The position numbers and the translations under genes are program-made. From the NCBI GenBank assembly GCA_020426845.1, contig JAGQPF010000728.1, positions 1 through 64,000 of the forward strand: a stretch of 64,000 nt of DNA, in the 5' to 3' direction. Shown here piece after piece: positions 1 through 64,000 of this stretch. How positions within the stretch are numbered: position 1 is the first letter of the stretch; each line of letters begins with the position of its first letter. Below the pieces are notes generated by a model. That model saw nothing but the letters and a program-made list of their open reading frames with translations, ran no database searches and was not told where the DNA came from. The DNA is from Planctomycetales bacterium. GTDB taxonomy: Bacteria > Planctomycetota > Planctomycetia > Pirellulales > Pirellulaceae.

Positions 1-100
1 GACCGTCAAGTTTGGGCTTTCCGGTTGGCAGGCCGCGAAGTCGCGGTCAACCGCGAGTTTGGGGCGGCGTCCGATCCGTCGTTTCAACATTGACGGGGCA
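1..100. repeat. Dispersed repeat, copy 1 (about 100 bp, cut by window edge)
   Basis: This stretch shares its order of blocks with 41414-41514. Both begin gaccgtcaag, then carry cgcgaagtcg, then ttggggcggcg, and end ttgacggggca, with diverged sequence between. No convincing ORF covers it. It is probably a non-coding dispersed element; the left end may continue outside the window. Confidence 0.7.
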
Positions 101-197
101 TGCTGTTTCTCGACTGTTTGGCCACGGCGTTCTACAATCAAGGAGTGCTGCCCCCAGCCCCTCTTTTCACCGCACGCCGTTCACCAAGATGTAGCGG

Positions 198-752
198 ATG
201 CTCCCAATGCTAACCAGCGTGACGACAGCGGAACAATTGGCTCGGATGCCACAGGACGGCAACCGATATGAGCTGGTGGAAGGAGTTCTGAATATCATGT
301 CACCCGCCGGAGGCCGTCACGGAAGAGTCACGGTTCGCATCAACAAGTTGCTTGCCATTCATGTCGATGACAATCGTCTCGGCGCGACATTTGCCGCAGA
401 AACGGGCTTTCTACTGGCAACGGATCCAGACACCGTGCGAGCGCCGGACGCGGCATTTGTTGATCAAAAGAAGATGAACACGCTTGCGGATGATCTCGGA
501 TTCCTGCCCTTCGCTCCCGACTTGGCCGTCGAAGTCATTTCGCCCAGCGACACATTTGCAGAAGTCGAAAAGAAGGCGTTCATGTGGCTGGACCACGGCG
601 CCAAACTCGTCTTAATTGTCGAACCACTTTCCGAGACGGTTCACGCGTATCGCTCGCGCAGCAACATCGTCGTGTTGACGGCAGAGGATGTGATGGACGC
701 AACGGACACGGTGGCCGGATGGTCCGTCCAGGTCGCTGACTTCTTTTCATAA
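198..752 (+). CDS. Uma2 family (DUF820) PD-(D/E)XK-like protein
   Basis: The 184-residue product matches the Uma2/DUF820 family, which has a restriction-endonuclease-like fold and whose members are often numerous in cyanobacteria and planctomycetes. The N-terminal half has the family pattern of a YELVEG strand, then a GRHGRV helix start. The presumed catalytic core follows: PDAAFV (acidic residue), LAVEVISPSD (Glu on the second strand) and EVEKKAFMWLDHGAK with downstream lysines. Length is typical. It stands alone between a repeat and the TAXI gene. Its biological role is not established for the family, so nuclease activity is inferred from the fold only. Confidence 0.85.
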   Translation: MLPMLTSVTTAEQLARMPQDGNRYELVEGVLNIMSPAGGRHGRVTVRINKLLAIHVDDNRLGATFAAETGFLLATDPDTVRAPDAAFVDQKKMNTLADDLGFLPFAPDLAVEVISPSDTFAEVEKKAFMWLDHGAKLVLIVEPLSETVHAYRSRSNIVVLTAEDVMDATDTVAGWSVQVADFFS

Positions 753-805
753 CGTGCGGAAAAACCGAGCTTCCGCTGTTTGGAAAGATCCGCTATGGGA
801 CAGTT

Positions 806-2260
806 ATGGACGACTCTCCCAAGAAATCGCGAGTTCCTCGCGTTGGCACCTGGTGGCCCGCGTTAGTGTTGCTGTTGGCCTTGGCCGCGGCGACGCCGTA
901 TCTGATCGGCCCGCCCTGCCCTCACCGAGTTGTCATGGCGGCCGGGTCGCGCGAAGGCGCCTACTATCGGCATGCCATGCGTTACCAGCGAATTCTTGCT
1001 CGGGATGGCGTCGAGTTGGTGGTGCTGGAGACATCGGGCGCCAAGGAAAACCTGCAACGGTTGGTCGGCGCCCCGGCCGCCACGGCTCTCGACGGCCCAT
1101 TGGCCGACTTGGCCATGTTTCAGGGCGGCGCCGCCAGTGCGAACGACAAAGCGAATGAAAAAGCGGAAACCCTCGCCGGCGTTTATCTCGAGCCGCTGTG
1201 GGTTTTCGCTCGAGCTGACATGACAGTGCGATATCTGTCGGACTTGCGCGGCAAACGCATTGCCGTTGGCGAGCCGCTGAGCGGCACTTTGCCGTTGGCG
1301 ACCCGACTGCTGGCAGCGAACGGAGTCACTCACTTGGATCGGCCGACGGGGCAGGCCGCCGCAGCAACCAATCGTGTGGCTGGCCAGGCTCCCCTGCAGC
1401 AGGTCGCCCGGACCGGCGCCGCGAGTCAGGCGTTGACGCGCTGGGTTGCGGTGGGGGGGGCGGCGGCGGCCACCGCCTTGGAAAATGGCGATGTCGACGC
1501 GGCCATGTTCGTCACGGCCGTCCACGCGCCGCTCGTGCAACGCTTGATGCGCCGCACCGACGTGCGGCTGCTCAGCTTTTCCCGCGCCGCCGCCTACGAA
1601 ACACGTTTCCGCGAACTGACGAGCGTCACCTTGCCCCAAGGCGCGGTGGATCTCGCGGCCGACCTGCCCGCCACACCGGTGAAGTTGCTGGCGCCGCTGG
1701 CGAGCGTCATCGCTCGCAACGACCTGCACCCCGCCATCGTGCCGCTGATGATGAAAGCCATGATCGAAGTGCACGGGCCCGGAGAGACGCTCTCCAAACC
1801 GGGTGAGTTTCCGTCGGCCCACCACGTCTCGTTCCCGATGCGCGACATGGCGCGGCACTATTTGCAGTATGGCCCGTCGGTGCTCTACCGCGTGCTGCCA
1901 TTTTGGGTGGCGGCCTGGGTCGATCGCATGAAGCTGTTGATTCTGCCGCTGTTCACACTGCTGTTGCCCGCTCTGCGAATTGCCCCGCCGGTATATCGCT
2001 GGCGCGTGCGCAGAAGAATCTACTGCTGGTACGGCGCGATTCGCAAAGTCGACGAGCAGGTTCGCATGGGCACGCTGAGCGACCCGCTCCGCGCCCGACG
2101 ACACCTCGACGCAGTAGAGAAGGCGATTGTCGAAGTCAACGTGCCGATGGGCTATATGGAGGAGTTCTTCGCCCTCAGGCAAAACCTGGACGATGTCCGT
2201 CGTCGCCTCGAGTCGCATATTCGGGAAGCGACCACCACCCGGCTGCGCGCCGCGGCGTAG
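806..2260 (+). CDS. TAXI-type TRAP solute-binding protein with C-terminal membrane anchor
   Basis: The 484-residue product has an N-terminal membrane segment (about residues 16-32), then the TAXI solute-receptor core beginning MAAGSREGAYYRHAMRYQ. Family strings such as DLRGKRIAVGEPLSGT and GDVDAAMFVTAVHAP follow. A second hydrophobic segment (KLLILPLFTLLLPALRI, about residue 375) is followed by a charged, probably coiled-coil tail. Classical TAXI receptors are about 320 residues and periplasmic, so this is the longer membrane-tethered form. No TRAP permease gene lies beside it. The substrate is unknown. The start ATG at 806 gives a clean short cytoplasmic N terminus. Confidence 0.75.
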   Translation: MDDSPKKSRVPRVGTWWPALVLLLALAAATPYLIGPPCPHRVVMAAGSREGAYYRHAMRYQRILARDGVELVVLETSGAKENLQRLVGAPAATALDGPLADLAMFQGGAASANDKANEKAETLAGVYLEPLWVFARADMTVRYLSDLRGKRIAVGEPLSGTLPLATRLLAANGVTHLDRPTGQAAAATNRVAGQAPLQQVARTGAASQALTRWVAVGGAAAATALENGDVDAAMFVTAVHAPLVQRLMRRTDVRLLSFSRAAAYETRFRELTSVTLPQGAVDLAADLPATPVKLLAPLASVIARNDLHPAIVPLMMKAMIEVHGPGETLSKPGEFPSAHHVSFPMRDMARHYLQYGPSVLYRVLPFWVAAWVDRMKLLILPLFTLLLPALRIAPPVYRWRVRRRIYCWYGAIRKVDEQVRMGTLSDPLRARRHLDAVEKAIVEVNVPMGYMEEFFALRQNLDDVRRRLESHIREATTTRLRAAA

Positions 2261-2284
2261 CTTCGGATCGAGGGAAAAACAGCT

Positions 2285-2644
2285 TCAACAAGGCTCGCCT
2301 TCTTCAGCGTCCGAGGGCTCTTCGCCCGGAAACAGGACTCCCACCATGAGGGCGCCCGACGCGCACAGAAACGCCCACATGGCGTACGGCTCGCCGGGCG
2401 CGATGCGGCCGCCGGAGAGCCCGGCATAGAACAGCAGGCAGACAGTGAACAGGCACACTTTCGGTGTCGTCGATCCCGATCGGCCGACGATCTGGCCGAC
2501 GGTGAATCCGACAACTCCCATCACTCCGGCGATCATCAAGCCGCGCAGCGTCAGTGCCGTCAGCAAATACATCCGCGCCGCTCCCGCCAATAGGGCGCCC
2601 GCCAAAGTCGAGAGCAGCAGAGTGCGGAGGCTGAAACGCGTCAC
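2285..2644 (-). CDS. Small multi-pass membrane protein, unknown function
   Basis: This 119-residue protein is mostly hydrophobic, with three or four predicted transmembrane segments (RTLLLSTLAGALLAG, GLMIAGVMGVVGFTVG, VCLFTVCLLFYAGL, MWAFLCASGALMVGVLF) and an acidic C terminus. It begins with GTG three bases after the TAA of the upstream dehydrogenase gene, so it is probably translated as the last member of that three-gene operon. I do not recognise a family. A role in anchoring or assembling the cytochrome/dehydrogenase pair is only a guess from position. Confidence 0.6.
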   Translation of the reverse strand: MTRFSLRTLLLSTLAGALLAGAARMYLLTALTLRGLMIAGVMGVVGFTVGQIVGRSGSTTPKVCLFTVCLLFYAGLSGGRIAPGEPYAMWAFLCASGALMVGVLFPGEEPSDAEEGEPC

Positions 2645-2647
2645 GGC

Positions 2648-4216
2648 TTACTCGTCGCGAGGGATGTTGTTCAGCGTGTAATACGCCTCTGGGTGCAACA
2701 GCGGCAAGCCGGCGCCTGAGCGGACACCTTTGGCGTGCAGTTCGTGCACATGCCCGCGTTGCAGCCCGTCAATACGCAGCCGCACCGACAACCCGTCCTC
2801 CGCAACTTCGGCCTTGGCGATTGTCGGCTTGGTGTGGTCGACTTCGGGGCTGCCGTAGGAGGATTGATAGATGTATGCGTACGTCTGCAGTTCATAGGAC
2901 GCAACATCGCCCGCCGACTGGGGATCCACCGGCAGAGTAAACGTCAGCTCGAAGCCGTCCGGCTTGGCCCGCATTTCGTGAATCTCGAACGGTGTCTTGC
3001 CGGTCCAGTCGAGCCGCTGCAGATTGTATGCCTTGCCGCCGCGGGCGCCCCAACCTCGGTTGGTTCCGCCCACGAACATGGCGCCGCTGGCGGACATCTC
3101 CATGCCGAGCGTGCCGGAGTCAAAGCCTTCGCGAAACGGGAAGCAGGCGCCCTGATAACGGCCGGCGACTTTCTCCAAATAACAGCGCATCACCGTGCTG
3201 AACGTCTGGTCTCCTACAAAGAGCTGATTCCGGAACGGACCGAACTTGCCCGCTGTTTGATCGCAAACAATGCCACTCGCCGACTGCCCCATCTTCTTAT
3301 AGGGAAAGAGAATGGCGGTCGGCATCAGTTCGGGGATCTTGTCCGCCTCGGTCATGATCCGGCTGCCGCTGGTGGGCTCGGCAGGCTGCTTGCCCATCGC
3401 CTTCTGAACGGCCTCCAACTCATACCAGCGATTGCCGCCCGTATGCCCTTGAAAGGTCCCGGGAACGAGATGCTTCAAGCCGCAGGTGCCGTTCCACGGC
3501 CCCTGATTGTCCGTGTAGAACATGTCCCCTGCGGCGTTCATGCCAATGCCGCCCGGCGAGCGAATGCCGCTGCACGTGGGAATCAGCTTGCCGTCGGGCG
3601 TGACTCGCACGCACCAGCCGCGATACTTGACGTTGCTGCTAAACGAACCCGTCAAGCACAGCACCACCCACATGTTGCCGTCGGCGTCGAAGTCCGACCC
3701 GAACGCGTACTCGTGATAGTCGCCGCTGATCTCCCAGCCGTCGGCGTGTGACAACACTTGGTCAGCGCGGTCGTCGCCGTTGCTGTCCTTCAGTTTGGTG
3801 ATTTCGCAACGCTGCGTGGCGTAGAGCCAGCCGTCTCGGTAGGTCAGCCCAAGCACCTCATGCAGGCCGGAGGCGAACAGGGAGAACTCCATCGACTCGG
3901 GCTCGCCAGTCGGATTCTTCACCAGGTAGATGTCGCCGCGGCGCGACGAGACGGCGATGCGTCCGTCGGGAAGCGACTCGATGGCGCCGACCTCCAGCTC
4001 GACGTTCGAGGGAATCGGCAGCGTCGTGATCGGGTAGTAGTCATCTTCGGTCGGCGCCGCAGGCTGCGTCTGACCGTAGATGGAGGGCGTCGCGATGAGG
4101 ACGGCGAGCACGAGGCACGAAAACATCACGGCGATCGGCTCGCGCCGAATAGGTGAATAGCTGCCCGGAAGTTGGAGGCGTGCGCGTTGGATTCGAGGCA
4201 TGGGAAGGCTCACCAT
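2648..4216 (-). CDS. Secreted beta-propeller dehydrogenase-like protein (PQQ-dehydrogenase/DUF7133 type)
   Basis: The 522-residue product has a late hydrophobic signal segment ([17 protein letters not shown]) and then a propeller related to soluble glucose/sorbosone dehydrogenases. Visible strings include [56 protein letters not shown] and [20 protein letters not shown]. The C-terminal part is an Ig- or fibronectin-like strand region. The ATG at 4216 overlaps the TGA of the upstream cytochrome gene by a few bases; ATG 4201 or 4126 are alternative starts. Proteins of this type are frequent next to c-type cytochromes in planctomycetes and may pass electrons to them. The substrate is not identified. 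Confidence 0.75.
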
Positions 4217-6930
4217 TTGTACTCTTGTTGGAATTGAATCGTCGCGGACAGCGGGACCAGCAGCTCTTTGCGACCTTGGCTTTCACGCAGCACCGGCTTG
4301 GCGCCGATGATCCGTGTGCGCCAGCGGCCGTCCACCTCGTACCAGCCATCGCTGAGCCGTATATCGCCGACGGCGGCGAGATAATAATGTTGATCGCTGC
4401 CGTCTCTGACCTCGAATTCTCGGCGGACCATCGCCTCGAGGTCGCCCTCGACGCGGAGATAGTCGCTAACGTTGACGCCAGCTGCCCGGTATTGAAAGGC
4501 TGGCCGCAACTCTTTGCCTCGCAATTCGTATCCGCCAAACCGATAGCCGTCCAGCTCGCGCGCCGACTCGGTGGGCCACGCTGCCTGCGCGTCGTCCAAT
4601 TTCGCGAACGCAACATAGTCGCCGAACTTCAGCACGTTCTCCCCGGCCGGAGGCTGGAAGCCTTGGCCACGACCGGTCCAGTGCCGCGAGGCGTCGATGA
4701 ATCGGCCTTCCCACAGCAATGCGAGTCGCAGGTTGTTCGCGTCGAACGCCTGATGAATCTGCTCGGGATAGCCGACGCCAACCGCCCGGGGCCCCGCGTC
4801 CTGAATGAAGTTTCGGTAGATGATCGCCTCGTTGACGGGGATCAGCTCCATGGACTCAGTGACCATGCCTTCGGGAATGCGAGCTCGACTGCCATCCTCG
4901 AGGTACGCCCAAACGGCCGCGATCTGCAGCTCCGAGTGCCCGTCATAAATGTTCTTCAGCAAGCTCGGCTTGTCCAACGGCCAGGCGGTGGGCATTCGCG
5001 TGCGTGGGCGGTAGGCCTGGGGATCTCGGACGTACCGACGGAACCAATCCTTGCGCAATCGCTGCGTCATGATTTGGAAGTCGACGGATTGAATGCCTTT
5101 CGAAGGAAAGCGACCGAAGGGGTGGCACTGCGTGCAGGAGAAGCCGCGAATGCCAACCATCCGCCGGCCGTGCTCCTTGGCCTCGGCCAGCGAGCCGGGC
5201 AGGTCGAGCGGAGGGAGTGGCTCCTGCCGGTCGGCCTCAACGATCAGCGGACGAATCGGGCCCACATTTGGCAGTCCGAATCGCGGCATGCGAGTGTGCA
5301 TGTACGGACGGTCCTTGGCGCCTTCATTCAGAATCTTGTCGATCCAGGCGTCGGTCAGCTTGGCGCCCGCCTCATCGAGTTTGGGCGGAATCCTCCCCTC
5401 GTCGCCCATTTCCTGCATGGTCGTCTGGAACACGGCATCTCGCGCCGGCTCGACGCCGCCGATTTCGCCACGGTTGTGGCAGGCGTAGCAATTGAACGAC
5501 GTCAAGGTTTGATGAATCTGCGTTGCGTTGTCTCCGGCCGGCTGCCGGGTGGCGGCGCGCAGCGCCATCCGCTGCAGGTCGCTCAGTCCGAATTGCGGCG
5601 CCTTGCCGTCGGCACGCTCGCTCAAGCAGCCTTGCTCCAATCGCAGCCGATCCCAAGCGGGCGCCTCCAACGTCGGCTTGGGCAACGGTGAATCTCCGGT
5701 GTCAGCAGCATGGCAGCTGGCGCAGCCGAGCGAGGCAAACAGATCGCGGCCTTGCTTCGCCTTGGCCACGTCCACCTTGAAGGTCAAATCGGGCGCCTCC
5801 GGCGGCGCCTTGGCGCTGGACAGCGCGTTGGACAACGGCTGGCGCTTGATGCCGGGGCCTTCGAACTCGACGGTCAACTTTTCCTCGCCGCCCTGCTCGA
5901 AATACTCCACGACGATCGAGTGCCCGCCGGCCGTTAGCTCGACCTCGCCCGTCTTCGTCGTGAATGGATGAATGCCGGGGACCTCCACCACAACCTGCCC
6001 GTCAATCAACAAACGAGAGCCGTCGTCCGAGCCGATGTGGAACTTGTACTTGCCGGGCGAGGTGATCCGCAGCCCTGACTCGAAGCGAAGCGCGAATTGA
6101 TTGTCTCGCTTGCGGTATGAGACATCCAATCGTTCGGCCTCACCGGTGGCCACGGGCTTGAGCTCCGAGAAGTCGGGCAGCTCGTTCCAATTGCCCTCGA
6201 AGTATTCGTACTGGATTTGCGCGAACTCGGGAGACTTCAGCAACCACGCGGCGATGGAGCGGGCCTCGGGATCGGTCAGATTGAGGCTCGGCATGCGGCC
6301 TCCGGAGCGAACCGCCAAGGGGTCGCGAAGAAAGCGCGTCAACGACGGCAGCGTGTACTTGGCGGCCAAATCGCCCAACGGCATCGTCGTGGGCAGCGTC
6401 TCGCCGTCGCCGGGGAGATGATGGTGGCAGGCCGCGCAGCCCACGCGGAAAAACGTCTGCTCGCCCAGCAAACCGGCGCCGGGAGACGCATACGCCTGCT
6501 GGGGCGGAGCGGGGTTGAGCGACACCAGGAAGTGCGTGAGCGCCTCGGCTTGCTGTTGCCGCTGCTCGGCCGAGCCGGACAACACCGATGGCATGGTGGT
6601 GCCGGGCTTGGCGGCGTGGGGGTCGGCGATGAACTTCAGCAGCCAATCCGCCTTGGCGCGGCTCGCGACCGACTCCAGCTTGGGCGCCGGCTTGGGCTCA
6701 GGAGCCTTGGCGCCGGCATGGCAGGACCGGCAGTTGAGCTCGGCCGCCAACACGCGGCCGTCGACTGCGGGGACGTGATGCTTGTCGCGGACCAAGCGTT
6801 CAAAGCCCGGCACGATCGGCGTGGCCGCAGGAGCATGCTCGGCAAAACTCCAGCCGGCGAGCACGCCGGCCAGCCACAGAGCCGGCAAGCGAAATGAAGC
6901 GACTGCACCACGAGGCGCCGTTTGATTCAT
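4210..6930 (-). CDS. Exported multi-haem c-type cytochrome with PA14-like domain
   Basis: The 906-residue product starts with a signal peptide ([15 protein letters not shown]). It contains five CxxCH haem c sites: C67-RS-CH, C165-AA-CH, C403-AS-CH, C481-YA-CH and C599-TQ-CH. Residues about 240-360 form a PA14-like beta domain ([50 protein letters not shown]), which in other proteins binds glycans. A C-terminal beta-rich domain follows. It is the first gene of an overlapping operon with the propeller dehydrogenase and a small membrane protein. This arrangement suggests periplasmic oxidation of an organic substrate, perhaps a sugar; that is inference. Confidence 0.85.
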
Positions 6931-7060
6931 GGAATTGGCAGGGGAGGTAGGAGGCGGAGGTAGGACGAAGGGCGAGGGCGGTCGCTACCATGCGGAAGCG
7001 CGAATGGATCGTGCTGGAAGGGTCGTGGAATAAAGTGATATTCAGCTCGCGCAATTTGGG

Positions 7061-7100
7061 GCATTGGGGTTGCGCAGTGTTGCACGGGCGAGGACGCCCA
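7061..7100. repeat. Short dispersed repeat, copy 1 (gcattggggttgcgcagtg...)
   Basis: The segment starting gcattggggttgcgcagtg and running through gcacgggcg and acgccca recurs almost unchanged at 38257-38298. It lies in the gap between two minus-strand genes, the five-haem cytochrome gene starting at 6930 and hsp90 ending at 7153. Function is unknown. Confidence 0.65.
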
Positions 7101-7152
7101 TCAAACGTGCAGGCCCCAAGCCTCACCATGGTGAGTATCCCGAGCCCGCGCG

Positions 7153-8997
7153 TCAAGCTCGCGAGGAGCCTTCCGGATCCTGATCGGCGTCATCGCCCGA
7201 CGAAGCCGCGGAGTTGATGGCGTGCAAGACGAGGCCCAGCAGGCCGTCGGACATCAACGCCAGTTCGTTCGCGCGCATGGGATAGTGCCCCATCAGCAGC
7301 GCCTGCACGTACAACATCTCAATGCTGCGACGCACCAGCTCGGCGTCCCTCACGCCAGCCAATTGGCGAATCAGTTTGTTGTTGTAGTTCAGGCAAAGTT
7401 GCGAGTGCGCGTGGTCGGTGGCGTCCGCCGCGATGCTCGCCAGCACACCGGACCAGACCTCGTTCGCCACATCCTGTGATTGCTCGATGCTGCGCAGGAA
7501 CGTCGCGCTGCGATTGGCCGTGAACAACGTCGCCAGGCCGTGCGGACTGAATTTCTTCACCTCCACTTGGCAGTGGAACGGCCGCAACGCCTCGTCGGCG
7601 ATGTGGACGAGCGACAAGACTTTGTCACGCTCGGGCAAGGTGAGCTCGCCGAAGCTTTGCGACATCAAGGAGATGTCCAGCTGCTCGACCTCGATCATGG
7701 GGTCGATGTCGGGCAGCTTCCCAATCAGTTCCGTGTCGTAGGTGTAGCCGCCATTGACTACGCAGATCGATTGCGCGGCGGCAACAGCCGAGATTTGACG
7801 GAATTGGTCCGCATCGGGGACGAACAGCACTCGCTTCGTCAACTCGCGAATCTCACCCAGCGTCATCGTGCCCAGCGAGGTCTCCATCGGCAGCCATTCA
7901 GCGAACAGCTGAAAGAACTCGTCATCCTCGACCGCCAATGCTTTTAATGCGAGATAGTGCAGCCTAATCAACGCCTGCAGCCGCGGGCGATCCTCTTGCC
8001 CCAGCTGAACCAGGTAGTTTCGCAGGCACGCGCCCAACGAGCGGCGAGCCTCATTCAGCGTTCTGTCTTCATAAAAGGACTCGCGCGACGCCGTGGGCCG
8101 CAAGGCGTTGGCGTTGACGACACACTTGACGAAAAACGCCCATTCCGGAAGCAAGTTCTCGGCCTGGTCTGACAGCAGCATGCGCTTGACGTACACCCGA
8201 TGCGTGCGTTTGGCCGCCAAGCGGCCCGAGAACGGCAACACGAACGCCACGCCGTCGACATCGCCCGCCGCGGACTCCAATGGGATGTAGTCGAAGAACT
8301 TCGAGCCAAATAGCTGCTCGCCGTATTCCAGGATCGCCTCGTCTCGCTCCGCGGACGTTTCATGCTCGACGCGCCAGGGAGGCGTCTCGGTGATGACCGA
8401 TCGCTCGTCCGCGGTGATCACCTCGATGCGATGCGGCAGCAAGCTGCCGAAGTGGCGAGCGCGATTTCGCACGAGCTCGGGCTCGAAGTACTCCTCGGCG
8501 CCGGGCTTGGCCGTGAGATAAACCTGCGTGCCCGGCGCCATGTCGCGATCGAGCTCGCGGATCGAGTAGGTGCCGTCAGCTCGTCCTCGCCACTCCACCG
8601 CTCGTTGCTTCAAGTCGATTGAGCGAGTGATGACGACAATCTCCTCGCTGACGACAAACGCAGACAGCACGCCAATTCCAAATTGGCCAATGAAGTCCAT
8701 CGGCGCCATCGACTCGCGTTTGGAAGACTGGCCGATGGTTGCCAAAAACCGATGCACTTCCTCGCTGGTCAGGCCGATCCCGTTGTCGATCACGCACAAG
8801 GTCGGCCGCTCGCCCTCCGTCAACTCGAGCGTGATCTCGCCCTCGGCAGCGGGCTCACGCTGTTGCCTGGCGACAACCGCGTCAACGGCGTTCTGCAACA
8901 GCTCCCGGATATACACTTGGGGGCTGCTGTAGAGATGCTGCGAGAGCAAGTCGATGACGCCTTGCAGGTTGACCTGAAATCGATGGTCCTCTGGCAT
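7153..8997 (-). CDS. htpG: Hsp90 family chaperone (short HtpG-like subgroup)
   Basis: The 614-residue protein has the GHKL ATPase domain of Hsp90. The N-box is ELLQNAVDA (residues 32-40), the Mg/ATP loop is DNGIGLT (71-77) and the lid glycine motif is GQFGIGVLSAF (from 104). The middle domain carries SRESFYEDRTLNEAR, equivalent to the client/ATP-coordinating arginine region. The ELLQNAVDA variant (instead of ELISNSSDA) and the length place it in the bacterial 'HSP90 family protein' subgroup rather than with E. coli HtpG. The Asp/Glu-rich C terminus (DDADQDPEGSS) lacks the eukaryotic MEEVD. It is a stand-alone gene; the call is strong, the subgroup is from memory of the pattern. Confidence 0.88.
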   Translation of the reverse strand: MPEDHRFQVNLQGVIDLLSQHLYSSPQVYIRELLQNAVDAVVARQQREPAAEGEITLELTEGERPTLCVIDNGIGLTSEEVHRFLATIGQSSKRESMAPMDFIGQFGIGVLSAFVVSEEIVVITRSIDLKQRAVEWRGRADGTYSIRELDRDMAPGTQVYLTAKPGAEEYFEPELVRNRARHFGSLLPHRIEVITADERSVITETPPWRVEHETSAERDEAILEYGEQLFGSKFFDYIPLESAAGDVDGVAFVLPFSGRLAAKRTHRVYVKRMLLSDQAENLLPEWAFFVKCVVNANALRPTASRESFYEDRTLNEARRSLGACLRNYLVQLGQEDRPRLQALIRLHYLALKALAVEDDEFFQLFAEWLPMETSLGTMTLGEIRELTKRVLFVPDADQFRQISAVAAAQSICVVNGGYTYDTELIGKLPDIDPMIEVEQLDISLMSQSFGELTLPERDKVLSLVHIADEALRPFHCQVEVKKFSPHGLATLFTANRSATFLRSIEQSQDVANEVWSGVLASIAADATDHAHSQLCLNYNNKLIRQLAGVRDAELVRRSIEMLYVQALLMGHYPMRANELALMSDGLLGLVLHAINSAASSGDDADQDPEGSSRA

Positions 8998-9150
8998 TAT
9001 GTCTCGCGCTGAGTGTGAGAGTATTTAAAGGAATACGAATCCGAATCTGATGGGGCGCCCGGCAATTTTATCTCAACCGCAGGGACACGTTGAGACCGCA
9101 GGGTGTTCACCAGAGGATATTCACCACGCATCCCCGGGAACGTGGGCAGG

Positions 9151-10470
9151 CTAACGGGTCGAGCGTGCCGGAGCCGGCTGAGCAGCCACGGAGCCCGAAA
9201 GCGGAGACGGAGCGCGGCGGCTGGCCACCAGTTGATCGATGCCGGATGCCGCCAACGCTCGTTGCAAGGCGCCGTGCGAGACGTAGCGCGGGCGGCTGGC
9301 CAGCAACGCTGTCCCCCGCGAGTCGACCAAGATCACATGCTCTCCGCTCTCGCTCGCATGAGGGCCCGGGCAGTCGCCCATCAAGGCCAACCCCTCTTGC
9401 CAGTGGGGACGCAGCCAGATCCGCACGGCCAGCTGACGGAAGCCAAACGACGTCGACCGCGCGGCGTGTGCGGGGGCATCGACCTCGAGGTGCTGGGTCA
9501 GCGCCTGCAATGCCTCGCTCGAGAGCTCGCCGTCCTCCGCCGCGAGGCGACCATCCAACTGCACGGGGCGCCCATCCACGAAGGCCGCCATGGTGACGTC
9601 GAGTTGCGCCATGGCGCGAATCGTCGCGGCCCCGCTGGACCAGCGCGACAGGTCAATGTCTTGCAAACGCGTGTCGTGGACCTTGACGGACCAACTGCCG
9701 TTTTCGCGCACCGCATGGGCCTGACCAAACAGTCGACACCTCTCGCCGGCCATTCGTCGCAGGTCTTCCGATAACAGTCGCGCCGGGATGCCGGCGCCAG
9801 CGTGCAGTTTGATGTGAGTCAGCGGCGGCTCGCGAGCAGGAAGCGCGACAGTTGGCAGAGGCCCCGGCGGCGGCGATTCACTCCCGGCCACTCGGTGGGC
9901 GACAATCAACTCGATCGGCGGAGGCCGTCGCGTCGAGAGCTCCTCCGGGCAAACGAAACGCACCTCCAGACTCCGCACGTCGCCCGCCAGTCGCAGCACG
10001 CCGTCAACTTCCAGCAAACGCTCGACGCCCCGATCGCCGCACTCGATTTTCGCTTCGGCGATTGATAGATGCCATTGCCCTAGCGCCTGACTCACGGAGC
10101 GAAGGGCGCGGTGATCCAGTGTGTCCCAGAGCTGCTCGAGCGCGTCACGTCGCAACTCGAGCCGGCTGGCTCGCCACTGTGGCACGCCGTCGGATTGCTC
10201 GATGCGAACCTCGTGGGCGACGGCCAAGGGAGCTCCGTCGACCCCCAGCAACTCGACTTGGCCAAGCTGGTAATCGCCATTGCGAAGGCGACGAAGTTGC
10301 GTGGGGCGTATTCCGAGACTGGTGTTGCGAGTGAACTCCTCGGCCCAGTGTTGACGCACGGCGGATCGATAAGCCGGCGAGTGAAGCACCGCCGTCCAAC
10401 CGGACACCAGCACCGTTGGCGCCAGGCACAGCGCCAAAAACAAGATTCGGCAGAGTGTCCGTTCGGGCAT
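9151..10470 (-). CDS. Membrane-anchored protein of unknown function (planctomycete type)
   Basis: The 439-residue product has an N-terminal signal anchor (LCRILFLALCLAPTVLVSGW) and a long soluble region rich in alternating beta strands with many Arg/Leu residues, such as YQLGQVELLGVDGAPLAVAH and SVKVHDTRLQDIDLS. The strand pattern recalls AsmA-like or translocation/assembly-type envelope proteins, where repeated short strands follow a single membrane helix, but no diagnostic motif is visible. The Pro/Ser/Arg-rich tail looks disordered. ATG at 10470 is the natural start. Treat as hypothetical, envelope-located. Confidence 0.6.
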   Translation of the reverse strand: MPERTLCRILFLALCLAPTVLVSGWTAVLHSPAYRSAVRQHWAEEFTRNTSLGIRPTQLRRLRNGDYQLGQVELLGVDGAPLAVAHEVRIEQSDGVPQWRASRLELRRDALEQLWDTLDHRALRSVSQALGQWHLSIAEAKIECGDRGVERLLEVDGVLRLAGDVRSLEVRFVCPEELSTRRPPPIELIVAHRVAGSESPPPGPLPTVALPAREPPLTHIKLHAGAGIPARLLSEDLRRMAGERCRLFGQAHAVRENGSWSVKVHDTRLQDIDLSRWSSGAATIRAMAQLDVTMAAFVDGRPVQLDGRLAAEDGELSSEALQALTQHLEVDAPAHAARSTSFGFRQLAVRIWLRPHWQEGLALMGDCPGPHASESGEHVILVDSRGTALLASRPRYVSHGALQRALAASGIDQLVASRRAPSPLSGSVAAQPAPARSTR

Positions 10471-10626
10471 CGTCTCGTGAGCGCCGTCGCGTCGTGCAAG
10501 CTTTCGACATCCGTGTCAAAAGTCGTGAAATTGTAGGTTTTTCGCGGCCGTGGAGGAAGGGCGATCCAAGGCGGATATCCACGTCCACAGAGTGTCCGGG
10601 CATCCGCGAGCCCCCGCCGCGACCAC

Positions 10627-11745
10627 TTGTCGAGCGATGGTTGTGGCCGTTACGCTCAAAACTCCACCCCCGGCAAATGGCGCGAAACTCGCCCGTTTGC
10701 CGCAGTTATCCAACTCGCCCGTTCATCCCTTGTTTGCAAAGCTACTGATATCCGCAGTTTCTTTCAAAAGCGATGGTTTCTGTTCGCCTTGGCCGGTGTG
10801 CTGACACTGGGAATTGGTGCTGCGCCTCAACTCGAGTACTTCACCGATTTCAAGTTCGTCCGACATGGCATTGTCGCCACGGTGCTCTTTTTGATGGCGT
10901 TGCCTCTAGAAGCGACGAGCTTGTGGGGAACGATGCGGCGCCCCCGCGCTCCCCTATTGGCCTCGGCCATCAACTTTGGGCTGTTGCCGCTGGTGGCCTG
11001 GGCGGCGGCGAGTCTGCTGGGAGACGAAATGAGGCTGGGGCTGTATGTCGCGGCCTCGACACCATCGACGTTGGCATCGGCCTCGGTCTGGACTCGTCGA
11101 GCGGGCGGCAATGACGCGATCGCGATCGTCGTCACCGTGCTGACCAACCTGAGCTGCTTTTTGCTCACACCCATGTGGCTGTATTTCTACACGGGCCAGG
11201 ATGTCAAAACGGAGTCGCTCGAATTTGCCAATATGATCGTGAAACTGGGTGTCTTGGTGGTGTTGCCGATGTCGCTGGCTCAGTTGTTGCGACGAATCTG
11301 GCCGAAATTGGCGGATTGGGCGACGGCGAACAAGACACCTTTGGGAGTGCTCGCCCAATGGGGGGTGCTCACCATGATCCTGTTGGGCTCGGTGCAGACG
11401 GGAATTCGCCTTCGCGAGCCGGATTCTCAAGGGATCCTGTCCAACGTGGTGCCGATGATGTTGGTGGTGATGGGAATCCACCTCACCATGCTTTGGGCAG
11501 GGCTGAAACTGAGTGACCTGGCCGGCCTTGGCCGGGCCGACCGGATTGCGGTTGCCTTGTCCGGCAGCCAGAAGACGCTAATGGTCGGCTTGCAAGTCGG
11601 TATGGAGCTTGGGTTTTCGATCCTTCCCATCGTCACCTACCACGTGGGGCAATTGTTGGCCGACACGATGATTGCCGACCAATATCGAGCGAGAACGTCG
11701 CAGCTGGAGTCCGCGCCCGATGCCCCGACCGCGCCGGTCAGCTGA
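10627..11745 (+). CDS. BASS family transporter (bile acid:sodium symporter type)
   Basis: The protein of up to 372 residues has about nine hydrophobic segments and the BASS pattern: an early LEATSLWGTM loop, LGLYVAASTPSTLASASVWTR (the family's conserved Ser/Thr-Pro rich substrate region, normally ..ASCP..G..SN), and GSQKTLMVGLQVG near the end. It resembles the bacterial SbtA/YocS-PtcA side of the family. The first 45 residues read like untranslated DNA and the true start may be further downstream, but no good in-frame ATG/GTG lies closer to the first helix. Substrate unknown. Confidence 0.75.
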   Translation: MSSDGCGRYAQNSTPGKWRETRPFAAVIQLARSSLVCKATDIRSFFQKRWFLFALAGVLTLGIGAAPQLEYFTDFKFVRHGIVATVLFLMALPLEATSLWGTMRRPRAPLLASAINFGLLPLVAWAAASLLGDEMRLGLYVAASTPSTLASASVWTRRAGGNDAIAIVVTVLTNLSCFLLTPMWLYFYTGQDVKTESLEFANMIVKLGVLVVLPMSLAQLLRRIWPKLADWATANKTPLGVLAQWGVLTMILLGSVQTGIRLREPDSQGILSNVVPMMLVVMGIHLTMLWAGLKLSDLAGLGRADRIAVALSGSQKTLMVGLQVGMELGFSILPIVTYHVGQLLADTMIADQYRARTSQLESAPDAPTAPVS

Positions 11746-11956
11746 TGCGGGCCGGCGGCAATCACGGGCTCGCAGGAAGGCAGCCTGTGCCACGACAACA
11801 ATCGGCTGAGTGCCCAAGGTGCGCCTTGCCGGGTGGCGGCGTGGGCTGTAAAGTTAAGGGTTTCCGCATCCAACAATCTGCTCAAAGACTCGGTTTATCA
11901 CGGGCCTACGGCAGTCTCCGCATTACCTCTCACAGATTTTGGCCAGGAACCGGTCC

Positions 11957-12196
11957 ATGAAGGAAGGCATTCACCCCGATTACGTCGATACGAACGTGAT
12001 TTGCACGTGTGGGTCGACGTTCACCACTCGCAGCACTCGCAGCGAGCTCCGCATCGACATTTGCTCGGCTTGCCACCCGTTCTATACGGGCAAGCTGAAA
12101 TATATCGACACGGCCGGACGCATCGAGAAATTCCAGAGCAAGTTCGAGAAGGGCAGCTACGCCAGCCTGCAGCGCCCCAAGAAGAAGAAGTCTTAG
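11957..12196 (+). CDS. rpmE: 50S ribosomal protein L31 (zinc form)
   Basis: The 79-residue product begins [16 protein letters not shown], the classic L31 start, and keeps both zinc-ligand pairs (CTC near residue 15 and CSAC near 35) followed by HPFYTGK. The KKKKS tail is typical. A TTG start at 11939 is possible but would add six residues before the family start, so ATG 11957 is preferred. It sits about 370 bp upstream of prfA, an rpmE-prfA order common in bacteria. Confidence 0.95.
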
Positions 12197-12570
12197 CTAC
12201 TCACGTTCGCTTCCTCGCTGGCCCGCTGGGGGCGCGTCCGCATCAGCGGGCTCGCCCCCCCGAATCTCTGCGCGTCGGCCTTTCTCTCCGCGAGGAATCG
12301 GTGCGATTTGCCGAAGGGGGTGCACCTGCGGCAATTCATCACCGCTGCCATCCGGTGAACCGCCGGCGTTCTCAAATCTCTCTCCGTGCCAGCGTGGCAC
12401 TGCTCATCGTTCCCGCGAGTCACGCGCGAACCGCTCCGACCGTAGCCCACGTTGTGGCCCGGCGCTGCGGCACTTCCCGCCGGACCGCCGCGAGAACGCA
12501 CTGTTGATGGCGAAGGGCCTCCGCCCCTCGCCTCGTCTATGTAATCTGTCGCGAAGGCGAAGGTGAAATC
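12197..12570. other. Intergenic spacer between rpmE and prfA
   Basis: About 370 bp with no supported gene; the long reverse ORF here is the antisense shadow of prfA. An imperfect inverted repeat (cccgctg ... cagcggg, about 12224-12252) lies just after rpmE and could be an RNA hairpin, but it lacks a T-tract. Nothing else recognised. Confidence 0.5.
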
Positions 12571-13653
12571 GTGCGCGAACAATTGGAAAAGACATTGAAG
12601 CGGTTCCGCGAGTTGGACCGGCAGATGAGCGACCCCGAGGTGTTGGCCGACGGCGCTCGGCTGCAAAACATCGCTCGCGAACGGGGTGGGATCGCGAAGC
12701 TCGCGACAAAGTACCAGTCGTTCAAAAAAATCTCGGGCGAAATCGAGGACGTGCGGGAGATGGCGCAGAGCGACGATCCCGATGAGTGCGAGATGGCCGA
12801 AGCGGAGCTGGAGGTGCTGCTCGAGAAACGCGAAGCGATCTGGGACGAGCTGCTGGACCTGACCCTGGGCGGCGAGGACGCGGCGAGAACTCGCTGCGTG
12901 ATGGAAATACGCGCCGGAACCGGCGGTGACGAAGCAGCCCTCTTCGCTCGCGACCTGTTCGAAATGTACAAGCGTCATGCGGAGAGAAAAGGCTGGAAGA
13001 TGGAGATCATGGAGGCCAGCCCCACCGAGTTGGGCGGCTTCAAGGAAATCACGCTCGGCTTCGAGGGCGAGGGAGTTTATCGCGAACTGCGGTACGAAAT
13101 GGGCGGGCATCGCGTGCAGCGCGTGCCCGAGACCGAGGCGAAAGGGAGAATCCAAACCTCGCTCGCGACGGTCGCCGTGCTGCCGGAGCCCGAAGACGTC
13201 GAAGTCGACATCAAGCCCGACGACATCCGCAAGGATATCTACCACGCCAGCGGGCCGGGCGGACAGCACGTCAACAAGACCGCGTCCGCCGTGCGACTGA
13301 CCCATTTGGAGACCGGCATTGTCGTCGCCATGCAGGACGAAAAAAGTCAGCACAAGAACCTGGCCAAGGCAATGCGTATTCTCAAGTCTCGCATCTATGA
13401 GCAGCGGCAACGCGAGGAGCACGAGAAGCGGGCTTCGGAACGCAAGAGCCAAGTCGGCTCGGGCGACCGCAGCCAGCGCATCCGCACCTACAACTTCCCC
13501 GAGAACCGGCTGACCCATCACAGCATCAATCTGTCGCTCTACAAGCTCGACCAGATCCTCAGCGGCGATCTGCAGCTGGTCATTGACGCGCTGATCGAGC
13601 ACGAGCGCGATGAGCTCCGCAAAGACATGAACGACCTAGACCACATCGACTGA
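12571..13653 (+). CDS. prfA: Peptide chain release factor 1
   Basis: The 360-residue RF1 recognises UAA/UAG stop codons and triggers peptide release. The stop-codon reading tripeptide is PET (residues 186-188, the PxT position of RF1, which separates it from RF2's SPF). The catalytic loop is [16 protein letters not shown] with GGQ near residue 230. The N-terminal coiled region and the C-terminal [18 protein letters not shown] are both as expected. The start is GTG at 12571. It is followed after 19 bp by prmC, the methylase that modifies the GGQ glutamine, so the two are almost certainly co-transcribed. Confidence 0.97.
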
Positions 13654-13672
13654 CCTCCCATGAGGAGCGAGC

Positions 13673-14584
13673 ATGTCAACTGACACCACGCCTTCCGCGG
13701 AGCAGCCCTGGACGATCGGCCGGCTGTTAACGTGGACCACCGAATATCTCGCCAAATGCGGATCCCTGAGTCCGCGACTGGACGCCGAGGTGCTGCTTGC
13801 GCACGCGCGGAAGTGCGAGCGAATCATGCTCTACACCGCCTTTCAAGATGTCGCCGATGAGGCGACTCGGATGACCTTTCGGGAATTGGTGCGGCAACGC
13901 GCCGAGGGTGTCCCGGTTGCCTATCTGGTCGGGCAGAAGGAGTTCTACTCGCTGCCGTTCTATGTCTCTCCCGATGTGCTGATCCCGCGCCCCGAAACCG
14001 AGTTTCTGGTCATGGCGATGCTGGACTTCGCCAAGCAGCTGACCGCCGCCGGCGCGACGTCGCTGGAGATCGCCGACGTTGGTTGCGGCAGCGGCGCCGT
14101 TGCGGTTACCCTGGCAAAGCAGCTGCCGCAGGCGCGCGTGACTGCCTCGGACATTAGCGCCGCGGCCGTCGACGTGGCTCGACGAAACGCGGAGCGCCAT
14201 CAGGTGGCCGACCGCGTCGAGTTCCTGGTGAGCGACCTGTTTGACGCCTATCCGCCCGAACGAACGTTTGACTTGATCGCCAGCAACCCGCCTTACATCA
14301 GCCCCGGAGAGATGGAGCAACTGCCGCGGGATGTCAGCGAATACGAGCCGCATCTGGCATTGGCCGGAGGCGGCGAGGACGGTTTGGCGACTACGTTGCG
14401 GTTGCTGGAGCAAGCCGAATCGCGAATTCGTCCGGGCGGCGCCATTGCCTTGGAAACGAGTCCGATGCTGGCCGAACGACTGCAAGAGCGGCTGACATCG
14501 CAAGCCGGATTGGCGCCCGCCGAAGTGACTCAAGACCTGGCGGGACTCGCACGGATCGTCGCTGCACGGAAACGACCGGAATAG
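13673..14584 (+). CDS. prmC: Release factor glutamine methyltransferase
   Basis: This 303-residue SAM-dependent enzyme methylates the GGQ glutamine of release factors. It has the N-terminal helical domain (LTWTTEYLAKCGSLSPRLDA), the SAM-binding loop DVGCGSGAVAVTLAK and the active-site motif SNPPYIS. GQKEFYSLPFYVSPDVLIPRPE, preceding the SAM loop, is the characteristic PrmC signature. The spacing to prfA (upstream) and the kinase gene (downstream, 34 bp) indicates an operon. Confidence 0.96.
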   Translation: MSTDTTPSAEQPWTIGRLLTWTTEYLAKCGSLSPRLDAEVLLAHARKCERIMLYTAFQDVADEATRMTFRELVRQRAEGVPVAYLVGQKEFYSLPFYVSPDVLIPRPETEFLVMAMLDFAKQLTAAGATSLEIADVGCGSGAVAVTLAKQLPQARVTASDISAAAVDVARRNAERHQVADRVEFLVSDLFDAYPPERTFDLIASNPPYISPGEMEQLPRDVSEYEPHLALAGGGEDGLATTLRLLEQAESRIRPGGAIALETSPMLAERLQERLTSQAGLAPAEVTQDLAGLARIVAARKRPE

Positions 14585-14618
14585 GACGGAAGCCAAAACA
14601 TATTCGCACAGGCGAAGC

Positions 14619-16265
14619 ATGCCAGACGCCGCACTCGAGCAGACCATCGACGCCTCCGACAGCCAAGGCGTCGCCCAACAGAATGCCCCAGCTTCTGACG
14701 CGGCGCCCTCGCGGGTGGCCATCCGACAAAACTCCTCGACGAGGCTGACGGAGGATCTGCTTCAGTCTCGCTTGCGAACGGCCTCCATAGTGCTGGGCGC
14801 GGGACTTACGTTCTTTTTGATTCGGTCCGCGCTGCAATTCCTCCGCGTTCCCAATGGACTCACGCTAGCGGTGCTGGCGACGCACATCACGGCGGCGCTG
14901 ACCGCCATCGTGATCGCCGTGCGGCTGTGCATGGACTGCGAGCTGCTCCGTCGCCATTTGCGAGCAGCGGAGGTGATGCTGTTCGGCACTTCCGCCGTGT
15001 ACTTTCTGGTGATCAGCATCTTTATGCTGCTGCGATCCGGCGAGACGGGGATCTTGTTGCCGTTTCAACAAACCTGGCTGCTGCTGATCTTCACCTATGC
15101 GCTCTATATCCCCAACACCGGCCGTCGCGCCGCGGCGGTGATCGGGTCGATGGCGATGGTCCCCGCGCTTCTGATCTTGACGGTTCCCGCGCTCGCGCCT
15201 GCCGTCGGGCGCGTGATCTATCCGAATCCCGAATATCGCCAGCTGCTCTACATGATCCCTTCGCTGATGGCGTTCGCCTCGCTGATTGCGATCTGGGGCG
15301 CAGCGCGGATGGGCTCGCTGCGAACGGAGGCGTATGCCGCTCGCCAGCTGGGGCAGTATCAGCTCAAACAGCGAATCGGCGCCGGGGGCATGGGCGAGGT
15401 GTTTTTGGCCGAGCACCTGCTGCTCAAGCGACCGTGCGCGATCAAGCTGATCCACCCCGATCGCGGCCAAGACGAGACGACCGTGTTGCGATTCGAGCGC
15501 GAAGTGAAAGCGATGTCGCGACTGTCGCATTGGAACACGGTCGAGGTGTTTGACTACGGAATCGCCGAGGACGGCACGTTCTATTATGTGATGGAATACC
15601 TTCCGGGGCTCAGCCTGCAGCGACTGGTGGAGATGTTCGGCGCGCTGCCCGCGAGCCGTGTCGTCTACTTTTTGAAGCAGGTCTGCGCGGCGCTCAACGA
15701 GGCGCACGGGCAGGGAGTGGTGCATCGCGACATCAAGCCGGCGAACATTTTTGCGGCCTTTCGCGGCGGCGAGCACGATGTCGTCAAACTGCTCGACTTC
15801 GGCCTGGCCAAGCCCGCGGGCGAGCTCGCGGGGGACGTGGAGCTGACCCTGGAGGGCTCGATCACCGGCTCGCCCTACTACATGTCCCCCGAGCAGGCGA
15901 CGGGCGACACGGCTCCCGACGCGCGCACCGACATTTACTCGCTCGGCGCCGTGGCCTACTACCTGCTGACCGGGACCCCGCCCTTTATCGGCGACAGCGT
16001 CCTCAAGGTGATCGCCGCGCACATTCACCAAGCGCCGGCGCCTCCATCCGAACTGGCCAGGGTGCCCGAGGATGTCGAGACAATCGTGCTGCGTTGCCTC
16101 GCCAAATCCCCCGACGATCGGTATGCCGACATCATGTCACTGCGGCAGGCCCTGGAGGCGTGCGACGTCACCGGCGACTGGTCCGCCGTCAGCGCCGAAG
16201 CCTGGTGGCGCGAACATGGCTGTCCCGCCAAGCGCGCCTTGGACGAGTCAGTGTTGGGCGTATAG
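14619..16265 (+). CDS. Membrane Ser/Thr protein kinase with N-terminal transmembrane domain
   Basis: The 548-residue protein has about six transmembrane helices between residues 48 and 230 and a Hanks-type kinase domain at about 245-530. Kinase motifs are complete: glycine loop RIGAGGMGEVFLAEH, VAIK-type CAIKLIHPD, catalytic VVHRDIKPANIF, DFGLAKP and the APE-equivalent YYMSPEQA. The order is inverted relative to PknB-type kinases, where the sensor follows the kinase domain. It follows prfA-prmC by only 34 bp, which is unusual for a signalling gene and suggests shared transcription. No PP2C phosphatase gene is nearby. Confidence 0.9.
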   Translation: MPDAALEQTIDASDSQGVAQQNAPASDAAPSRVAIRQNSSTRLTEDLLQSRLRTASIVLGAGLTFFLIRSALQFLRVPNGLTLAVLATHITAALTAIVIAVRLCMDCELLRRHLRAAEVMLFGTSAVYFLVISIFMLLRSGETGILLPFQQTWLLLIFTYALYIPNTGRRAAAVIGSMAMVPALLILTVPALAPAVGRVIYPNPEYRQLLYMIPSLMAFASLIAIWGAARMGSLRTEAYAARQLGQYQLKQRIGAGGMGEVFLAEHLLLKRPCAIKLIHPDRGQDETTVLRFEREVKAMSRLSHWNTVEVFDYGIAEDGTFYYVMEYLPGLSLQRLVEMFGALPASRVVYFLKQVCAALNEAHGQGVVHRDIKPANIFAAFRGGEHDVVKLLDFGLAKPAGELAGDVELTLEGSITGSPYYMSPEQATGDTAPDARTDIYSLGAVAYYLLTGTPPFIGDSVLKVIAAHIHQAPAPPSELARVPEDVETIVLRCLAKSPDDRYADIMSLRQALEACDVTGDWSAVSAEAWWREHGCPAKRALDESVLGV

Positions 16266-16293
16266 GCACGAATAGGCCGGACCCTGGGGTGGC

Positions 16294-16313
16294 CCAAACA
16301 CTCCGTATTGCGC
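16294..16313. repeat. 20-bp direct repeat flanking accessory cassette, left copy
   Basis: ccaaacactccgtattgcgc here matches ccaaacacatcgtattgcgc at 18391-18410 at 18 of 20 positions, in the same orientation. The pair brackets the AT-rich block of small immunity-like ORFs. It could be a scar of an integration or recombination event or simply two copies of a short dispersed element. Confidence 0.55.
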
Positions 16314-16522
16314 TGCCGTTTGTGGTTCGGGAACGTCAGCGTGCCTCTCATCAATTGCCCCCCGACTCAGCGGAGCAGCATCGAGTCAGGGCCATCGACC
16401 TCCCTCCAATCGCTGCATCCAAATGCTTGAGAGATTGCGGCGAGAAGATCCTCACGACCGATTCGTGCCTTCCGCGGGAACCGAATAACGATACCAGCCA
16501 CGTGTCGTTCCCACCGTGTAGG

Positions 16523-16927
16523 CTACTTCCAAACCGTTGGTTGCAATTGCAACGCCTGCACGTCATCTTTTCTGAAAATCACGACTTTCCAGAGCTCATC
16601 GCGAAGGCGATAAGTCCCCTCCATCCAGTCATTATCCTCCTTCACCACCAAATCAAAGCTAATTTCAGGGCGTGTTCCTCGGTGAACGGACTCAGCATCC
16701 ACGACGCCTTCCGATTCGAGGTCCGATTGGAGGAATGTCCGCCACACCTCACATGTGGGCAAATGAACGACGTACGCCCACCGATCGGGCTGGGAAGGAT
16801 CTCTCTTGATGGCAGACGACTCAATGCAGACGATTGCTCCCCGCTCGCCGTAGAACTCCGTTTCTTTGCTCTTGATGATGACACGCTCATAAAGTTCGAA
16901 CGTTGGAGCAGGCACTGTTGGCGACAT
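16523..16927 (-). CDS. Imm31-like immunity protein
   Basis: The 134-residue product matches the layout of the polymorphic-toxin immunity family Imm31: FELYERVIIKS, then a YGERGAIV turn-strand, then WAYVVHLPTCEVWR, LQSDLESEGVVD and RGTRPEISFDLVV. A C-terminal extension of about 35 residues follows. The ATG at 16927 has an aagga/ggaac ribosome-binding sequence at the right distance and begins 10 bases after the preceding ORF's stop; the longer ORF to 16984 is not needed. No cognate toxin is seen. Base composition is visibly less GC-rich than the flanking operons. Confidence 0.62.
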   Translation of the reverse strand: MSPTVPAPTFELYERVIIKSKETEFYGERGAIVCIESSAIKRDPSQPDRWAYVVHLPTCEVWRTFLQSDLESEGVVDAESVHRGTRPEISFDLVVKEDNDWMEGTYRLRDELWKVVIFRKDDVQALQLQPTVWK

Positions 16928-16937
16928 GACCGTTCCT

Positions 16938-17162
16938 TCATGAACTGTCTTCGTTCTTCGGGTCATCCACGAACTTCGAGCCAAGAGAAAGGTGCTTGGC
17001 TACTACGGCCACAAGCTGCTCAAACCCAAGGCCCGAGCGACTTCCGGCAACCTCATAGACTGAATCGCCCGAAGGGGCAGGGGGCAACTCCAACGTTGGT
17101 TCAGTCCGCCTTCCCAAAATCGTGAAATCAAAGAAATCGCACGTCACATTTTCCGTCTGCAT
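16938..17162 (-). CDS. Small ORF, possibly frameshifted tail of the upstream gene
   Basis: The 74-residue frame (MQTENVTCDFFDFTIL, then an acidic/Pro stretch, then SRSGLGFEQLVAVVAKHLS) overlaps the upstream ORF by 35 bp in another frame. Its composition looks protein-like, with an amphipathic helix near the end, and it stops 10 bases before the Imm31-like start. Either it is a short separate protein, or a single-base change split it from the preceding 164-residue ORF. No family recognised. Confidence 0.4.
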   Translation of the reverse strand: MQTENVTCDFFDFTILGRRTEPTLELPPAPSGDSVYEVAGSRSGLGFEQLVAVVAKHLSLGSKFVDDPKNEDSS

Positions 17163-17622
17163 TGAGCTTCTCTTGGAGGAGTTCAAGGCCTTTTGAGTCT
17201 GTCTTGAATGTAAAGAAGGATCGGTCTTGCAAGCGATGCTCATCGTAACTAACCGTTGAAGGTGGGTCCGTCTCCAGTAATGCCGAACCATAACAGGTGA
17301 CACCGTTGTTTGTAGTGCAGTCTGCTTGAACCTCCAGAACCAATCGGTCGATGAAATACGGCATTGCTCGGTCGCTTTTTTCGAAGCTAACAAGTGACCT
17401 GACTGCAGCTTCAATGGCCTTCAGGAACTCGGGTGTTGGCGACTCAACAATTATCAATCGTCTTTTCGGATCACCCGAAGTGATTCTTCCCTCGTGAAGA
17501 GTAACCTCAAATTCTAGCCCGTCAATCGTGCAGCTTTGTTTGCCGTTTAGCCGAGCCATTTCCCCTGTCCCATAGACTAGGATTCTGGGCTGAATACGTG
17601 TAATCGTACTCATGCTATCCAT
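17128..17622 (-). CDS. Hypothetical protein in immunity-like cluster
   Basis: The 164-residue reading has ordered strands and helices (LEFEVTLHEGRITSG, RRLIIVESPTPEFLKAIEAA, PYFIDRLVLEVQADC, FFTFKTDSKGLELLQEKL) and looks like a real alpha/beta protein of the size of immunity proteins. Starts at 17622 (MDSM) or 17613 (MSTI) both fall at the end of the previous ORF, consistent with coupled translation. It ends abruptly at CDVRFL, and the overlapping frame continues protein-like, so it may be truncated. Family not recognised. Confidence 0.5.
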   Translation of the reverse strand: MDSMSTITRIQPRILVYGTGEMARLNGKQSCTIDGLEFEVTLHEGRITSGDPKRRLIIVESPTPEFLKAIEAAVRSLVSFEKSDRAMPYFIDRLVLEVQADCTTNNGVTCYGSALLETDPPSTVSYDEHRLQDRSFFTFKTDSKGLELLQEKLNADGKCDVRFL

Positions 17623-17941
17623 GACTAAACTCTTTATGCGAATCAATCGCCAATAAGTCGCCCGCCTCGGTTTCGAGGTGTTTTCCATTCGATGGGCGTT
17701 GAACTGTTCCGCATCCGGTTTCTGTATACCAAGAAGTCTCCCGCCGTGATCGCCCGAGCGTTGAAATTGCTTGCCAAGAATGTCGACCTAAAACTTCTGC
17801 AATCTGATCGACCTTCCAAGCACCTTGTATCGCCTCTGGGGGCACAGGTCTTTCTGGGTCATACCTCAGACCATCGATGGCATAAACCCAACCATCCGGA
17901 TTGAGCTTCGCCTCTTCTCTCGCTTCCTTCGTCGGTTCCAT
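17615..17941 (-). CDS. Small conserved-looking protein, possibly degraded after residue 45
   Basis: The first 45 residues (EPTKEAREEAKLNPDGWVYA, then VPPEAIQGAWKVD) resemble short planctomycete proteins that read NP-G-VYVI-G ... PPEAI-GAWKVD-G-I. After KVD the expected tail of about 20-30 residues is not visible and the ORF runs on as Arg/Ser-rich sequence to 108 residues. This suggests a frameshift or divergence near 17800. It is the upstream neighbour of the 164-residue ORF and ends where that ORF starts. Confidence 0.45.
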   Translation of the reverse strand: MEPTKEAREEAKLNPDGWVYAIDGLRYDPERPVPPEAIQGAWKVDQIAEVLGRHSWQAISTLGRSRRETSWYTETGCGTVQRPSNGKHLETEAGDLLAIDSHKEFSHG

Positions 17942-17964
17942 CAGCAGCTACTCCCCGATCACTT

Positions 17965-18292
17965 TCACCACGACCCGTTCGGGTCAAGCCCATCAATATC
18001 GAATCTGGGGAACAGACTTGAAAATCTTCTTCGACAACACCTCTCGCTTTTCAAGGTGCACCGCTCCCGACTTCGAGATGTGAATGTGTTCGATTCCAAG
18101 ATTTCGTTTATCGTGCATCCATCCACAAAGCGTCACAGCACGAATGTCAAACAGATCATCGCTTCGGCTGGCCGAAGTGGTGCCGATCAACCCTTGCACC
18201 CTCTCAGAAGTTCTGGGCCGACAGTCAGCCCAGACTTCTTCACCGAGATCATCTTTGATGAGATCGCTGGGTTTCACGAAGCTATTCCCCAA
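17965..18292 (-). pseudogene. Broken small ORF, probable frameshift near 17995
   Basis: A 99-residue reading (VKPSDLIKDDLGEEVWADC, LFDIRAVTLCGWMHDKRN, VHLEKREVLSKKIFKSVPQI) stops at 17993, but shifting one base at KSVPQIR gives FDIDGLDPNGSW before a stop at 17965. That tail fits the preceding sequence better than the original end. Only TTG or GTG starts are available at the 5' end. It resembles a remnant of a secreted-toxin or immunity module, but I cannot name a family. Confidence 0.4.
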
Positions 18293-18390
18293 TCAAAGTC
18301 GCTGCCATGGCCGCTGAACTTCGGGACCGAGGGAAGGCACACATGGAGGTGTGCGAAGCCCTCAGCTTCACGGCGTCGCTTTGACGCGAA

Positions 18391-18410
18391 CCAAACACAT
18401 CGTATTGCGC
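18391..18410. repeat. 20-bp direct repeat flanking accessory cassette, right copy
   Basis: Same orientation partner of 16294-16313 with 18 of 20 bases identical. It lies 8 bp beyond the stop codon of the HEAT-repeat gene (minus strand), separating that gene from the small-ORF block. Confidence 0.55.
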
Positions 18411-18418
18411 AGTGCTGT

Positions 18419-20881
18419 TTAGCCATCCAATCGCTTAAGGGCATCCATTGCGGCAGCCTTGACCTTCTCCGAGTGACTTTCCAGAGCCCGTTCGATTGCC
18501 TCGCGATCGTGCTCCGTTGCTGAGCGAATCAGATTTGGGAGAAACTCTTCGGCAGCGTCACACACATCCTTACGCTGCGACTTGAGTGCGTCAGCCAGGT
18601 AGTCGAACGCCTGCCGCCACGTGCCAATACGCGACAGCGTTTCGATCGCCAGTGGCGCCAACTTCTCGTCATCGAGATGCTGCGCTACGTCGGGAATCAG
18701 CGTCGCAAATTCCGGACCCATACGCTTCAGCAGCTTGAGCATTCGGGTGCGGGCACACTCAAAGCCGCGCGCGTCGTCATTGTCCCAAGGAGAGTCAAGT
18801 AAGCGTGCAATGAGGGGAATCAATGCCTCGGGCGGCGCCGACATCAGATGCCCCACGGCATACTTAACCATTGATGCCGCAGGATACGATGGCTGTTCGT
18901 TCCCGTCTGGCAACGACCCAAGCAAAAAGCTAATTGCATCTGGCTGAAGCTCTGCACCAAGGTAGCTGAGGAAAGGCAAGACATCATCGCTCAATAACGG
19001 TGCGTTCTCTCTCCGTTCATCCGCTCGTAGCCGGAAGCCATGCAAAAGCTCCGGGATCAGCGGCCTGATCCGTTCTGGTTGAATGCGGGATATCGCACCC
19101 GCGGCGAAATACTGGAGAAAGGGCTTCTTCATCGCCGCTTCGAGGAATGGAAGCGCAGCCTCAGCATCTGCCCCCAATTGTGCCAGTTCCCATGTCGCGT
19201 CGCGCTGTGCCCGGCTATTCTCGTCGTTTAGCAATTCCGCAACCAACTCCACGACGCGGTCACTTGTTTCCGGCCCCATTTGCAATCGCAACTCGACGAC
19301 ACTTGAATAGGGGGAAGAGTCGATATCGTCGGGCGAAATCGCCCGCAATGCATCCGCGGCAGCGCGGCGTACAACACTGGATTTGCTGCCCTGCAATTCT
19401 CGCAATTTGGGAACTGCCTCAGAAGCTGCCGGGCCTAAATGTCCCAAAAGGCGAGCGGCACGCTGCTGTGCGGCGGGAGCTTGGTCCAACGCTAACATTG
19501 CGCATTCGACGACCTGTTGCGGGTCTTCTTCGGCGACTTCTAGCAGAATCTCCTCAGCTGCCCGGCTGAGTCCAGAACTAGAACCTGACAGATGCTCCGC
19601 AAGACCGTCGACGCTGCGGGTGGCGAAGGTATCAATCACGTTGAGTGCCCGCTCCGACAATTTCGCGATCATCTCGCTATTCCCGGATGACAAGCTCTTG
19701 AGCGTCTCAACAGCACAATCTGCCCACATTGCCCCATGGATGATCTTCTCGATGATGATCCGTTGTAGGTTTTCATCCTGTTCGATTCGGAGCCGTTCAA
19801 CGAGTGCCGCAATACATCGTGGTGCGAGGGTGCGGGCAGCACGCTTGGCGTTCTTGCGCCACTCGGTGGGAGGTGCGTGGTCGTGGAGCGGATTTGCGTC
19901 AAAGGCCGTTTCCAAGACATCTTCAATGCCAATGGCCGCAGAAATGCGCATCATATCATCGCTTTCGTCATTGAGTGCGCGATTAAGAATGTCGATCTTG
20001 ACGGGCGAAGTTGTGTGCCATCCGCTCAATTCGTACAGGGCAGTTTCGCGTAGATCGGAGTCCTGTGCCTGAAACAGGTTCAAAAGGATCTGAGCGTATT
20101 CGTCCTCGCATGCCCCTAATGCCTGCAAAGCTTCGGAAACGAACCACCGTTTCTCTTTCCATTGTTTGATCACAATGAACTGATCGCCGGGAGGTTTCGA
20201 GGCGTCCACCAGCACGGCCGACGCCTCGCCAGGCACATCCTCTGCGATTTGGATCGAGGCGATGGCGGCCGCGGCCCGAACCAAAGGCCGGTCGTCACCG
20301 ACCAATTCGAGCAGCAGTCCCAGGTCGTCAGCTCGTCGAAACGTCCCTAGAGCAAGCGTCAATTCTGCCAATGCCGCCGCATCCCGCTCCCGCTCGATCT
20401 GCTCGCACAAGGCGTCTGCTGCCTGATCGGTGTCTGCGGCAGCACAGTGGGTTGCCAACCAACCAGCGTGGGAGCGGACAGCCGGATTGTCATCATGCAA
20501 CAGCGCCTTGTAGAGGGGCAATCCGGAGCGAACCGCGTTGACGACTTCCCTTGAGTACTCATCGAGACGCTTCTCGTTCAGAGGCCCGTAATCCGCTCCC
20601 GGAATCCAGAAGTAGAGATAGTCGAGAAGGGTCGCTCGGTCAGGAACCGCGTCATAACTCGCCAGTTCCACAAGGAGCCGGGCAACGACGGGCGTAGAAC
20701 TGTAGATGCTTCCTTGGTGGTACACCGCACTCCAGAGTTCAGACCAAGCCGCGTCGCGATCTTGCTTGTTCTCCGAACAGAGTCCATCCAGCATCTTTGG
20801 GACATCAGAAGCATCGCCATAAGCGTGGCCAAGCGCGTACCAATCTATTTCTTCCAGGCGATCGTGAAGTGGATTTCTCAT
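18419..20881 (-). CDS. Large HEAT-repeat protein, immunity-type
   Basis: The 820-residue protein is built of repeated helix pairs ending in the HEAT/PBS-lyase pattern (AVRSHAGWLATHCAA, PLVRAAAAIASIQIA, VVRRAAADALRAI, AQRDATWELAQLGADAEAAL, KAAAMDALKRLD). The N-terminal region AAWSELWSAVYHQGSIYSS, then TPVVARLLVEL, is shared with HEAT proteins found beside polymorphic toxins and SMI1-type immunity genes in other bacteria. ATG 20881 has a GGAAGGA site upstream and is preferred over the GTG at 20920. It lies 38 bp after the propeller gene, so the two probably form a unit. Partner unknown. Confidence 0.75.
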   Translation of the reverse strand: MRNPLHDRLEEIDWYALGHAYGDASDVPKMLDGLCSENKQDRDAAWSELWSAVYHQGSIYSSTPVVARLLVELASYDAVPDRATLLDYLYFWIPGADYGPLNEKRLDEYSREVVNAVRSGLPLYKALLHDDNPAVRSHAGWLATHCAAADTDQAADALCEQIERERDAAALAELTLALGTFRRADDLGLLLELVGDDRPLVRAAAAIASIQIAEDVPGEASAVLVDASKPPGDQFIVIKQWKEKRWFVSEALQALGACEDEYAQILLNLFQAQDSDLRETALYELSGWHTTSPVKIDILNRALNDESDDMMRISAAIGIEDVLETAFDANPLHDHAPPTEWRKNAKRAARTLAPRCIAALVERLRIEQDENLQRIIIEKIIHGAMWADCAVETLKSLSSGNSEMIAKLSERALNVIDTFATRSVDGLAEHLSGSSSGLSRAAEEILLEVAEEDPQQVVECAMLALDQAPAAQQRAARLLGHLGPAASEAVPKLRELQGSKSSVVRRAAADALRAISPDDIDSSPYSSVVELRLQMGPETSDRVVELVAELLNDENSRAQRDATWELAQLGADAEAALPFLEAAMKKPFLQYFAAGAISRIQPERIRPLIPELLHGFRLRADERRENAPLLSDDVLPFLSYLGAELQPDAISFLLGSLPDGNEQPSYPAASMVKYAVGHLMSAPPEALIPLIARLLDSPWDNDDARGFECARTRMLKLLKRMGPEFATLIPDVAQHLDDEKLAPLAIETLSRIGTWRQAFDYLADALKSQRKDVCDAAEEFLPNLIRSATEHDREAIERALESHSEKVKAAAMDALKRLDG

Positions 20882-20919
20882 CGGGCACGTCCTTCCAGAT
20901 TCTTCGGCCAGCGGTGACA

Positions 20920-22548
20920 CTAGAACTCAAGAGCGTACAGAAGTAGCCTGGCATCAATCGTCCCGATGGCCAAACGCGATCCGTTCGCCGCAATTGCGGT
21001 GGCAACCGAAGGCGCGTCGCCGATCTTCACTGCGCCCTGAAATAGCACGCTTCCGTCTTCGATACTTAGTAAGCCAATTTCGCCATCGGTCAACGCGTAC
21101 GCCAGGAACTCCTCGCCGATTATCGCCATCGAAGTGACAAGCGCTGAGACTTCCGTTGTCCAAAGTGCCCTGCCGGTCGCAACATTACATCTCTGTATCT
21201 TCTTTGAGCTTTGGCCAGGACACGGATCATAGACGGAGAACGAGCGAAGCAGTGAACCGTTAGGACCCCAGCATGCCGAGCCATTCATCAGATGTGACTT
21301 CGCGTCGTCCCATTTGAATACGGGACTCACTGAACCGTCGGAGTTGAAGCGGCATAGTCGCTTGTGCTCGTGTGACGATGGCGGAGTCCCTTGAAGGAAA
21401 TAGAGACCGTCGCCACCATCCAATCGCATGAAGTGATTGAAGCAATCGTAGTGGCCGAGGTCGCCGGCAAATACTTGGTTCAGCTCGCTTGTAAGCACTT
21501 GGTCCATACGGCCCCGCTTACGTTGCCAGTCGCCTGGATCACGGCAAAGCAGATTGCCCTTGTCATCCATCGAAATCACGACGGCCCCGTCGAATTCATG
21601 CACCTGCTCAAGTCCAGATGAGACGAGTCGAAACAACGTAGACCGATCATCGGTTGTCTCAGAATAGTTGGCGCGTCGGACCACATGCACCAACGGTCCA
21701 TTAGGACCGCCAAGGATTTGCACGCCGAACCCCTCGCCCGTCACTTGTACTTCGCGCTCCCCGTTGACATTCCACACCTCGATATGGCAGTTGTCATGCA
21801 CCAGCGCAATTCGTTCAGCAGTAATCCAACGGACATCCCACGCTCTCGCGCGCTCTTCATAGTTGGCTGAGCCACCAAGCGCAGCGTCGAATCGCTGTCG
21901 TCGCTCCTTAAAATGCATTGGTGGCGTCGAGAACCCGAGACTCCCGGGGTCCAGCGGCACGAGATCGACAAGCCGTGGATCGCCTTCGCCCTGCGGCAAC
22001 TTGAAGCCAGCTTCAATCGCGTCACGAAGGTCATCAAGAATCAGCCCGACACAAGTCTCTAATGCTTCATTTTCTTCGCCGCCAAACTCGTCTTCAAAGC
22101 GTGGACGCAATGTCACGGCTAAACGGCTCGAGTCAACAAAACGGCACTGGACAACCTCTCTGGACTCCCCCAAGAGATTGCGGACCTCGCCTGTCTCCCA
22201 ATTCCACAACCAGAGATCACCCTCGAACATATAGCCGCCATCGTACGAGCCTGTTCCGACCGCGATGATCGGCTGCGTTGGATGGAAGGCGATATCGTTG
22301 ACTGGGAAGTGCGCCTCGTCAAAAACGCCAAGCAGGCGCTCAAAACCTCGCGAGTAGAGACTAATCCGATGTCGTAGCCGTTGCCCATCGTAGATTGCAC
22401 GCCCGGGCCAATATAAGAGATCAAAGTCGCTGCAAAGAGCGATCACCTGGCCATCGTCCCTCTGGAATCCGCCGGCGGGACGCCCCGTTTCTGCGAACGG
22501 CCGTGGCGTCAGTTCGGCTTGAAATTGCAATACTGGCATGTCGGTCAA
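20920..22548 (-). CDS. Cytoplasmic WD40-like beta-propeller protein
   Basis: The 542-residue protein lacks a signal peptide and shows repeated propeller blades: VNDIAFHPTQPIIAVGTGSY, GDLWLWNWETGEVRNLLGES, VRWITAERIALVHDNCHIEV, WNVNGEREVQVTGEG and IGEEFLAYALTDGEIGLLSI. A central insertion (about residues 160-230) is charged and carries FKERRQRFDAAL. It is directly followed by the HEAT-repeat gene. Both are scaffold folds that bind proteins, which fits an immunity or inhibitor pair, though this is inference from context. Composition is less GC-rich than the surrounding chromosome. Confidence 0.65.
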   Translation of the reverse strand: MTDMPVLQFQAELTPRPFAETGRPAGGFQRDDGQVIALCSDFDLLYWPGRAIYDGQRLRHRISLYSRGFERLLGVFDEAHFPVNDIAFHPTQPIIAVGTGSYDGGYMFEGDLWLWNWETGEVRNLLGESREVVQCRFVDSSRLAVTLRPRFEDEFGGEENEALETCVGLILDDLRDAIEAGFKLPQGEGDPRLVDLVPLDPGSLGFSTPPMHFKERRQRFDAALGGSANYEERARAWDVRWITAERIALVHDNCHIEVWNVNGEREVQVTGEGFGVQILGGPNGPLVHVVRRANYSETTDDRSTLFRLVSSGLEQVHEFDGAVVISMDDKGNLLCRDPGDWQRKRGRMDQVLTSELNQVFAGDLGHYDCFNHFMRLDGGDGLYFLQGTPPSSHEHKRLCRFNSDGSVSPVFKWDDAKSHLMNGSACWGPNGSLLRSFSVYDPCPGQSSKKIQRCNVATGRALWTTEVSALVTSMAIIGEEFLAYALTDGEIGLLSIEDGSVLFQGAVKIGDAPSVATAIAANGSRLAIGTIDARLLLYALEF

Positions 22549-22967
22549 ACGGGTTCGCGGGCTGAAATGGACTGCGAAGTCGACGGCCCAGAACTAGAAT
22601 GAAGGGTCAGAGCCAATCCGGCAAGTCGGCACGATGGAGACGACACGCGTTGACGACATCAGGTTCTTAGAGCAATCTTGGCGACAACACGAGGTCGATG
22701 CTGAAGAACAACCCGGGCTCGAGAATTCGGCCGCCGATCAAGGGGCTGAGCGGCCCTTCCGGGCCGCGAGCAGCGGTTGGTCTTTTTGCTGTGGTTGGTG
22801 CCACGCGCTTCGGGCGGCCCGGAAGGGCCGACCTACGGTCCACAATGCAAGCGGTCGGGAGGACCGCGACATGGCAGCACATCATGCGAGTGCGAATCGA
22901 ACGAAAGAACATGCTTCACGACATGACACCCAGCACCAACCAAGCTGAAAAGCCGAGAACCGCGACT
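22549..22967. other. Intergenic region with palindromic repeat pair
   Basis: About 420 bp without a supported gene. It holds two GC palindromes (22750-22767 and 22814-22830). The open frame continuing upstream of the amidohydrolase has no signal-peptide logic and is probably non-coding. No promoter assigned. Confidence 0.5.
22750..22830. repeat. Paired GC palindromes
   Basis: gcggcccttccgggccgc (22750-22767) is a 7-bp stem with a 4-base loop. A second copy in inverted form, gcggcccggaagggccg, lies at 22814-22830. The two could also pair with one another over about 17 bp to make a cruciform or RNA hairpin upstream of the amidohydrolase gene. Confidence 0.6.
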
Positions 22968-26396
<3,429 letters not shown>

Positions 26397-26420
26397 AAAA
26401 ACGGGAAAAACAAATTTCCC
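26397..26420 (-). terminator. Candidate intrinsic terminator (minus strand)
   Basis: gggaaa-aacaaa-tttccc (26403-26420) forms a 6-bp stem; read on the minus strand it is followed by g and five T residues (26401-26397). It lies about 120 bp downstream of the esterase gene stop and immediately after the amidohydrolase stop on the other strand, between two convergent genes. Confidence 0.5.
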
Positions 26421-26542
26421 CGGCGGATTGGCTTTCGGACCAAATCGCAGCGGAAAACGTCCAAGTGCCAAACCGCAATTCGGGAAGTTGTTTTCCCTCG
26501 ATCCTTAGCAACCTTCAACGTCAACACTCGTCCCAGCAACCT

Positions 26543-27703
26543 TCACTGCTTTTGGCTCTTCCATTTGGCCAGGAACTCACGCTCCATTTGGCGGACTTCC
26601 GCGGTGGAGAACTGCGGACCGCCGTGGCCGGCGCCATCGATGACATGCAGCTTGCTCGCCACGCCCGCGGCCTGCAGCGCCGCATGCAAGGACTCGCTTT
26701 GATTGAGCGGCACCGTGCGATCGGCGCGGCCGTGAATGATCAGAAACGGCGGATCGTCTTTGTCGACATAGGTGATGGGATTGAGCCGCTTGATTCCGTC
26801 GAGCTTCGTGAGCACCTCGCCGCCGCCCAACAACTTGGACTCCGGTGAGCCATCGCGGTTGTGCCCCTCGTAGCCCTCGGTCGTCACGAACTGCTTGAAG
26901 TCCGTGGGACCGTAGAGATCGAGCACCGCTTGCACGCGACTTGATTGATCGGGCCAGCCGCCACTGCCTTCGAGCTCCTTGACGTCGCCCGACGTGCCCA
27001 ACAAGGCCGCCAAGTGGCCTCCGGCGGAGCTGCCGCCCACGGCGATTCGGCTCGCGTCGATGTGATACTGCTCCGCGTGCGCTCGCAAGAAACGAATGGC
27101 GCACTTGCAGTCCTCAATCTGGGCCGGGAATGGCGCCTCTCCGGTCAGTCGATACTCGATCGTGGCAGCGACAAAGCCCTGCCCCACGAGCTCGGGCAGC
27201 CGTCGCAACCCGGACTCTTTGTTGCCCGCTTGCCAACCGCCGCCGTGCACCCAAACGAAGGCGGGAAGTCGCTCGCCAGGCGGGTCTTTCGGCGTCGCCA
27301 GATGCATTTTCAATTCGCGGCCACCGCCCACACCAAACACCACGTCGCGATGCAACTGCACGTTCTCCGGGACCGCGAATCTTCCCATGCCCGCACGCTC
27401 CGCCGCGGCAAAGTCCTCTCGTGTCAACACTTCGTCACCGTTTCGGTCCAGCCGCTGAAAGAGTCGCGGCGGTCCACCGAACTCATCCTTGGTCACCTTT
27501 CCGTCCCGGTTCGCATCTTCGCGCCGCAAGACCTCTTCGAACGAGATCCGGGGGCGAGCCGGCAGCTGTGGCGGCTGGCCCCAAAGTGTTCCGCTCGCCA
27601 GCAGCGTTGCCGTCACGACAAGCCCAGTCGCTCCACCCACGCCACGGCTGCCTCGCCGTGCGGTCCGACACACCCAAGATGAAGCGAGCGTTGTTGATCC
27701 CAT
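26543..27703 (-). CDS. Exported alpha/beta-hydrolase (BD-FAE/HSL-like esterase) with N-terminal EF-hands
   Basis: The 386-residue product has a signal peptide ([16 protein letters not shown]). Two EF-hand-like loops follow ([12 protein letters not shown] and [12 protein letters not shown]). The esterase domain shows the oxyanion motif [11 protein letters not shown], nucleophile elbow GGSSAGGH, acid region HGRADRTVP and terminal catalytic His in GAGHGG. It belongs to the carboxylesterase/lipase group often found in planctomycete polysaccharide degradation. ATG 27703 has a GGAG site 10 bases upstream and is preferred over the GTG at 27727 that overlaps the previous stop. It is co-oriented and 20 bp from the coiled-coil protein gene. 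Confidence 0.85.
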
Positions 27704-27723
27704 CGATGTTGCATCTCCGCTTG

Positions 27724-28392
27724 TCACATGCCGAGTTCTTGGATCTCGTCAGCCTCCTGCCGGAGCCGCTCGGCCAAGCGGCGTGTCCGACGCGCTCGCG
27801 CGGGCAGGCTGGACTCAATTTGGCGGGCGTGTTGCTCCAATTCGGCCGCGGCGTCGCGCAGCGTTGTGGCCACGACGGGAACCTCGGGGCCGAGCGAAAG
27901 CTCCGGCGCGGCGGCCTCGTACTCCGGCGCAGGTGGCACGAGCGGACCTGGCTCGGTCAACCCTTGGGGTTGTTCATCCAAGGCGCGTTGAAGCAGTTCC
28001 ACAAAGGTGTCGTCGTTCTCATCCTCCAAGAACGTGCCCTTCAGTGGGCTGCCGATCTGCTGTCGCAGCTTGAGCATCTGTTGGATCCGCGGGTCAAGCT
28101 CCGCCGGCTCGCGATCTCGGGTGGGCTGGGGCAGCTTGGCCGCTTGTCGCTGCGGCAACAATGCATCGAGGTCTGCAGGATCGCCCAATTTCGGCGCCTC
28201 CGCCGGAGAAAAATTCGGCAAGGCTGGCGAGGTTGGCGCCACCTCGGGAGCCGGCTCCGCGACAGGTTCGTCGCGTGGCACGGTACGAGCGGCCTCCTCG
28301 CCGGACGAAGGCGCCGGAGGCGTGCTGTGCAGCCAGGTGGCGATGGCCAGCAAATTCACGACGAGCAACAATCGAAACGCATAGTTGGGCAT
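27724..28392 (-). CDS. Membrane-anchored acidic/Pro-rich protein with C-terminal coiled coil
   Basis: The 222-residue protein has one N-terminal membrane segment ([16 protein letters not shown]), then a long Pro/Ala/Glu-rich linker, and a C-terminal helical stretch ([37 protein letters not shown]) likely to be a coiled coil. It has no recognised family. The start ATG has a strong GGAGGTGA site. It is the first gene of a two-gene unit with the EF-hand esterase, so it may anchor or organise that exported enzyme; that is only positional inference. Confidence 0.65.
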
Positions 28393-28395
28393 AGG

Positions 28396-28403
28396 TCACC
28401 TCC
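28396..28403 (-). promoter_or_regulatory. Strong ribosome-binding site for the 28392 start
   Basis: On the minus strand GGAGGTGA lies three bases before the ATG at 28392, an almost perfect match to the anti-Shine-Dalgarno sequence with short spacing; it fixes the start. Confidence 0.7.
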
Positions 28404-28471
28404 GTGTTGTGAGCCAACGCCGCGATTTTATCCGTGTTAGGGCACTGCGACCAACACCAATTCGGCCAAGA

Positions 28472-28509
28472 ACGAGCCAACGGCGTGCTAGGCGCACGCC
28501 GTTGTTCGT
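28472..28509. repeat. Long perfect hairpin downstream of tsf
   Basis: caacggcgtgc and gcacgccgttg form an 11-bp perfect stem around the loop taggc, extended outward by acga/tcgt with small bulges. It lies about 120 bp after the tsf stop and could end or protect the rpsB-tsf transcript, but there is no T-run, so it is not a classical intrinsic terminator. It may equally be a dispersed palindromic repeat. Confidence 0.6.
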
Positions 28510-28630
28510 GAAAATCGTGGCTGGAATGGTAGCGGGTTGTGCCAGTGGCTCACCGCCACGGCGGCGAGGGTGAGGTCAGCGCGGTCGAATAACGGACTCG
28601 CCCCGAGCGCCGCCTGCCAGCTGGCCGCTA

Positions 28631-29473
28631 TCAGACATTCGAGCCGCCGCTGCCGCCAAGCTCCCAGTGCACGAAGGCCTTGACCTGGATGCCGTTGGCC
28701 GCGGCGAATTTGCCGACCGTCTGGCTGTCGTCCTTCACGTAGGGCTGCTCGAGCAACACTCGGTCGGCGAAGTAGTTGCGCATCCGACCGTCGACCATCT
28801 TGTCGACGATGTTCTCCGGCTTGCCCTCTTGCAAAGCGGCATCGCGAAGCGCCGAACGCTCACGCTCGACGTCTTCGGCGCTGAGGTCCTCCACCGAAAG
28901 CGCGGCGGGCCGCATCGCGGCGATGTGCATGGAAATGTCCTTGGCCAGCTCGTCCGTGCCGCCCTCGACCTGGATCAGCACACCGTGCACGGTGCCGGCG
29001 TTGTGGCAGTAGCCGCCGCATGACCCCTCGTAACGCTGCATGCGTCCGACGTTGAACACCTCGCGAATCCGGTTGAAGAGGTCGTCCTTCTGCTCAGCGA
29101 GCGTCATGCCGGCCTTGCTCGGGGAGGGCTGAGCCAGCAGCTCTTCCGCCGTGGCAACGCCGCTCTTGGCAAGCCCTTCGGCCAAATCGTTGCAAAGCTG
29201 AATGAACTCGTCGTTGTTGGTCACCGGAGCGCTCTCGCACTGCAGTTCGACGATGGCGCCATAGTCGCCGCCGATCGCCCCGTAGATGCCGAACCGGCCG
29301 AAGGAGGTCTCGCGGTCGCCACGTTTGCTGAGCACCTGAGCGCCTCGCTCACGCAGCCACGCCTTGGCGGCCTCGGCGTCGCCGTTGCACTCGGTAAGCG
29401 CCTTCTTGCAGTCCATCATCGGCAGTCCCGTCTCGCTTCGCAAATTGCGGACGGCTTCGGCGGTGATCGCCAT
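28631..29473 (-). CDS. tsf: Elongation factor Ts
   Basis: The 280-residue EF-Ts recharges EF-Tu with GTP. The N-terminal UBA-like module with the signature ETGLPMMDCKKALTE is intact, and GRFGIYGAIGGDYGAIVELQ and the MHIAAMRPAALSVEDLS region are present. It lies downstream of rpsB on the same strand in the usual rpsB-tsf order, with a 290-bp gap that could hold a secondary promoter or RNA structure. Length is normal. Confidence 0.96.
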   Translation of the reverse strand: MAITAEAVRNLRSETGLPMMDCKKALTECNGDAEAAKAWLRERGAQVLSKRGDRETSFGRFGIYGAIGGDYGAIVELQCESAPVTNNDEFIQLCNDLAEGLAKSGVATAEELLAQPSPSKAGMTLAEQKDDLFNRIREVFNVGRMQRYEGSCGGYCHNAGTVHGVLIQVEGGTDELAKDISMHIAAMRPAALSVEDLSAEDVERERSALRDAALQEGKPENIVDKMVDGRMRNYFADRVLLEQPYVKDDSQTVGKFAAANGIQVKAFVHWELGGSGGSNV

Positions 29474-29527
29474 CGGTCTCTCCTCCAGGTTGGTATGGGA
29501 CCCGTGAAAGGTCGAATAAAGTTTGGG

Positions 29528-29546
29528 AGGCCGTTGAAAAACACCT
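29528..29546. repeat. aggccgttgaaaaacacct dispersed repeat, copy 1
   Basis: This 19-mer (first base aside) recurs as aggccgttgcaaaacacct at 48104-48122 and aggccgttgaaaaacacct at 63919-63937. Here it lies in the rpsB-tsf gap. Flanking sequence differs between copies. Possibly the end of a small mobile element or a conserved dispersed motif. Confidence 0.7.
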
Positions 29547-29764
29547 GATCCGGCGAATCGCAGATCGGGAGAGCTTTTCCCTCGGTCCCTGGTTTGAAAT
29601 CGCGAATGCGGACGACGCGGGCGACTCGGGCGACGTCAGCCACGCGACGAATGCGGCACAAGGCCGATCAGGCGTGTGGTCCGCGTCGCCTCCCACTGAC
29701 GCAGGCGCGCAATGGAAGGTTCATTCCGGCCGATCAATCCGGAGGCGAGCGACCGCGACGGCAA

Positions 29765-30514
29765 CTACAGGTTCGGCTTGTCCTCGGCCGACGGGCCGGC
29801 ATCGGCCTCCGCCTTCGCCTTGGCCTGGCTGGCGACGCTCTTGGTGCCTTCCAGCACCGCGTCAGCCAACTCCTTGGCCATCAGCTCGATCGAGCGGATG
29901 CCGTCATCATTGCCGGGGATCGGCAGATCGACGGTATCGGGATCACAATCGGTATCGATCAAGGCCACCGTGGTGATGCCCAATTTGCGGGCCTCCTTGA
30001 TGGCGTTGCGCTCCTTGTTGGGATCGAAAACGACGAGGCACTCCGGCGGGCGGTTCATCAATCGCAAGCCGTTGAGGTTGCGGTACATCTTCCGGTACTC
30101 GCGGTTCAAGGCCGACTGCATCTTCTTGGAGTACGCGTCCAGCTCGTCGCTTTCGCGCAGCCGCTCCAGTTCTTCGAGCCGGCCGAGGCGACTGCGAACG
30201 GTGCGGAAATTCGTCAAGGCGCCACCCAGCCAGCGCTCGCTGACGAACGGCATATTGCAGCGCGACGCTTCACGCTCAATCGCGGAACTAGCCTGTCGCT
30301 TCGTGCCGACGAACAGCACCAAGCTGCCTTGCGCGGCGACCTGAGACAGATACTTCTTGGCTCGCAACAATCCGCGCACCGTTTCGCGGAGGTCGATCAG
30401 GTGAATCAGGTGCTTCTTGGCGTAAATGTACGGCTTCATTTTCGGGTTCCAGCGGCTCGCGCGGTGACCGTAATGAACCCCGGCCTCAATCAAATCCTTC
30501 ACCAACTCGGACAT
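29765..30514 (-). CDS. rpsB: 30S ribosomal protein S2
   Basis: The 249-residue S2 begins [20 protein letters not shown] and contains [39 protein letters not shown] and [19 protein letters not shown], all hallmark S2 segments. ATG 30514 has a GGAG site; the longer upstream open frame has no S2 similarity. The C terminus has a short Lys/Ala/Glu extension ([18 protein letters not shown]). First gene of the rpsB-tsf pair. Confidence 0.97.
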
Positions 30515-30801
30515 TGTCAATCTCCAGGTCACAAGACATGCAGCCGGCCGTTGCCGCGCCACACAGGCTCCCGTCGCTCGCGAGGCAACCCTCGGAGTCG
30601 TGAGCCTTCGTCCTTTAGGACCGCTCAGGAAACGAAAAACGGCACTCCACGTCCCTGTTCGGCCCAAAGAGCCTACTAGTCGCGGAAATGCCACCAAACG
30701 AACCGCACAGTTTAGCAGCTCGCTCCGACCGCCAAAAGGGCGGCTGAGGCCGATTTCGGCGGCCAATCCCGCAACCGGGGAAGACCGCTTGGCCCATCCG
30801 T

Positions 30802-32085
30802 TCAACCAAAGCGGGCCGGCAAATACGCCGTGGGGTCGAGATGAGCCGGTTCGCCATCGATCCACTCGCGGATCAATCGCCCCGTCGCCGGCGCCATGCT
30901 CAAGCCCAGCATGTTATGTCCCGCCGCCAGCAGAAGGTTGTTTAACCGCGGTGAGGGCCCGATTAACGGCAAGCCGTCCCAGGTCATCGGGCGCCAGCCA
31001 AACCACCGCTCTTGGATCGTCGTCCCCAGCGGTTCCTCCAGGTAATGCCTGGCCCCGGCTTGCAACAACGCCAGCCGCTTGGGGTTCAGCGAGTTGTCGT
31101 AGCCGGCGAACTCCATGGTCGACCCGAGCCGATAGGCCCCCTCGAACGGCGTCACCGCGACCCGATGCGCCTCGAAGATCATCGGCAGCCGAGGGCAGAG
31201 GCGTGGCGGGGTGCTGGTGATCGAGTACCCCTTGCCTGGCTGAATCGGCACTCGGCAGCCAAGCTCGGCAGCCAACTGTGGCGTCAGGGCTCCCGCCGCG
31301 ATCACAAATCGCTCGCCTTCAATCGCCTCATCCTGTTGATTGACGACCGCCGTGACATGGGCGCCTCCGCGGCGCAGGCCGCGCACCTGCCAATCTTCGC
31401 GAATCTCTGCGCCCAGCGATTCCAAACGGGCTCGCAGGCAGGCCAGCAGCCGGTCGGGACGCAAATGGCAGTCCTGTTCGAAGTGCCAACCCCCTCCCAG
31501 ACCCGGCCGCAGCGCGGGCTCCAGCCGCTCCAGCGCAGCGCGGTCGTGCGGCGTGGCGAAGACGCCGAACTCGCGACGCAGCATCTCGTTGGTCGACTCA
31601 AACTCCTCGAACTCGCGTGGCTCGTGGTGGACCATCAGCAGGCCTCTGGGCGACCACTCGCACTGCATCCAGGGCTCAGCCATCAACTGCCGATAAAGCG
31701 TCATAGACGACTGCAGCAGCGCGTGCCTCGCCTTGGCTGACACCATCATGTCAGCCTTGTTGCAGCGGCGGGCAAAGTGCCAAAGCCAGCTCCAGAGCGA
31801 CGGCGACGGCCGCAGCTTGATTTTGAACGGCGAGTTGGGACGGAGCATGGCCCGCACAGCTCCGCTCATGGCCCCGGGCGCGGCCAGTGGCAAAATGTGG
31901 CTGGGGCACACGTAGCCACAATTGCCGTGCGAACAGGCGCCTCCGAATCGGCCTGCATCGACGATCGTGACCTTTCGCCCGCTGCCCACGAGCTCCAGCG
32001 CGCAAAATGCTCCAATGACTCCGCCGCCGACAATCACGACATGCTCGCCGCGCGGCGGCGCGTGACTCAAATCCGCGTGGTTCAT
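30802..32085 (-). CDS. FAD-dependent D-amino-acid dehydrogenase (DadA/D-hydroxyproline dehydrogenase-like)
   Basis: The 427-residue protein starts with the FAD dinucleotide-binding fold [18 protein letters not shown], followed by [20 protein letters not shown]. The C terminus [20 protein letters not shown], then [20 protein letters not shown], is that of the DadA group. Its ATG overlaps the TGA of the upstream epimerase by four bases (ATGA), indicating translational coupling. In known trans-4-hydroxy-L-proline catabolism the epimerase makes cis-4-hydroxy-D-proline and an FAD dehydrogenase of this family oxidises it; the pairing supports that role. The later pathway enzymes are not in the window. 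Confidence 0.85.
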
Positions 32086-33053
32086 GGCTGCTCCGCGGGC
32101 AAGCCCCAACAGAACGGATCGGCTTCATCGAATCGCAGCGTGGATTCCGCAATCAAATAAGCGTCGCCGACAATGGTCGGCCGAATGACGGGCCGCCCGC
32201 GTACGGCATCGCTGACCACCGAGCACCGCGCCTCGAAGATGCTGCCCAAAATCCCCTCCTGTCGCCACGTCGCATCGACTCTCAGCTTGCCTTCTGCGAC
32301 CAGGCAGGCCAGCTTGGCGCTCGTGCCGGTTCCGCACGGCGAGCGATCGTACACACCGCCGGGGCAGAGCACGAAGTTACGGGCGTCTCCGCCGGACCTC
32401 GGCGGCCCGAAAAGTTCGATGTGGTCGATCTCGGCGCCGTCCTCGCCCGTCACGCCGGCCGACGCGAGTGCGCAACGCACCGCCCGCGCAAACTGCTGGA
32501 GTTGCTCCACATTCGCCAGCTCAAGCGGGCAGGGCGACGACTCCGTGAGAAAGAACCAATTGCCGCCCCAGGCGACGTCGCCGCTCACCGGCCCGTGTCC
32601 GGCCACCTCCACCGTCACTCCAGCCGCATGCCGAAAGCTCTCGACGTTGTCGACGGCAAAGCGATCGTCATCCAAACTTGCGGCCGTGACCATGCCCACG
32701 GGCGTATCGAGCCGCATTTTGCCCATCGTGATGCGTTGCAGGTGCCGCAGCGTCGCCATCACGCCGATCGCGCCATGGCCGCACATCCCGAGCGACCCGA
32801 CGTTGTTGAAGAAGATCACGCCGGCCTCGCAGCTGGGGTCGTAGGGATCGCAGAGCAGCGCACCGACCAGCACATCCGATCCACGCGGCTCGCGCACCAC
32901 GCCGGAACAAAAACTGCGATGGTCGCGGTCCAGCCGCTCGCGCCGCTCCGCCAACGAACCGGTTCCCAAGTCCGGTCCGCCCTCGACAACCACTCGAGTC
33001 GGCTCGCCCGCCGTATGCGAGTCCACCACCTGAACGCGTTGTACTTGCCGCAC
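32082..33053 (-). CDS. 4-hydroxyproline 2-epimerase (proline racemase family)
   Basis: The 323-residue product interconverts trans-4-hydroxy-L-proline and cis-4-hydroxy-D-proline, or is a related 3-hydroxyproline enzyme. Both catalytic cysteine motifs are present: GMCGHGAIGV and SPCGTGTSAK. Starting at GTG 33053 gives VVDSHTAGEPTRVV at the N terminus as in the family, and the GTG has a good AGGAG site 9 bases upstream; an ATG at 33143 would add 30 residues unlike the family. It is the first gene of a coupled pair with the FAD dehydrogenase. Confidence 0.88.
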   Translation of the reverse strand: MRQVQRVQVVDSHTAGEPTRVVVEGGPDLGTGSLAERRERLDRDHRSFCSGVVREPRGSDVLVGALLCDPYDPSCEAGVIFFNNVGSLGMCGHGAIGVMATLRHLQRITMGKMRLDTPVGMVTAASLDDDRFAVDNVESFRHAAGVTVEVAGHGPVSGDVAWGGNWFFLTESSPCPLELANVEQLQQFARAVRCALASAGVTGEDGAEIDHIELFGPPRSGGDARNFVLCPGGVYDRSPCGTGTSAKLACLVAEGKLRVDATWRQEGILGSIFEARCSVVSDAVRGRPVIRPTIVGDAYLIAESTLRFDEADPFCWGLPAEQP

Positions 33054-33062
33054 GATGCTTGG

Positions 33063-33067
33063 CTCCT
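33063..33067 (-). promoter_or_regulatory. Ribosome-binding site deciding the epimerase GTG start
   Basis: AGGAG on the minus strand, nine bases before the GTG at 33053. No comparable site precedes the longer ATG start at 33143. Confidence 0.65.
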
Positions 33068-33189
33068 GCAGGAATTCCACCGCGGCTCCGCCACCGGTGC
33101 CAACTGCCAGCCGTCGCGATAAGCCGTGGAACGTCAACCGCATCAATATACGAAAACTAGAACCGGAAAAAGCCGGCTTCCGGACGAGA

Positions 33190-33273
33190 CGTGCCACAGG
33201 CTGCCTGCCTGTGATAGCTGTGGTTCTCGCCGCAGGTTGCAGGCTGGCAGCCTGCACTACGACGAGGTTTTCA
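33190..33273. repeat. caggctggcagcctg palindromic repeat, overlapping the treZ stop
   Basis: Contains gccacaggctgcctgcctgtgatagc and caggctggcagcctgcactacgac, members of the same family as 35740-35812, 46260-46372 and 56543-56650. The cta of the repeat's 'ctacgac' tail supplies the TAG stop of the minus-strand TreZ-like gene. Confidence 0.75.
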
Positions 33274-35698
33274 ACTGGCTGCCGAGCACGATCGCCGTGT
33301 TCGGGAGCAACCCTCGAGCATCCCCTTCGCCGGGATGCGAGCGCAACAGCACCTGCCATGATTGTCGATCCGCCAGCGGCAGCGACGAAAGCTCCAGCAA
33401 GGGCGACTCAGCCACTGCGTCGGGACGGCACAGGCGGACGACGATCGCCCATTGCCCGCCCAGCTCCGGCGACTCGTAACAGAGCGAAAACAGGCCGCTC
33501 TCGGGCTGACAGTGTACGGTCATCCGCTCGGCGTCAAGCCAGCCGTCTTGCAGTCCGCGTCGCCGCAGTTGCAGCAGCTGCCGATACCAGTCGAGCATGT
33601 CCGGATGACTGGGGCAGGTCACGTCGCATTTCGAATACCGAAAGGCGCGAGGATCCGAGGGGACGATGGCGCCGTTCCACTGATGTTGCGGATACTCTTT
33701 CGCTCGCCCGTGGTCGACGGCACGACGCAGGCCCGCGTCGCCGAAGTCGGCAAAAAATCGGAACGGCGCCTCCGCCGCAGACTCCTCTCCCATAAAGATC
33801 ATCGGAATGGCGGGATAAAGCAGCACGAGCGCGGCCGCCGCTCGTTGAAAATCCAACGATGTCAGCTGATGCAGCCGGGCGCCGTGTGGATGGTTCCCCA
33901 CACAGTCATGGGTTTGCAGCGCCACGACCAGCGAGCCCATGTAGTCGCGACGGAGCCGATCGCCGTGCAGATGGCGCTCGCGGCGCCACTGTTCGTCAGC
34001 CCGCTGCACCTTGGGGCCAACGTAGAGATAGCCGTGCTCCAAGGCCTCGGCGACATCCTGCCCGCCATCGTAATTTCGGTAAGTCAGCTGCACACCGGGA
34101 GCGCCCAGCGAGTAAATCGAGTGCATCAGGCAGTCGCACCAGATCGCGTCATAGGACTCCTCCGGCACTTTGAGCAGCGTCGGATCGTACATGTTCGCTT
34201 CCGCAATCAAATGCAGATGCCTGCGCGAGCTGGCCTGGCGCTCGGCAACCGCTTGTCGCACCTCGTCGAGTATGGTGGGCTGGCCATCGTCGAACATGAA
34301 GTGGACAGCGTCGAGCCGCAGGCCGTCGAAGTGGAACTCGTCGATCCAATACAGGACATTCTCGACGATCATCCGACGCACGTGATCCGACAGCCAACCG
34401 TCGTAGTTGAACGCGGCGCCCCAGGGCGTGTGGTGGCGTTTGGTGAAGTAGGGACCAAAGTCGGCGAGATAGTTCCCCTCGGGCCCGAGGTGGTTGTAGA
34501 CGACATCCAACAGGACGGCGAGTCCCGCCTCGTGGCAGGCGTTAACCAGCGCCTTCAGCTCATCCGGATGACCGTAGTTGTGGCTTGGCGCGAACAGTCC
34601 AACACCGTCGTAACCCCAGTTCCAGCGCCCCGGCGATTGTGCCAACGGCAGCAGCTCAATCGCCGTCACGCCCAACTCACGCAGATAGGGCAGCCGCTCA
34701 ATCGCTCCGCGGTAGTCGCCCGATGCGCTGAAGGCCCCCACGTGCAGCTCGTAGATCACCAGCTCGCGCTTGGGCACGCCGGACCAATCGTCATCCGACC
34801 AGGGAAAGCCGTGGGGCGAGATCACACGGGACTCGCCATGCACACCTTGTGGCAGGAATCGCGCCACCGGGTCGGGGCGCGACAGCTGCTCGTCAAGCAC
34901 CAGCCGATACGACTGCTCGGGGCCGATCGGAACTTGCCCGATGTGCATGCCGTCGGAGTCGCGGGTGAGCGTGACAGGTTCCTGTCGCCGAGCATCGCCG
35001 TCACTCGCGCCGACCAGTTCGACTTGCACGCGTTTGCGACGCGGCGCCCAAATGCGAAAATTGGAGCTCCCGGCATCCCGAGCGGCGACGCCATGCCGCA
35101 AACCCTCCGGCTCCGGCGACGGCAGCACGCCAAACCATGTGGCGCCGTCTCGGATGGCGGCAGGGGAGGGCGAGGAGGTGAAGTAGTGCCGAGCCGGCGC
35201 CAGCGGCCGGCGCAAAAACTCGGCGGTGCTCGCCGTGTTTGAGCCCGCGCTGATAATCACCTGAGGCCAAGGCGTCGACTCGCTTCGGCCCGCCCACTGC
35301 GAAGCGCCGAGGGCCTCGACCAGCTCGTTCGCCGAGCGACCCGTGAACCGCAGCCACCAAGACAGCGCGGCATCGAATCCAGCGGGCTGCCGCACATCGT
35401 TGCGATACTGCGTCAGCTCGATCCACCGGTTTCCCGAGGCGTTCCACTCCGCGATTCCCGCGCCACCACTATGCACGAGCCAGCGCGGCCCGCACGGCAA
35501 CTCGGCGTCCGCGGACTGCAACTCCTCACATGACGCGGAGGAGCAAGCCAACCAGCCGGCAGCGGCAATCGGCGCGAACCACTCCGCCTTGTGGGCGAGG
35601 AAGTTGGCGGGACCCGGTGTGAGGCCCGGTGGGCCAGCCAGCAATTCCAGGTGGATCGCCAACGAGGGGCGATGTCGAGAAGGCTGGCCAGACGTCAT
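33257..35698 (-). CDS. treZ: TreZ-like malto-oligosyltrehalose trehalohydrolase (GH13) with long N-terminal extension
   Basis: The 813-residue protein carries the TreZ layout from about residue 195: a carbohydrate-binding-like strand region (FRIWAPRRKRVQVELVG), then the GH13 barrel with ELHVGAFSASGDYRGAIERL, DVVYNHLGPEGNYL, nucleophile motif FDGLRLDAVH, acid motif LIAEANMYD and third-Asp motif QTHDCVGNHPHG (family usually HDQIGN). About 190 residues precede this with no family match, rich in Trp and Pro. No treY or treS is adjacent, so its substrate could be another branched or trehalose-ended glucan. The start is ATG 35698. The gene is bracketed by repeats of one family. Confidence 0.8.
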   Translation of the reverse strand: MTSGQPSRHRPSLAIHLELLAGPPGLTPGPANFLAHKAEWFAPIAAAGWLACSSASCEELQSADAELPCGPRWLVHSGGAGIAEWNASGNRWIELTQYRNDVRQPAGFDAALSWWLRFTGRSANELVEALGASQWAGRSESTPWPQVIISAGSNTASTAEFLRRPLAPARHYFTSSPSPAAIRDGATWFGVLPSPEPEGLRHGVAARDAGSSNFRIWAPRRKRVQVELVGASDGDARRQEPVTLTRDSDGMHIGQVPIGPEQSYRLVLDEQLSRPDPVARFLPQGVHGESRVISPHGFPWSDDDWSGVPKRELVIYELHVGAFSASGDYRGAIERLPYLRELGVTAIELLPLAQSPGRWNWGYDGVGLFAPSHNYGHPDELKALVNACHEAGLAVLLDVVYNHLGPEGNYLADFGPYFTKRHHTPWGAAFNYDGWLSDHVRRMIVENVLYWIDEFHFDGLRLDAVHFMFDDGQPTILDEVRQAVAERQASSRRHLHLIAEANMYDPTLLKVPEESYDAIWCDCLMHSIYSLGAPGVQLTYRNYDGGQDVAEALEHGYLYVGPKVQRADEQWRRERHLHGDRLRRDYMGSLVVALQTHDCVGNHPHGARLHQLTSLDFQRAAAALVLLYPAIPMIFMGEESAAEAPFRFFADFGDAGLRRAVDHGRAKEYPQHQWNGAIVPSDPRAFRYSKCDVTCPSHPDMLDWYRQLLQLRRRGLQDGWLDAERMTVHCQPESGLFSLCYESPELGGQWAIVVRLCRPDAVAESPLLELSSLPLADRQSWQVLLRSHPGEGDARGLLPNTAIVLGSQLKTSS

Positions 35699-35739
35699 TC
35701 GTTCACTCGAGCTGCGATGGGAGCCGCGACGTCGAGCAC

Positions 35740-35812
35740 GTAGTGCAGGCTGCCAGCCTGCAACCTGCGGCCCAAACCCCAATCGTCACAGGCTAGCAGC
35801 CTGTGCTACGTA
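35740..35812. repeat. caggctagcagcctg palindromic repeat upstream of treZ
   Basis: Two units, tgcaggctgccagcctgcaacctgcgg and tcacaggctagcagcctgtgctacgtagg, belong to the family listed at 33190-33273. The unit ends five bases before the stop codon of the small lipoprotein gene at 35817. Confidence 0.75.
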
Positions 35813-35816
35813 GGAC

Positions 35817-36173
35817 TTAGGGGGCCGCGGGAGGCTCCGTGGCTGGCTGAGGTGTGGTTTGGAACGGCACCACTGGCGCGGTCTCCATCCCGCCATAGTA
35901 GTCCACTCCGCCGACGCCGACATCGCCTGTCACTTGGCAATTGGGGCAATCGGGAATGCCGCCGTAGCCAACCACCGTGTCCTGGCCGCAGCCGATCTCG
36001 CCGGCAAAGCCGTCGATGCCGCACGCGGGCGCCAGCGGAGCCGGCGCGGTGGTGTAGGGATCAAAGGTCAGGCTGCTCCGGCAGGGGGCCCCACGCCTCT
36101 TGAACCAAGGGCAGCTGCGGCAGCCGCTCAGCAGCAACGCGACGCAGGCAATGAGGATTATCATCCGCTTCAT
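35817..36173 (-). CDS. Small Cys/Pro-rich lipoprotein
   Basis: Starting at ATG 36173, the 118-residue product has a lipoprotein signal (MKRMIILIACVALLLSGC, lipobox LLSGC). The rest is Gly/Pro/Cys-rich with a CPNC pair and no recognisable domain. Short secreted proteins of this kind are common in planctomycetes, but no function is known. Confidence 0.65.
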   Translation of the reverse strand: MKRMIILIACVALLLSGCRSCPWFKRRGAPCRSSLTFDPYTTAPAPLAPACGIDGFAGEIGCGQDTVVGYGGIPDCPNCQVTGDVGVGGVDYYGGMETAPVVPFQTTPQPATEPPAAP

Positions 36174-36666
36174 AACATCCACTCCCGTGATTCGCCATGG
36201 AAACAACACCGGCGTGGCTGTGAGTCATCCAACTCTACATCACCTGTTGCGGAAGGCAAACGCGTGTCGTTTTTTTTCAACATCCCGCAAAGCCGACCGC
36301 AAACGTGGCCCCAAAGGTTGTCGGCATGGAGAAAAATTCGGAAAAAAATCCGACGCCTCAGCCAACAGCGTGCTATGGTTTTGCACCGCAAGTTCCGCCT
36401 CGCTTTCTCCGATTTCGGTGACGGACTTGTGTCATTTCGAACCCTGCCAAACGTGTTCGTTTCAGGGGTTGAAGGAGCAACCCGCTCAAGGAAGGGCGCG
36501 CGTTGAGTGATCGCTTGAGATTGGGATGCGGATGCATCGTCCCTTCACAATTCGTGAAGGCCTCTTGAGTGGATCCATTTGCAGGCAGGCAGACTGTTGC
36601 GATTGTAACGGTCTCGACGCCTGCGCTTGTCAACGCGATCAGAGCGGTTTCTCTACCGGTGCAAGT
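36174..36666. other. Divergent intergenic region
   Basis: About 490 bp between the lipoprotein (minus) and exported hydrolase (plus) genes. It holds an AT-richer stretch with an 8-T run (about 36270-36277) that could contain promoters, but no confident element. Upstream in-frame extension of the hydrolase to 36526 lacks a signal peptide and is not supported. Confidence 0.45.
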
Positions 36667-37827
36667 ATGCCCACGACATTGAAATCCATTGCCCGCGTGG
36701 CGCCCAGGCAATCCGTGACGCGCCTCATCGGGGCGAGGTCTGTCTTGTACGCGCTCATTTGGCTCGCGTTGGCCCCGCTCGCGCGCCCCGCTTCCGCAGA
36801 GGGCGTCGGCGTCGCCGATCCCGCGGTGGTCGGAGCTGTCGGCGAGGATGGTCGCGCCAGCGTGCTCCGTTCGATTCCGCTCCGATCGCTCGACACGGGC
36901 CCCACCGTCGAGGCCGAGCACCCGGACTCGGCAAGCGACGACGAGGCAGAGCCCCTCGACGCCGCAACCGACATGGATCTCGCGGAGCTCGGTGAAGTGT
37001 TTCCGCCAAGCCAAGGCAGCGAAGTGTGGCAAATCAACACTCGCCACCTCAACCCCTGGTGCGCGGCGCCGCCGCTGCAGGTGTACCAACACCAAAGCCG
37101 CCAGTGGCAACTTCGCTCGCTCGATGACTTGCTGACGCCGTTCGATGGCGTCGTCGTGGTTTACGTCCACGGCAATCGGATGGAGTCGTGCAACACGCTG
37201 GATCGCGGGATGCTCTACTATCGCTGCCTCACATCGGCGGCCCAGACGAACGTGCGATTCATCATTTGGTCCTGGCCCAGCGACACCATCAAAGGACAAG
37301 TGCGCGACGTGCGCGTGAAGTCCGAACGGGCCCACGCGGAAGGCGCCTACCTGGGCTGGTACGTCAGCCAACTCCCCGCCGATCAGCTCGTCAGTCTGGT
37401 CGGCTACAGCTACGGCGCCAAGGTGATCACCAGCGCGCTGCAGATGCGCGCCTGCGGTGGCTGCAACGGCCTGCCGATGAACTCGGGCACACCCGTGCGA
37501 GTTTCGATCAACGCGCCAGCCGTCTCCTACGCCGACATGTCCTCCGCAGGACGCTACCGCGCTGCGCTCTCGCAAGCCGATCGCGTTCTGATGCTCTACA
37601 ACACACTCGATCCGATCCTCAAGCGATATCGAATCGTCGAAAAGCACGCGCGTCCGCAAGCGATCGGCTACACCGGCCTCTCGCGCGCCATCCCCAACGG
37701 CGACAAAGTTCGGCAAATCGACGTCTCTCACGTCGTGGGCAGATCGCACTATGAGCCGCGCTATGTGCAACACTCCGGTTTGCTCCACGAGATGCGGCAA
37801 TGCATCCTCTGGCAAGAGATGCCGTAA
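36667..37827 (+). CDS. Exported alpha/beta hydrolase (DUF900-like)
   Basis: The 386-residue product has a twin-Arg-less signal segment (LYALIWLALAPLARPASA). The hydrolase part shows DGVVVVYVHGNRMES, IIWSWPSDTIKGQ, nucleophile elbow LVGYSYGAKVI and a C-terminal His region (DVSHVVGRSHYEPRY). The pattern matches the DUF900/lipase-like group. ATG 36667 gives the signal peptide; the longer frame to 36526 is not used. No linked gene; the substrate is unknown. Confidence 0.75.
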   Translation: MPTTLKSIARVAPRQSVTRLIGARSVLYALIWLALAPLARPASAEGVGVADPAVVGAVGEDGRASVLRSIPLRSLDTGPTVEAEHPDSASDDEAEPLDAATDMDLAELGEVFPPSQGSEVWQINTRHLNPWCAAPPLQVYQHQSRQWQLRSLDDLLTPFDGVVVVYVHGNRMESCNTLDRGMLYYRCLTSAAQTNVRFIIWSWPSDTIKGQVRDVRVKSERAHAEGAYLGWYVSQLPADQLVSLVGYSYGAKVITSALQMRACGGCNGLPMNSGTPVRVSINAPAVSYADMSSAGRYRAALSQADRVLMLYNTLDPILKRYRIVEKHARPQAIGYTGLSRAIPNGDKVRQIDVSHVVGRSHYEPRYVQHSGLLHEMRQCILWQEMP

Positions 37828-37875
37828 GTCGCGCGTAGCAGCTGACGCCAGCCAAGAGAAGCCGCATGCTGCGCG

Positions 37876-38236
37876 AGTGAGGCGAGATCCCAGGGGAGGC
37901 GCCGGCTCCCTGGGCTTGCGCCCAGGGCTAACTTCTGTCGCCCCTTCGGCCCTTCGGGGCTGTTGCGCGCGAGAGATGCGAGATCTCAAGGGAGGCACCC
38001 GGCTCCCTGGGCTTGCGCCCAGGGCTAACTTCTGTCGCCCCTTCGGGGCTGTTGCGCGCGAGAGATGCGAGATCTCAAGGGAGGCGCCCGGCTCCCTGGG
38101 CTTGCGCCCAGGGCTAACTTCTGTCGCCCCTTCGGGGCTGTTGCGCGCGAGAGATGCGAGATCTCAAGGGAGGCACCCGGCTCCCTGGGCTTGCGCCCAG
38201 GGCTAACTTCTGTCGCCCCTTCGGGGCTGTTGCGCT
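37876..38236. repeat. Tandem repeat, 89-bp unit, about four copies
   Basis: Units begin ctccctgggcttgcgcccag at 37906, 38003, 38092 and 38181. The last two intervals are exactly 89 bp; the first is 97 bp owing to an extra 'ggcccttc'. Each unit carries two palindromes (ctgggcttgcgcccag and ccccttcgggg) and the string gcgcgagagatgcgagatctcaaggga. The copies are nearly identical, so the expansion is recent. Confidence 0.9.
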
Positions 38237-38256
38237 CGAAGCGCGCCTCGGCCGGC

Positions 38257-38298
38257 GCATTGGGGTTGCGCAGTGCTGCACGGGCGGGAACGCCCATG
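38257..38298. repeat. Short dispersed repeat, copy 2 (gcattggggttgcgcagtg...)
   Basis: Nearly identical to 7061-7100 over about 40 bp (gcattggggttgcgcagtg, then gcacgggcg, then acgccca). Intergenic. Confidence 0.65.
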
Positions 38299-38662
38299 CT
38301 ACGCGAAGCGGGCGGCAGCACAGGACCAAAACTGACGTCAACCCGATGACACGCGCCGTCATTTTGACATCACCCTTCCCAGAGTCCCGAGAGAGCCCGA
38401 TTGCCGCATTCTGCGACTTTTCGAGGGCGAGAGACAATTGACCTCGCTTTGAGGGCAAGTGGCACGGTATTTGGTTGTTAGGCCACACTGTAAGCCGTCA
38501 CTCTCGCTCGTGGAATTGCGCAGTTTCTCGCGACAGCCCATTCCACGGCAGACCTCGCTGTGGCGGCCTGAATTCGCGCATGGATCGCTCGAAGTTCTCG
38601 GATGCGTTGGCCATCCGCCAGCCAATTGCCGACGAACACTGCTGACCCCAGGGAGACTTGTC

Positions 38663-40789
38663 ATGGGAACACCCCGACACCGAATCGCTCGAGTGGCCCG
38701 ACTCGCGCCGGCCATCTGGCTGGGATGCGCGCTGGCCACGGTTGCCATCGCTCAAGCGCCACCGCTTCCCGAACCGATTTCGCCGGGGTCGCCCGTATCT
38801 CCCGACTCACCGAATGCCGATTACGACGTGCTGCTGCACGGCGTGATCCACGAGGCGTTTGTCGAGCCGGCCGCCGAGGTGAGCGAACCCACGATTCTCA
38901 CCGAACAGCCGCCCGAGCCGATTCGGGAACAACCGCCGGAAGAGCAACCGGAAGGGCACAATGTAGTTTGGATTCCCGGCTACTGGGCTTGGGACTTTGT
39001 CGAGCAGCCCACCGAGACGTCGTCGGGCGCGATGGGGTTTGTTTGGGTGAGCGGGCTTTGGCGCGATGTGCCGCCGGGTCGCAATTGGATCTCGGGTTAT
39101 TGGCAGGAAGTCGAGGGCGGATTCCAGTGGAGCCCGGGGTACTGGCTCGACCGCAACCTTGTTCCGCAGACGCCCGAGACAGCCGGTGTGGAGGTGGCGC
39201 CGCAAGTGGTCTATCTCCCCGCGCCTCCCGACTCCCTGGACCAAGGCCCGAACATCATTTCGCCGGGCGCGGACTGTTTCTGGGTGCCCGGTCACTGGGA
39301 ATACCATATCGACCATTACGTTTGGCACGCCGGCTTTTGGGCGCGACAACACACCGGATGGGTGTGGACGCCGGCCCGGTACGTCTGCACGCCCTACGGC
39401 CATGTCTACCTGAGCGGCTACTGGGACTACGAGCCTGCCGCACGCGGTCAGTTGTTTAGCGTGGTGGTCTTTAATCGGCCGGTCTATCGCTACGACACCT
39501 ACACCTACTGTCCGCGCCACGCCGTGAACCACTCCAGCTTGAGCGTCAACCTGTTCATCGGCTCAAAAGGCCATTTCTACTACGGCAACCACTACTCCCA
39601 TCACCATCGACGCCACGGCTTCGTGCCGTGGTACGAGTGCTCCGGCAGCTGGCATCGCACCAGCCCGTTGATCTCCTACAGCCGTTGGCAGGACACGTCG
39701 CGCGGCGTGGACTTCCAACGTCATATGGACGAACTGAAGCTGCGCGTCGAATTGACCCGCACACACAGTTTGCGAACGCTGGCGGATGCCCATCAGCACG
39801 GAGGCCAGCGTGTCGGACAACCGAGTGGACCTCGACCACGATCGCTCCATGTCCACGATCACGACGATCACGGAGACGTCAGCCAAACCGTGATCGCCGT
39901 CAAGGATGCGAAGCATTTGCACAAGAGGAATGCCGACGAGCTCACCAAGTCCACGCGGCCCTACGGCACTCGCTCGGCCCGCAACCGAACGCTCGCCGAC
40001 GGCGCTGTGGCGATCGGCAACAGTGGACCTCAGCTGCACAGCGCGACAGTGCACGATTCACAGCACGGCACGAAGCCGAGCGAAGCAATGCGGACTCGGC
40101 CGGGCGCGCGGCCCACCGGCGCCAAGCCTCGTCCGGAGCCGAACATCATTGCGCTTGAGCCAAACGCGCAGAAGAATCCGTTTGCCAGTGGCCGCGCGCG
40201 AGTTGGCAGCGTCCAAGCCGCGACGAATGCCCCGCAACCCCTCTCGACGGACAAGCCGGACAAACGGCCAGCGTTGACACATCAGCCCGACATGCGTTCG
40301 CGCTCACACGAACATTCGCCGGAACCGGGCTCTACGATCAACTCGCCGCGCACCCGCACGCGGGTCGTCACCTCCGAGCCATCGAAAAACGTGACGCTGA
40401 ATCCGGCCACCACTGCAGGCGCCAATCCAGTCGCCAATCCATTCGCCAATCCAGTGGCCACCTCTCAGCCAACGATCGCCAAGCCCACGACAACACGCTC
40501 CTCGCGAGCCAAGCAGCTGTTCCCGCCCGCCGTGAAGCCCGCCACTCCGGCCGCACCCATCGCGAAACCGACGCCGCGGATCAGCACGCAGCCGCGAGCT
40601 ACGTCCATCGTCAAGCCGCAGCCCAATCCTCAGCCTCAACCTCAACCTCAGGCGCGTGCCATGCCCGTGGCCAAGCCGCTCGTCAAGCCGACCGCCCAAC
40701 CCAACCCGCAACCTCAGCCATCGCCGCGATCGTCGCGTCCCAGCCGGCGGTCACTCTATCGATCGTCCAAAGATAAAAAGGAGCGGTAG
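38663..40789 (+). CDS. Exported WXXGXW/YXWXP-repeat protein with basic low-complexity tail
   Basis: The 708-residue product starts with a signal peptide (LAPAIWLGCALATVAIAQ) after a GGGAG site. Residues about 90-280 hold aromatic repeats: VWIPGYWAWD, VWVSGLWRD, WISGYWQEV, WSPGYWLDR, FWVPGHWEYH, WHAGFWARQ and YLSGYWDYE, as in the WXXGXW repeat family. The remaining 400 residues are His-, then Pro/Thr/Lys/Gln-rich and disordered (NPFANPVA, PNPQPQPQPQ). It is likely secreted or cell-surface bound; role unknown. Confidence 0.75.
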   Translation: MGTPRHRIARVARLAPAIWLGCALATVAIAQAPPLPEPISPGSPVSPDSPNADYDVLLHGVIHEAFVEPAAEVSEPTILTEQPPEPIREQPPEEQPEGHNVVWIPGYWAWDFVEQPTETSSGAMGFVWVSGLWRDVPPGRNWISGYWQEVEGGFQWSPGYWLDRNLVPQTPETAGVEVAPQVVYLPAPPDSLDQGPNIISPGADCFWVPGHWEYHIDHYVWHAGFWARQHTGWVWTPARYVCTPYGHVYLSGYWDYEPAARGQLFSVVVFNRPVYRYDTYTYCPRHAVNHSSLSVNLFIGSKGHFYYGNHYSHHHRRHGFVPWYECSGSWHRTSPLISYSRWQDTSRGVDFQRHMDELKLRVELTRTHSLRTLADAHQHGGQRVGQPSGPRPRSLHVHDHDDHGDVSQTVIAVKDAKHLHKRNADELTKSTRPYGTRSARNRTLADGAVAIGNSGPQLHSATVHDSQHGTKPSEAMRTRPGARPTGAKPRPEPNIIALEPNAQKNPFASGRARVGSVQAATNAPQPLSTDKPDKRPALTHQPDMRSRSHEHSPEPGSTINSPRTRTRVVTSEPSKNVTLNPATTAGANPVANPFANPVATSQPTIAKPTTTRSSRAKQLFPPAVKPATPAAPIAKPTPRISTQPRATSIVKPQPNPQPQPQPQARAMPVAKPLVKPTAQPNPQPQPSPRSSRPSRRSLYRSSKDKKER

Positions 40790-40807
40790 CGAACATCGCC
40801 GACGGAG

Positions 40808-41230
40808 TCAGTCTCGACGGCGCAGCAACACATGCTTGCTGAGCTCGCTCACCAACAAGTTGAGCTCGACGGGCTTGGTCAAATAGGCCGCAATGCCCTG
40901 CCGTCGCAGTCGGCTTTCCAGCGCGGGGTCGGAACAGCCCGTCAGCACAATGATCGGCGCCGACTCGGTCTTGGGATTGTGTTGCAGGCAGGCGATCACT
41001 TCCTCTCCGCTGGCATGCGGCATCATGATGTCGGTGATAATCGCGTCCGGCTTTTCGGTGATCCCACGCCAGATGCCGTGCAAGCCATGGTAGCCCTCCA
41101 TGACATGGACACGGTAGTCGTGGAGCCGGCGTTTGATGGCGTCGATCACATACGGCTCGTCGTCAATCACCAGCAGCTTGGGTTGGCGAACTCGAATACG
41201 CGGCTCGAGACGATTCTTGAGAGTGCTCAC
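40808..41230 (-). CDS. Single-domain response regulator
   Basis: The 140-residue protein is a receiver domain: acidic pocket LLVIDDEPYVIDAIKRRL, phospho-acceptor Asp in DAIITDIMMPHASG, Thr in IIVLTGCSD and Lys in YLTKPVEL. There is no output domain. A 20-residue basic N-terminal extension precedes the domain. No histidine kinase is adjacent; the sense of signal flow is unknown. Confidence 0.88.
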   Translation of the reverse strand: MSTLKNRLEPRIRVRQPKLLVIDDEPYVIDAIKRRLHDYRVHVMEGYHGLHGIWRGITEKPDAIITDIMMPHASGEEVIACLQHNPKTESAPIIVLTGCSDPALESRLRRQGIAAYLTKPVELNLLVSELSKHVLLRRRD

Positions 41231-41580
41231 CGGCTGGCCCTTTATGCACCGTGGCTCAAGCGATCATTGCCGGACTGCCTTCATTTCTCGGGAAATGCGG
41301 CGCCGCGCCGATGTTGAGACGCATGGTTCGAAGAGAGTCATCGCTCCGCTTCACCTTGCGACGGCGAAGTGCGCGCAGCGACAGGGAAAGACAAGGACAC
41401 AAGACCACTAGTGGACCGTCAAGCCTTTGTTTTGGAGTTGGAGAACTCGCGAAGTCGTGGCGAGCCACGAGCTTGGGGCGGCGGCCAACCCAACGTTTCA
41501 GTGTTGACGGGGCACAAGAAGTCTACGTCACCGCCGTTCCATGCTGGTGCGTACTTCACGCACTCGGTGCATTGCGTCCC
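41231..41580. other. Intergenic region with dispersed repeat
   Basis: 350 bp without a supported gene; it contains repeat copy 2 (41414-41514). Nothing else recognised. Confidence 0.5.
41414..41514. repeat. Dispersed repeat, copy 2 (about 100 bp)
   Basis: Shares start (gaccgtcaag), middle (cgcgaagtcgtgg, ttggggcggcg) and end (ttgacggggca) with window positions 1-100. Flanks differ. Preceded by ctagtg, possibly a target-site or element-end motif. Confidence 0.7.
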
Positions 41581-43911
41581 CTAAAAGAACCCGCCACCAC
41601 CACCGCCCAACCCGCCGCCGGACTTCGGCAGATAGAGCGGCTCGAGCTCCGCCACGGTCAGGAAGCCGTCTCCGTCGACGTCCAACTGCGCGAAGGACGG
41701 ACCGTCTGCTTTGGGTGACCGATACTCCGACGCACTGAGTCGACCGTTGCCGTCCGCGTCTTGCTGTGCGATCAGCTTGCCAGCCAAACGAGTCCACTCT
41801 GCGGGTTGCTGCTCGTCAGGATCGTCACCATAAATCGGGGCCGCAGGCGACGGATTGACGAGCGCAGGCGCTGGCGCGTTGATGCCGGCGCCGTTGGGCG
41901 GCTCAACCTGCTGCGGCAATTGTGCTTGCTGTGGCGCTTCCGCCTGCTGCGGAGGGCCCGTGTTGGGAATCGATTCCGAGAAGGGGCCGTATCGTTGAAC
42001 CGGCGCAGATCGTTGAATCGGCGTCTTTTCGATGGCCACTGTGAGGTCCGTCGTCGGGATGGCGGAGTCCGCCTGCACCGGAAGGTCCGCGTTGGGAATC
42101 GATTCCGAGAAGGGGCTCATCCGTTCCACGGTGCGCCCTAGTGTGAGTGTCTCGGCAAGTTCCGTGGTTGGGATGGCAAGCACCTGTGCTGATGGCGGGG
42201 GCTCGCCGACTTGAACCGAACGATTCTGAGTCTGTGCCAGCAGGCTCGGTGGAATTTCGTAGCGAAGATTCAGATTGCCCGATGGCAAGTCGAGCCCTCT
42301 CTCGTCAAGCAGCTCGCCCGTTTGTGCAGGAGTTGGCGCCGGCGCCGCTCCTTGCTGAGGCGCGGGACCATCGAACGCTTGAGCCGCTCCGGCGTCCATC
42401 AAGGGTGGCTTGCTGGTCATCGGAATGCCATCAACCATCAGTTCACTCACCAAGATATCGTTGACGGGACCATTGAACAGAGCATTGAATGGGTCATTCG
42501 CTTGGGCGCCGTCCAAGACATCCGGCCCGGGTCCCGTTCCCGGACGCATGGCCGCGTCGACCCCGGCGTTTTGCGCGAGAGCGTTGTCGCCACGCACCAA
42601 AGGATCTGGTAACGGTCCGCTCTGCTCGAGGGGTTCTCCAATAATGGATTCCGTGACCGCCATGGGCGTGACCAGATCGGTGGCGAGCAGGATCGAATTG
42701 GCGGGAAGCGTGCGACTCGCCACCTTGCCTTCCCAATCACGCTTATCCAGCACCACTTGGCCGCTTGGATTGACTTGAACTTGAGCCAACACAACAGGCT
42801 GCAAGTTGCCGGCGATCGGCTCCCCGCGAACGACGGTCTTCGTGAGCAAGTAGGCCGTCGGAACTTCCACCTCCTCTTCCTCGGTTTGCACCAACTGACC
42901 GGCGATTTCCGAGAAGGCCGGATTAGGGGTCGTAAGGATGACCTGAGCTGTCTGGTCGTACGTTCGCAACAAGGTGACAGCCGAGCTTTGCTGCTGAATG
43001 ATGGCCGCTTCGGCATATCGAAGCGGAGCATTGGCTGGCGCCATGGTCAGCTGCAGGCTGGGGCGGTCGTAGTGGTAGCGGTCCCAATCCCATTGATACC
43101 ATTGCCGAACGTGGACAACGCGATTCAGCTGCGGCGCGGCGGAGAGGTGGAACAGCAGACTGGCCGAGGCGGCCATGGCGATCGCGCCCACGGCCACGCG
43201 ACCTCGTGTGCGAGGAGTCGCGACGATGCGGGGCAGCGCAATTGGCGCCGCCGCGTCGTCGCCCGAGTGCGGCGGAGCGATCGCCGCCGGAGCGATGTGG
43301 ACGCGGCCGTAGATCCGGTTGGCGCGCAACGAGCCGATCAGCGAGCCGAACACGCCACCGACTGCGACCCACCATAGCAAGGTGGGCACGCCGGCAGTCA
43401 GTCGCTCGTATCCGGCGTCGCCGCGCCAGGCATCCACTGCCATATAGAAGCTCCAGACCAGCAGCGACATGCTGCCTGCCCCAAGCACACCGGCCAGCGC
43501 GCGGTTGCGAAGCGGCCCGACTCCGCGACGATGGCTCCAGAACGACGTTCCGTACCACGAGCCAACGATCACAAACAGCGCCCACGTGACGGGCCGACTC
43601 AGCTTGTCGGGCTGCTGCGCCTGAGCCAACAAAAAGGACAGGCCGGCGCTCCAGAGCATCAACGGCAGCAACGAGACGTTCAGCCATCCCCGCTGCGGCG
43701 CCGGCCGAGCCGTGGCAGGCATCGTCAATCGAGCACTGGAAGAGTGCCTCAACGCCCGCACGCTGCGCTCGAAGTTGTCCAAGCGCATGCCGCGCCACAA
43801 TCTCCACACGCCGTGCAAGGCCACTGCCACAACGACCAGAGCCACCGCCAGCCAGGCGTCCCAGGTGTTGTAAGCGTATTGGTGGTCGTAGAACCAATAG
43901 TGGTAGCCCAT
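41581..43911 (-). CDS. Multi-pass membrane protein with SAF-like segment and C-terminal EF-hands (paralogue A)
   Basis: The 776-residue protein shows five or six membrane helices in residues 1-265 (LAVALVVVAVALHGVWRLW, LLPLMLWSAGLSFLLAQAQ, TWALFVIVGSWYGTSFW). A periplasmic or extracytoplasmic segment follows. Around residues 370-430, RGEPIAGNLQPVVLAQ, then KVASRTLPANSILLATDLV, resembles the SAF domain of CpaB/RcpC pilus-assembly proteins. A Pro/Gln/Ala-rich region leads to two EF-hand loops (DADGNGRLSASE, DVDGDGFLTVAE). It is strikingly similar to the gene at 43974-46022, sharing GYERLT, FYMAVDAWRGD, RRGVGPLRN and LAQAQQPD. Start ATG 43911. Function unknown. Confidence 0.75.
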   Translation of the reverse strand: MGYHYWFYDHQYAYNTWDAWLAVALVVVAVALHGVWRLWRGMRLDNFERSVRALRHSSSARLTMPATARPAPQRGWLNVSLLPLMLWSAGLSFLLAQAQQPDKLSRPVTWALFVIVGSWYGTSFWSHRRGVGPLRNRALAGVLGAGSMSLLVWSFYMAVDAWRGDAGYERLTAGVPTLLWWVAVGGVFGSLIGSLRANRIYGRVHIAPAAIAPPHSGDDAAAPIALPRIVATPRTRGRVAVGAIAMAASASLLFHLSAAPQLNRVVHVRQWYQWDWDRYHYDRPSLQLTMAPANAPLRYAEAAIIQQQSSAVTLLRTYDQTAQVILTTPNPAFSEIAGQLVQTEEEEVEVPTAYLLTKTVVRGEPIAGNLQPVVLAQVQVNPSGQVVLDKRDWEGKVASRTLPANSILLATDLVTPMAVTESIIGEPLEQSGPLPDPLVRGDNALAQNAGVDAAMRPGTGPGPDVLDGAQANDPFNALFNGPVNDILVSELMVDGIPMTSKPPLMDAGAAQAFDGPAPQQGAAPAPTPAQTGELLDERGLDLPSGNLNLRYEIPPSLLAQTQNRSVQVGEPPPSAQVLAIPTTELAETLTLGRTVERMSPFSESIPNADLPVQADSAIPTTDLTVAIEKTPIQRSAPVQRYGPFSESIPNTGPPQQAEAPQQAQLPQQVEPPNGAGINAPAPALVNPSPAAPIYGDDPDEQQPAEWTRLAGKLIAQQDADGNGRLSASEYRSPKADGPSFAQLDVDGDGFLTVAELEPLYLPKSGGGLGGGGGGFF

Positions 43912-43973
43912 GACGATCTGCCTACGTAAATGTGATTTGCATCAAGACGATCGGAGATCGCCAACTCGCCAAC

Positions 43974-46022
43974 TTATTGGGGATTTAGAACTTCGGCCTC
44001 AACTTGAATGTCAAGTCGATCGTCGTCTTGATAAAGAGCAGCTCCAGACCTCCGAGCTTTCGAGGCCAACACGACCGCGGGCGAGAATTCGGCCAGCGTC
44101 AGCATACCGTCCTGATTGGTGTCCTGCGCACGTGGCAGTGGCCACGCCAAATCCGGCAATACCGTGATCGTGGAGGTTTCCGAGTCAAATACGTTCGTCG
44201 TGAACTCGGCTTTGCCAATCAACCCATTGCCATCCAGGTCCAGCAATTCGAACGTCCGCAACATGCCCGTCTCAGTGGCGGTCCGCACATGCGGATTGGG
44301 AAGGCCATTGGGGAACAAGACATGTTGGAACTCGAGCGGCGACAGCATGCCATCCTGATCAATATCTTGAGCTGCGGACAAGGGCCAATTTACGTTCGGC
44401 ATCCGGACCCCGCGAGTGTACTCTGACTCGCGAATCAAGCCGTTGCGATCCTGGTCCAGCGAACCAAACAACAGTAAAACGGAAAAGTCTACGTTCGGCC
44501 CTTCGTCTTCCGGTCCGTTAATTTCATTGGCACCGAGTGGAAGCACGCCCTTTGAATTGGGCTGCTGCCCATTGTCATATTGTTGAATCGTTCCCGAGGC
44601 CAGTTGTGGCAGGGCCCGTGAAGGTCCCCGTGCTGGCATCGCCAGCTGCTGTCTCGGCTCGCCTCGATTTGCCGTGGCGACGTTGCCCAACAAGGTTTCG
44701 TCGACAACGCCCTCGGCGGCAGTCTCGGCCGCCAGTGCGCCCGTCGTCTCGACAGCTGGAGATGGGGCGCCCGCGCTCACGAGATCGCCGCGGCTGATGG
44801 CCGCGCCGCGGGCAAGATCGACCCTCGCCACCATTCCGGTCAGCTCCGCCGGGTCCGTCACGGCATCCGGAGGAACGTAGCGTTGCGGCGATTCGTGCGG
44901 TTTGGGCGGAACGTACGCCAAATGCAAGACAGCGCCCAACGGCTGCCCTGCCTTCACGGGACCGGCGACCGCTAAGAAGGGAATTGGCGCATTTGCGTTC
45001 GGGACTTGCTCCGCCAGTTGCTCGCTCAACAAAGGAATGGTGCTTTGGAATTGGTGCGTCGTGTCGAGCACCAAGTCGTCGGTAAGAGACAACGGAATCG
45101 GCAAGTTGATGTCACCGGGCCGAGCCGCCGCCATCGTGAGCACCAGCGGCCGGGGACGATGCGAAGCGAATCGCCAGTCGTAAAGGCGCCATTCGCGAAC
45201 GCGGACGGTTCGATAGACTTGCGGCGCAGCCGAAAGGTGAAACATCAAGCTTGCCCCGCACGCCAGCCAGATGGCTCCCCAAGCGGCGCGGCGCGGCCGA
45301 GTCGCCAACGGCAAGGACGCTAACGCTGACATATCCTTGTCACTTAAATCGGCGGCCCCCACGTCCGGCTCCAGGGCGAACGCCCGGCGGTACAAACTGC
45401 CTGCTCGATGCGCCCCGAGCAACGCTCCGAGTGCGCTGCCAACCGCGATCCACCATAGCAGCGTCGCGCCGCTGCCGGTCAGCCGCTCGTAGCCGGTGTC
45501 GCCGCGCCAAGCGTCGACCGCCATGTAGAACGCCCAGAGCAGACCGGAGACCGCCATCGCGCTGGTCGCGCCCGACCACGCCAAGTTTCGCAATGGGCCG
45601 ACGCCGCGCCGGCGACGCCAACGAGTCGTGCCATACCAGGCGCCAACGCCGACAAACAACGCCCATGTGAAGGGGCGGCTGAACTCGTCAGGCTGCTGAG
45701 CCTGCGCCAACAGCATCGCCATGCCACAGCTGATCAACATCAACGGCAACAGCGAGATCTGCAACACCCCAGTTGGTTGGTTGGCATGCTGGGCGGCATT
45801 TTGGGTGGAATGAGCCGCGGCGGTCGGGGCTTCGGCGCGTGACCACCGCAGACGACTGCCGGGCTCGCGACGGAGACGGCGCAGGCTCTGCTCAAAGCCG
45901 TCCGGACGCATGCCACGCCACAATTGAAAGACGCAGTACCAACAGGCCGCCACAATCACCAGTGCCACCACCAGCCACGGACTCCAGAAGTCGACGGCCA
46001 TGTCGTACTGGCGGTAGTACAT
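43974..46022 (-). CDS. Multi-pass membrane protein with SAF-like segment and four EF-hands (paralogue B)
   Basis: The 682-residue protein has the same plan as its downstream neighbour: helices in residues 1-265 (WLVVALVIVAACWYCVFQLW, LLPLMLISCGMAMLLAQAQQ), LMFHLSAAPQVYRTVRVREW, a SAF-like segment (VKAGQPLGAVLHLAYV, ELTGMVARVDLARGAAISRG) and a C terminus with four EF-hand loops (DQDRNGLIRESE, DIDQDGMLSPLE, DLDGNGLIGKAE, DTNQDGMLTLAE). The ATG at 46022 aligns with the paralogue start; 46049 is a less likely start. The 62-bp gap to paralogue A suggests one transcript. Probable tandem duplication. Confidence 0.75.
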   Translation of the reverse strand: MYYRQYDMAVDFWSPWLVVALVIVAACWYCVFQLWRGMRPDGFEQSLRRLRREPGSRLRWSRAEAPTAAAHSTQNAAQHANQPTGVLQISLLPLMLISCGMAMLLAQAQQPDEFSRPFTWALFVGVGAWYGTTRWRRRRGVGPLRNLAWSGATSAMAVSGLLWAFYMAVDAWRGDTGYERLTGSGATLLWWIAVGSALGALLGAHRAGSLYRRAFALEPDVGAADLSDKDMSALASLPLATRPRRAAWGAIWLACGASLMFHLSAAPQVYRTVRVREWRLYDWRFASHRPRPLVLTMAAARPGDINLPIPLSLTDDLVLDTTHQFQSTIPLLSEQLAEQVPNANAPIPFLAVAGPVKAGQPLGAVLHLAYVPPKPHESPQRYVPPDAVTDPAELTGMVARVDLARGAAISRGDLVSAGAPSPAVETTGALAAETAAEGVVDETLLGNVATANRGEPRQQLAMPARGPSRALPQLASGTIQQYDNGQQPNSKGVLPLGANEINGPEDEGPNVDFSVLLLFGSLDQDRNGLIRESEYTRGVRMPNVNWPLSAAQDIDQDGMLSPLEFQHVLFPNGLPNPHVRTATETGMLRTFELLDLDGNGLIGKAEFTTNVFDSETSTITVLPDLAWPLPRAQDTNQDGMLTLAEFSPAVVLASKARRSGAALYQDDDRLDIQVEAEVLNPQ

Positions 46023-46394
46023 TGCGGCTTGCCTTGTGCTAGTGGACACAGTGGGCCTCCATCGTAGGCGACCCGCGTAAGGCTCCCTAAAACCGTCGGG
46101 CAGCCCCCGGTGGTTTGACGACGGTCAGGTGGCCGGGGATTCCCCGAAGGGCCCGGATTTCACAAAGTGATGTCTGACTCTCGTGCCTTGTCGTGGGTTA
46201 TCCCATGAATGGTCGGATGGGGACAAGCTCCAAGTTTGTAACAACTTCACGACGGTGGCACGTCGTGGTGCAGTGGCAAAACCAATTCATAGGCTGGCAG
46301 CCTGTGATTGATGCTGATTGTGGATTTGAACACAGGTTGCAGGCTGGCAGCCTGCACCACGACAGTCTGCCAGACAGCAAACTTGTGCCACATA
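46023..46394. other. Intergenic region with palindromic repeat
   Basis: About 370 bp between two minus-strand genes. Positions 46260-46372 hold copies of the caggctggcagcctg repeat. The part near 46110-46150 (ggccggggattccccgaagg) is a strong palindrome that could fold in RNA. No gene supported. Confidence 0.55.
46260..46372. repeat. caggctggcagcctg palindromic repeats, two units
   Basis: Units taggctggcagcctgtgattg (near 46290) and gttgcaggctggcagcctgcaccacgaca (near 46336) belong to the family at 33190 and 56543. The end lies 23 bp from the stop codon of the SHD1 protein gene. Confidence 0.75.
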
Positions 46395-47807
46395 TTAGCG
46401 ACGAGATCTCGCCACGCCGCCGCCGACCCCACAAAGGACCGCCAGGCCGACAATCACTTTGATCGCGATCGTCACGATCGCCGTGTAACTCAAGCGATTG
46501 TCGCGAGTTCGATTGTCGTAGCGGGTGCCGGCCTTGCCGCCTTGGTTGGACCAAGCCGTGCCGCATTTCGGGCAATGCGTCTTGCCTTGCGACTCAGCCC
46601 GAGTGAAGGTCGCCTTGCAGTGCGAGCACTCGTAGATTTCCTCAAACATCGGAAAAGAAGGGGTCGGGATGTTCGGCGCCGGATTCGAGAAACTGGGCGG
46701 CCGCGCGGTGGAAGCCATTTGATGGGAGAAGTCGGGCCCGCTCATCCTGCCGGGATCCATATCGCCCATCCCGTCCATGTCGCCCAGGCCGTCGCTGGAT
46801 GGCGCCATGCCGTACTGGCCGCTCATGCCGGCAGGCCCGGAGCTCGGGACCATGCCCGGATCCATGCCCATGTCGGCGCCGGAGTTCTCGGCCATCTGGC
46901 GGCTCATGCCCGCCGCATCCATCTCCGGCATGTTCGCACCGACCCCGGTCGGCGGCCCCGAACTCGGCACTCCGCCCGCTCCCATGCTCGGCATCCCCAT
47001 CGGACCCCGCGGGCCTCCGGGGAACCCGGGTCGCGGGAAGTTCGGCATGCCTCCTCCCAATCGCGGCATGCCGGCATCCATATCCATGCCCGCCATGTCG
47101 GGCATCCCGGGCACGCCGTTCATCCCGGGCACGCCACCGATTCCCGACGAGCTGCCCGAATTCGTCGGAGCTGGCGGGATCTGATCCTCCTGACCGATCG
47201 CCGTGAGCTCGCTGCGCAGAAAGTCCTGATCCTCGGCGCTCAGGTTGTAAAACGGCACCGAGTGAATCCGCCCGCCGTGCCGAATGACGGCGTTCCCGCT
47301 ATGGATGCGGACAAACTGGGCGCCATTGAGTCGATTGCCCCGATTGTCCGACCAGTCACGTTTTTCCTTCAAGGAACCGCCGGGACGTGCATCGTTGCCC
47401 CCGTTGCCCCCGTTGCCCCCGGAAGTGGATTGCGAAGTGGCAGGCGCTGTCGGCGCGGCGGAAGCCCCACCGAGACCATTGGCCATCTCGCTCATGCTCT
47501 CGGTCGCGCGAGCCATCTCTGCCGATGCGCGAGTCACCGCCAAACGAGTCGCCACCACACGGTCCTCAATCGACAACTGTGCCAGCGGAAACTGAAACTC
47601 GGCGCCATCCTTGAGAAAGTAGACGTTCGAACCCTCCAAGCGCAGAAACGAGGCCTGCATTTGCCGACCTTGGACATCGGTCCACGTCCGCACTTCGTCG
47701 CCGCCTACGCTCCCACCGAACAGGGCGAGGATGGCAAGAGCGCCAAGCCACAGCACCGGCGGGCGGCGCAGACCATGCCGAACGAGGGGGGAGAGGAAGG
47801 CACTCAT
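46395..47807 (-). CDS. Exported protein with two SHD1-like domains, zinc ribbon and C-terminal anchor
   Basis: The 470-residue product begins at ATG 47807 with a signal segment (WLGALAILALFGGSVG). Two SHD1-like modules are visible: TWTDVQGRQMQASFLRLEGS, leading to LAQLSIEDRVVATRL, and DWSDNRGNRLNGAQFVRIHS, leading to NLSAEDQDFLRSEL. A Met/Gly/Pro-rich linker, a zinc-ribbon (CSHCKATF ... CPKCGTAW) and a final helix (YTAIVTIAIKVIVGLAVLC) follow. Bacterial SHD1-like domains of this sort are mostly described in planctomycetes. Likely an envelope-anchored binding protein; ligand unknown. Confidence 0.8.
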   Translation of the reverse strand: MSAFLSPLVRHGLRRPPVLWLGALAILALFGGSVGGDEVRTWTDVQGRQMQASFLRLEGSNVYFLKDGAEFQFPLAQLSIEDRVVATRLAVTRASAEMARATESMSEMANGLGGASAAPTAPATSQSTSGGNGGNGGNDARPGGSLKEKRDWSDNRGNRLNGAQFVRIHSGNAVIRHGGRIHSVPFYNLSAEDQDFLRSELTAIGQEDQIPPAPTNSGSSSGIGGVPGMNGVPGMPDMAGMDMDAGMPRLGGGMPNFPRPGFPGGPRGPMGMPSMGAGGVPSSGPPTGVGANMPEMDAAGMSRQMAENSGADMGMDPGMVPSSGPAGMSGQYGMAPSSDGLGDMDGMGDMDPGRMSGPDFSHQMASTARPPSFSNPAPNIPTPSFPMFEEIYECSHCKATFTRAESQGKTHCPKCGTAWSNQGGKAGTRYDNRTRDNRLSYTAIVTIAIKVIVGLAVLCGVGGGVARSRR

Positions 47808-48224
47808 CTGCTTTCTCCAGTCGGGAAATATCCGCGATTCCAAGACAAGATGTCGGGTGGACGAGGGACCGGACGAGGGACCCGAAAAGCTCGGCCACCA
47901 GCAGCCAATAGTGGCAAGACACGAACCCGAGCGATGACCAGGATCACAATTCAATCATCCTAGCGAAGAGTTCTCGACAAAGATAGAGAATTGACAAAAA
48001 TACACATTCTGGGCGGGTGCTGCCCGGCCGTTGAGCGGTTGGCGGCGAACCACCTGGCGGAGGGCCGCCAGATTTGCATCCCGAGGGGGAGGTCGCTAAG
48101 AGAAGGCCGTTGCAAAACACCTTTGGTCCGAGCAGGGAAAGTCGGACCGGGTGCCTCAACGCAGCCAACTGCGTGATGAGGTCGAGCAAACGGGGCCCAA
48201 AATTCCCACGACGGATTTTCGACC
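47808..48224. other. Divergent intergenic region
   Basis: About 420 bp between the SHD1 protein (minus) and the histidine-kinase-like gene (plus). It contains a hairpin ctggcgg-aggg-ccgccag (48054-48071) and a copy of the aggccgttgaaaaacacct element (48104-48122). No gene supported. Confidence 0.55.
48104..48122. repeat. aggccgttgcaaaacacct dispersed repeat, copy 2
   Basis: One base different from the copies at 29528-29546 and 63919-63937. Intergenic, about 100 bp before the kinase-like gene. Confidence 0.65.
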
Positions 48225-49049
48225 ATGCCTCACACCCAACATCTCCGCCACGGGCCGACGACGCCGGCGCCTCGCGATTCCTCGACTTTTCGGCTCGTGC
48301 ACCAATTTCTTCACGAACTAGCGCAGCCGCTCAGTGCGATCTCCAACTACGCCGGAGCTTGTCGGGCCAACAGTGAGCAGCTTCCGGATGAGCCGTCCCG
48401 ACTCGTCCAGCACTACGCCGGCATGATTGCCTCCGAGGCATTGCGAGCCGGGCAGATCGGCTCGTTGCTCAGCACGCTGGTGTGGCGACTCGGCAGCAAG
48501 GGACGCGAGCCGATCGATAGTATCCTCCGAGAGACTGCCCAACTCGTTGCCAGCACTCGTCGCCTGCCGCTGGAGTTCTCCGGAAGTTCCGGGGCCCTGA
48601 TCGACGATCCGGCGGCCTGCCAGCAACTACTGCTCGATCTGTTTGACGCGTTAGCGGCAAGGTGCGACGCACTTGACGTTCGCCTCGCCAACGCAAATGG
48701 GTATATTCATATCTGCATCGTGATGACACCCTCATCACAGGATGCCATGAAGCCGCCGTTCGAGCTCTCCAAGTTGACAGCTACCACGCGGAGCAATTTC
48801 GCCTCCGCAGGCTGTCGCCTTTGGCTCGTGGACGATCAAGAGCCCCGGGCGTCGAACACTTCCCCAACCACACCACATCCCACCTTGCACTTGCTGGTCC
48901 CCACCGAGCTCGGCCAAGCCGCCGACAACAAGCCCACCGATCCTGCGACGCTTGTCCTGTCGCCGGCCCTGCCGAGCAAGGTCAAGGTGCAGGATCAGGC
49001 GAGAAGCGGGGGGCGCCCAGAAATTCCTCCGTTAGACGACACAAAATGA
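48225..49049 (+). CDS. Degenerate FixL-type histidine kinase core without sensor
   Basis: The 274-residue protein has the FixL-type dimerisation/phosphoacceptor helix: FLHELAQPLSAISNYAGAC with His at about residue 30, then ALRAGQIGSLLSTLVWRL, as in HELNQPL-type kinases. The next segment DDPAACQQLLLDLFDALAAR aligns with the N-box region, but Asp/Ala replace the ATP-binding Asn, and no G1/G2 glycine boxes are seen. The tail is Ser/Pro-rich. It may therefore act as a phosphotransfer or phosphatase partner. The FixJ-like regulator starts about 100 bp downstream. Confidence 0.65.
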   Translation: MPHTQHLRHGPTTPAPRDSSTFRLVHQFLHELAQPLSAISNYAGACRANSEQLPDEPSRLVQHYAGMIASEALRAGQIGSLLSTLVWRLGSKGREPIDSILRETAQLVASTRRLPLEFSGSSGALIDDPAACQQLLLDLFDALAARCDALDVRLANANGYIHICIVMTPSSQDAMKPPFELSKLTATTRSNFASAGCRLWLVDDQEPRASNTSPTTPHPTLHLLVPTELGQAADNKPTDPATLVLSPALPSKVKVQDQARSGGRPEIPPLDDTK

Positions 49050-49146
49050 CGGCTCTGGCGACTCACTCGCAAGCTGCCGGTTTACATTGAATTCGGGTTC
49101 GGCCATTCCAGGCCAACCGACACTTGGATTGGAAAGGATTGCCCAA

Positions 49147-49776
49147 ATGCTGGAACACCCCACCATCTATGTTGTTGACGACGACGAGCAATGCCGCGAG
49201 TCGATGTGCGCCTTGGTGACCGCCAAGGGCTTTCACACCGAGGCGTTTCGATCCGGCGAAGAATTCTTGGCCTCGGCCGACTCCATTTCGGAGAACGGCT
49301 GCCTCATCACCGATTACAAGATGACGGGGATGACTGGCCTGGAGTTGCAGGAGGAGCTGGCGTCACAAAACTGTCACCTGCCCGTGATCGTGGTCAGTGG
49401 CCACGCCAACGTCTCGGTGGCGGTGCGAGCGATGGTCAACGGCGCGGTGATTCTGCTCGAAAAGCCGCACCCGGAGGCGGAGCTGATGGGCGCCATCGAC
49501 AGAGCGATCCATCAGTCCAGCCAACTTCGCGAGCGTCGCGAGCGCTTCAAGCACGTGCAGAAGTGGTGGGACGGACTCGATTCGGAGTCGCGCGAAGTGG
49601 CCCGCCTGCTGATTTCGGGGGCGCTCAACTCCGCGGTTGCGAGCCGCCTGAACTTGGGACTCCGCACGGTGGAGCGCCGCCGCCACGACTTGCTGAAGTC
49701 GCTGGGTGTCAAAACGGTCGCACAGCTGGCTCGAATGATGGCGTTGCTTGAGGACTCGGTTCCGCGCGAAGTGTGA
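49147..49776 (+). CDS. FixJ/LuxR-type response regulator
   Basis: The 209-residue protein has a receiver domain with acidic pair VVDDDEQ, phospho-acceptor Asp56 in LITDYKMTGMTG, Ser84 in VVSGHAN and Lys106 in LLEKPHP, then a LuxR-type HTH (SREVARLLISGALNSAVASR, LGLRTVERRRHDLLKSLGVK). It is the FixJ/NarL arrangement. Start ATG 49147 has a GGAAAGGA site; the 49087 start adds 20 residues outside the domain. Likely partner of the preceding kinase-like protein. Target genes are unknown. Confidence 0.85.
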   Translation: MLEHPTIYVVDDDEQCRESMCALVTAKGFHTEAFRSGEEFLASADSISENGCLITDYKMTGMTGLELQEELASQNCHLPVIVVSGHANVSVAVRAMVNGAVILLEKPHPEAELMGAIDRAIHQSSQLRERRERFKHVQKWWDGLDSESREVARLLISGALNSAVASRLNLGLRTVERRRHDLLKSLGVKTVAQLARMMALLEDSVPREV

Positions 49777-49897
49777 CGTTCCGCGCGACCATGCCGAGCG
49801 GAGGGCGTTCACTTGGCAGGTTGAAAGAACAGCTCCAACCGGCGATCGCATCAGCGTGCATCATGCGGCCCGGCCAAGTGCCGGGGCGCTCGTCGGG

Positions 49898-51091
49898 TCA
49901 GGTGTTTTTCAACGGCGGGTTGCCAAGAGCTTCGGCACATTCGCTCCCGGTGCTGACGGCTCTGCTCCACGGCCACAGCTCGCGTTTGCGTCGTCCGGCA
50001 GAGCCGACGGCCGCCGCCAACACTCGTTCAATCTTCGGTAGCTGCGACTCGGCGCTGAAGTGCAGGCGAACTCGCTCCGCCCCGGCAGTTCCCATCTGCA
50101 AACGCAACTCGGGAGACTGCGAGTCAATGGCCGCTGCCAATGAGTCGGCGGAGCCGGCCGTCGCCAAGCTGCCGGTGACGCCATCGACCACGCACTCCGG
50201 CACGCCACCCACTCGAGTCGCGACCACCGGCAGCCCGAGAGCCATCGCCTCCAGCAAGCTGATGGGAAAATTCTCTTCCAGCGAAGCGCTGATCATCAGC
50301 TCCGTGGCTCGCAGCAAGCGCAACACGTCACGACACTCGCCGGCCCAAGTGACGCGGTCCGCCACTCCCAATCGTTCCGCTTGCGCAACGACTTGATCGC
50401 GATACTCAAGGTCTCGCACGCGCGGAGCGCCAATCATGAGCAGGTGGAGCTGCGGCTGTCGCTCGCGCAACCGCGCAAGCGCATCAATCGCAATATGGAT
50501 GCCCTTCTTATAGGTGATCTTTCCCACCACGGCGCCAACCGTTCGGTCCGCCGGGATACCGAGCTCCCCCAGCACCGCTTCACGGGATGCCCCGCCCGCC
50601 TCGGCCGGCTGCTCCCCAAAACGAGCGTAATCGTCCAGGTCGATAAAGTTGTGCACCGTCTCACTGCGACGCCGCGAGACGAGATTAAATCTCCGGTGGA
50701 AACGAGTGGTCCGCTCGGACACACCAATCACGTGGTTGTTGAGCGCCCAATGCAATTGAATGCGGCAGTTGTGCGCCGTGGCGACCGTGGGAACACCGTG
50801 CAGCCAGCGGAGCAGCACGCCGAACGCGTGCGAGCGGCTCTGGTGGGTATGAGTGACGTCAATCTGCCGTTCTCGGCAAATGCCGGCGATTCGACGCAGT
50901 TCATCCAGGGGCCAGCGGTCCAACGACGTCTCGATGACCTGGCGGCGATCGAATTGGCGGCCCAGCCAAGCGCCGGGAAGGCAAGCGACGAAAACTTCGT
51001 GGCCACGCTGCTGGAGCTGGCCAACCAGCGAGCAGACGTGACGCGTGGCGCCATTGATGTCGCGCGCGGAGACGACTTCGAGAATCCGCAT
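49898..51091 (-). CDS. Glycosyltransferase family 4 (GT-B) protein
   Basis: The 397-residue protein has the GT4 features: N-terminal LEVVSARDINGATRHVCSLV, central VGKITYKKGIHIAIDALARL and the C-terminal donor-site EX7E region SLEENFPISLLEAMALGLPV, then VATRVGGVPECVVDGVTG. No membrane segment is seen. It is a stand-alone minus-strand gene with no polysaccharide cluster around it; acceptor and donor are unknown. Confidence 0.9.
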   Translation of the reverse strand: MRILEVVSARDINGATRHVCSLVGQLQQRGHEVFVACLPGAWLGRQFDRRQVIETSLDRWPLDELRRIAGICRERQIDVTHTHQSRSHAFGVLLRWLHGVPTVATAHNCRIQLHWALNNHVIGVSERTTRFHRRFNLVSRRRSETVHNFIDLDDYARFGEQPAEAGGASREAVLGELGIPADRTVGAVVGKITYKKGIHIAIDALARLRERQPQLHLLMIGAPRVRDLEYRDQVVAQAERLGVADRVTWAGECRDVLRLLRATELMISASLEENFPISLLEAMALGLPVVATRVGGVPECVVDGVTGSLATAGSADSLAAAIDSQSPELRLQMGTAGAERVRLHFSAESQLPKIERVLAAAVGSAGRRKRELWPWSRAVSTGSECAEALGNPPLKNT

Positions 51092-51235
51092 GATGCTGGC
51101 AAGCCGTCCCTGGTGTCAAACCCACACGATGTCCAATGGCAGCGTGTCCTGCCAGGAGCCAGCGTACCGATCCGCGGGCGACAGGGGCAACCCCAAGTCC
51201 CGGAAGACGCCGAAACTTGAATCCGGGATGCCTCA

Positions 51236-51270
51236 AAAAGGAAACCCGCAGCGTAAGCGAGGGATCGGAA
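51236..51270. repeat. acccgcagcgt-agcgaggga dispersed repeat, copy 1
   Basis: aaacccgcagcgtaagcgagggatcgg recurs as agacccgcagcgtcagcgagggatagc at 53641-53667; a looser relative is at 58276-58308. Intergenic, between glycosyltransferase and fba. Confidence 0.65.
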
Positions 51271-51388
51271 TCGCGAGTTCGCCGTGACACAACGAAGACG
51301 GGCCGCGCACCAGTCGCGGCCCGTCCGATATTCCTCAAACAGCCGGCAGCAGGAGTGGTTCGCCGGCTGCCTCACCTGCGGCCTCAAG

Positions 51389-52408
51389 CTACGAGGCCGG
51401 CGTCAGCGCGCGGACCTTGGAAGCATGCCCGGCTTGGCCGAACGCGACCATGCGAGCCACGCAAACCTTCTTCATCGCCTCGCGAGCCGGCGTGAGGTAG
51501 GCACGAGGATCGAACGCGGAGGGATCCTCGAACAACACCTTGCGAATCGCGCCCGTAATCGCCATGCGGTTGTCGGTGTCGACATTGATCTTGCGAACGC
51601 CATGCTTGATCCCGCGCTGAATCTCCTCAACCGGCACGCCCCAAGTCTGAGGCATCTTGCCGCCATAGGCGTTGATGATGTCCTGCAGCTCTTGCGGCAC
51701 GGACGAGCTGCCGTGCATGACCAGGTGCGTATTCGGCAGACGATTATGAATCGCCTCGATGCGGCCCATGTCGAGGATCTCGCCGTCGGGCTCGCGAGTG
51801 AACTTGTAGGCGCCGTGGCTGGTGCCAATCGCAACCGCCAGCGCGTCGACGTTCGTCAGCTCCACGAACTTCGCCGCCTCCTCCGGATCGGTGAGCAGCT
51901 GGCTGTGGTCCAGCTCGCCCGTGGCTCCGTGTCCGTCTTCCTGCTCACCCGAGCCGGACTCGAGTGAACCGAGGCAGCCAATCTCGCCTTCGACCGAGAC
52001 GCCGCGAGCGTGCGCCAACTTGACCACCTCGGCCGTCACTCGCACGTTATAGTCGAACGAGGCCGGCGTGCTGCCGTCCTCCTCCAGGGAGCCGTCCATC
52101 ATCACGGACGTAAAGCCGTTGTCGATCGCGCTGCGACAGGTATCCACGCTGTTGCCGTGGTCCTGGTGCATGACAATCGGAATCTCCGGATACAACTCGA
52201 CCGCAGCCAACATCAAATGTCGAAGGTACGCGTCCTGGCTGTACTTCCGGGCTCCGCGGGAGGCCTGGACGATGACCGGCGAATCCGTCTCGCGAGCGGC
52301 CTCCATGATGGCTTGAATCTGCTCCATGTTGTTCACGTTGAACGCGGCAACGCCGTAGTCGTTCTCGGCGGCATGGTCCAGCAGTGTGCGAAGTGGAACA
52401 AGAGCCAT
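51389..52408 (-). CDS. fba: Class II fructose-bisphosphate aldolase
   Basis: The 339-residue enzyme splits fructose 1,6-bisphosphate into glyceraldehyde 3-phosphate and dihydroxyacetone phosphate. It has the zinc-site motif VMHQDHGNS, the second metal motif [12 protein letters not shown], and the phosphate-binding loop [14 protein letters not shown], followed by [15 protein letters not shown]. An insertion near residues 150-165 is rich in Gly, Glu and Ser. ATG 52408 gives the normal [13 protein letters not shown] start. Monocistronic by spacing. Confidence 0.95.
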
Positions 52409-52623
52409 GAAAATCTCCAAGAATGAGTTGGTGTGAGACGGTGCGATCTCAAATCTCCGCCATTATCCAATTCGGACGGATTCTCCGCAACCCGTTGGCG
52501 AATCTCGATAAATCTGGCATTTCCAGAGGTTTCTCCACCAAGCATGCACGGACACCAAAGTGACACAACGCCCCCTTAGAAGCCCGTAGCGGCGGACGAA
52601 AGACCAGGCGTCGGCGGCCCCGC

Positions 52624-53463
52624 TCAATGCCCTGCGGAGATCGCTTGCCCGGATTCCTCGGGCGCGAACAGATTGTCCATCTGTGTTTGCACAAGACGCA
52701 GCAGCAGCAGGGAGCGGCCTTCGTCCACGCCGAAGAATCGGCCCCCCAATCCTTTGCGTTCCGGGGTGCACGAGACGATCAAGGTCTCGCCCGGCGAGAT
52801 TTCCAGCTCGGCGGCAAGTCGCTCGAAGACCTCGCGCTCCTGCCCCACGCGCACCTGCCACAATCCTCCATCGCCAAAGTGGCGGGGCTTCGTCTCGCCA
52901 TGTTCGATTTCCGGCATCACCTGGACGCGAACACTGCCGTCTCCCTCGGGAAAACAGCGAATCGCAAGTAGGCAGCGAGCCTGTTGATAGGTCCGCCCCC
53001 GGAGCGTGCCCTCTTCTTCGCAGAGCAGCACGTTTAGCTCGTCCTGCATCTGCTGGCATGACCAAGACTTGCGGGCGCCACGACGGCACTGCAGCCGCGT
53101 TCCCTGAGTGGGCGCGTTGCCTCGTTCATCGGGCAGCAGCGATTGGGGGCGATCAAGCTGCTCGCGCAGCGCCGGGGGAAGCTGCGTTCCCACGACGCCA
53201 CACCAGAAGCCGTTCCATTCGAGCCGACGACGCGTCTCGACATCGGGGATCTCCTCCACCTCGCGCCAAATCGCCTCCACCTGCTCGTCCTGCTCACCCG
53301 AGAATCGCACCTGCACGGCCTCGAGCACGACGCTATTAGGCGACAATTTGGGCGTCGGCAACAGCTGTCGCTGCATATGGTCTTCCCGCCAACGAGCGCA
53401 ACCACCGGCCAAGCATGCCAGCAGCAAACTCCCGGCGGCGCACACTGCTCCCCCGAGTTTCAA
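52624..53463 (-). CDS. Hypothetical lipoprotein
   Basis: The 279-residue product has a lipoprotein signal (AAGSLLLACLAGGC, lipobox LAGGC) and a soluble domain with strands and many acidic/Trp residues (VVLEAVQVRFSGEQDEQVEA, GGLWQVRVGQEREVFERLAA, LSPGETLIVSCTPER-like end). TTG 53463 or a GTG at 53445 may be the start. Seen only as a planctomycete-type conserved protein; the function is unknown. Confidence 0.6.
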   Translation of the reverse strand: MKLGGAVCAAGSLLLACLAGGCARWREDHMQRQLLPTPKLSPNSVVLEAVQVRFSGEQDEQVEAIWREVEEIPDVETRRRLEWNGFWCGVVGTQLPPALREQLDRPQSLLPDERGNAPTQGTRLQCRRGARKSWSCQQMQDELNVLLCEEEGTLRGRTYQQARCLLAIRCFPEGDGSVRVQVMPEIEHGETKPRHFGDGGLWQVRVGQEREVFERLAAELEISPGETLIVSCTPERKGLGGRFFGVDEGRSLLLLRLVQTQMDNLFAPEESGQAISAGH

Positions 53464-53640
53464 GGCAGTTCTTCGATCGGGTGGAAGAGTAGACAGTGCC
53501 GCGCCTCGACGGACTAGAACTCAGGCAAACAGGCCGGCAGGCCAAAGAACGAGCGCGACATGGAGCGCGCAGCCCTGGCCGGCCGTCAAAATGCAGCAGG
53601 ACACTAGAGAGCGCACCACTTCGCGTCAAGGTCAGCCAAG

Positions 53641-53667
53641 AAGACCCGCAGCGTCAGCGAGGGATAG
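53641..53667. repeat. acccgcagcgtcagcgaggga dispersed repeat, copy 2
   Basis: Matches 51236-51270 with one or two differences. It ends 13 bases before the hemC stop codon (53680, minus strand). Confidence 0.65.
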
Positions 53668-53679
53668 CGGCCAGGAAAG

Positions 53680-54633
53680 TTACTCGCGTTCTCGCGCTGC
53701 GCCGATCAGTTCGGCGGCGCCGGCGTCCAGCAGTTTGGCGGCAACATCGCCGCCAAGCTGCTCGGCGTCGTCCAGCGATGCGACGCCGACAGCGTGGACC
53801 CGGCGTTGCCCGTCGTGGCTCAAGACCACGGCCTCCAAAATCAGGGTGTGTTCGCCGGCGCGAGCCACGGCGCCGACCGGCGCCATGCAGCCCCCCCGCA
53901 ACGTCCGCAGAAGCGCGCGTTCGGCAGTCACTTCGGCCAAGGCGGCGCGATCAATCAACGGCTCGAGCCAGCGGCGCGTGCTCTCGTCGCCCGCTCGAAT
54001 CTCTAGCCCCAAGGCGCCTTGACCAACCGCGGGCATGACCAGCTTCTCCGACAACACCTCGGTGATGCGGTCGCGCAAGCCGAGTCGAGTCAGTCCCGCT
54101 TCGGCGAGAATAATCGCGTCATATTGTCCGTCATCGAGCTTCTGGAGACGTGTCTCGACATTGCCGCGAATGTCGCGCATCTCCAGGTCGGGGCGAAGAT
54201 AGAGCAGCTGAGCCTGGCGGCGCACGCTGCCCGTGCCCACTACCGCGCCTTGTGGCAACGTATCGAACCCGGACGCGACTCGGCAGATGAGCGCATCGGC
54301 GATGCGTTCCCGCTCGGGCACGGCCGCCAGTTCCAGCCCCGGAGTCGGGTCCGTCGGCAAATCCTTGAGGCTATGAACGGCGATGTCGACTTCCTCGTCG
54401 AGCAGCGCGCGCTGGATCTCCTTGGTGAACACGCCCTGGCCGCCGAGCGCGCCGATCGGCCCTTGCTGATTGCGATCCCCCTGTGTGGTAATCAAGACTT
54501 GCTCGACGCGGGCGCCAATCGACTTGAGCAACTCCGTCACATGGTCCGCTTGCCAGCGGGCCAGCGCGCTGCCTCGAGTGCCCAGTCGCAACGTCGCGCT
54601 GGACGCCGTGTCGTTTGTCGAAGAATCCGTCAC
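53680..54633 (-). CDS. hemC: Hydroxymethylbilane synthase (porphobilinogen deaminase)
   Basis: The 317-residue enzyme polymerises four porphobilinogen units to hydroxymethylbilane in haem synthesis. It begins RLGTRGSALARWQADHV and has HSLKDLPTDPTPGLELAAV, GTGSVRRQAQLLYLRPDL, the DNV/NVETRLQKLDDGQYD region, and the dipyrromethane-cofactor cysteine in LRTLRGGCMAPVG. Length is normal. It is followed, 57 bp away on the same strand upstream side, by the DUF502 gene; a link is not obvious. Confidence 0.96.
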   Translation of the reverse strand: MTDSSTNDTASSATLRLGTRGSALARWQADHVTELLKSIGARVEQVLITTQGDRNQQGPIGALGGQGVFTKEIQRALLDEEVDIAVHSLKDLPTDPTPGLELAAVPERERIADALICRVASGFDTLPQGAVVGTGSVRRQAQLLYLRPDLEMRDIRGNVETRLQKLDDGQYDAIILAEAGLTRLGLRDRITEVLSEKLVMPAVGQGALGLEIRAGDESTRRWLEPLIDRAALAEVTAERALLRTLRGGCMAPVGAVARAGEHTLILEAVVLSHDGQRRVHAVGVASLDDAEQLGGDVAAKLLDAGAAELIGAARERE

Positions 54634-54690
54634 CTAACTGACCGCTCCCAAGCTAGCTCGCTTTTTGATGCCGTTGAAATCAACGGGCCG

Positions 54691-55707
54691 TCAATCTTCC
54701 TGCGTGTCGCGGTTTTCCCGGTTTTCCCGGTTTTCGCCGCGTTGGTCGACCAAGCGGCCAGCTGACTTGTCCGCATGAGCCGAGGCCTTTTCGATGGCCG
54801 CGGCAATCTTGGCCGCAAAGTTCGTCTCTTGGTACAGCTGGTTCGACGGCACCACGACGCCGCAGCTGACAATGAACTGAATCGCTTGATCCATGGTGAT
54901 GTCCAGATCGAGCGTCTCGCTTTTGAGCACCGTCACGGTGAATCCGGTGGCGGGCATCGGCGAAGTGGGAATCAACAAGCTCAGCACCGGCTCGTTGGCG
55001 GCCGAGCGAACGTCGAGCATGCTCTCTCCCGTGACAAACGCCAAGCTCCAGATGCCACGGCGGGGATATTGCACCGCCACGACGCGGGTGAAGCCGACCT
55101 CGTTTTCCGAGAAAACGAAGTCGGTGACCTGTTTGACCGACGAGTAGATGTTCCTGACGATCGGCAGCTGATTGATGATGCTCTCCAGCGTCGACCAGAC
55201 CATCCGGCCCACCCCGGCGGCCATGAACTTGCCGAGGAAATAGAGCGCCAGGATGAACAGGCAGAAAAATACGGGCAGCACCAACGAACGCCGCAGGAAT
55301 TTGATTTCGACGTAGCGATGGACGTAATCCCTCGAGGTGCGGAGGTTTCCCTCGCCGGGATTTTCCTGCACGACGCTGAACACTGAGTGCTTGACCCAAT
55401 CGCCGTTGGGGATCAAGACGTAGACCTCGTCGCGGTAGACTCCCGTGGTGATCCCCTTCTCCAGCTCCACCCGCTCGCGTTGTATCTCCTTGCCGCGTGG
55501 ATTCTCGTGCAGGGCCCAGGTGATGCCCCAGGACACCCCTTCCTCAATCGGCGTCAGCACGTAGCTCTGGACGGCGTTCAGCACCCAGATCAACAGCACA
55601 ATCGTCAGCAGCGGCGGCATGACGACGCCCAGGCCGCGCAATACGGCGCGGCGGAAGGGACGAGGCTTGGGTGGGGAGCCCACAGATTGCGAAGGGGAGT
55701 CGCTCAT
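54691..55707 (-). CDS. DUF502 family membrane protein
   Basis: The 338-residue product matches the DUF502 family: first helix GLGVVMPPLLTIVLLIWVLN, second helix SLVLPVFFCLFILALYFLGK, then GVGRMVWSTLESIINQLPIV, NIYSSVKQVTDFVFS, and VVAVQYPRRGIWSLAFVTGE with LIPTSPMPATGFTV. These are family hallmarks. A long insertion after the first helix is richer in charged residues than in proteobacterial members. Function of the family is unknown; membrane location is likely. Confidence 0.9.
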   Translation of the reverse strand: MSDSPSQSVGSPPKPRPFRRAVLRGLGVVMPPLLTIVLLIWVLNAVQSYVLTPIEEGVSWGITWALHENPRGKEIQRERVELEKGITTGVYRDEVYVLIPNGDWVKHSVFSVVQENPGEGNLRTSRDYVHRYVEIKFLRRSLVLPVFFCLFILALYFLGKFMAAGVGRMVWSTLESIINQLPIVRNIYSSVKQVTDFVFSENEVGFTRVVAVQYPRRGIWSLAFVTGESMLDVRSAANEPVLSLLIPTSPMPATGFTVTVLKSETLDLDITMDQAIQFIVSCGVVVPSNQLYQETNFAAKIAAAIEKASAHADKSAGRLVDQRGENRENRENRDTQED

Positions 55708-55722
55708 GAGATGTTCGAGGTG

Positions 55723-56523
55723 TCAGAAACTCCTGGCCATGCCTGTTCCGCGAGCAATCACTGCGGCGCAGACCTCCGCCGCGCCCGCCCGCTTGAGAAC
55801 TCGTGCCGCCTCGCCCAAGGTGGCGCCTGTCGTCATCACATCGTCGATCAGCAACAACTTGGCGTGGTGGAAATCGTAGCGTTTCGACGGCCGGAAGACA
55901 CCCCGGACATTGGCGAATCGTTGAGGAGCCGAGAGCGTTCCCTGTTTTCGCGAGCGGCGGACCGCCCTCAGCCCCGTAATTTGAGGCACACCCAGGCAGC
56001 ACGACACCCGTTCCGCCAGCAGGCCCGCGCTGTGCGTGCCACGAGTCCAACGGCGCATCCAATGGCTGGGCACCGGGATCACCAGGTCGTACTGCTCCGC
56101 CACCCGCTCGCGCAGCCATCCCCCCAGCAAACGGCCTAACCCCAACGCCAGCGGCTCGAATCTCGCTTGTTTACAGCGAATCACGGCGTCGCGCAATTCG
56201 CCTTCGTAGAGCCCCATCGCGAATGTGCGGTCAAACGCGTACCTTCGCTGGACGCATGAACCGCATCGATTTGAGACGAGTGGAGCGGCGCAGCGAGGGC
56301 AGGAACTCCACGGCTCGCCGAAGAGGGCCGCGCGGCAACTCGCGCAAAACCCGGCCAAGTCGAGCGCGGGCGGGTCGAATTCACCGCAAAACAGGCAAAC
56401 GGGGGGGAACACCACGTCCAGCACCGCTCGAGCGCCAGCGGACAACAGTCTGCCCAACGATTTCGCCCTTGCAGGAATCGGCCGCCAAGCCGAGGGCTCT
56501 GTTTTGTCGAAACTCCCCTGCAT
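55723..56523 (-). CDS. ComF family phosphoribosyltransferase-like protein
   Basis: The 266-residue protein has an N-terminal zinc-ribbon pair (CLFCGEF ... CASC; CPRCAAPL ... CGSC) and a type I PRTase fold with LVIPVPSHWMRR and the PRPP loop LLLIDDVMTTGATLGEA, as in ComF/GntX. Such proteins are linked to DNA uptake or sugar metabolism in other bacteria. No other competence gene is near. The ORF reaches back to 56523, with the family start at VVFPPVCLFC. Confidence 0.88.
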   Translation of the reverse strand: MQGSFDKTEPSAWRPIPARAKSLGRLLSAGARAVLDVVFPPVCLFCGEFDPPALDLAGFCASCRAALFGEPWSSCPRCAAPLVSNRCGSCVQRRYAFDRTFAMGLYEGELRDAVIRCKQARFEPLALGLGRLLGGWLRERVAEQYDLVIPVPSHWMRRWTRGTHSAGLLAERVSCCLGVPQITGLRAVRRSRKQGTLSAPQRFANVRGVFRPSKRYDFHHAKLLLIDDVMTTGATLGEAARVLKRAGAAEVCAAVIARGTGMARSF

Positions 56524-56930
56524 GCTCGCCCTCGCGACCCAATCACAGGCTGGCAGCCTGTGCTACGACCAAAACTCCATCACAGGATGGCAGCCTGTGC
56601 TACGTCCAAAACCCAATGTCACAGGCTGGCAGCCTGTGCTACGACCAAACCTGTGCTGGGTGAAGCCGACTTGACGGCCGCCTTGGAATGCTCCTATTTT
56701 TAGCGGTTTAAGCCGCATTCCGGCCCTTCTTCCTTGACCGCAACTCGAATCGGCGCCCACATTTGGCGCAGACCGTTGGCGCGGACCATGGTCTTTGCGG
56801 ACACACGAGGCACTGCGAGGCGGCTTGCCACCTGACAAGCCGTTGTCTGCGTCAGGCCGTCGACCTTCGCACCGGAATCCTCGGGAAATGACATTCCCGT
56901 CCTGCAACCGCCGCCCTCAAGGCACGCTTT
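56524..56930. other. Divergent intergenic region with repeat array
   Basis: About 400 bp. Positions 56543-56650 hold three caggctggcagcctgtgctacg units. The remainder has no supported gene or clear regulatory motif. Confidence 0.55.
56543..56650. repeat. Three tandem caggctggcagcctgtgctacg units
   Basis: Units start at 56543, 56580 and 56619 (spacing 37 and 39 bp): tcacaggctggcagcctgtg-ctacgaccaaa with one or two changes. Each has the palindrome caggctggcagcctg. It differs from CRISPR in having few units, 6-10 bp spacers and no cas genes. Confidence 0.85.
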
Positions 56931-58211
56931 ATGCCCACATCCGAACTCAACGAGTTTAGCCGCCGCAGCCGCTGGGCCAGTGGTCAGCCGATCGGAGCAT
57001 TAATGGCTCGCGCCTTGGCCAATCCCAACCTGATTTCCCTGGCAGCGGGCTTCGTCGACCCCGAAACCCTGCCGATTGAGCTCGTCCAACTGGCGACTCA
57101 AGCGTTGCTGAGCTCGCCCGCTTCGGCACGCGCTTCGCTGCAGTACGGGACGACCCACGGCAGCTTGAAACTTCGGCGACTGCTGAAACAACGGCTCGAG
57201 TCGCGGGATCGCCAGACGTTGCAGATCAACGACGACCAACTGGTCCTGACGGCAGGCAGCAACGAGTTGCTACACCTGACCTGTGACGCATTGTGCGACG
57301 AAGGAGACATCATTCTCTCGGCGGCGCCCACCTATCTGGTGTTTCTCGGTGTCATGGACAGCATCGGCGCCGTGGCCCAAGGCGTCGAGTCGGATGACGA
57401 AGGCATCTGTCCCGACGCCTTGGATCGCGCTCTGACCCGCCTGGAGTCCGACGGCGATTTGGGCAAGGTGCGTGGCGTTTACCTGGTCAGCTACTTCGAC
57501 AACCCCGGCGGCCGCATGGCGGGCCAAACGCGCCGGGAGAAGCTGTGGGATGTGACTGCGCGTTGGTCGGAGCGGATGGGCCGTCCGCTGATCCTGCTTG
57601 AAGACGCGGCCTACCGCGACCTGCGATTTGAGGGTCCGGACGTGCCGAGTCTGCTTCAGTTCGACCCAACCGCCTCCCGCACCGTCTATCTCGGCACCTT
57701 TTCGAAGTCGTTTTCGCCGGGAATCCGCGTGGGCTGGGGGCTGTTGCCTCACGAGCTGTCCGCGGCGGTGATCGACCTCAAGACGAACACGGACTTCGGC
57801 TCGCCCCATTTCTCCCAACAGTTGATTGCACACGTGCTCGAGCAGGAGTGGGACATCCCTCACACCGAACGACTTTGCGCCGGGTACCGTAGAAAACGGG
57901 ACGCGATGCTGGCGGCGTTGGAGCGGCACTTTGCGGACCAGCCCGGCGTCGCCTGGCGCGTGCCCGCCGGAGGCCTGTACGTTTGGTTGACGCTGCCTGC
58001 GGAGATGGAGACCGGCTTGGGATCTCCCCTTTGGGAGCATGCGCTGAGCGAAGGGGTGATTTACGTGCCCGGAGAGTTTTGCCACCCCGCACACGGCACG
58101 CCCAAGTCCAGACATGGAATGCGACTCAGCTATGGCGTGACCACGGTGGAGCAGATCGACGCCGGCATCGCGATGCTCGCGCGAGCCGTGGCGCAGGTTG
58201 GCTCGACATAA
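56931..58211 (+). CDS. PLP-dependent aminotransferase, class I/II (2-aminoadipate/LysN-like)
   Basis: The 426-residue protein resembles LysN/2-aminoadipate transaminase-type proteins and the aminotransferase half of MocR regulators without the HTH. Motifs: LISLAAGFVDPETLP, LQYGTTHGSLKLRRLLKQRL, DDQLVLTAGSNELLHL, YFDNPGGRMAGQTRRE, LLEDAAYRDLRF (Asp/Tyr of the PLP site) and the Schiff-base lysine in LGTFSKSFSPGIRVGW. ATG 56931 is a natural start. Amino-group donor not determined. Confidence 0.9.
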   Translation: MPTSELNEFSRRSRWASGQPIGALMARALANPNLISLAAGFVDPETLPIELVQLATQALLSSPASARASLQYGTTHGSLKLRRLLKQRLESRDRQTLQINDDQLVLTAGSNELLHLTCDALCDEGDIILSAAPTYLVFLGVMDSIGAVAQGVESDDEGICPDALDRALTRLESDGDLGKVRGVYLVSYFDNPGGRMAGQTRREKLWDVTARWSERMGRPLILLEDAAYRDLRFEGPDVPSLLQFDPTASRTVYLGTFSKSFSPGIRVGWGLLPHELSAAVIDLKTNTDFGSPHFSQQLIAHVLEQEWDIPHTERLCAGYRRKRDAMLAALERHFADQPGVAWRVPAGGLYVWLTLPAEMETGLGSPLWEHALSEGVIYVPGEFCHPAHGTPKSRHGMRLSYGVTTVEQIDAGIAMLARAVAQVGST

Positions 58212-58269
58212 AGTGACGGAACGGTTAACTTTCGGACAATCCGCGACCGAAGCATGGCCTCGGAGATCG

Positions 58270-58320
58270 GGAAAGGAACCCGAAGCGCAAGAGCGCAAGC
58301 GAGCGCGAGAGCTTCGGATA
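58270..58320. repeat. gaaccc-aagcg-aagcga dispersed repeat, looser copy 3
   Basis: Contains gaacccgaagcgcaagagcgcaagcgagcg, related to the repeat at 51236 and 53641. It lies in the gap between the aminotransferase and LptF genes and argues against the long ORF start at 58198. Confidence 0.45.
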
Positions 58321-58353
58321 GCCGCGACCTCGGCAGAAATCGGGATGGAGCCC

Positions 58354-59484
58354 ATGACACTGATCGACCGCTACGTGCTGCGGCTCTTCGTGAAGGTGCT
58401 GTTGGTTTGCTTCTTCAGCATCGCGGGCTTGTTCATCGTCGTCGACGCGTTCAGCAATGTCGACGAATTCGTTGCCTGCGCCAAGCAATCCGGAGGCGCC
58501 GGCGCGGTGCTCTGGAACTTCTACTCGGCCCGCATGCTCTCGCTGTTCAACTTCTCGTCGGGGCTGCTGGTGCTGGTGGCGGGAATGTTCACAATCACTT
58601 GGCTGCATCGCACCAACGAGTTCACGGCGTTGATGGCGGCCGGTTTGCCGAAGTTCCGAATCGTGGCTCCGCTGCTGATCGCCGCGACGATCGTCAGCTT
58701 GCTGAATGCCGCCAGTCGTGAGTTGCTGATTCCGCGATTCCGCGACGAACTATCGCGGGGCTGGCGCGAGCTGGCCGGCGAATACCAAGAGCCGGTGAGC
58801 CCGAAATACGACAACGAAACCAACGTCTGGTTTGACGGCAAGCACGTCGATGACCAGCGGCGGGAGATCATCGAGCCGACCTTGATGCTGCCGTTTGCCA
58901 TCCGGGGCGTCGGCAAACAGCTGACCGCCGCCGTCGCGACGTACCGGCCGCCGGCTGCGGATCAGCCGGAGGGTTATCTGCTGACGGGTGTCAATCAAGC
59001 CGCGTTGCGAGAGGAGCCGTCACTGCGGCTCGGCGAACGCGTGGTGGTGTATTCCCCCAAGGACACACCGTGGCTGCAGCCCGACCAGGCGTTCATCGCC
59101 AGCCACTTGACCTATACGCACTTGACCGCGGACAAGGCATGGCGCCAGTGGTCCTCGTCCCGGCAGCTCATCGGCGCCTTGCAAAACCCGAGCGTCGACT
59201 TCGGACGGAATGTGCGTGTGGCGGTGCACAGCCGGTTCGTCAAGCCACTGCTGGACGTCACGCTGCTTTTTCTGGGGCTGCCGTTGGTGCTGTCGGCGCG
59301 GAAGCGGAGCGTCTTTGCGGCCGCCGGCATTTGCTTCCTGCTGGTGAGCGCCTTCTATGTGGTCGTGCTCTGCTGCCAGATGCTGGGCTCCAACTGGTTG
59401 ATCAGTCCGGCGTTGGCGGCCTGGTGCCCGGTGATGATCTTCACACCGGTGGCCTACGCCAACAGCATCGCGCTTTGGCAATGA
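58354..59484 (+). CDS. LptF/LptG family lipopolysaccharide export permease
   Basis: The 376-residue product has the YjgP/YjgQ pattern: first helix RYVLRLFVKVLLVCFFSIAG, FSNVDEFVACAKQSG, periplasmic beta domain (DNETNVWFDGKHVDDQRREI) and a C-terminal helix group (PLLDVTLLFLGLPLVLSARK, AAAGICFLLVSAFYVVVLCC). Family members form the inner-membrane part of the LPS transporter LptBFGC. The partner gene and lptB are not in the window. ATG 58354 (or 58345) starts the family; the frame from 58198 crosses repeat sequence. Confidence 0.9.
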   Translation: MTLIDRYVLRLFVKVLLVCFFSIAGLFIVVDAFSNVDEFVACAKQSGGAGAVLWNFYSARMLSLFNFSSGLLVLVAGMFTITWLHRTNEFTALMAAGLPKFRIVAPLLIAATIVSLLNAASRELLIPRFRDELSRGWRELAGEYQEPVSPKYDNETNVWFDGKHVDDQRREIIEPTLMLPFAIRGVGKQLTAAVATYRPPAADQPEGYLLTGVNQAALREEPSLRLGERVVVYSPKDTPWLQPDQAFIASHLTYTHLTADKAWRQWSSSRQLIGALQNPSVDFGRNVRVAVHSRFVKPLLDVTLLFLGLPLVLSARKRSVFAAAGICFLLVSAFYVVVLCCQMLGSNWLISPALAAWCPVMIFTPVAYANSIALWQ

Positions 59485-59509
59485 GTCCCAGTTCGTGTAC
59501 CCTCCGTGT

Positions 59510-59567
59510 ACCCAGTACGACGGACTTCCAGTCCGTGCACCCAGTACGACGGACTTCCAGTCCGTCG
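59510..59567. repeat. Tandem 29-bp repeat, two copies
   Basis: acccagtacgacggacttcc, continuing agtccgtgc, starts at 59510 and repeats at 59539. Each contains the palindrome acggact-tcc-agtccgt. It lies directly after the lptF stop (59484), and a partial unit precedes it. Confidence 0.9.
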
Positions 59568-59663
59568 AGGGTCGTAAGTAGACGATGTTGGGCTCTGCGT
59601 CGCGGCTCTGTCGACTTGTCGCCGAATCGTCTCGAGCCATGAAGGCGCTATTCGCGTCGTACC

Positions 59664-60491
59664 TCAGCCGACTCGATAGTAGACGCAGTCTCCGTCCGTC
59701 ACTCGCTCGAAGGAGGTGTCGAGATTGAGGGTTGTCTCAGCGGCGCCGAGGAACAGAATCCCGCCGGGCGCCATAATCTTCCGAACCCGAGAGAGGATCA
59801 TCCGCTTGGTATCGGTGGAGAAGTAGATCAGCACGTTTCGCAGGAACACGACATCCATCTGCGGCATGGTCGGCCAGCACTCGATCAAGTTCATCTTGCG
59901 GAAGGTCGCCATGTCGGTGACTTCCTTCTTCAGCTTCCACTGAGCTCCGGAGCGTTCGAAGAACTTGACGAGCCGCCCCGCGGACAATCCGCGATTGACT
60001 TCGATTTGCGAATAGATGCCCTGACGAGCGCGTTCGAAGACGGTCTCGCTGAGATCGGTGCCCAGCAGTTCGAGCTTCCACCCCAGCAGTTCCGGGAATT
60101 GCTCGCGAATGATCATCGCAATCGAGTAGAGCTCTTGTCCGGACGAGCAGGCGGCGGACCAGATATTCAGGGTGCGGGAGACCTTCCGCGCCTCGATCCT
60201 TGCCGGCAGCACGCTTCGCGACAACGCGTCGAACGGATGCGTGTCCCGAAAGAAGCTGGTTTCGTTGGTGGTCATCGCCTCCACAATTGCATGCTCCAAC
60301 TGCGGCTGCGGCTTGGCGCGCAGGCTGCGGAGCAGATCGAGCGTGGAGCCAAAGCCGTTCAGTTTGGCCACCGGCCCCAGTCGGGCCTCGACCAAGTAGC
60401 CCTTGTTGGACTCGAGCTCAATTGCGGATCGATTGCGGACAAGCGTGCACACGAAGTCCATCGCGTCCGTTGTCAGTGTCGATTCGGCCAT
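59664..60491 (-). CDS. cheR: Chemotaxis protein methyltransferase CheR
   Basis: The 275-residue SAM-dependent enzyme methylates glutamates on chemoreceptors. Features: the ETSFFRDTHPFDALSRSVLP region, LNIWSAACSSGQELYSIAMI (SAM loop), LLGTDLSETVFERARQGIYS and MDVVFLRNVLIYFS. Its ATG overlaps the cheB TGA by one base (TGATG), so it is translationally coupled. No chemoreceptor, CheA or CheW gene is in view. Confidence 0.95.
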   Translation of the reverse strand: MAESTLTTDAMDFVCTLVRNRSAIELESNKGYLVEARLGPVAKLNGFGSTLDLLRSLRAKPQPQLEHAIVEAMTTNETSFFRDTHPFDALSRSVLPARIEARKVSRTLNIWSAACSSGQELYSIAMIIREQFPELLGWKLELLGTDLSETVFERARQGIYSQIEVNRGLSAGRLVKFFERSGAQWKLKKEVTDMATFRKMNLIECWPTMPQMDVVFLRNVLIYFSTDTKRMILSRVRKIMAPGGILFLGAAETTLNLDTSFERVTDGDCVYYRVG

Positions 60492-61573
60492 CAGGAATTC
60501 ACCGGTTTCTTGCCACGAATCAGCGAAAATTTGACAATTTCGCCGGGCACTTCACTCAAGGGAAGCGTGGCCGTAGCCAACCCGGCCTCAACGACGGCGC
60601 GAGGCATGCCCCACACCACGGAGGTCGCCTCGTCCTGGGCGATCACGGCGCCTCCGGCGTCGCGAATGTGTTCTGCGCCGAGCGCCCCGTCACGTCCCAT
60701 GCCCGTCAACACGACAGCCAGCACATTGCCACCCACTGCCTCGGTGCAGGACCGGAACAGCACGTCGACTGCCGGCCGGCAGGAGTTCTCCGGCGGGCCT
60801 TGGCCGAGCTTGGTGCGGATCGCAAACGGAGTGCCCTCGAGCATCATGTGGTAGTCGCCGGGGGCGATCGCCACCGTGCCGCCACGCAAGGTCTCGCCGC
60901 CCTGAGCTTCAAACACTTCCAGCTCGCACTCCTGGTTGAGCCGAGCGGCCAGATGCTTGGTGAAGACAGGGGGCATGTGTTGGACGACTGCGATCGGCAC
61001 GGGGAAACTTTTCGGCAATTGGCGAAGCACCGCGGACAGCGCCTGCGGTCCGCCCGTCGACGATCCGATCACCACCAAATCGCAGCGTTGCAAGCCGGCC
61101 GGGCTGCCGCCTAGCGCTCCCGTGTTGACGGGTGTCCGTCGAGGCGTCGCCATCAAGGGCGTGCGGACGGAGCAGAGCGCCTTGATTTTGGGCAGCAACT
61201 GCTTGCGGACCGAGTCCATGCCTGCTTCGACATTGTCGACATTGGCCGGCTTGGCGACGTAGTCCGAAGCGCCGCGTGCGAGCGCCTCCAACGTCTCCTC
61301 GGCGCCGCGCTCGGTGAGCGTGCTGAACATGATCACGGGAAGTGCCGGCTTGGTCTTCCGAATCTCCGTCAGCGTCTCCAGCCCGTCCATGTCGGGCATC
61401 GAGACGTCCAGCGTCACCAAATCAGGCTGGAGGTGGTCCATCTTCTGCAAGGCGATGCGGCCATTGGCGGCGACACCCACCACTTCAATCGTGGGGTCCT
61501 CGGCCAAAATGCTCGACAGCAGCCGGCGAATGATGACGGAGTCATCGACGACCAATACGCGCGTCTTTTTCAT
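60491..61573 (-). CDS. cheB: Chemotaxis methylesterase/glutaminase CheB
   Basis: The 360-residue enzyme has an N-terminal receiver (VLVVDDSVIIRRLL, Asp56 in LVTLDVSMPDMDG, Lys in DYVAKPAN) and the C-terminal methylesterase with the Ser-His-Asp triad: VIGSSTGGPQAL (Ser), VVQHMPPVFT (His) and LTGMGRDGALG (Asp). It reverses CheR methylation. It is coupled to cheY upstream (TAATG overlap) and cheR downstream. Confidence 0.96.
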   Translation of the reverse strand: MKKTRVLVVDDSVIIRRLLSSILAEDPTIEVVGVAANGRIALQKMDHLQPDLVTLDVSMPDMDGLETLTEIRKTKPALPVIMFSTLTERGAEETLEALARGASDYVAKPANVDNVEAGMDSVRKQLLPKIKALCSVRTPLMATPRRTPVNTGALGGSPAGLQRCDLVVIGSSTGGPQALSAVLRQLPKSFPVPIAVVQHMPPVFTKHLAARLNQECELEVFEAQGGETLRGGTVAIAPGDYHMMLEGTPFAIRTKLGQGPPENSCRPAVDVLFRSCTEAVGGNVLAVVLTGMGRDGALGAEHIRDAGGAVIAQDEATSVVWGMPRAVVEAGLATATLPLSEVPGEIVKFSLIRGKKPVNS

Positions 61574-61944
61574 TACGAAACAGCTCCCACCAAGCGAAGT
61601 TTTTCAATCAGGCCTTCCTTCTGGAAGGGCTTCATCAAGTACTCATCCGCGCCGGCGGTCAACGCCCGCAGCATCTGACTGGTCTCAGTCTCGGTGGTCA
61701 CCATCAAGATGATCATCGGCTTGTAGGTCTCGTCGGCACGGACGGCCTTGATCAAGTCCAGGCCGTTCATGTTCGGCATGTTCCAGTCCACCAGCGCCAC
61801 GTCCGGCACGTCGGCTCCCGACTCCAGCACGGCGAGCGCCTCGACGCCATCGCAGGCCTCGATCGTCTCGAACCCCAGCTCCTGAAGGATGTTGGACTCG
61901 ATTCGCCGAATCGGACGGGAGTCGTCAACAATTAGCGCACGCAT
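61573..61944 (-). CDS. cheY: CheY-type response regulator
   Basis: The 123-residue receiver has ALIVDDSRPIRRI, phospho-acceptor Asp53 in VALVDWNMPNMNG, Thr84 in MVTTETET and Lys105 in YLMKPFQKE. The ATG at 61944 has a near-perfect GGGAGGAA site; the longer frame to 62130 has no receiver-like content. First gene of the cheY-cheB-cheR operon, all with 1-bp overlaps. Confidence 0.93.
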   Translation of the reverse strand: MRALIVDDSRPIRRIESNILQELGFETIEACDGVEALAVLESGADVPDVALVDWNMPNMNGLDLIKAVRADETYKPMIILMVTTETETSQMLRALTAGADEYLMKPFQKEGLIEKLRLVGAVS

Positions 61945-62368
61945 TACGTCGTTCCTCCCGAAAACGAGCTCAGAATGGAGGGCGCCCGCGGCGCCAATTT
62001 GGAATCGTCCATCAGTCCATCCAAGGTTGTGTCGACAAGCAAGCCAACGAAGTGGCCCGACAATGAGTCGAAAGTAAAAGTCTCTGGAAGACCGTAGGAC
62101 GCAACCCAAACGAGGGCAACGAAAATACACGATCTTGTCGGGCGTCTTTCACGCCACGTCCACAACGCAGCTTCGCGGCTCACACGATGGGGCGCAGCGG
62201 ACGCATCGACAGGGCGCGTTCGCGACGATTGTGCGCACCGTGGCGAGGCATGCGACCGCCAATGACAGACTTCCAACGCGAGCCGCAGCGGGGCCATAGC
62301 CGAACATTGCTACGGGTCGCGAAGCCGCGGATTGGCATGCGACGAGCCAACCGGCAAGGAGGCATGAC
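61945..62368. other. Divergent intergenic region between cheY and ABC1 kinase
   Basis: About 420 bp containing the cheY ribosome-binding site and presumably two divergent promoters. I cannot point to a promoter with confidence. ORFs here are shadows. Confidence 0.5.
61952..61959 (-). promoter_or_regulatory. Strong ribosome-binding site of cheY
   Basis: GGGAGGAA on the minus strand, 7 bases before the ATG at 61944. It decides against the longer ORF start. Confidence 0.75.
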
Positions 62369-63907
62369 ATGGGCACCATCAAACGACTCGGCAACTTCGC
62401 GTTGCTGGCCAAAGACGCACATACCTTGAAGCGCAACGCGGACTCGAGCCGGCGGCAGGAATTTGCCGAGCAGGTCGTGGCGAGGCTGGGCGCCATGCAC
62501 GGCCTGCCTCAAAAGGTGGCGCAGTTGGTCGGCATGTCCGGCAGCGATCTGGCCGAAGAATTTGCGACGCTGAATGAGTCCGCGTCGACACTGCCCCTCA
62601 CGACCGTGCGGCGAGAGTTGGAGCGACAATGGCAACGCCCCGTCGACGAGGTGCTCCAGTCGCTGTCCCCTCATGGCAAGGCTGCCTCGCTTGGCCAAGT
62701 CCACTCGGCCGTGCTTCGCGACGGGCGGAAAGTCGCCATCAAGTTGCAGTACCCCGGCATTGATCGAGCCATTCGCACCGACCTGAATCTGCTGAACTGG
62801 CTGAGTTTGCCGGTTGGCGGCCTGGCGCGACGCAGCTTTGACACGCGCGAGTATCGCGACATCATTGGCGCTCACATTCAGGACGAGCTGGACTACCGGC
62901 AGGAGGCCCGCAATCAACTCGAGTTCGCTCAACGGGCAAGCGTCTGCCCATGGATCGTCATCCCCGGCGTCGTGGATGACCTGAGCACCGAGCAGGTGCT
63001 GGTCACCGATTGGGAAGACGGCGAGCACTGGGCGACGGCGCAGCGGGATTGGACCAGCCGGGACCTGACGGCGCTGGCGCAACGATTGGTGGACTACTTC
63101 CACGCAAGCCTGCTGGAATGGGGCATCGTGCATGCCGACTGGCATGCCGGCAATTTGCGATTTCGCCGCACGGCCGACGGCGTGCAGCTCGTGTTGTTTG
63201 ACTTCGGCAGCGTTTTCCGTCCTGCATTGCCAGAGCGACTGGCGTTGCTGCGGCTGATCCGCGCGCTGCGCGGCAAGACAGAGCCGCTCTATCCGATTCT
63301 GGTCGCGCTGGGGTTTGACGCGAATCATCTGCACCCGCTGCGCAGCAAGCTGCCGGCGCTGTGCCGCGTGTTGCTCGAGCCCTACGAGCAGGACTGGCCC
63401 TACGACGTCGGACACTGGCGAATGGGCGAGCGAGTCGGCGACATCCTCGGCGATGATCGCTGGACGTTTCGCGTCGCGGCGCCCGCGCGACTGATCTACT
63501 TGATGCGGGCCTACCATGGCCTGCTCTACTACGTGCGCGCTCTGCCCGGACTCACGAACTGGTGGCGATGCGTGGCGCCCCAACTGTCGGAACTGTCCGA
63601 CGCGATCAACCGACTCGAACTGCCCGCGGCGGAAGACGACAGCGAAGTCAGCTCTGCCGGCGAGCTCGCGACCCAGCTTCAGGTGCAGATTTTCGACGGC
63701 GGCCAGCTGAAGTTTCAGATTGCTCAGCGAGCCAATGCCGTCGAGAATCTCGACTCGTTGCTGGACGACGAGCTTCGGGAGCGAATCGCAGCCCAAGACG
63801 TGCCGCTGCAACAGGTCGTGATCTCGGCGCGTCAGCACGGCTATCGCCCCGGCGAGTTGTTGCGAGTCAAAGAGGGAGAGCGAGAAATCGTCGTCCGCCT
63901 GCTCTGA
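62369..63907 (+). CDS. ABC1/UbiB family protein kinase-like protein
   Basis: The 512-residue product has the family hallmarks: KxGQ-like LPQKVAQLVGM, Ala-rich loop GKAASLGQVH (replacing the glycine loop of kinases), lysine motif RKVAIKLQYPG, QDELDYRQEARN (Glu), HADWHAGNL (catalytic loop) and LFDFGS (metal site). Members support ubiquinone or lipid metabolism, or are atypical kinases/ATPases. A C-terminal region after residue 430 is longer than usual. Divergent from cheYBR. Confidence 0.9.
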   Translation: MGTIKRLGNFALLAKDAHTLKRNADSSRRQEFAEQVVARLGAMHGLPQKVAQLVGMSGSDLAEEFATLNESASTLPLTTVRRELERQWQRPVDEVLQSLSPHGKAASLGQVHSAVLRDGRKVAIKLQYPGIDRAIRTDLNLLNWLSLPVGGLARRSFDTREYRDIIGAHIQDELDYRQEARNQLEFAQRASVCPWIVIPGVVDDLSTEQVLVTDWEDGEHWATAQRDWTSRDLTALAQRLVDYFHASLLEWGIVHADWHAGNLRFRRTADGVQLVLFDFGSVFRPALPERLALLRLIRALRGKTEPLYPILVALGFDANHLHPLRSKLPALCRVLLEPYEQDWPYDVGHWRMGERVGDILGDDRWTFRVAAPARLIYLMRAYHGLLYYVRALPGLTNWWRCVAPQLSELSDAINRLELPAAEDDSEVSSAGELATQLQVQIFDGGQLKFQIAQRANAVENLDSLLDDELRERIAAQDVPLQQVVISARQHGYRPGELLRVKEGEREIVVRLL

Positions 63908-63918
63908 CTCCCCGGGGC

Positions 63919-63937
63919 AGGCCGTTGAAAAACACCT
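63919..63937. repeat. aggccgttgaaaaacacct dispersed repeat, copy 3
   Basis: Identical to the copy at 29528-29546. It begins 12 bases after the ABC1 gene stop. Confidence 0.7.
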
Positions 63938-63950
63938 CCCAGTCAACGAG

Positions 63951-63978
63951 AGCAGGGCGTCCCGCTGGACGCCCTGCT
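63951..63978. repeat. Long perfect hairpin near window end
   Basis: agcagggcgtcc-cgct-ggacgccctgct forms a 12-bp perfect stem with a 4-base loop. It may be a transcription end signal for the ABC1 gene, although no T-run follows, or the inner palindrome of the adjacent dispersed element. Confidence 0.7.
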
Positions 63979-64000
63979 GCCCGCTGTCAACATCCTGCAA

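Follow-up and report, generated by a model that had tools for sequence, protein, structure and literature searches.

A conserved cytochrome-propeller gene pair of Planctomycetota as a candidate sugar-oxidising unit

Planctomycetes break down complex polysaccharides, and many of the genes involved have no known role. In a 64,000-nucleotide stretch of a Planctomycetales bacterium genome (contig JAGQPF010000728.1, positions 1 to 64,000; hereafter the window), three open reading frames of 906, 522 and 119 amino acids lie in a row at 2285-6930, as a reading of the sequence alone had described. They encode a five-haem c-type cytochrome (4210..6930), a DUF7133 propeller protein (2648..4216) and a small membrane protein with a GTG start (2285..2644), all on the minus strand, as are all coordinates below. 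The sequence-only reading took the three products for a single periplasmic oxidation complex. We asked which of these genes belong together and what their products might oxidise.

The cytochrome and propeller genes form a conserved two-gene unit

Gene overlap had been put forward as a sign of one complex. The 7-base overlap between the cytochrome and propeller frames depends on taking the first ATG (4216) as the propeller start. Met31 (4126), the likely true start, opens an apparently normal signal peptide, and the residues ahead of Tyr61 number a median of 36 in 38 aligned sequences versus 60 in the longest frame of the window. These two features of the sequences make an overlap unlikely and a gap of about 83 bases more likely, so that the overlap is probably an artefact of a too-early ATG.

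The sequence-only reading would fall if the genes were distributed independently in relatives, and this was examined. Among 60 genomes, including that of the window, 27 carried both cytochrome and propeller, two the cytochrome only, none the propeller only and 31 neither. All 27 genomes with the propeller orthologue thus had the cytochrome, and in 23 the genes were adjacent, with a gap of at most 585 bases. Across the phylum (149 genomes, E ≤ 1e-100), 18 carried both, 10 the propeller family only, none the cytochrome only and 121 neither; each of the 18 cytochrome genomes had a member of the propeller family, adjacent in 14. The loci named here are the best 80 of at least 572, and in 53 of these 80 the cytochrome lay directly upstream of the propeller (52 by script, plus L144), while in 19 of them the propeller had at least 3 kb of upstream sequence and no such cytochrome. 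No relative was found in viral contigs. The cytochrome and propeller are therefore a conserved two-gene unit, and this part of the proposed complex stood, likely as an exported pair; the third member did not.

The 119-residue protein has four hydrophobic stretches on a simple 19-residue scale and matched no family over cut-off in profile searches. It had been suggested as an anchor or quinone link of a three-gene complex, a reading favoured by the 3 bases that separate the propeller stop from its GTG start and by its coding-like GC content by codon position. In the other 99 of 100 propeller loci, no same-strand ORF of 80-200 residues with at least two hydrophobic stretches started within 300 bases after the propeller, in a check that scored every ORF and recovered the window as a control. 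The 100 loci include the window and leave out seven named duplicates of unnamed loci, paralogue loci and the cytochrome-only loci L113, L114, L115, L117, L119, L121 and L123. Searched against all ORFs of at least 60 residues in 127 sources, the small protein matched only itself (E ≤ 0.1); it had one match in its own genome and, at E < 1e-4, matches in three other genomes of the 60, away from the pair, the nearest homologue (in genome G001) likewise sitting elsewhere. Its distribution is thus independent of the pair, which leaves the anchor or quinone-link role unsupported, and we regard a three-gene complex as very improbable. The small protein was dropped as a subunit on this ground; its gene is probably co-transcribed with the pair here and looks like a local neighbour outside the conserved unit.

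Haem sites and added domains of the cytochrome

The cytochrome, which by eye begins with a signal peptide, contains exactly five CXXCH motifs, as do all 37 aligned cytochromes (the window and 36 named loci), and a PA14 domain lies between haems 2 and 3, an arrangement that the sequence-only reading had recognised correctly. Four haem sites are followed by an invariant methionine: haem 1 (CRSCH, residues 67-71, 6718..6732) by Met113, haem 2 (CAACH, 165-169, 6424..6438) by Met213, haem 4 (CYACH, 481-485, 5476..5490) by Met548 and haem 5 (CTQCH, 599-603, 5122..5136) by Met646. Downstream of haem 3 (CASCH, 403-407, 5710..5724), no fully invariant methionine was found ahead of haem 4 in the 37 aligned cytochromes. 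The site is followed by Cys435 (5626..5628), the sole invariant non-haem cysteine, kept in 37/37 aligned cytochromes and in 36/36 of a set including paralogues. From this pattern of conservation, we propose that Cys435 may be the axial ligand of haem 3. Other options for haem 3 or 4 are Met508 (36/37), Met544 (35/37), Met621 (34/37) and His321 (36/37), together with Lys191, Lys524 and His750, which are invariant in the same alignment. The lone invariant cysteine offers a sharp and cheap handle on an unusual haem.

The PA14 domain (residues 236-377, 5800..6225) matched PF07691 over residues 274-363 with 40 bits against a cut-off of 24. Its Ser-Asp-Asp-Gly motif (301-304) is present in 37/37 aligned sequences, and with both this motif and the five CXXCH sites so kept, neither is a chance occurrence. 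The closest folds were two PA14 domains of RsgI-type anti-sigma factors (Z 16.2 and 15.3), followed by the sugar-bound adhesins MpAFP and 6m8m (Z 14.6-15.0). The family match, fold and paired aspartates agree with the earlier assignment to a domain type that includes sugar binders, and binding of the substrate polysaccharide would be plausible. Fold and SDDG motif are common to the sugar-binding PA14 domains of MpAFP, Flo5 and Epa and to the RsgI type; what sets the window domain apart is its place within an electron carrier, where c-type haem domains flank it on both sides. The C-terminal DUF6797-like beta domain (residues 700-906, 4213..4833) is a sandwich resembling the periplasmic domain of YidC; its fold matched 5y82 (Z 11.5, 156 residues, 3.3 Å), and PF20601 scored 18.1 bits there, under the cut-off of 24.9. 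We suggest that the PA14 domain and this sandwich would together hold carbohydrate near the propeller.

The first haem domain passed the NCBI cut-off for SoxX (TIGR04485, 61.9 bits against 61), and SoxX structures were among the weak matches, which could point to a non-carbohydrate oxidase or a generic respiratory cytochrome acting, for example, on sulfur compounds. SoxX is a small single-haem protein, and the best-matching stretch covers one of the five haem sites; the PA14 domain, the sugar-dehydrogenase fold of the partner and the fusions to glycoside enzymes described below point elsewhere, making a role of this kind improbable. Assignment of the cytochrome to SoxX was dropped for its marginal score.

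Fold, active site and cofactor of the propeller

The 522-residue protein matched PF23500 (DUF7133) with 35.5 bits, over the cut-off of 27, and no other Pfam family at E ≤ 1, including PF07995 (GSDH). When the propeller alignment was searched against PDB sequences, nothing meaningful emerged, and only fold comparison was informative. The predicted structure (residues 56-407) bears out the label of propeller dehydrogenase, for it models as the six-bladed fold of aldose sugar dehydrogenases: the best matches were the PQQ aldose sugar dehydrogenases 3a9g (Z 29.2, 301 residues, 3.0 Å), 2ism (Z 28.5) and E. coli Asd, 2g8s (Z 27.3), with other propellers behind at Z of about 24.

A local hhalign alignment with E. 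coli Asd (YliI), colinear over the core and of low probability (5.5), aligned conserved Arg and Gly-Pro motifs. Arg92-Arg93 (3938..3943) pairs with the Arg-Gly of the RGG segment, Arg219-Ser220-Pro221 (3554..3562) with R-N-P and Gln238-Gly239-Pro240 (3497..3505) with H-G-P. The invariant His168 (3713..3715) is a candidate catalytic base, three residues out of register, as the YliI histidine pairs with Ala171 and a match requires a manual shift. We saw no evident counterpart in the propeller of Lys377, Arg406 and Arg408, the PQQ-carboxylate contacts of sGDH. In the A. calcoaceticus enzyme, the residues set against the candidate His168, Arg219-Ser220 and Gly239-Pro240 are His144, Arg228-Asn229 and Gly247-Pro248, of which His144 is the catalytic base and Gly247-Pro248 belong to the catalytic Ca2+ site (PMC6881810).

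The propeller thus shares with Asd/sGDH (PF07995; AA12) the predicted six-bladed fold and, as aligned, the Arg and Gly-Pro motifs and, by analogy, might likewise oxidise sugars with an external electron acceptor. It differs in its lack of a PF07995 match, an extra C-terminal part (407-522), its five-haem partner and its genomic setting, since 58 of the 60 genomes lack PQQ synthesis over cut-off. PqqC and PqqE exceeded cut-off in the same two genomes, one of them among the 27 with the pair; neither did so in the genome of the window, which is still compatible with scavenging. PqqE-like matches under cut-off were disregarded, having been seen in all 14 control genomes; none of these matched PqqC, so the controls held no PqqC positive. 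The cofactor could be scavenged PQQ or something else.

These observations bear on whether the pair is a conventional quinoprotein aldose dehydrogenase, which would use scavenged PQQ to form lactones by C1 oxidation of aldoses or of the ends of oligosaccharides and pass electrons to the cytochrome. The best structural matches, the kept Arg and Gly-Pro motifs and the candidate histidine all favour it, and E. coli, which is not known to make PQQ, keeps an Asd-type enzyme. The missing GSDH match and the single genome with PQQ synthesis over cut-off among the 27 count against it, as does the nature of the fusion partners and close neighbours, which with the profiles used were DUF1080, TIM-barrel and Gfo/Idh proteins. 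On balance we consider it unlikely.

The PVC-type heme-binding CxxCH proteins (TIGR02604/DUF7133) also join a propeller of this superfamily to haem domains. In the window, these are two separate chains, and it is the cytochrome that carries five haems, a PA14 and a DUF6797-like domain; the propeller scored only 40 bits with TIGR02604, far under the cut-off of 122.2. The only assayed TIGR02604 protein that we found, Lac161_ORF7, has a cytochrome c domain and acts on lactose. Made in E. coli, it released glucose from lactose with a Km of 1.8 mM and no added cofactor in the assay as described, and it was reported as a hydrolase rather than an oxidase (PMC5342196); a study of a planctomycete listed homologues among its putative glycosidases (PMC5352709). 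This distant relative might be read to mean that glycoside cleavage is the work of the propeller, through a redox cycle within it, the cytochrome only resetting or regulating it. The low TIGR02604 score and the dependence of the Lac161_ORF7 activity on a single study speak against such a cycle, and net electron transfer is suggested by how strictly the propeller co-occurs with a chain of five haems; we find it quite unlikely.

Glycoside-processing neighbours and a proposed product

Relatives of the pair are fused with, or lie beside, enzymes of a glycoside-breaking route recognised only recently, and the pair is for this reason probably a respiratory sugar oxidase; that it is a cytochrome-linked sugar dehydrogenase seems to us likely. 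In 8 of 27 cytochrome sequences examined, the window counted among the 27, a DUF1080 domain is fused to the N-terminus (called by Pfam for L107 and by blastp to L107 for the others), and these fusions form one clade (support 100/99), a single event. At 5 of the 100 propeller loci, against 0.94 expected, a DUF1080 gene lay no more than 1.5 kb away, in every case on the propeller's strand, where the observed count used our own four-sequence profile, the expectation used the Pfam model in 60 genomes, scoring no more than 45 candidates per genome, and kinship was ignored; three of the five loci are Fuerstiella. The window had no DUF1080, TIM-barrel or Gfo/Idh match with the profiles used. DUF1080 is itself abundant, with 1443 matches in the 60 genomes (mean 24, at most 45 candidates scored per genome) and 41 in the genome of the window; its long subtype occurs in 58 of the 60 genomes and so does not track the pair.

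As the best explanation, given a little short of an even chance, we propose that in Planctomycetota the two genes encode an extracytoplasmic unit for sugar oxidation, whose product would be a 3-keto-glycoside for DUF1080 enzymes. The propeller, with its sugar-dehydrogenase fold and Ca2+-type active-site motif, would take hydride from a glycoside held by the cytochrome, and electrons would flow through the five haems toward the respiratory chain. The product, most likely a 3-keto-glycoside, would then be handled by DUF1080 (3-keto-disaccharide hydrolase/lyase), AP_endonuc_2 TIM-barrel and Gfo/Idh/MocA enzymes. Oxidation at C3 for DUF1080 is drawn from gene context and is tentative, at somewhat under even chances; known members of the fold oxidise C1 of aldoses and not C3, which counts against it.

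A comparison is offered by LacABC, the glucoside 3-dehydrogenase type, whose catalytic subunit is an FAD-dependent GMC protein and which passes electrons to cytochrome c. The propeller would stand in place of this FAD subunit, and none of the three window proteins matched the GMC family in Pfam. The likeness lies in the proposed periplasmic glycoside oxidation and in DUF1080 near the genes: in Caulobacter, DUF1080 adjoins the lactose 3-dehydrogenase genes lacABC, for which lactose phenotypes are described (PMC9007349). DUF1080 could, on the other hand, act as an ordinary glycosidase or serve as a binding module: endo-xanthanase activity was assayed for one planctomycete member, and there is overlap between the domain and CBM66 (PMC5673643 and PMC10881899).

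If the pair makes 3-keto-glycosides, respiration would be linked without intermediary to the breakage of sugar chains, the many DUF1080 proteins would have a partner that accepts electrons and the PVC propeller-cytochromes would become testable enzymes. A bolder and rather doubtful version is a new class of glycoside 3-dehydrogenase, in which an Asd-fold propeller works without PQQ and a five-haem cytochrome that grips carbohydrate receives the hydride or electrons at haem 3, ligated by Cys435. Such a pair would serve the 3-keto-glycoside pathway of Planctomycetota as its outer, respiratory arm, replacing LacABC, and would help to explain the dozens of DUF1080 genes per genome. In literature searches, we recognised nothing on this pair or on a propeller-type glycoside 3-dehydrogenase.

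Some propellers are adjoined by DUF1080 without this cytochrome, together with TIM-barrel or Gfo/Idh genes. The gene row at L134 reads TIM barrel, DUF1080, propeller, and that at L186 reads DUF1080, propeller, Gfo/Idh; Gfo/Idh genes as such were hardly enriched, with three in 260 kb near propellers versus six in 779 kb far from them. A 3-keto-glycoside pathway of Bacteroides, BT2156-2159, was reportedly described in Nature in 2024, and ThuAB has also been the subject of work. At L129, a propeller paralogue is fused to both DUF1080 and ThuA.

Cytochrome and propeller as a two-gene unit

The open reading frames of the window place the cytochrome at 4210-6930, the propeller at 2648-4216 and the small membrane protein at 2285-2644, all on the minus strand. 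As the sequence-only reading had it, the 906-residue cytochrome carries five CXXCH motifs and a PA14 domain (PF07691, 40 bits); at its C-terminus DUF6797 matches weakly, below cut-off (18.1 bits). The 522-residue propeller matches DUF7133 at 35.5 bits against a cut-off of 27. The overlap reported for the two genes holds if the first ATG of the propeller is taken, but is lost with a start at M31 (4126), which yields a typical signal peptide and agrees better with orthologues. A strong hydrophobic stretch lies near the propeller N-terminus on a 19-residue scale; the N-terminus of the cytochrome looks like a signal peptide by eye, with no 19-residue segment above 1.6. The cytochrome also exceeds the NCBIfam SoxX equivalog cut-off (61.9 versus 61, best stretch residues 66-137), and automatic annotation may therefore mislabel it as SoxX.

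Co-occurrence was scored in 60 genomes, including the fragmented assembly of the window (777 contigs, 6.47% contamination), with the propeller called at ≥60% identity and the cytochrome at ≥400 bits, fragments counted. The propeller was found in 27 genomes and the cytochrome in all 27; the two were adjacent in 23, no more than 585 bases apart, and showed no linkage in the remaining four (G018, G020, G025 and G044). Two genomes had the cytochrome without the propeller (G058 and G001, the latter at a contig end), and 31 had neither. Across 149 genomes of the phylum (E≤1e-100), 18 had both, adjacently in 14, ten had the propeller family alone and none the cytochrome alone. Among the best 80 of at least 572 propeller matches, 52 loci were paired by script, and L144, overlooked owing to a long ORF start, makes 53; 19 had at least 3 kb upstream without such a cytochrome, and eight had less than 3 kb. 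The cytochrome reached the PA14 region in 46 of the 52, all with PA14 and five haems, and was cut by a contig end in the other six. The two genes are thus not independently distributed, and form a two-gene unit. Small ORF pairs, toxin-antitoxin-like by eye, lie between them at L174:8285-8982, L192:8222-8919 and L210:8511-9100.

In the genome of the window there are two paralogous pairs, on C559 (six haems) and C409 (five haems), in neither of which was PA14 detected. Two single chains there, on C39 (860 residues, cut by the contig end) and C297 (L022:2743-7398, 1551 residues), place a haem segment or DUF6797 ahead of a propeller, which suggests that the cytochrome and propeller chains act together. 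The C297 chain comprises a TIM-barrel-like part, LamG, cytochrome c, DUF6797 and the DUF7133 propeller, with DUF6797 alone above its cut-off.

The small membrane protein, proposed earlier as a subunit of the same complex, does not follow this distribution. It matched no Pfam or NCBIfam family above cut-off, has one match in its own genome, and matched itself alone at E≤0.1 among all ORFs of at least 60 residues from 127 sources. In the 60 genomes (E<1e-4) there were three others, in G001, G020 and G034, on contigs apart from the pair; the 3.3 kb around the G001 homologue contained RlmN-like and HspQ-like ORFs by eye and no cytochrome. Among 100 propeller loci, the window alone has, on the propeller strand and within 300 bases 3' of the propeller, a membrane-type ORF of 80-200 residues. 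The small protein is therefore a neighbour of the pair, perhaps co-transcribed with it in the window.

Haem ligands, fold and cofactor

In the predicted cytochrome model (pLDDT 84.3), residues 236-377 are PA14 by fold: Z is 16.2 and 15.3 against PA14 domains from anti-sigma factors of the RsgI type, 14.6-15.0 against 6m8m and the MpAFP structures with bound sugar, and 11-14 against yeast adhesins; S301-D302-D303-G304 is invariant in 37 sequences. Residues 700-906 resemble the sandwich of the YidC periplasmic domain, with Z 11.5 over 156 residues. The ligand and cofactor assignments that follow are drawn from sequence. Four fully invariant methionines, each in an M-P pair (Met113, 213, 548 and 646), can be ligands for four haems. 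For haem 3, the 37 sequences have no fully invariant methionine ahead of haem 4. Cys435, the sole invariant non-haem cysteine (37/37, and 36/36 in a set with paralogues), lies 16 residues ahead of a predicted helix (451-462), from which we infer that it sits roughly at the position of the methionine ligand in class I cytochromes. Alternative candidates would be the near-invariant Met508, Met544, Met621 and His321, and the invariant Lys191, Lys524 and His750. A conserved disulfide at Cys435 is excluded, since four of the 37 have no other non-haem cysteine.

The top fold matches of the propeller model (pLDDT 87.7) were PQQ aldose sugar dehydrogenases (3a9g, Z 29.2; 2ism, 28.5; 7cgz, 28.1; 7cdy, 27.9; 2g8s, 27.3; 3das, 27.1), followed at about 23-24 by matches including Diels-Alderases, AA12, soluble glucose dehydrogenase (sGDH) and lactonases. 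For sGDH, His144 is given as the base, Arg228/Asn229 as flanking the PQQ ketones and Gly247/Pro248 as holding the catalytic Ca2+ (PMC6881810). Arg92, His168, Arg219 and Gly239 are conserved in 35/35 propellers, paralogues included, and Pro240 in 34. We saw no evident counterparts in the propeller of Lys377, Arg406 and Arg408 of sGDH. A profile alignment with E. coli Asd (YliI) is colinear over the core at low probability (5.5, E 0.007), and pairs R92-R93-G with R-G-G, G-I-R-S-P with G-I-R-N-P and Q-G-P with H-G-P. The YliI histidine falls on A171, three residues past invariant H168, and H168 for that reason ranks only as a candidate catalytic base. PqqC, with PqqE in agreement, exceeded cut-off in two of 60 genomes (G015:C319 and G032:C65), one of them with the pair, and was absent above cut-off from the genome of the window. 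The predicted fold is a quinoprotein fold, but with PQQ synthesis genes above cut-off so scarce in these genomes the cofactor may be scavenged PQQ or another compound.

DUF1080 association and proposed function

Eight of 27 cytochromes (the window and 26 relatives) have a 3-keto-disaccharide hydrolase (DUF1080) fused N-terminally, called by Pfam in L107 (PF06439, 116.6 bits) and by blastp in seven. As these form one clade (support 100/99), with the window cytochrome outside it, the tree argues for one fusion event. Over almost its entire length the fused part shows homology (44-50% identity) to free-standing DUF1080 genes directly upstream of the propeller in L134, which also has an AP_endonuc_2 TIM barrel, and L186, which also has a Gfo/Idh/MocA gene. 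L129 encodes a fusion of a propeller paralogue with DUF1080 and ThuA. In five Schlesneria loci (L133, L135, L137, L138, L194) the propeller precedes a TIM barrel and follows a swapped partner, a two-CXXCH PSCyt1-DUF1549-LamG-DUF1553 protein (assigned by Pfam in L137, with whose protein the other four cluster). Within 1.5 kb of the 100 propellers lie five DUF1080 genes, three in Fuerstiella and all on the propeller strand; an overall density of 1443 matches in 401.5 Mb predicts 0.94 (Poisson P 0.003, with no correction for relatedness). At any distance, 8/8 DUF1080 and 11/11 TIM-barrel neighbours share that strand; Gfo/Idh neighbours are hardly enriched.

DUF1080 beside Caulobacter lacABC was proposed from genetics and context to act on 3-keto glycosides (PMC9007349). 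Of TIGR02604 proteins, we found one that had been assayed: Lac161_ORF7, which combines a propeller with HEAT and cytochrome c domains and freed glucose from lactose (PMC5342196). A planctomycete genome had 18 Lac161_ORF7 propeller homologues and 20 DUF1080 proteins counted as hidden glycosidases (PMC5352709), and Planctomycetes are reported to be highly enriched in DUF1080 (PMC5673643). On balance, the best reading is that the pair would be a cytochrome-linked glycoside dehydrogenase, its product passing to DUF1080. Against a 3-keto-glycoside role, however, stand one planctomycete DUF1080 protein assayed as an endo-xanthanase and an overlap of DUF1080 with binding module CBM66 (PMC5673643, PMC10881899). 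That the pair oxidises a sugar we consider quite probable. Oxidation at C3 is a tentative proposal, falling a little short of even, because the closest structures, the PQQ aldose sugar dehydrogenases, oxidise C1 and the surroundings in the window are silent. The profiles used on the 100 propeller loci found no DUF1080, TIM-barrel or Gfo/Idh neighbour in the window. By profile search, the upstream same-strand gene (7153-8997) encodes a 614-residue protein matching HSP90-type ATPase and HSP90, and a convergent gene (806-2260) a 484-residue NMT1_3-like binding protein of the TAXI type.

Follow-up and report, generated by a model that had tools for sequence, protein, structure and literature searches.

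The window analysed here, a stretch of 64,000 nucleotides from a contig of a Planctomycetales bacterium (Pirellulaceae), holds two adjacent open reading frames, P1 and P2, both on the minus strand, with P2 upstream of P1 and a gap of 62 bp between them. Their features, together with the basis of each assignment, are the following.

41581..43911, minus strand: P1, open reading frame of 776 aa with six transmembrane (TM) helices, a SAF-like segment, a long linker and two EF-hand loops
43132..43854, minus strand: P1 membrane domain, residues 20-260 (TM map and identity among family members)
42652..42855, minus strand: P1 SAF-like segment, residues 353-420 (sub-threshold flgA_cterm match, in register with the CpaB SAF)
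41644..41760, minus strand: P1 EF-hand pair, loops at residues 718 and 744 (Pfam and canonical loop scan)
43974..46049, minus strand: P2, open reading frame of 691 aa with six TM helices, a SAF domain, a linker and four EF-hand loops
45222..45977, minus strand: P2 membrane domain, residues 25-276, six TM helices, predicted N-out/C-out by the positive-inside rule
44775..44984, minus strand: P2 SAF segment, residues 356-425 (Pfam SAF over 386-423; profile-profile match over 356-425)
44088..44456, minus strand: P2 EF-hand tail, loops at residues 532, 562, 604 and 643 (Pfam and canonical loop scan)

Both frames encode the motifs FYMAVDAWRGD, RRGVGPLRN and LAQAQQPD and their products are 46% identical over 360 aa (BLASTP, E 2e-78), which bears out the preliminary description of this DNA as carrying adjacent paralogues with a common membrane plan; judged by their sequences, P1 and P2 are tandem paralogues. 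On the 3' side of P1, 350 bp away and on the same strand, a receiver protein of the stand-alone response-regulator type is encoded (40808-41230, minus strand), and the gene upstream of P2 (46395-47954, minus strand) codes for a protein rich in Gly, Met and Pro that has two SHD1-type stretches, a segment resembling a zinc ribbon and a hydrophobic stretch at its C-terminus. Further on (48225-49776, plus strand), a histidine-kinase-like gene with a weak HisKA match (E 0.0018) adjoins a gene for a receiver plus LuxR-type regulator. An intergenic tandem repeat with a period of 89 nt occupies positions 37871-38241; similar arrays recur in this genome, with 62 matches spread over dozens of contigs; several lie at contig ends, and one adjoins a third paralogue (C301:112-348). 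Promoter and terminator scans returned nothing informative.

The protein family as found comprises three genes in the source genome, the third encoding a paralogue of 784 aa on a different contig (C301:600-2954), plus one full gene (L008, 736 aa, hereafter the MAG homologue) and one cut by the contig end (L009) in Arabian9_MAG_5, a Pirellulaceae MAG. In the latter genome, the near-identical N-termini of L008 (6023-8233) and L009 (4311-4601) and their similar upstream sequence suggest a recent duplication. When the genome collection was scanned with a single protein as query no match was obtained, and with an alignment as query only Arabian9_MAG_5 was recovered. Profile searches of overlapping samples, comprising 241 genomes at the level of the taxonomic family, 397 at order level, 398 at class level and 392 at phylum level, found members only in the source genome and Arabian9_MAG_5, and viral contigs and plasmids gave no family match. 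The weaker profile matches (E 0.0005-0.01) were at chance level for the number of genomes searched, and the two longest open frames among them were rejected as members, since we take them, as their sequences read, to be a ComEC-like protein (L030) and a histidine-kinase-like one (L023). Being found in two genomes only, the family should either be of very recent origin or have been sampled very rarely; on these searches it is very rare and lineage-restricted. Both carrier genomes are draft assemblies, the contamination of the source genome being given as 6.5%. No gene neighbour was common to the family loci examined, where contigs C301 and C125 are short, and, since the neighbours differ between loci, genome context is uninformative.

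The multi-pass membrane part that had been described for P1 and P2 was recovered as six predicted helices in all four full-length members, and these helices carry many invariant polar residues. Summed over the four members, loops 1-2, 3-4 and 5-6 contain 33, 13 and 25 K/R residues, against 11, 7 and 7 in the N-terminus and loops 2-3 and 4-5. Because the positive charges are concentrated in the first set of loops, an N-out/C-out topology is predicted, with both ends, including the C-terminal tail, outside the cytoplasm. Identity among the three paralogues and the MAG homologue is 49-63% in the membrane domain, whereas it drops to 19-31% in the SAF region and 15-29% in the linker, so that the core function probably sits in the membrane domain. 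The dN values of this domain (0.31-0.49, against a dS of 1.2-1.4 that is near saturation) indicate that it is under purifying selection. Searches with it gave no family match in Pfam, NCBIfam or PHROGs and no PDB sequence match, Foldseek returned nothing meaningful, and a 440-aa model of P2 was poor (pLDDT 43), with helices in the membrane domain and an uninformative SAF segment. Given this lack of matches and the poor model, the core may have a transport or an enzymatic role.

Behind the last helix, the evidence for a SAF domain differs in strength from member to member. Against the curated Pfam cut-off of 21 bits (SAF, PF08666), the MAG homologue gave a full match of 33.7 bits and P2 a partial match of 22.2 bits (residues 386-423, positions 25-62); P1 and the third paralogue gave no Pfam SAF match, and at the place of the other members' SAF they matched FlgA-type profiles only, below threshold, the P1 match (flgA_cterm, E 0.021, at 353-420) being aligned in register with the other members. 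In profile-profile comparison, P2 residues 356-425 matched the SAF of Pirellulaceae CpaB (E 4.8e-5, probability 68%) and that of FlgA (E 1.9e-4, probability 47%); the SAF profile found no match among PDB sequences. In a Foldseek search with a model of the MAG homologue segment, of modest to low confidence (pLDDT 59), the first seven matches were SAF-type proteins, all with E-values >0.1, the top ones being FlgA, RcpC, type III antifreeze and NeuB-type proteins. A second structural comparison placed FlgA (Z 7.2) and RcpC (Z 6.6, 2.3 A over 61 residues) in a list nearly uniform in SAF proteins, whose SAF-type matches had Z-values of 5-7, which may be middling for small folds. The SAF-like segment of the preliminary description is thus upheld by profile in P2 and the MAG homologue and by the structural model in the latter, with P1 staying sub-threshold, and a SAF (beta-clip) fold, modelled for the MAG homologue segment only, is likely across the family.

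The same description had proposed a pilus-assembly-like complex, and the family could in principle be a CpaB/RcpC derivative that has gained a membrane platform, acting in the alignment or assembly of a Tad/Flp pilus. In fact, CpaB/RcpC (TIGR03177, PF16976, PDB 9gzr) provides the closest SAF profile and, like the proteins described here as predicted, has a periplasmic SAF anchored in the inner membrane; the CpaB equivalog TIGR03177 also matches two members weakly. Nevertheless, these scores (17.8 for P2 and 33.2 for the MAG homologue, with no match in P1 and the third paralogue) are far below the cut-off of 71 and below those of the genome's true CpaBs (180 and 90), and the RcpC domain (PF16976), found in both true CpaBs, was detected in no member at E up to 1. 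As part of the alignment subcomplex, CpaB sits in the inner membrane by a single helix at its N-terminus and has two domains in the periplasm (PMC13170226), SAF and RcpC; its gene has pilus genes as neighbours. The family, by contrast, has six helices and a long linker that leads to EF-hands or to a different tail. The source genome in fact encodes two such ordinary CpaBs, each with SAF and RcpC domains, one adjoining CpaA-like, CpaC-type secretin and CpaE-like genes (C544) and the other a prepilin peptidase gene (C194). It is beside these that the Tad genes lie; none was detected among the neighbours scanned in the window, nor at the remaining loci of the family, of which some are on short contigs. 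Moreover, SAF proteins occur in nearly all sampled relatives, several of them being CpaB, and yet the family was not found there. Those of unusual frame length were inspected in 60 relatives, and no multi-TM SAF protein was seen among them; from length and sequence start, we take the relatives' SAF proteins to be CpaB, FlgA, and sialic-acid-synthase-type and altronate-dehydratase-type proteins. A search of the literature available on SAF or CpaB in Planctomycetes found no report. A pilus function is in our judgement very improbable, and this part of the preliminary description is largely refuted.

FlgA, the flagellar P-ring chaperone (SAF/ChapFlgA), shares the SAF-type fold and was the best structural match to the MAG homologue model, and all four full members match TIGR03170 weakly, with scores far below the equivalog cut-off; FlgA, in contrast, is soluble and periplasmic and has neither a multi-helix membrane domain nor EF-hands.

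A low-complexity, disordered linker leads from the SAF-like segment to the tail, where, as had been noted, two canonical EF loops are found in P1 and four in P2, and two more in the third paralogue, making eight in the three paralogues (shuffled tails gave a mean of 0.003-0.005 loops and a maximum of 1). Pfam scores exceeded the cut-offs both in P1 (EF-hand_5, 27.4 against 25.9) and in P2 (EF-hand_1, 38.7 against 25.4), and Pfam backs the loops of the third paralogue as well; in each of the three, the paired loops are probably Ca2+-binding. In the MAG homologue, neither Pfam nor the loop scan found EF-hands; a short, beta-rich-looking segment in its C-terminal ~60 aa (VVVTKTDGAEVKGTLL...; VVVTKTDGAEVKGTLLTRNQTEVKLQTSRGVLVILL), with no Pfam match, replaces them. 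The possibility raised beforehand that homologues lack EF-hands and vary freely thus holds in part, for the MAG homologue lacks them, but no ligand position has been lost in the three paralogues. A resemblance to lanmodulin was considered on account of its periplasmic EF-hands and dropped, since its EF loops have proline at position 2 and those found here do not.

These differences in constraint allow a reading in which the core, the membrane domain, acts as a transporter, a channel or an enzyme, while SAF and the EF-hands were fused to it incidentally and evolve almost freely. The strong constraint on the membrane domain, the divergence of SAF and linker and the swapped tail agree with it, but canonical ligand residues are retained in all eight EF loops and the SAF-like segment persists in four of four full members, and we regard it as rather unlikely.

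Small secreted or periplasmic EF-hand proteins, such as EfhP (PMC9132961), Caulobacter CaBP (PMC13171946) and lanmodulin (PMC9260416), are precedents for canonical EF loops outside the cytoplasm, where those of the family are predicted to be, although they possess neither six TM helices nor a SAF domain. EfhP has been reported to mediate Ca2+ regulation (PMC9132961), and the family could similarly be a calcium sensor, in which Ca2+ on the EF tail would alter the SAF and membrane domains and switch a channel, a transporter or a signalling partner, the receiver protein at 40808-41230 being a candidate output. Such a sensor would fit the canonical loops of the three paralogues, the six conserved helices with their many invariant polar residues and the receiver gene 3' of P1 on the same strand. 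Against this, the receiver gene lies 350 bp from P1, no such gene was seen at the third paralogue (on a short contig) or beside the MAG homologue, and the MAG homologue has no EF-hands. Furthermore, periplasmic Ca2+ is cited in PMC9132961 as reflecting or exceeding outside Ca2+, and the loops could then be always loaded in Ca2+-rich water. A sensor is, all told, unlikely.

The reading we prefer, to which we give an even chance, is one of lineage-restricted inner-membrane proteins whose SAF docking domain faces the periplasm together with a tail that is exchangeable and in many cases binds Ca2+. It starts from the family as found, its predicted topology, the SAF-type fold in the modest-confidence model of one homologue and the canonical EF loops; from these we infer the cellular location, the Ca2+ binding and the docking role. 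The six TM helices would hold the protein in the membrane so that neither end lies in the cytoplasm, and a single SAF (beta-clip) domain, directly after the last helix, would lie in the periplasm, where it would probably dock a protein or an envelope partner, by analogy with FlgA and CpaB. A long disordered tether would then carry the exchangeable tail, which in the three paralogues would consist of paired EF loops, probably binding Ca2+, and in the MAG homologue of another small segment at the C-terminus. Because Ca2+ in the periplasm tracks the external level, it would more probably stiffen the tail or link it than act as a signal, and its role in the putative EF tail may be structural only. 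In such an arrangement, the membrane domain would be the conserved functional core, with SAF and tail as adapters tying it to the envelope.

Since the parts are real and no tie to pili was found, the family represents a new combination of familiar parts, and not a new machine, to which an undescribed membrane domain is added. None of the SAF proteins examined from the sampled relatives combined six TM helices, SAF and EF-hands. SAF domains, which are known chiefly from the assembly of pili and flagella, can thus occur in unrelated membrane proteins, which calls for caution in annotating SAF proteins as pilus parts. A bolder proposal, which we hold to be quite improbable, is that a tail switched by Ca2+ is linked through a periplasmic SAF adapter to an unnamed six-helix core, which would give external calcium control over the core in one planctomycete lineage. 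If it were true that the tail switches the core, the family would represent a bacterial design for periplasmic calcium sensing.
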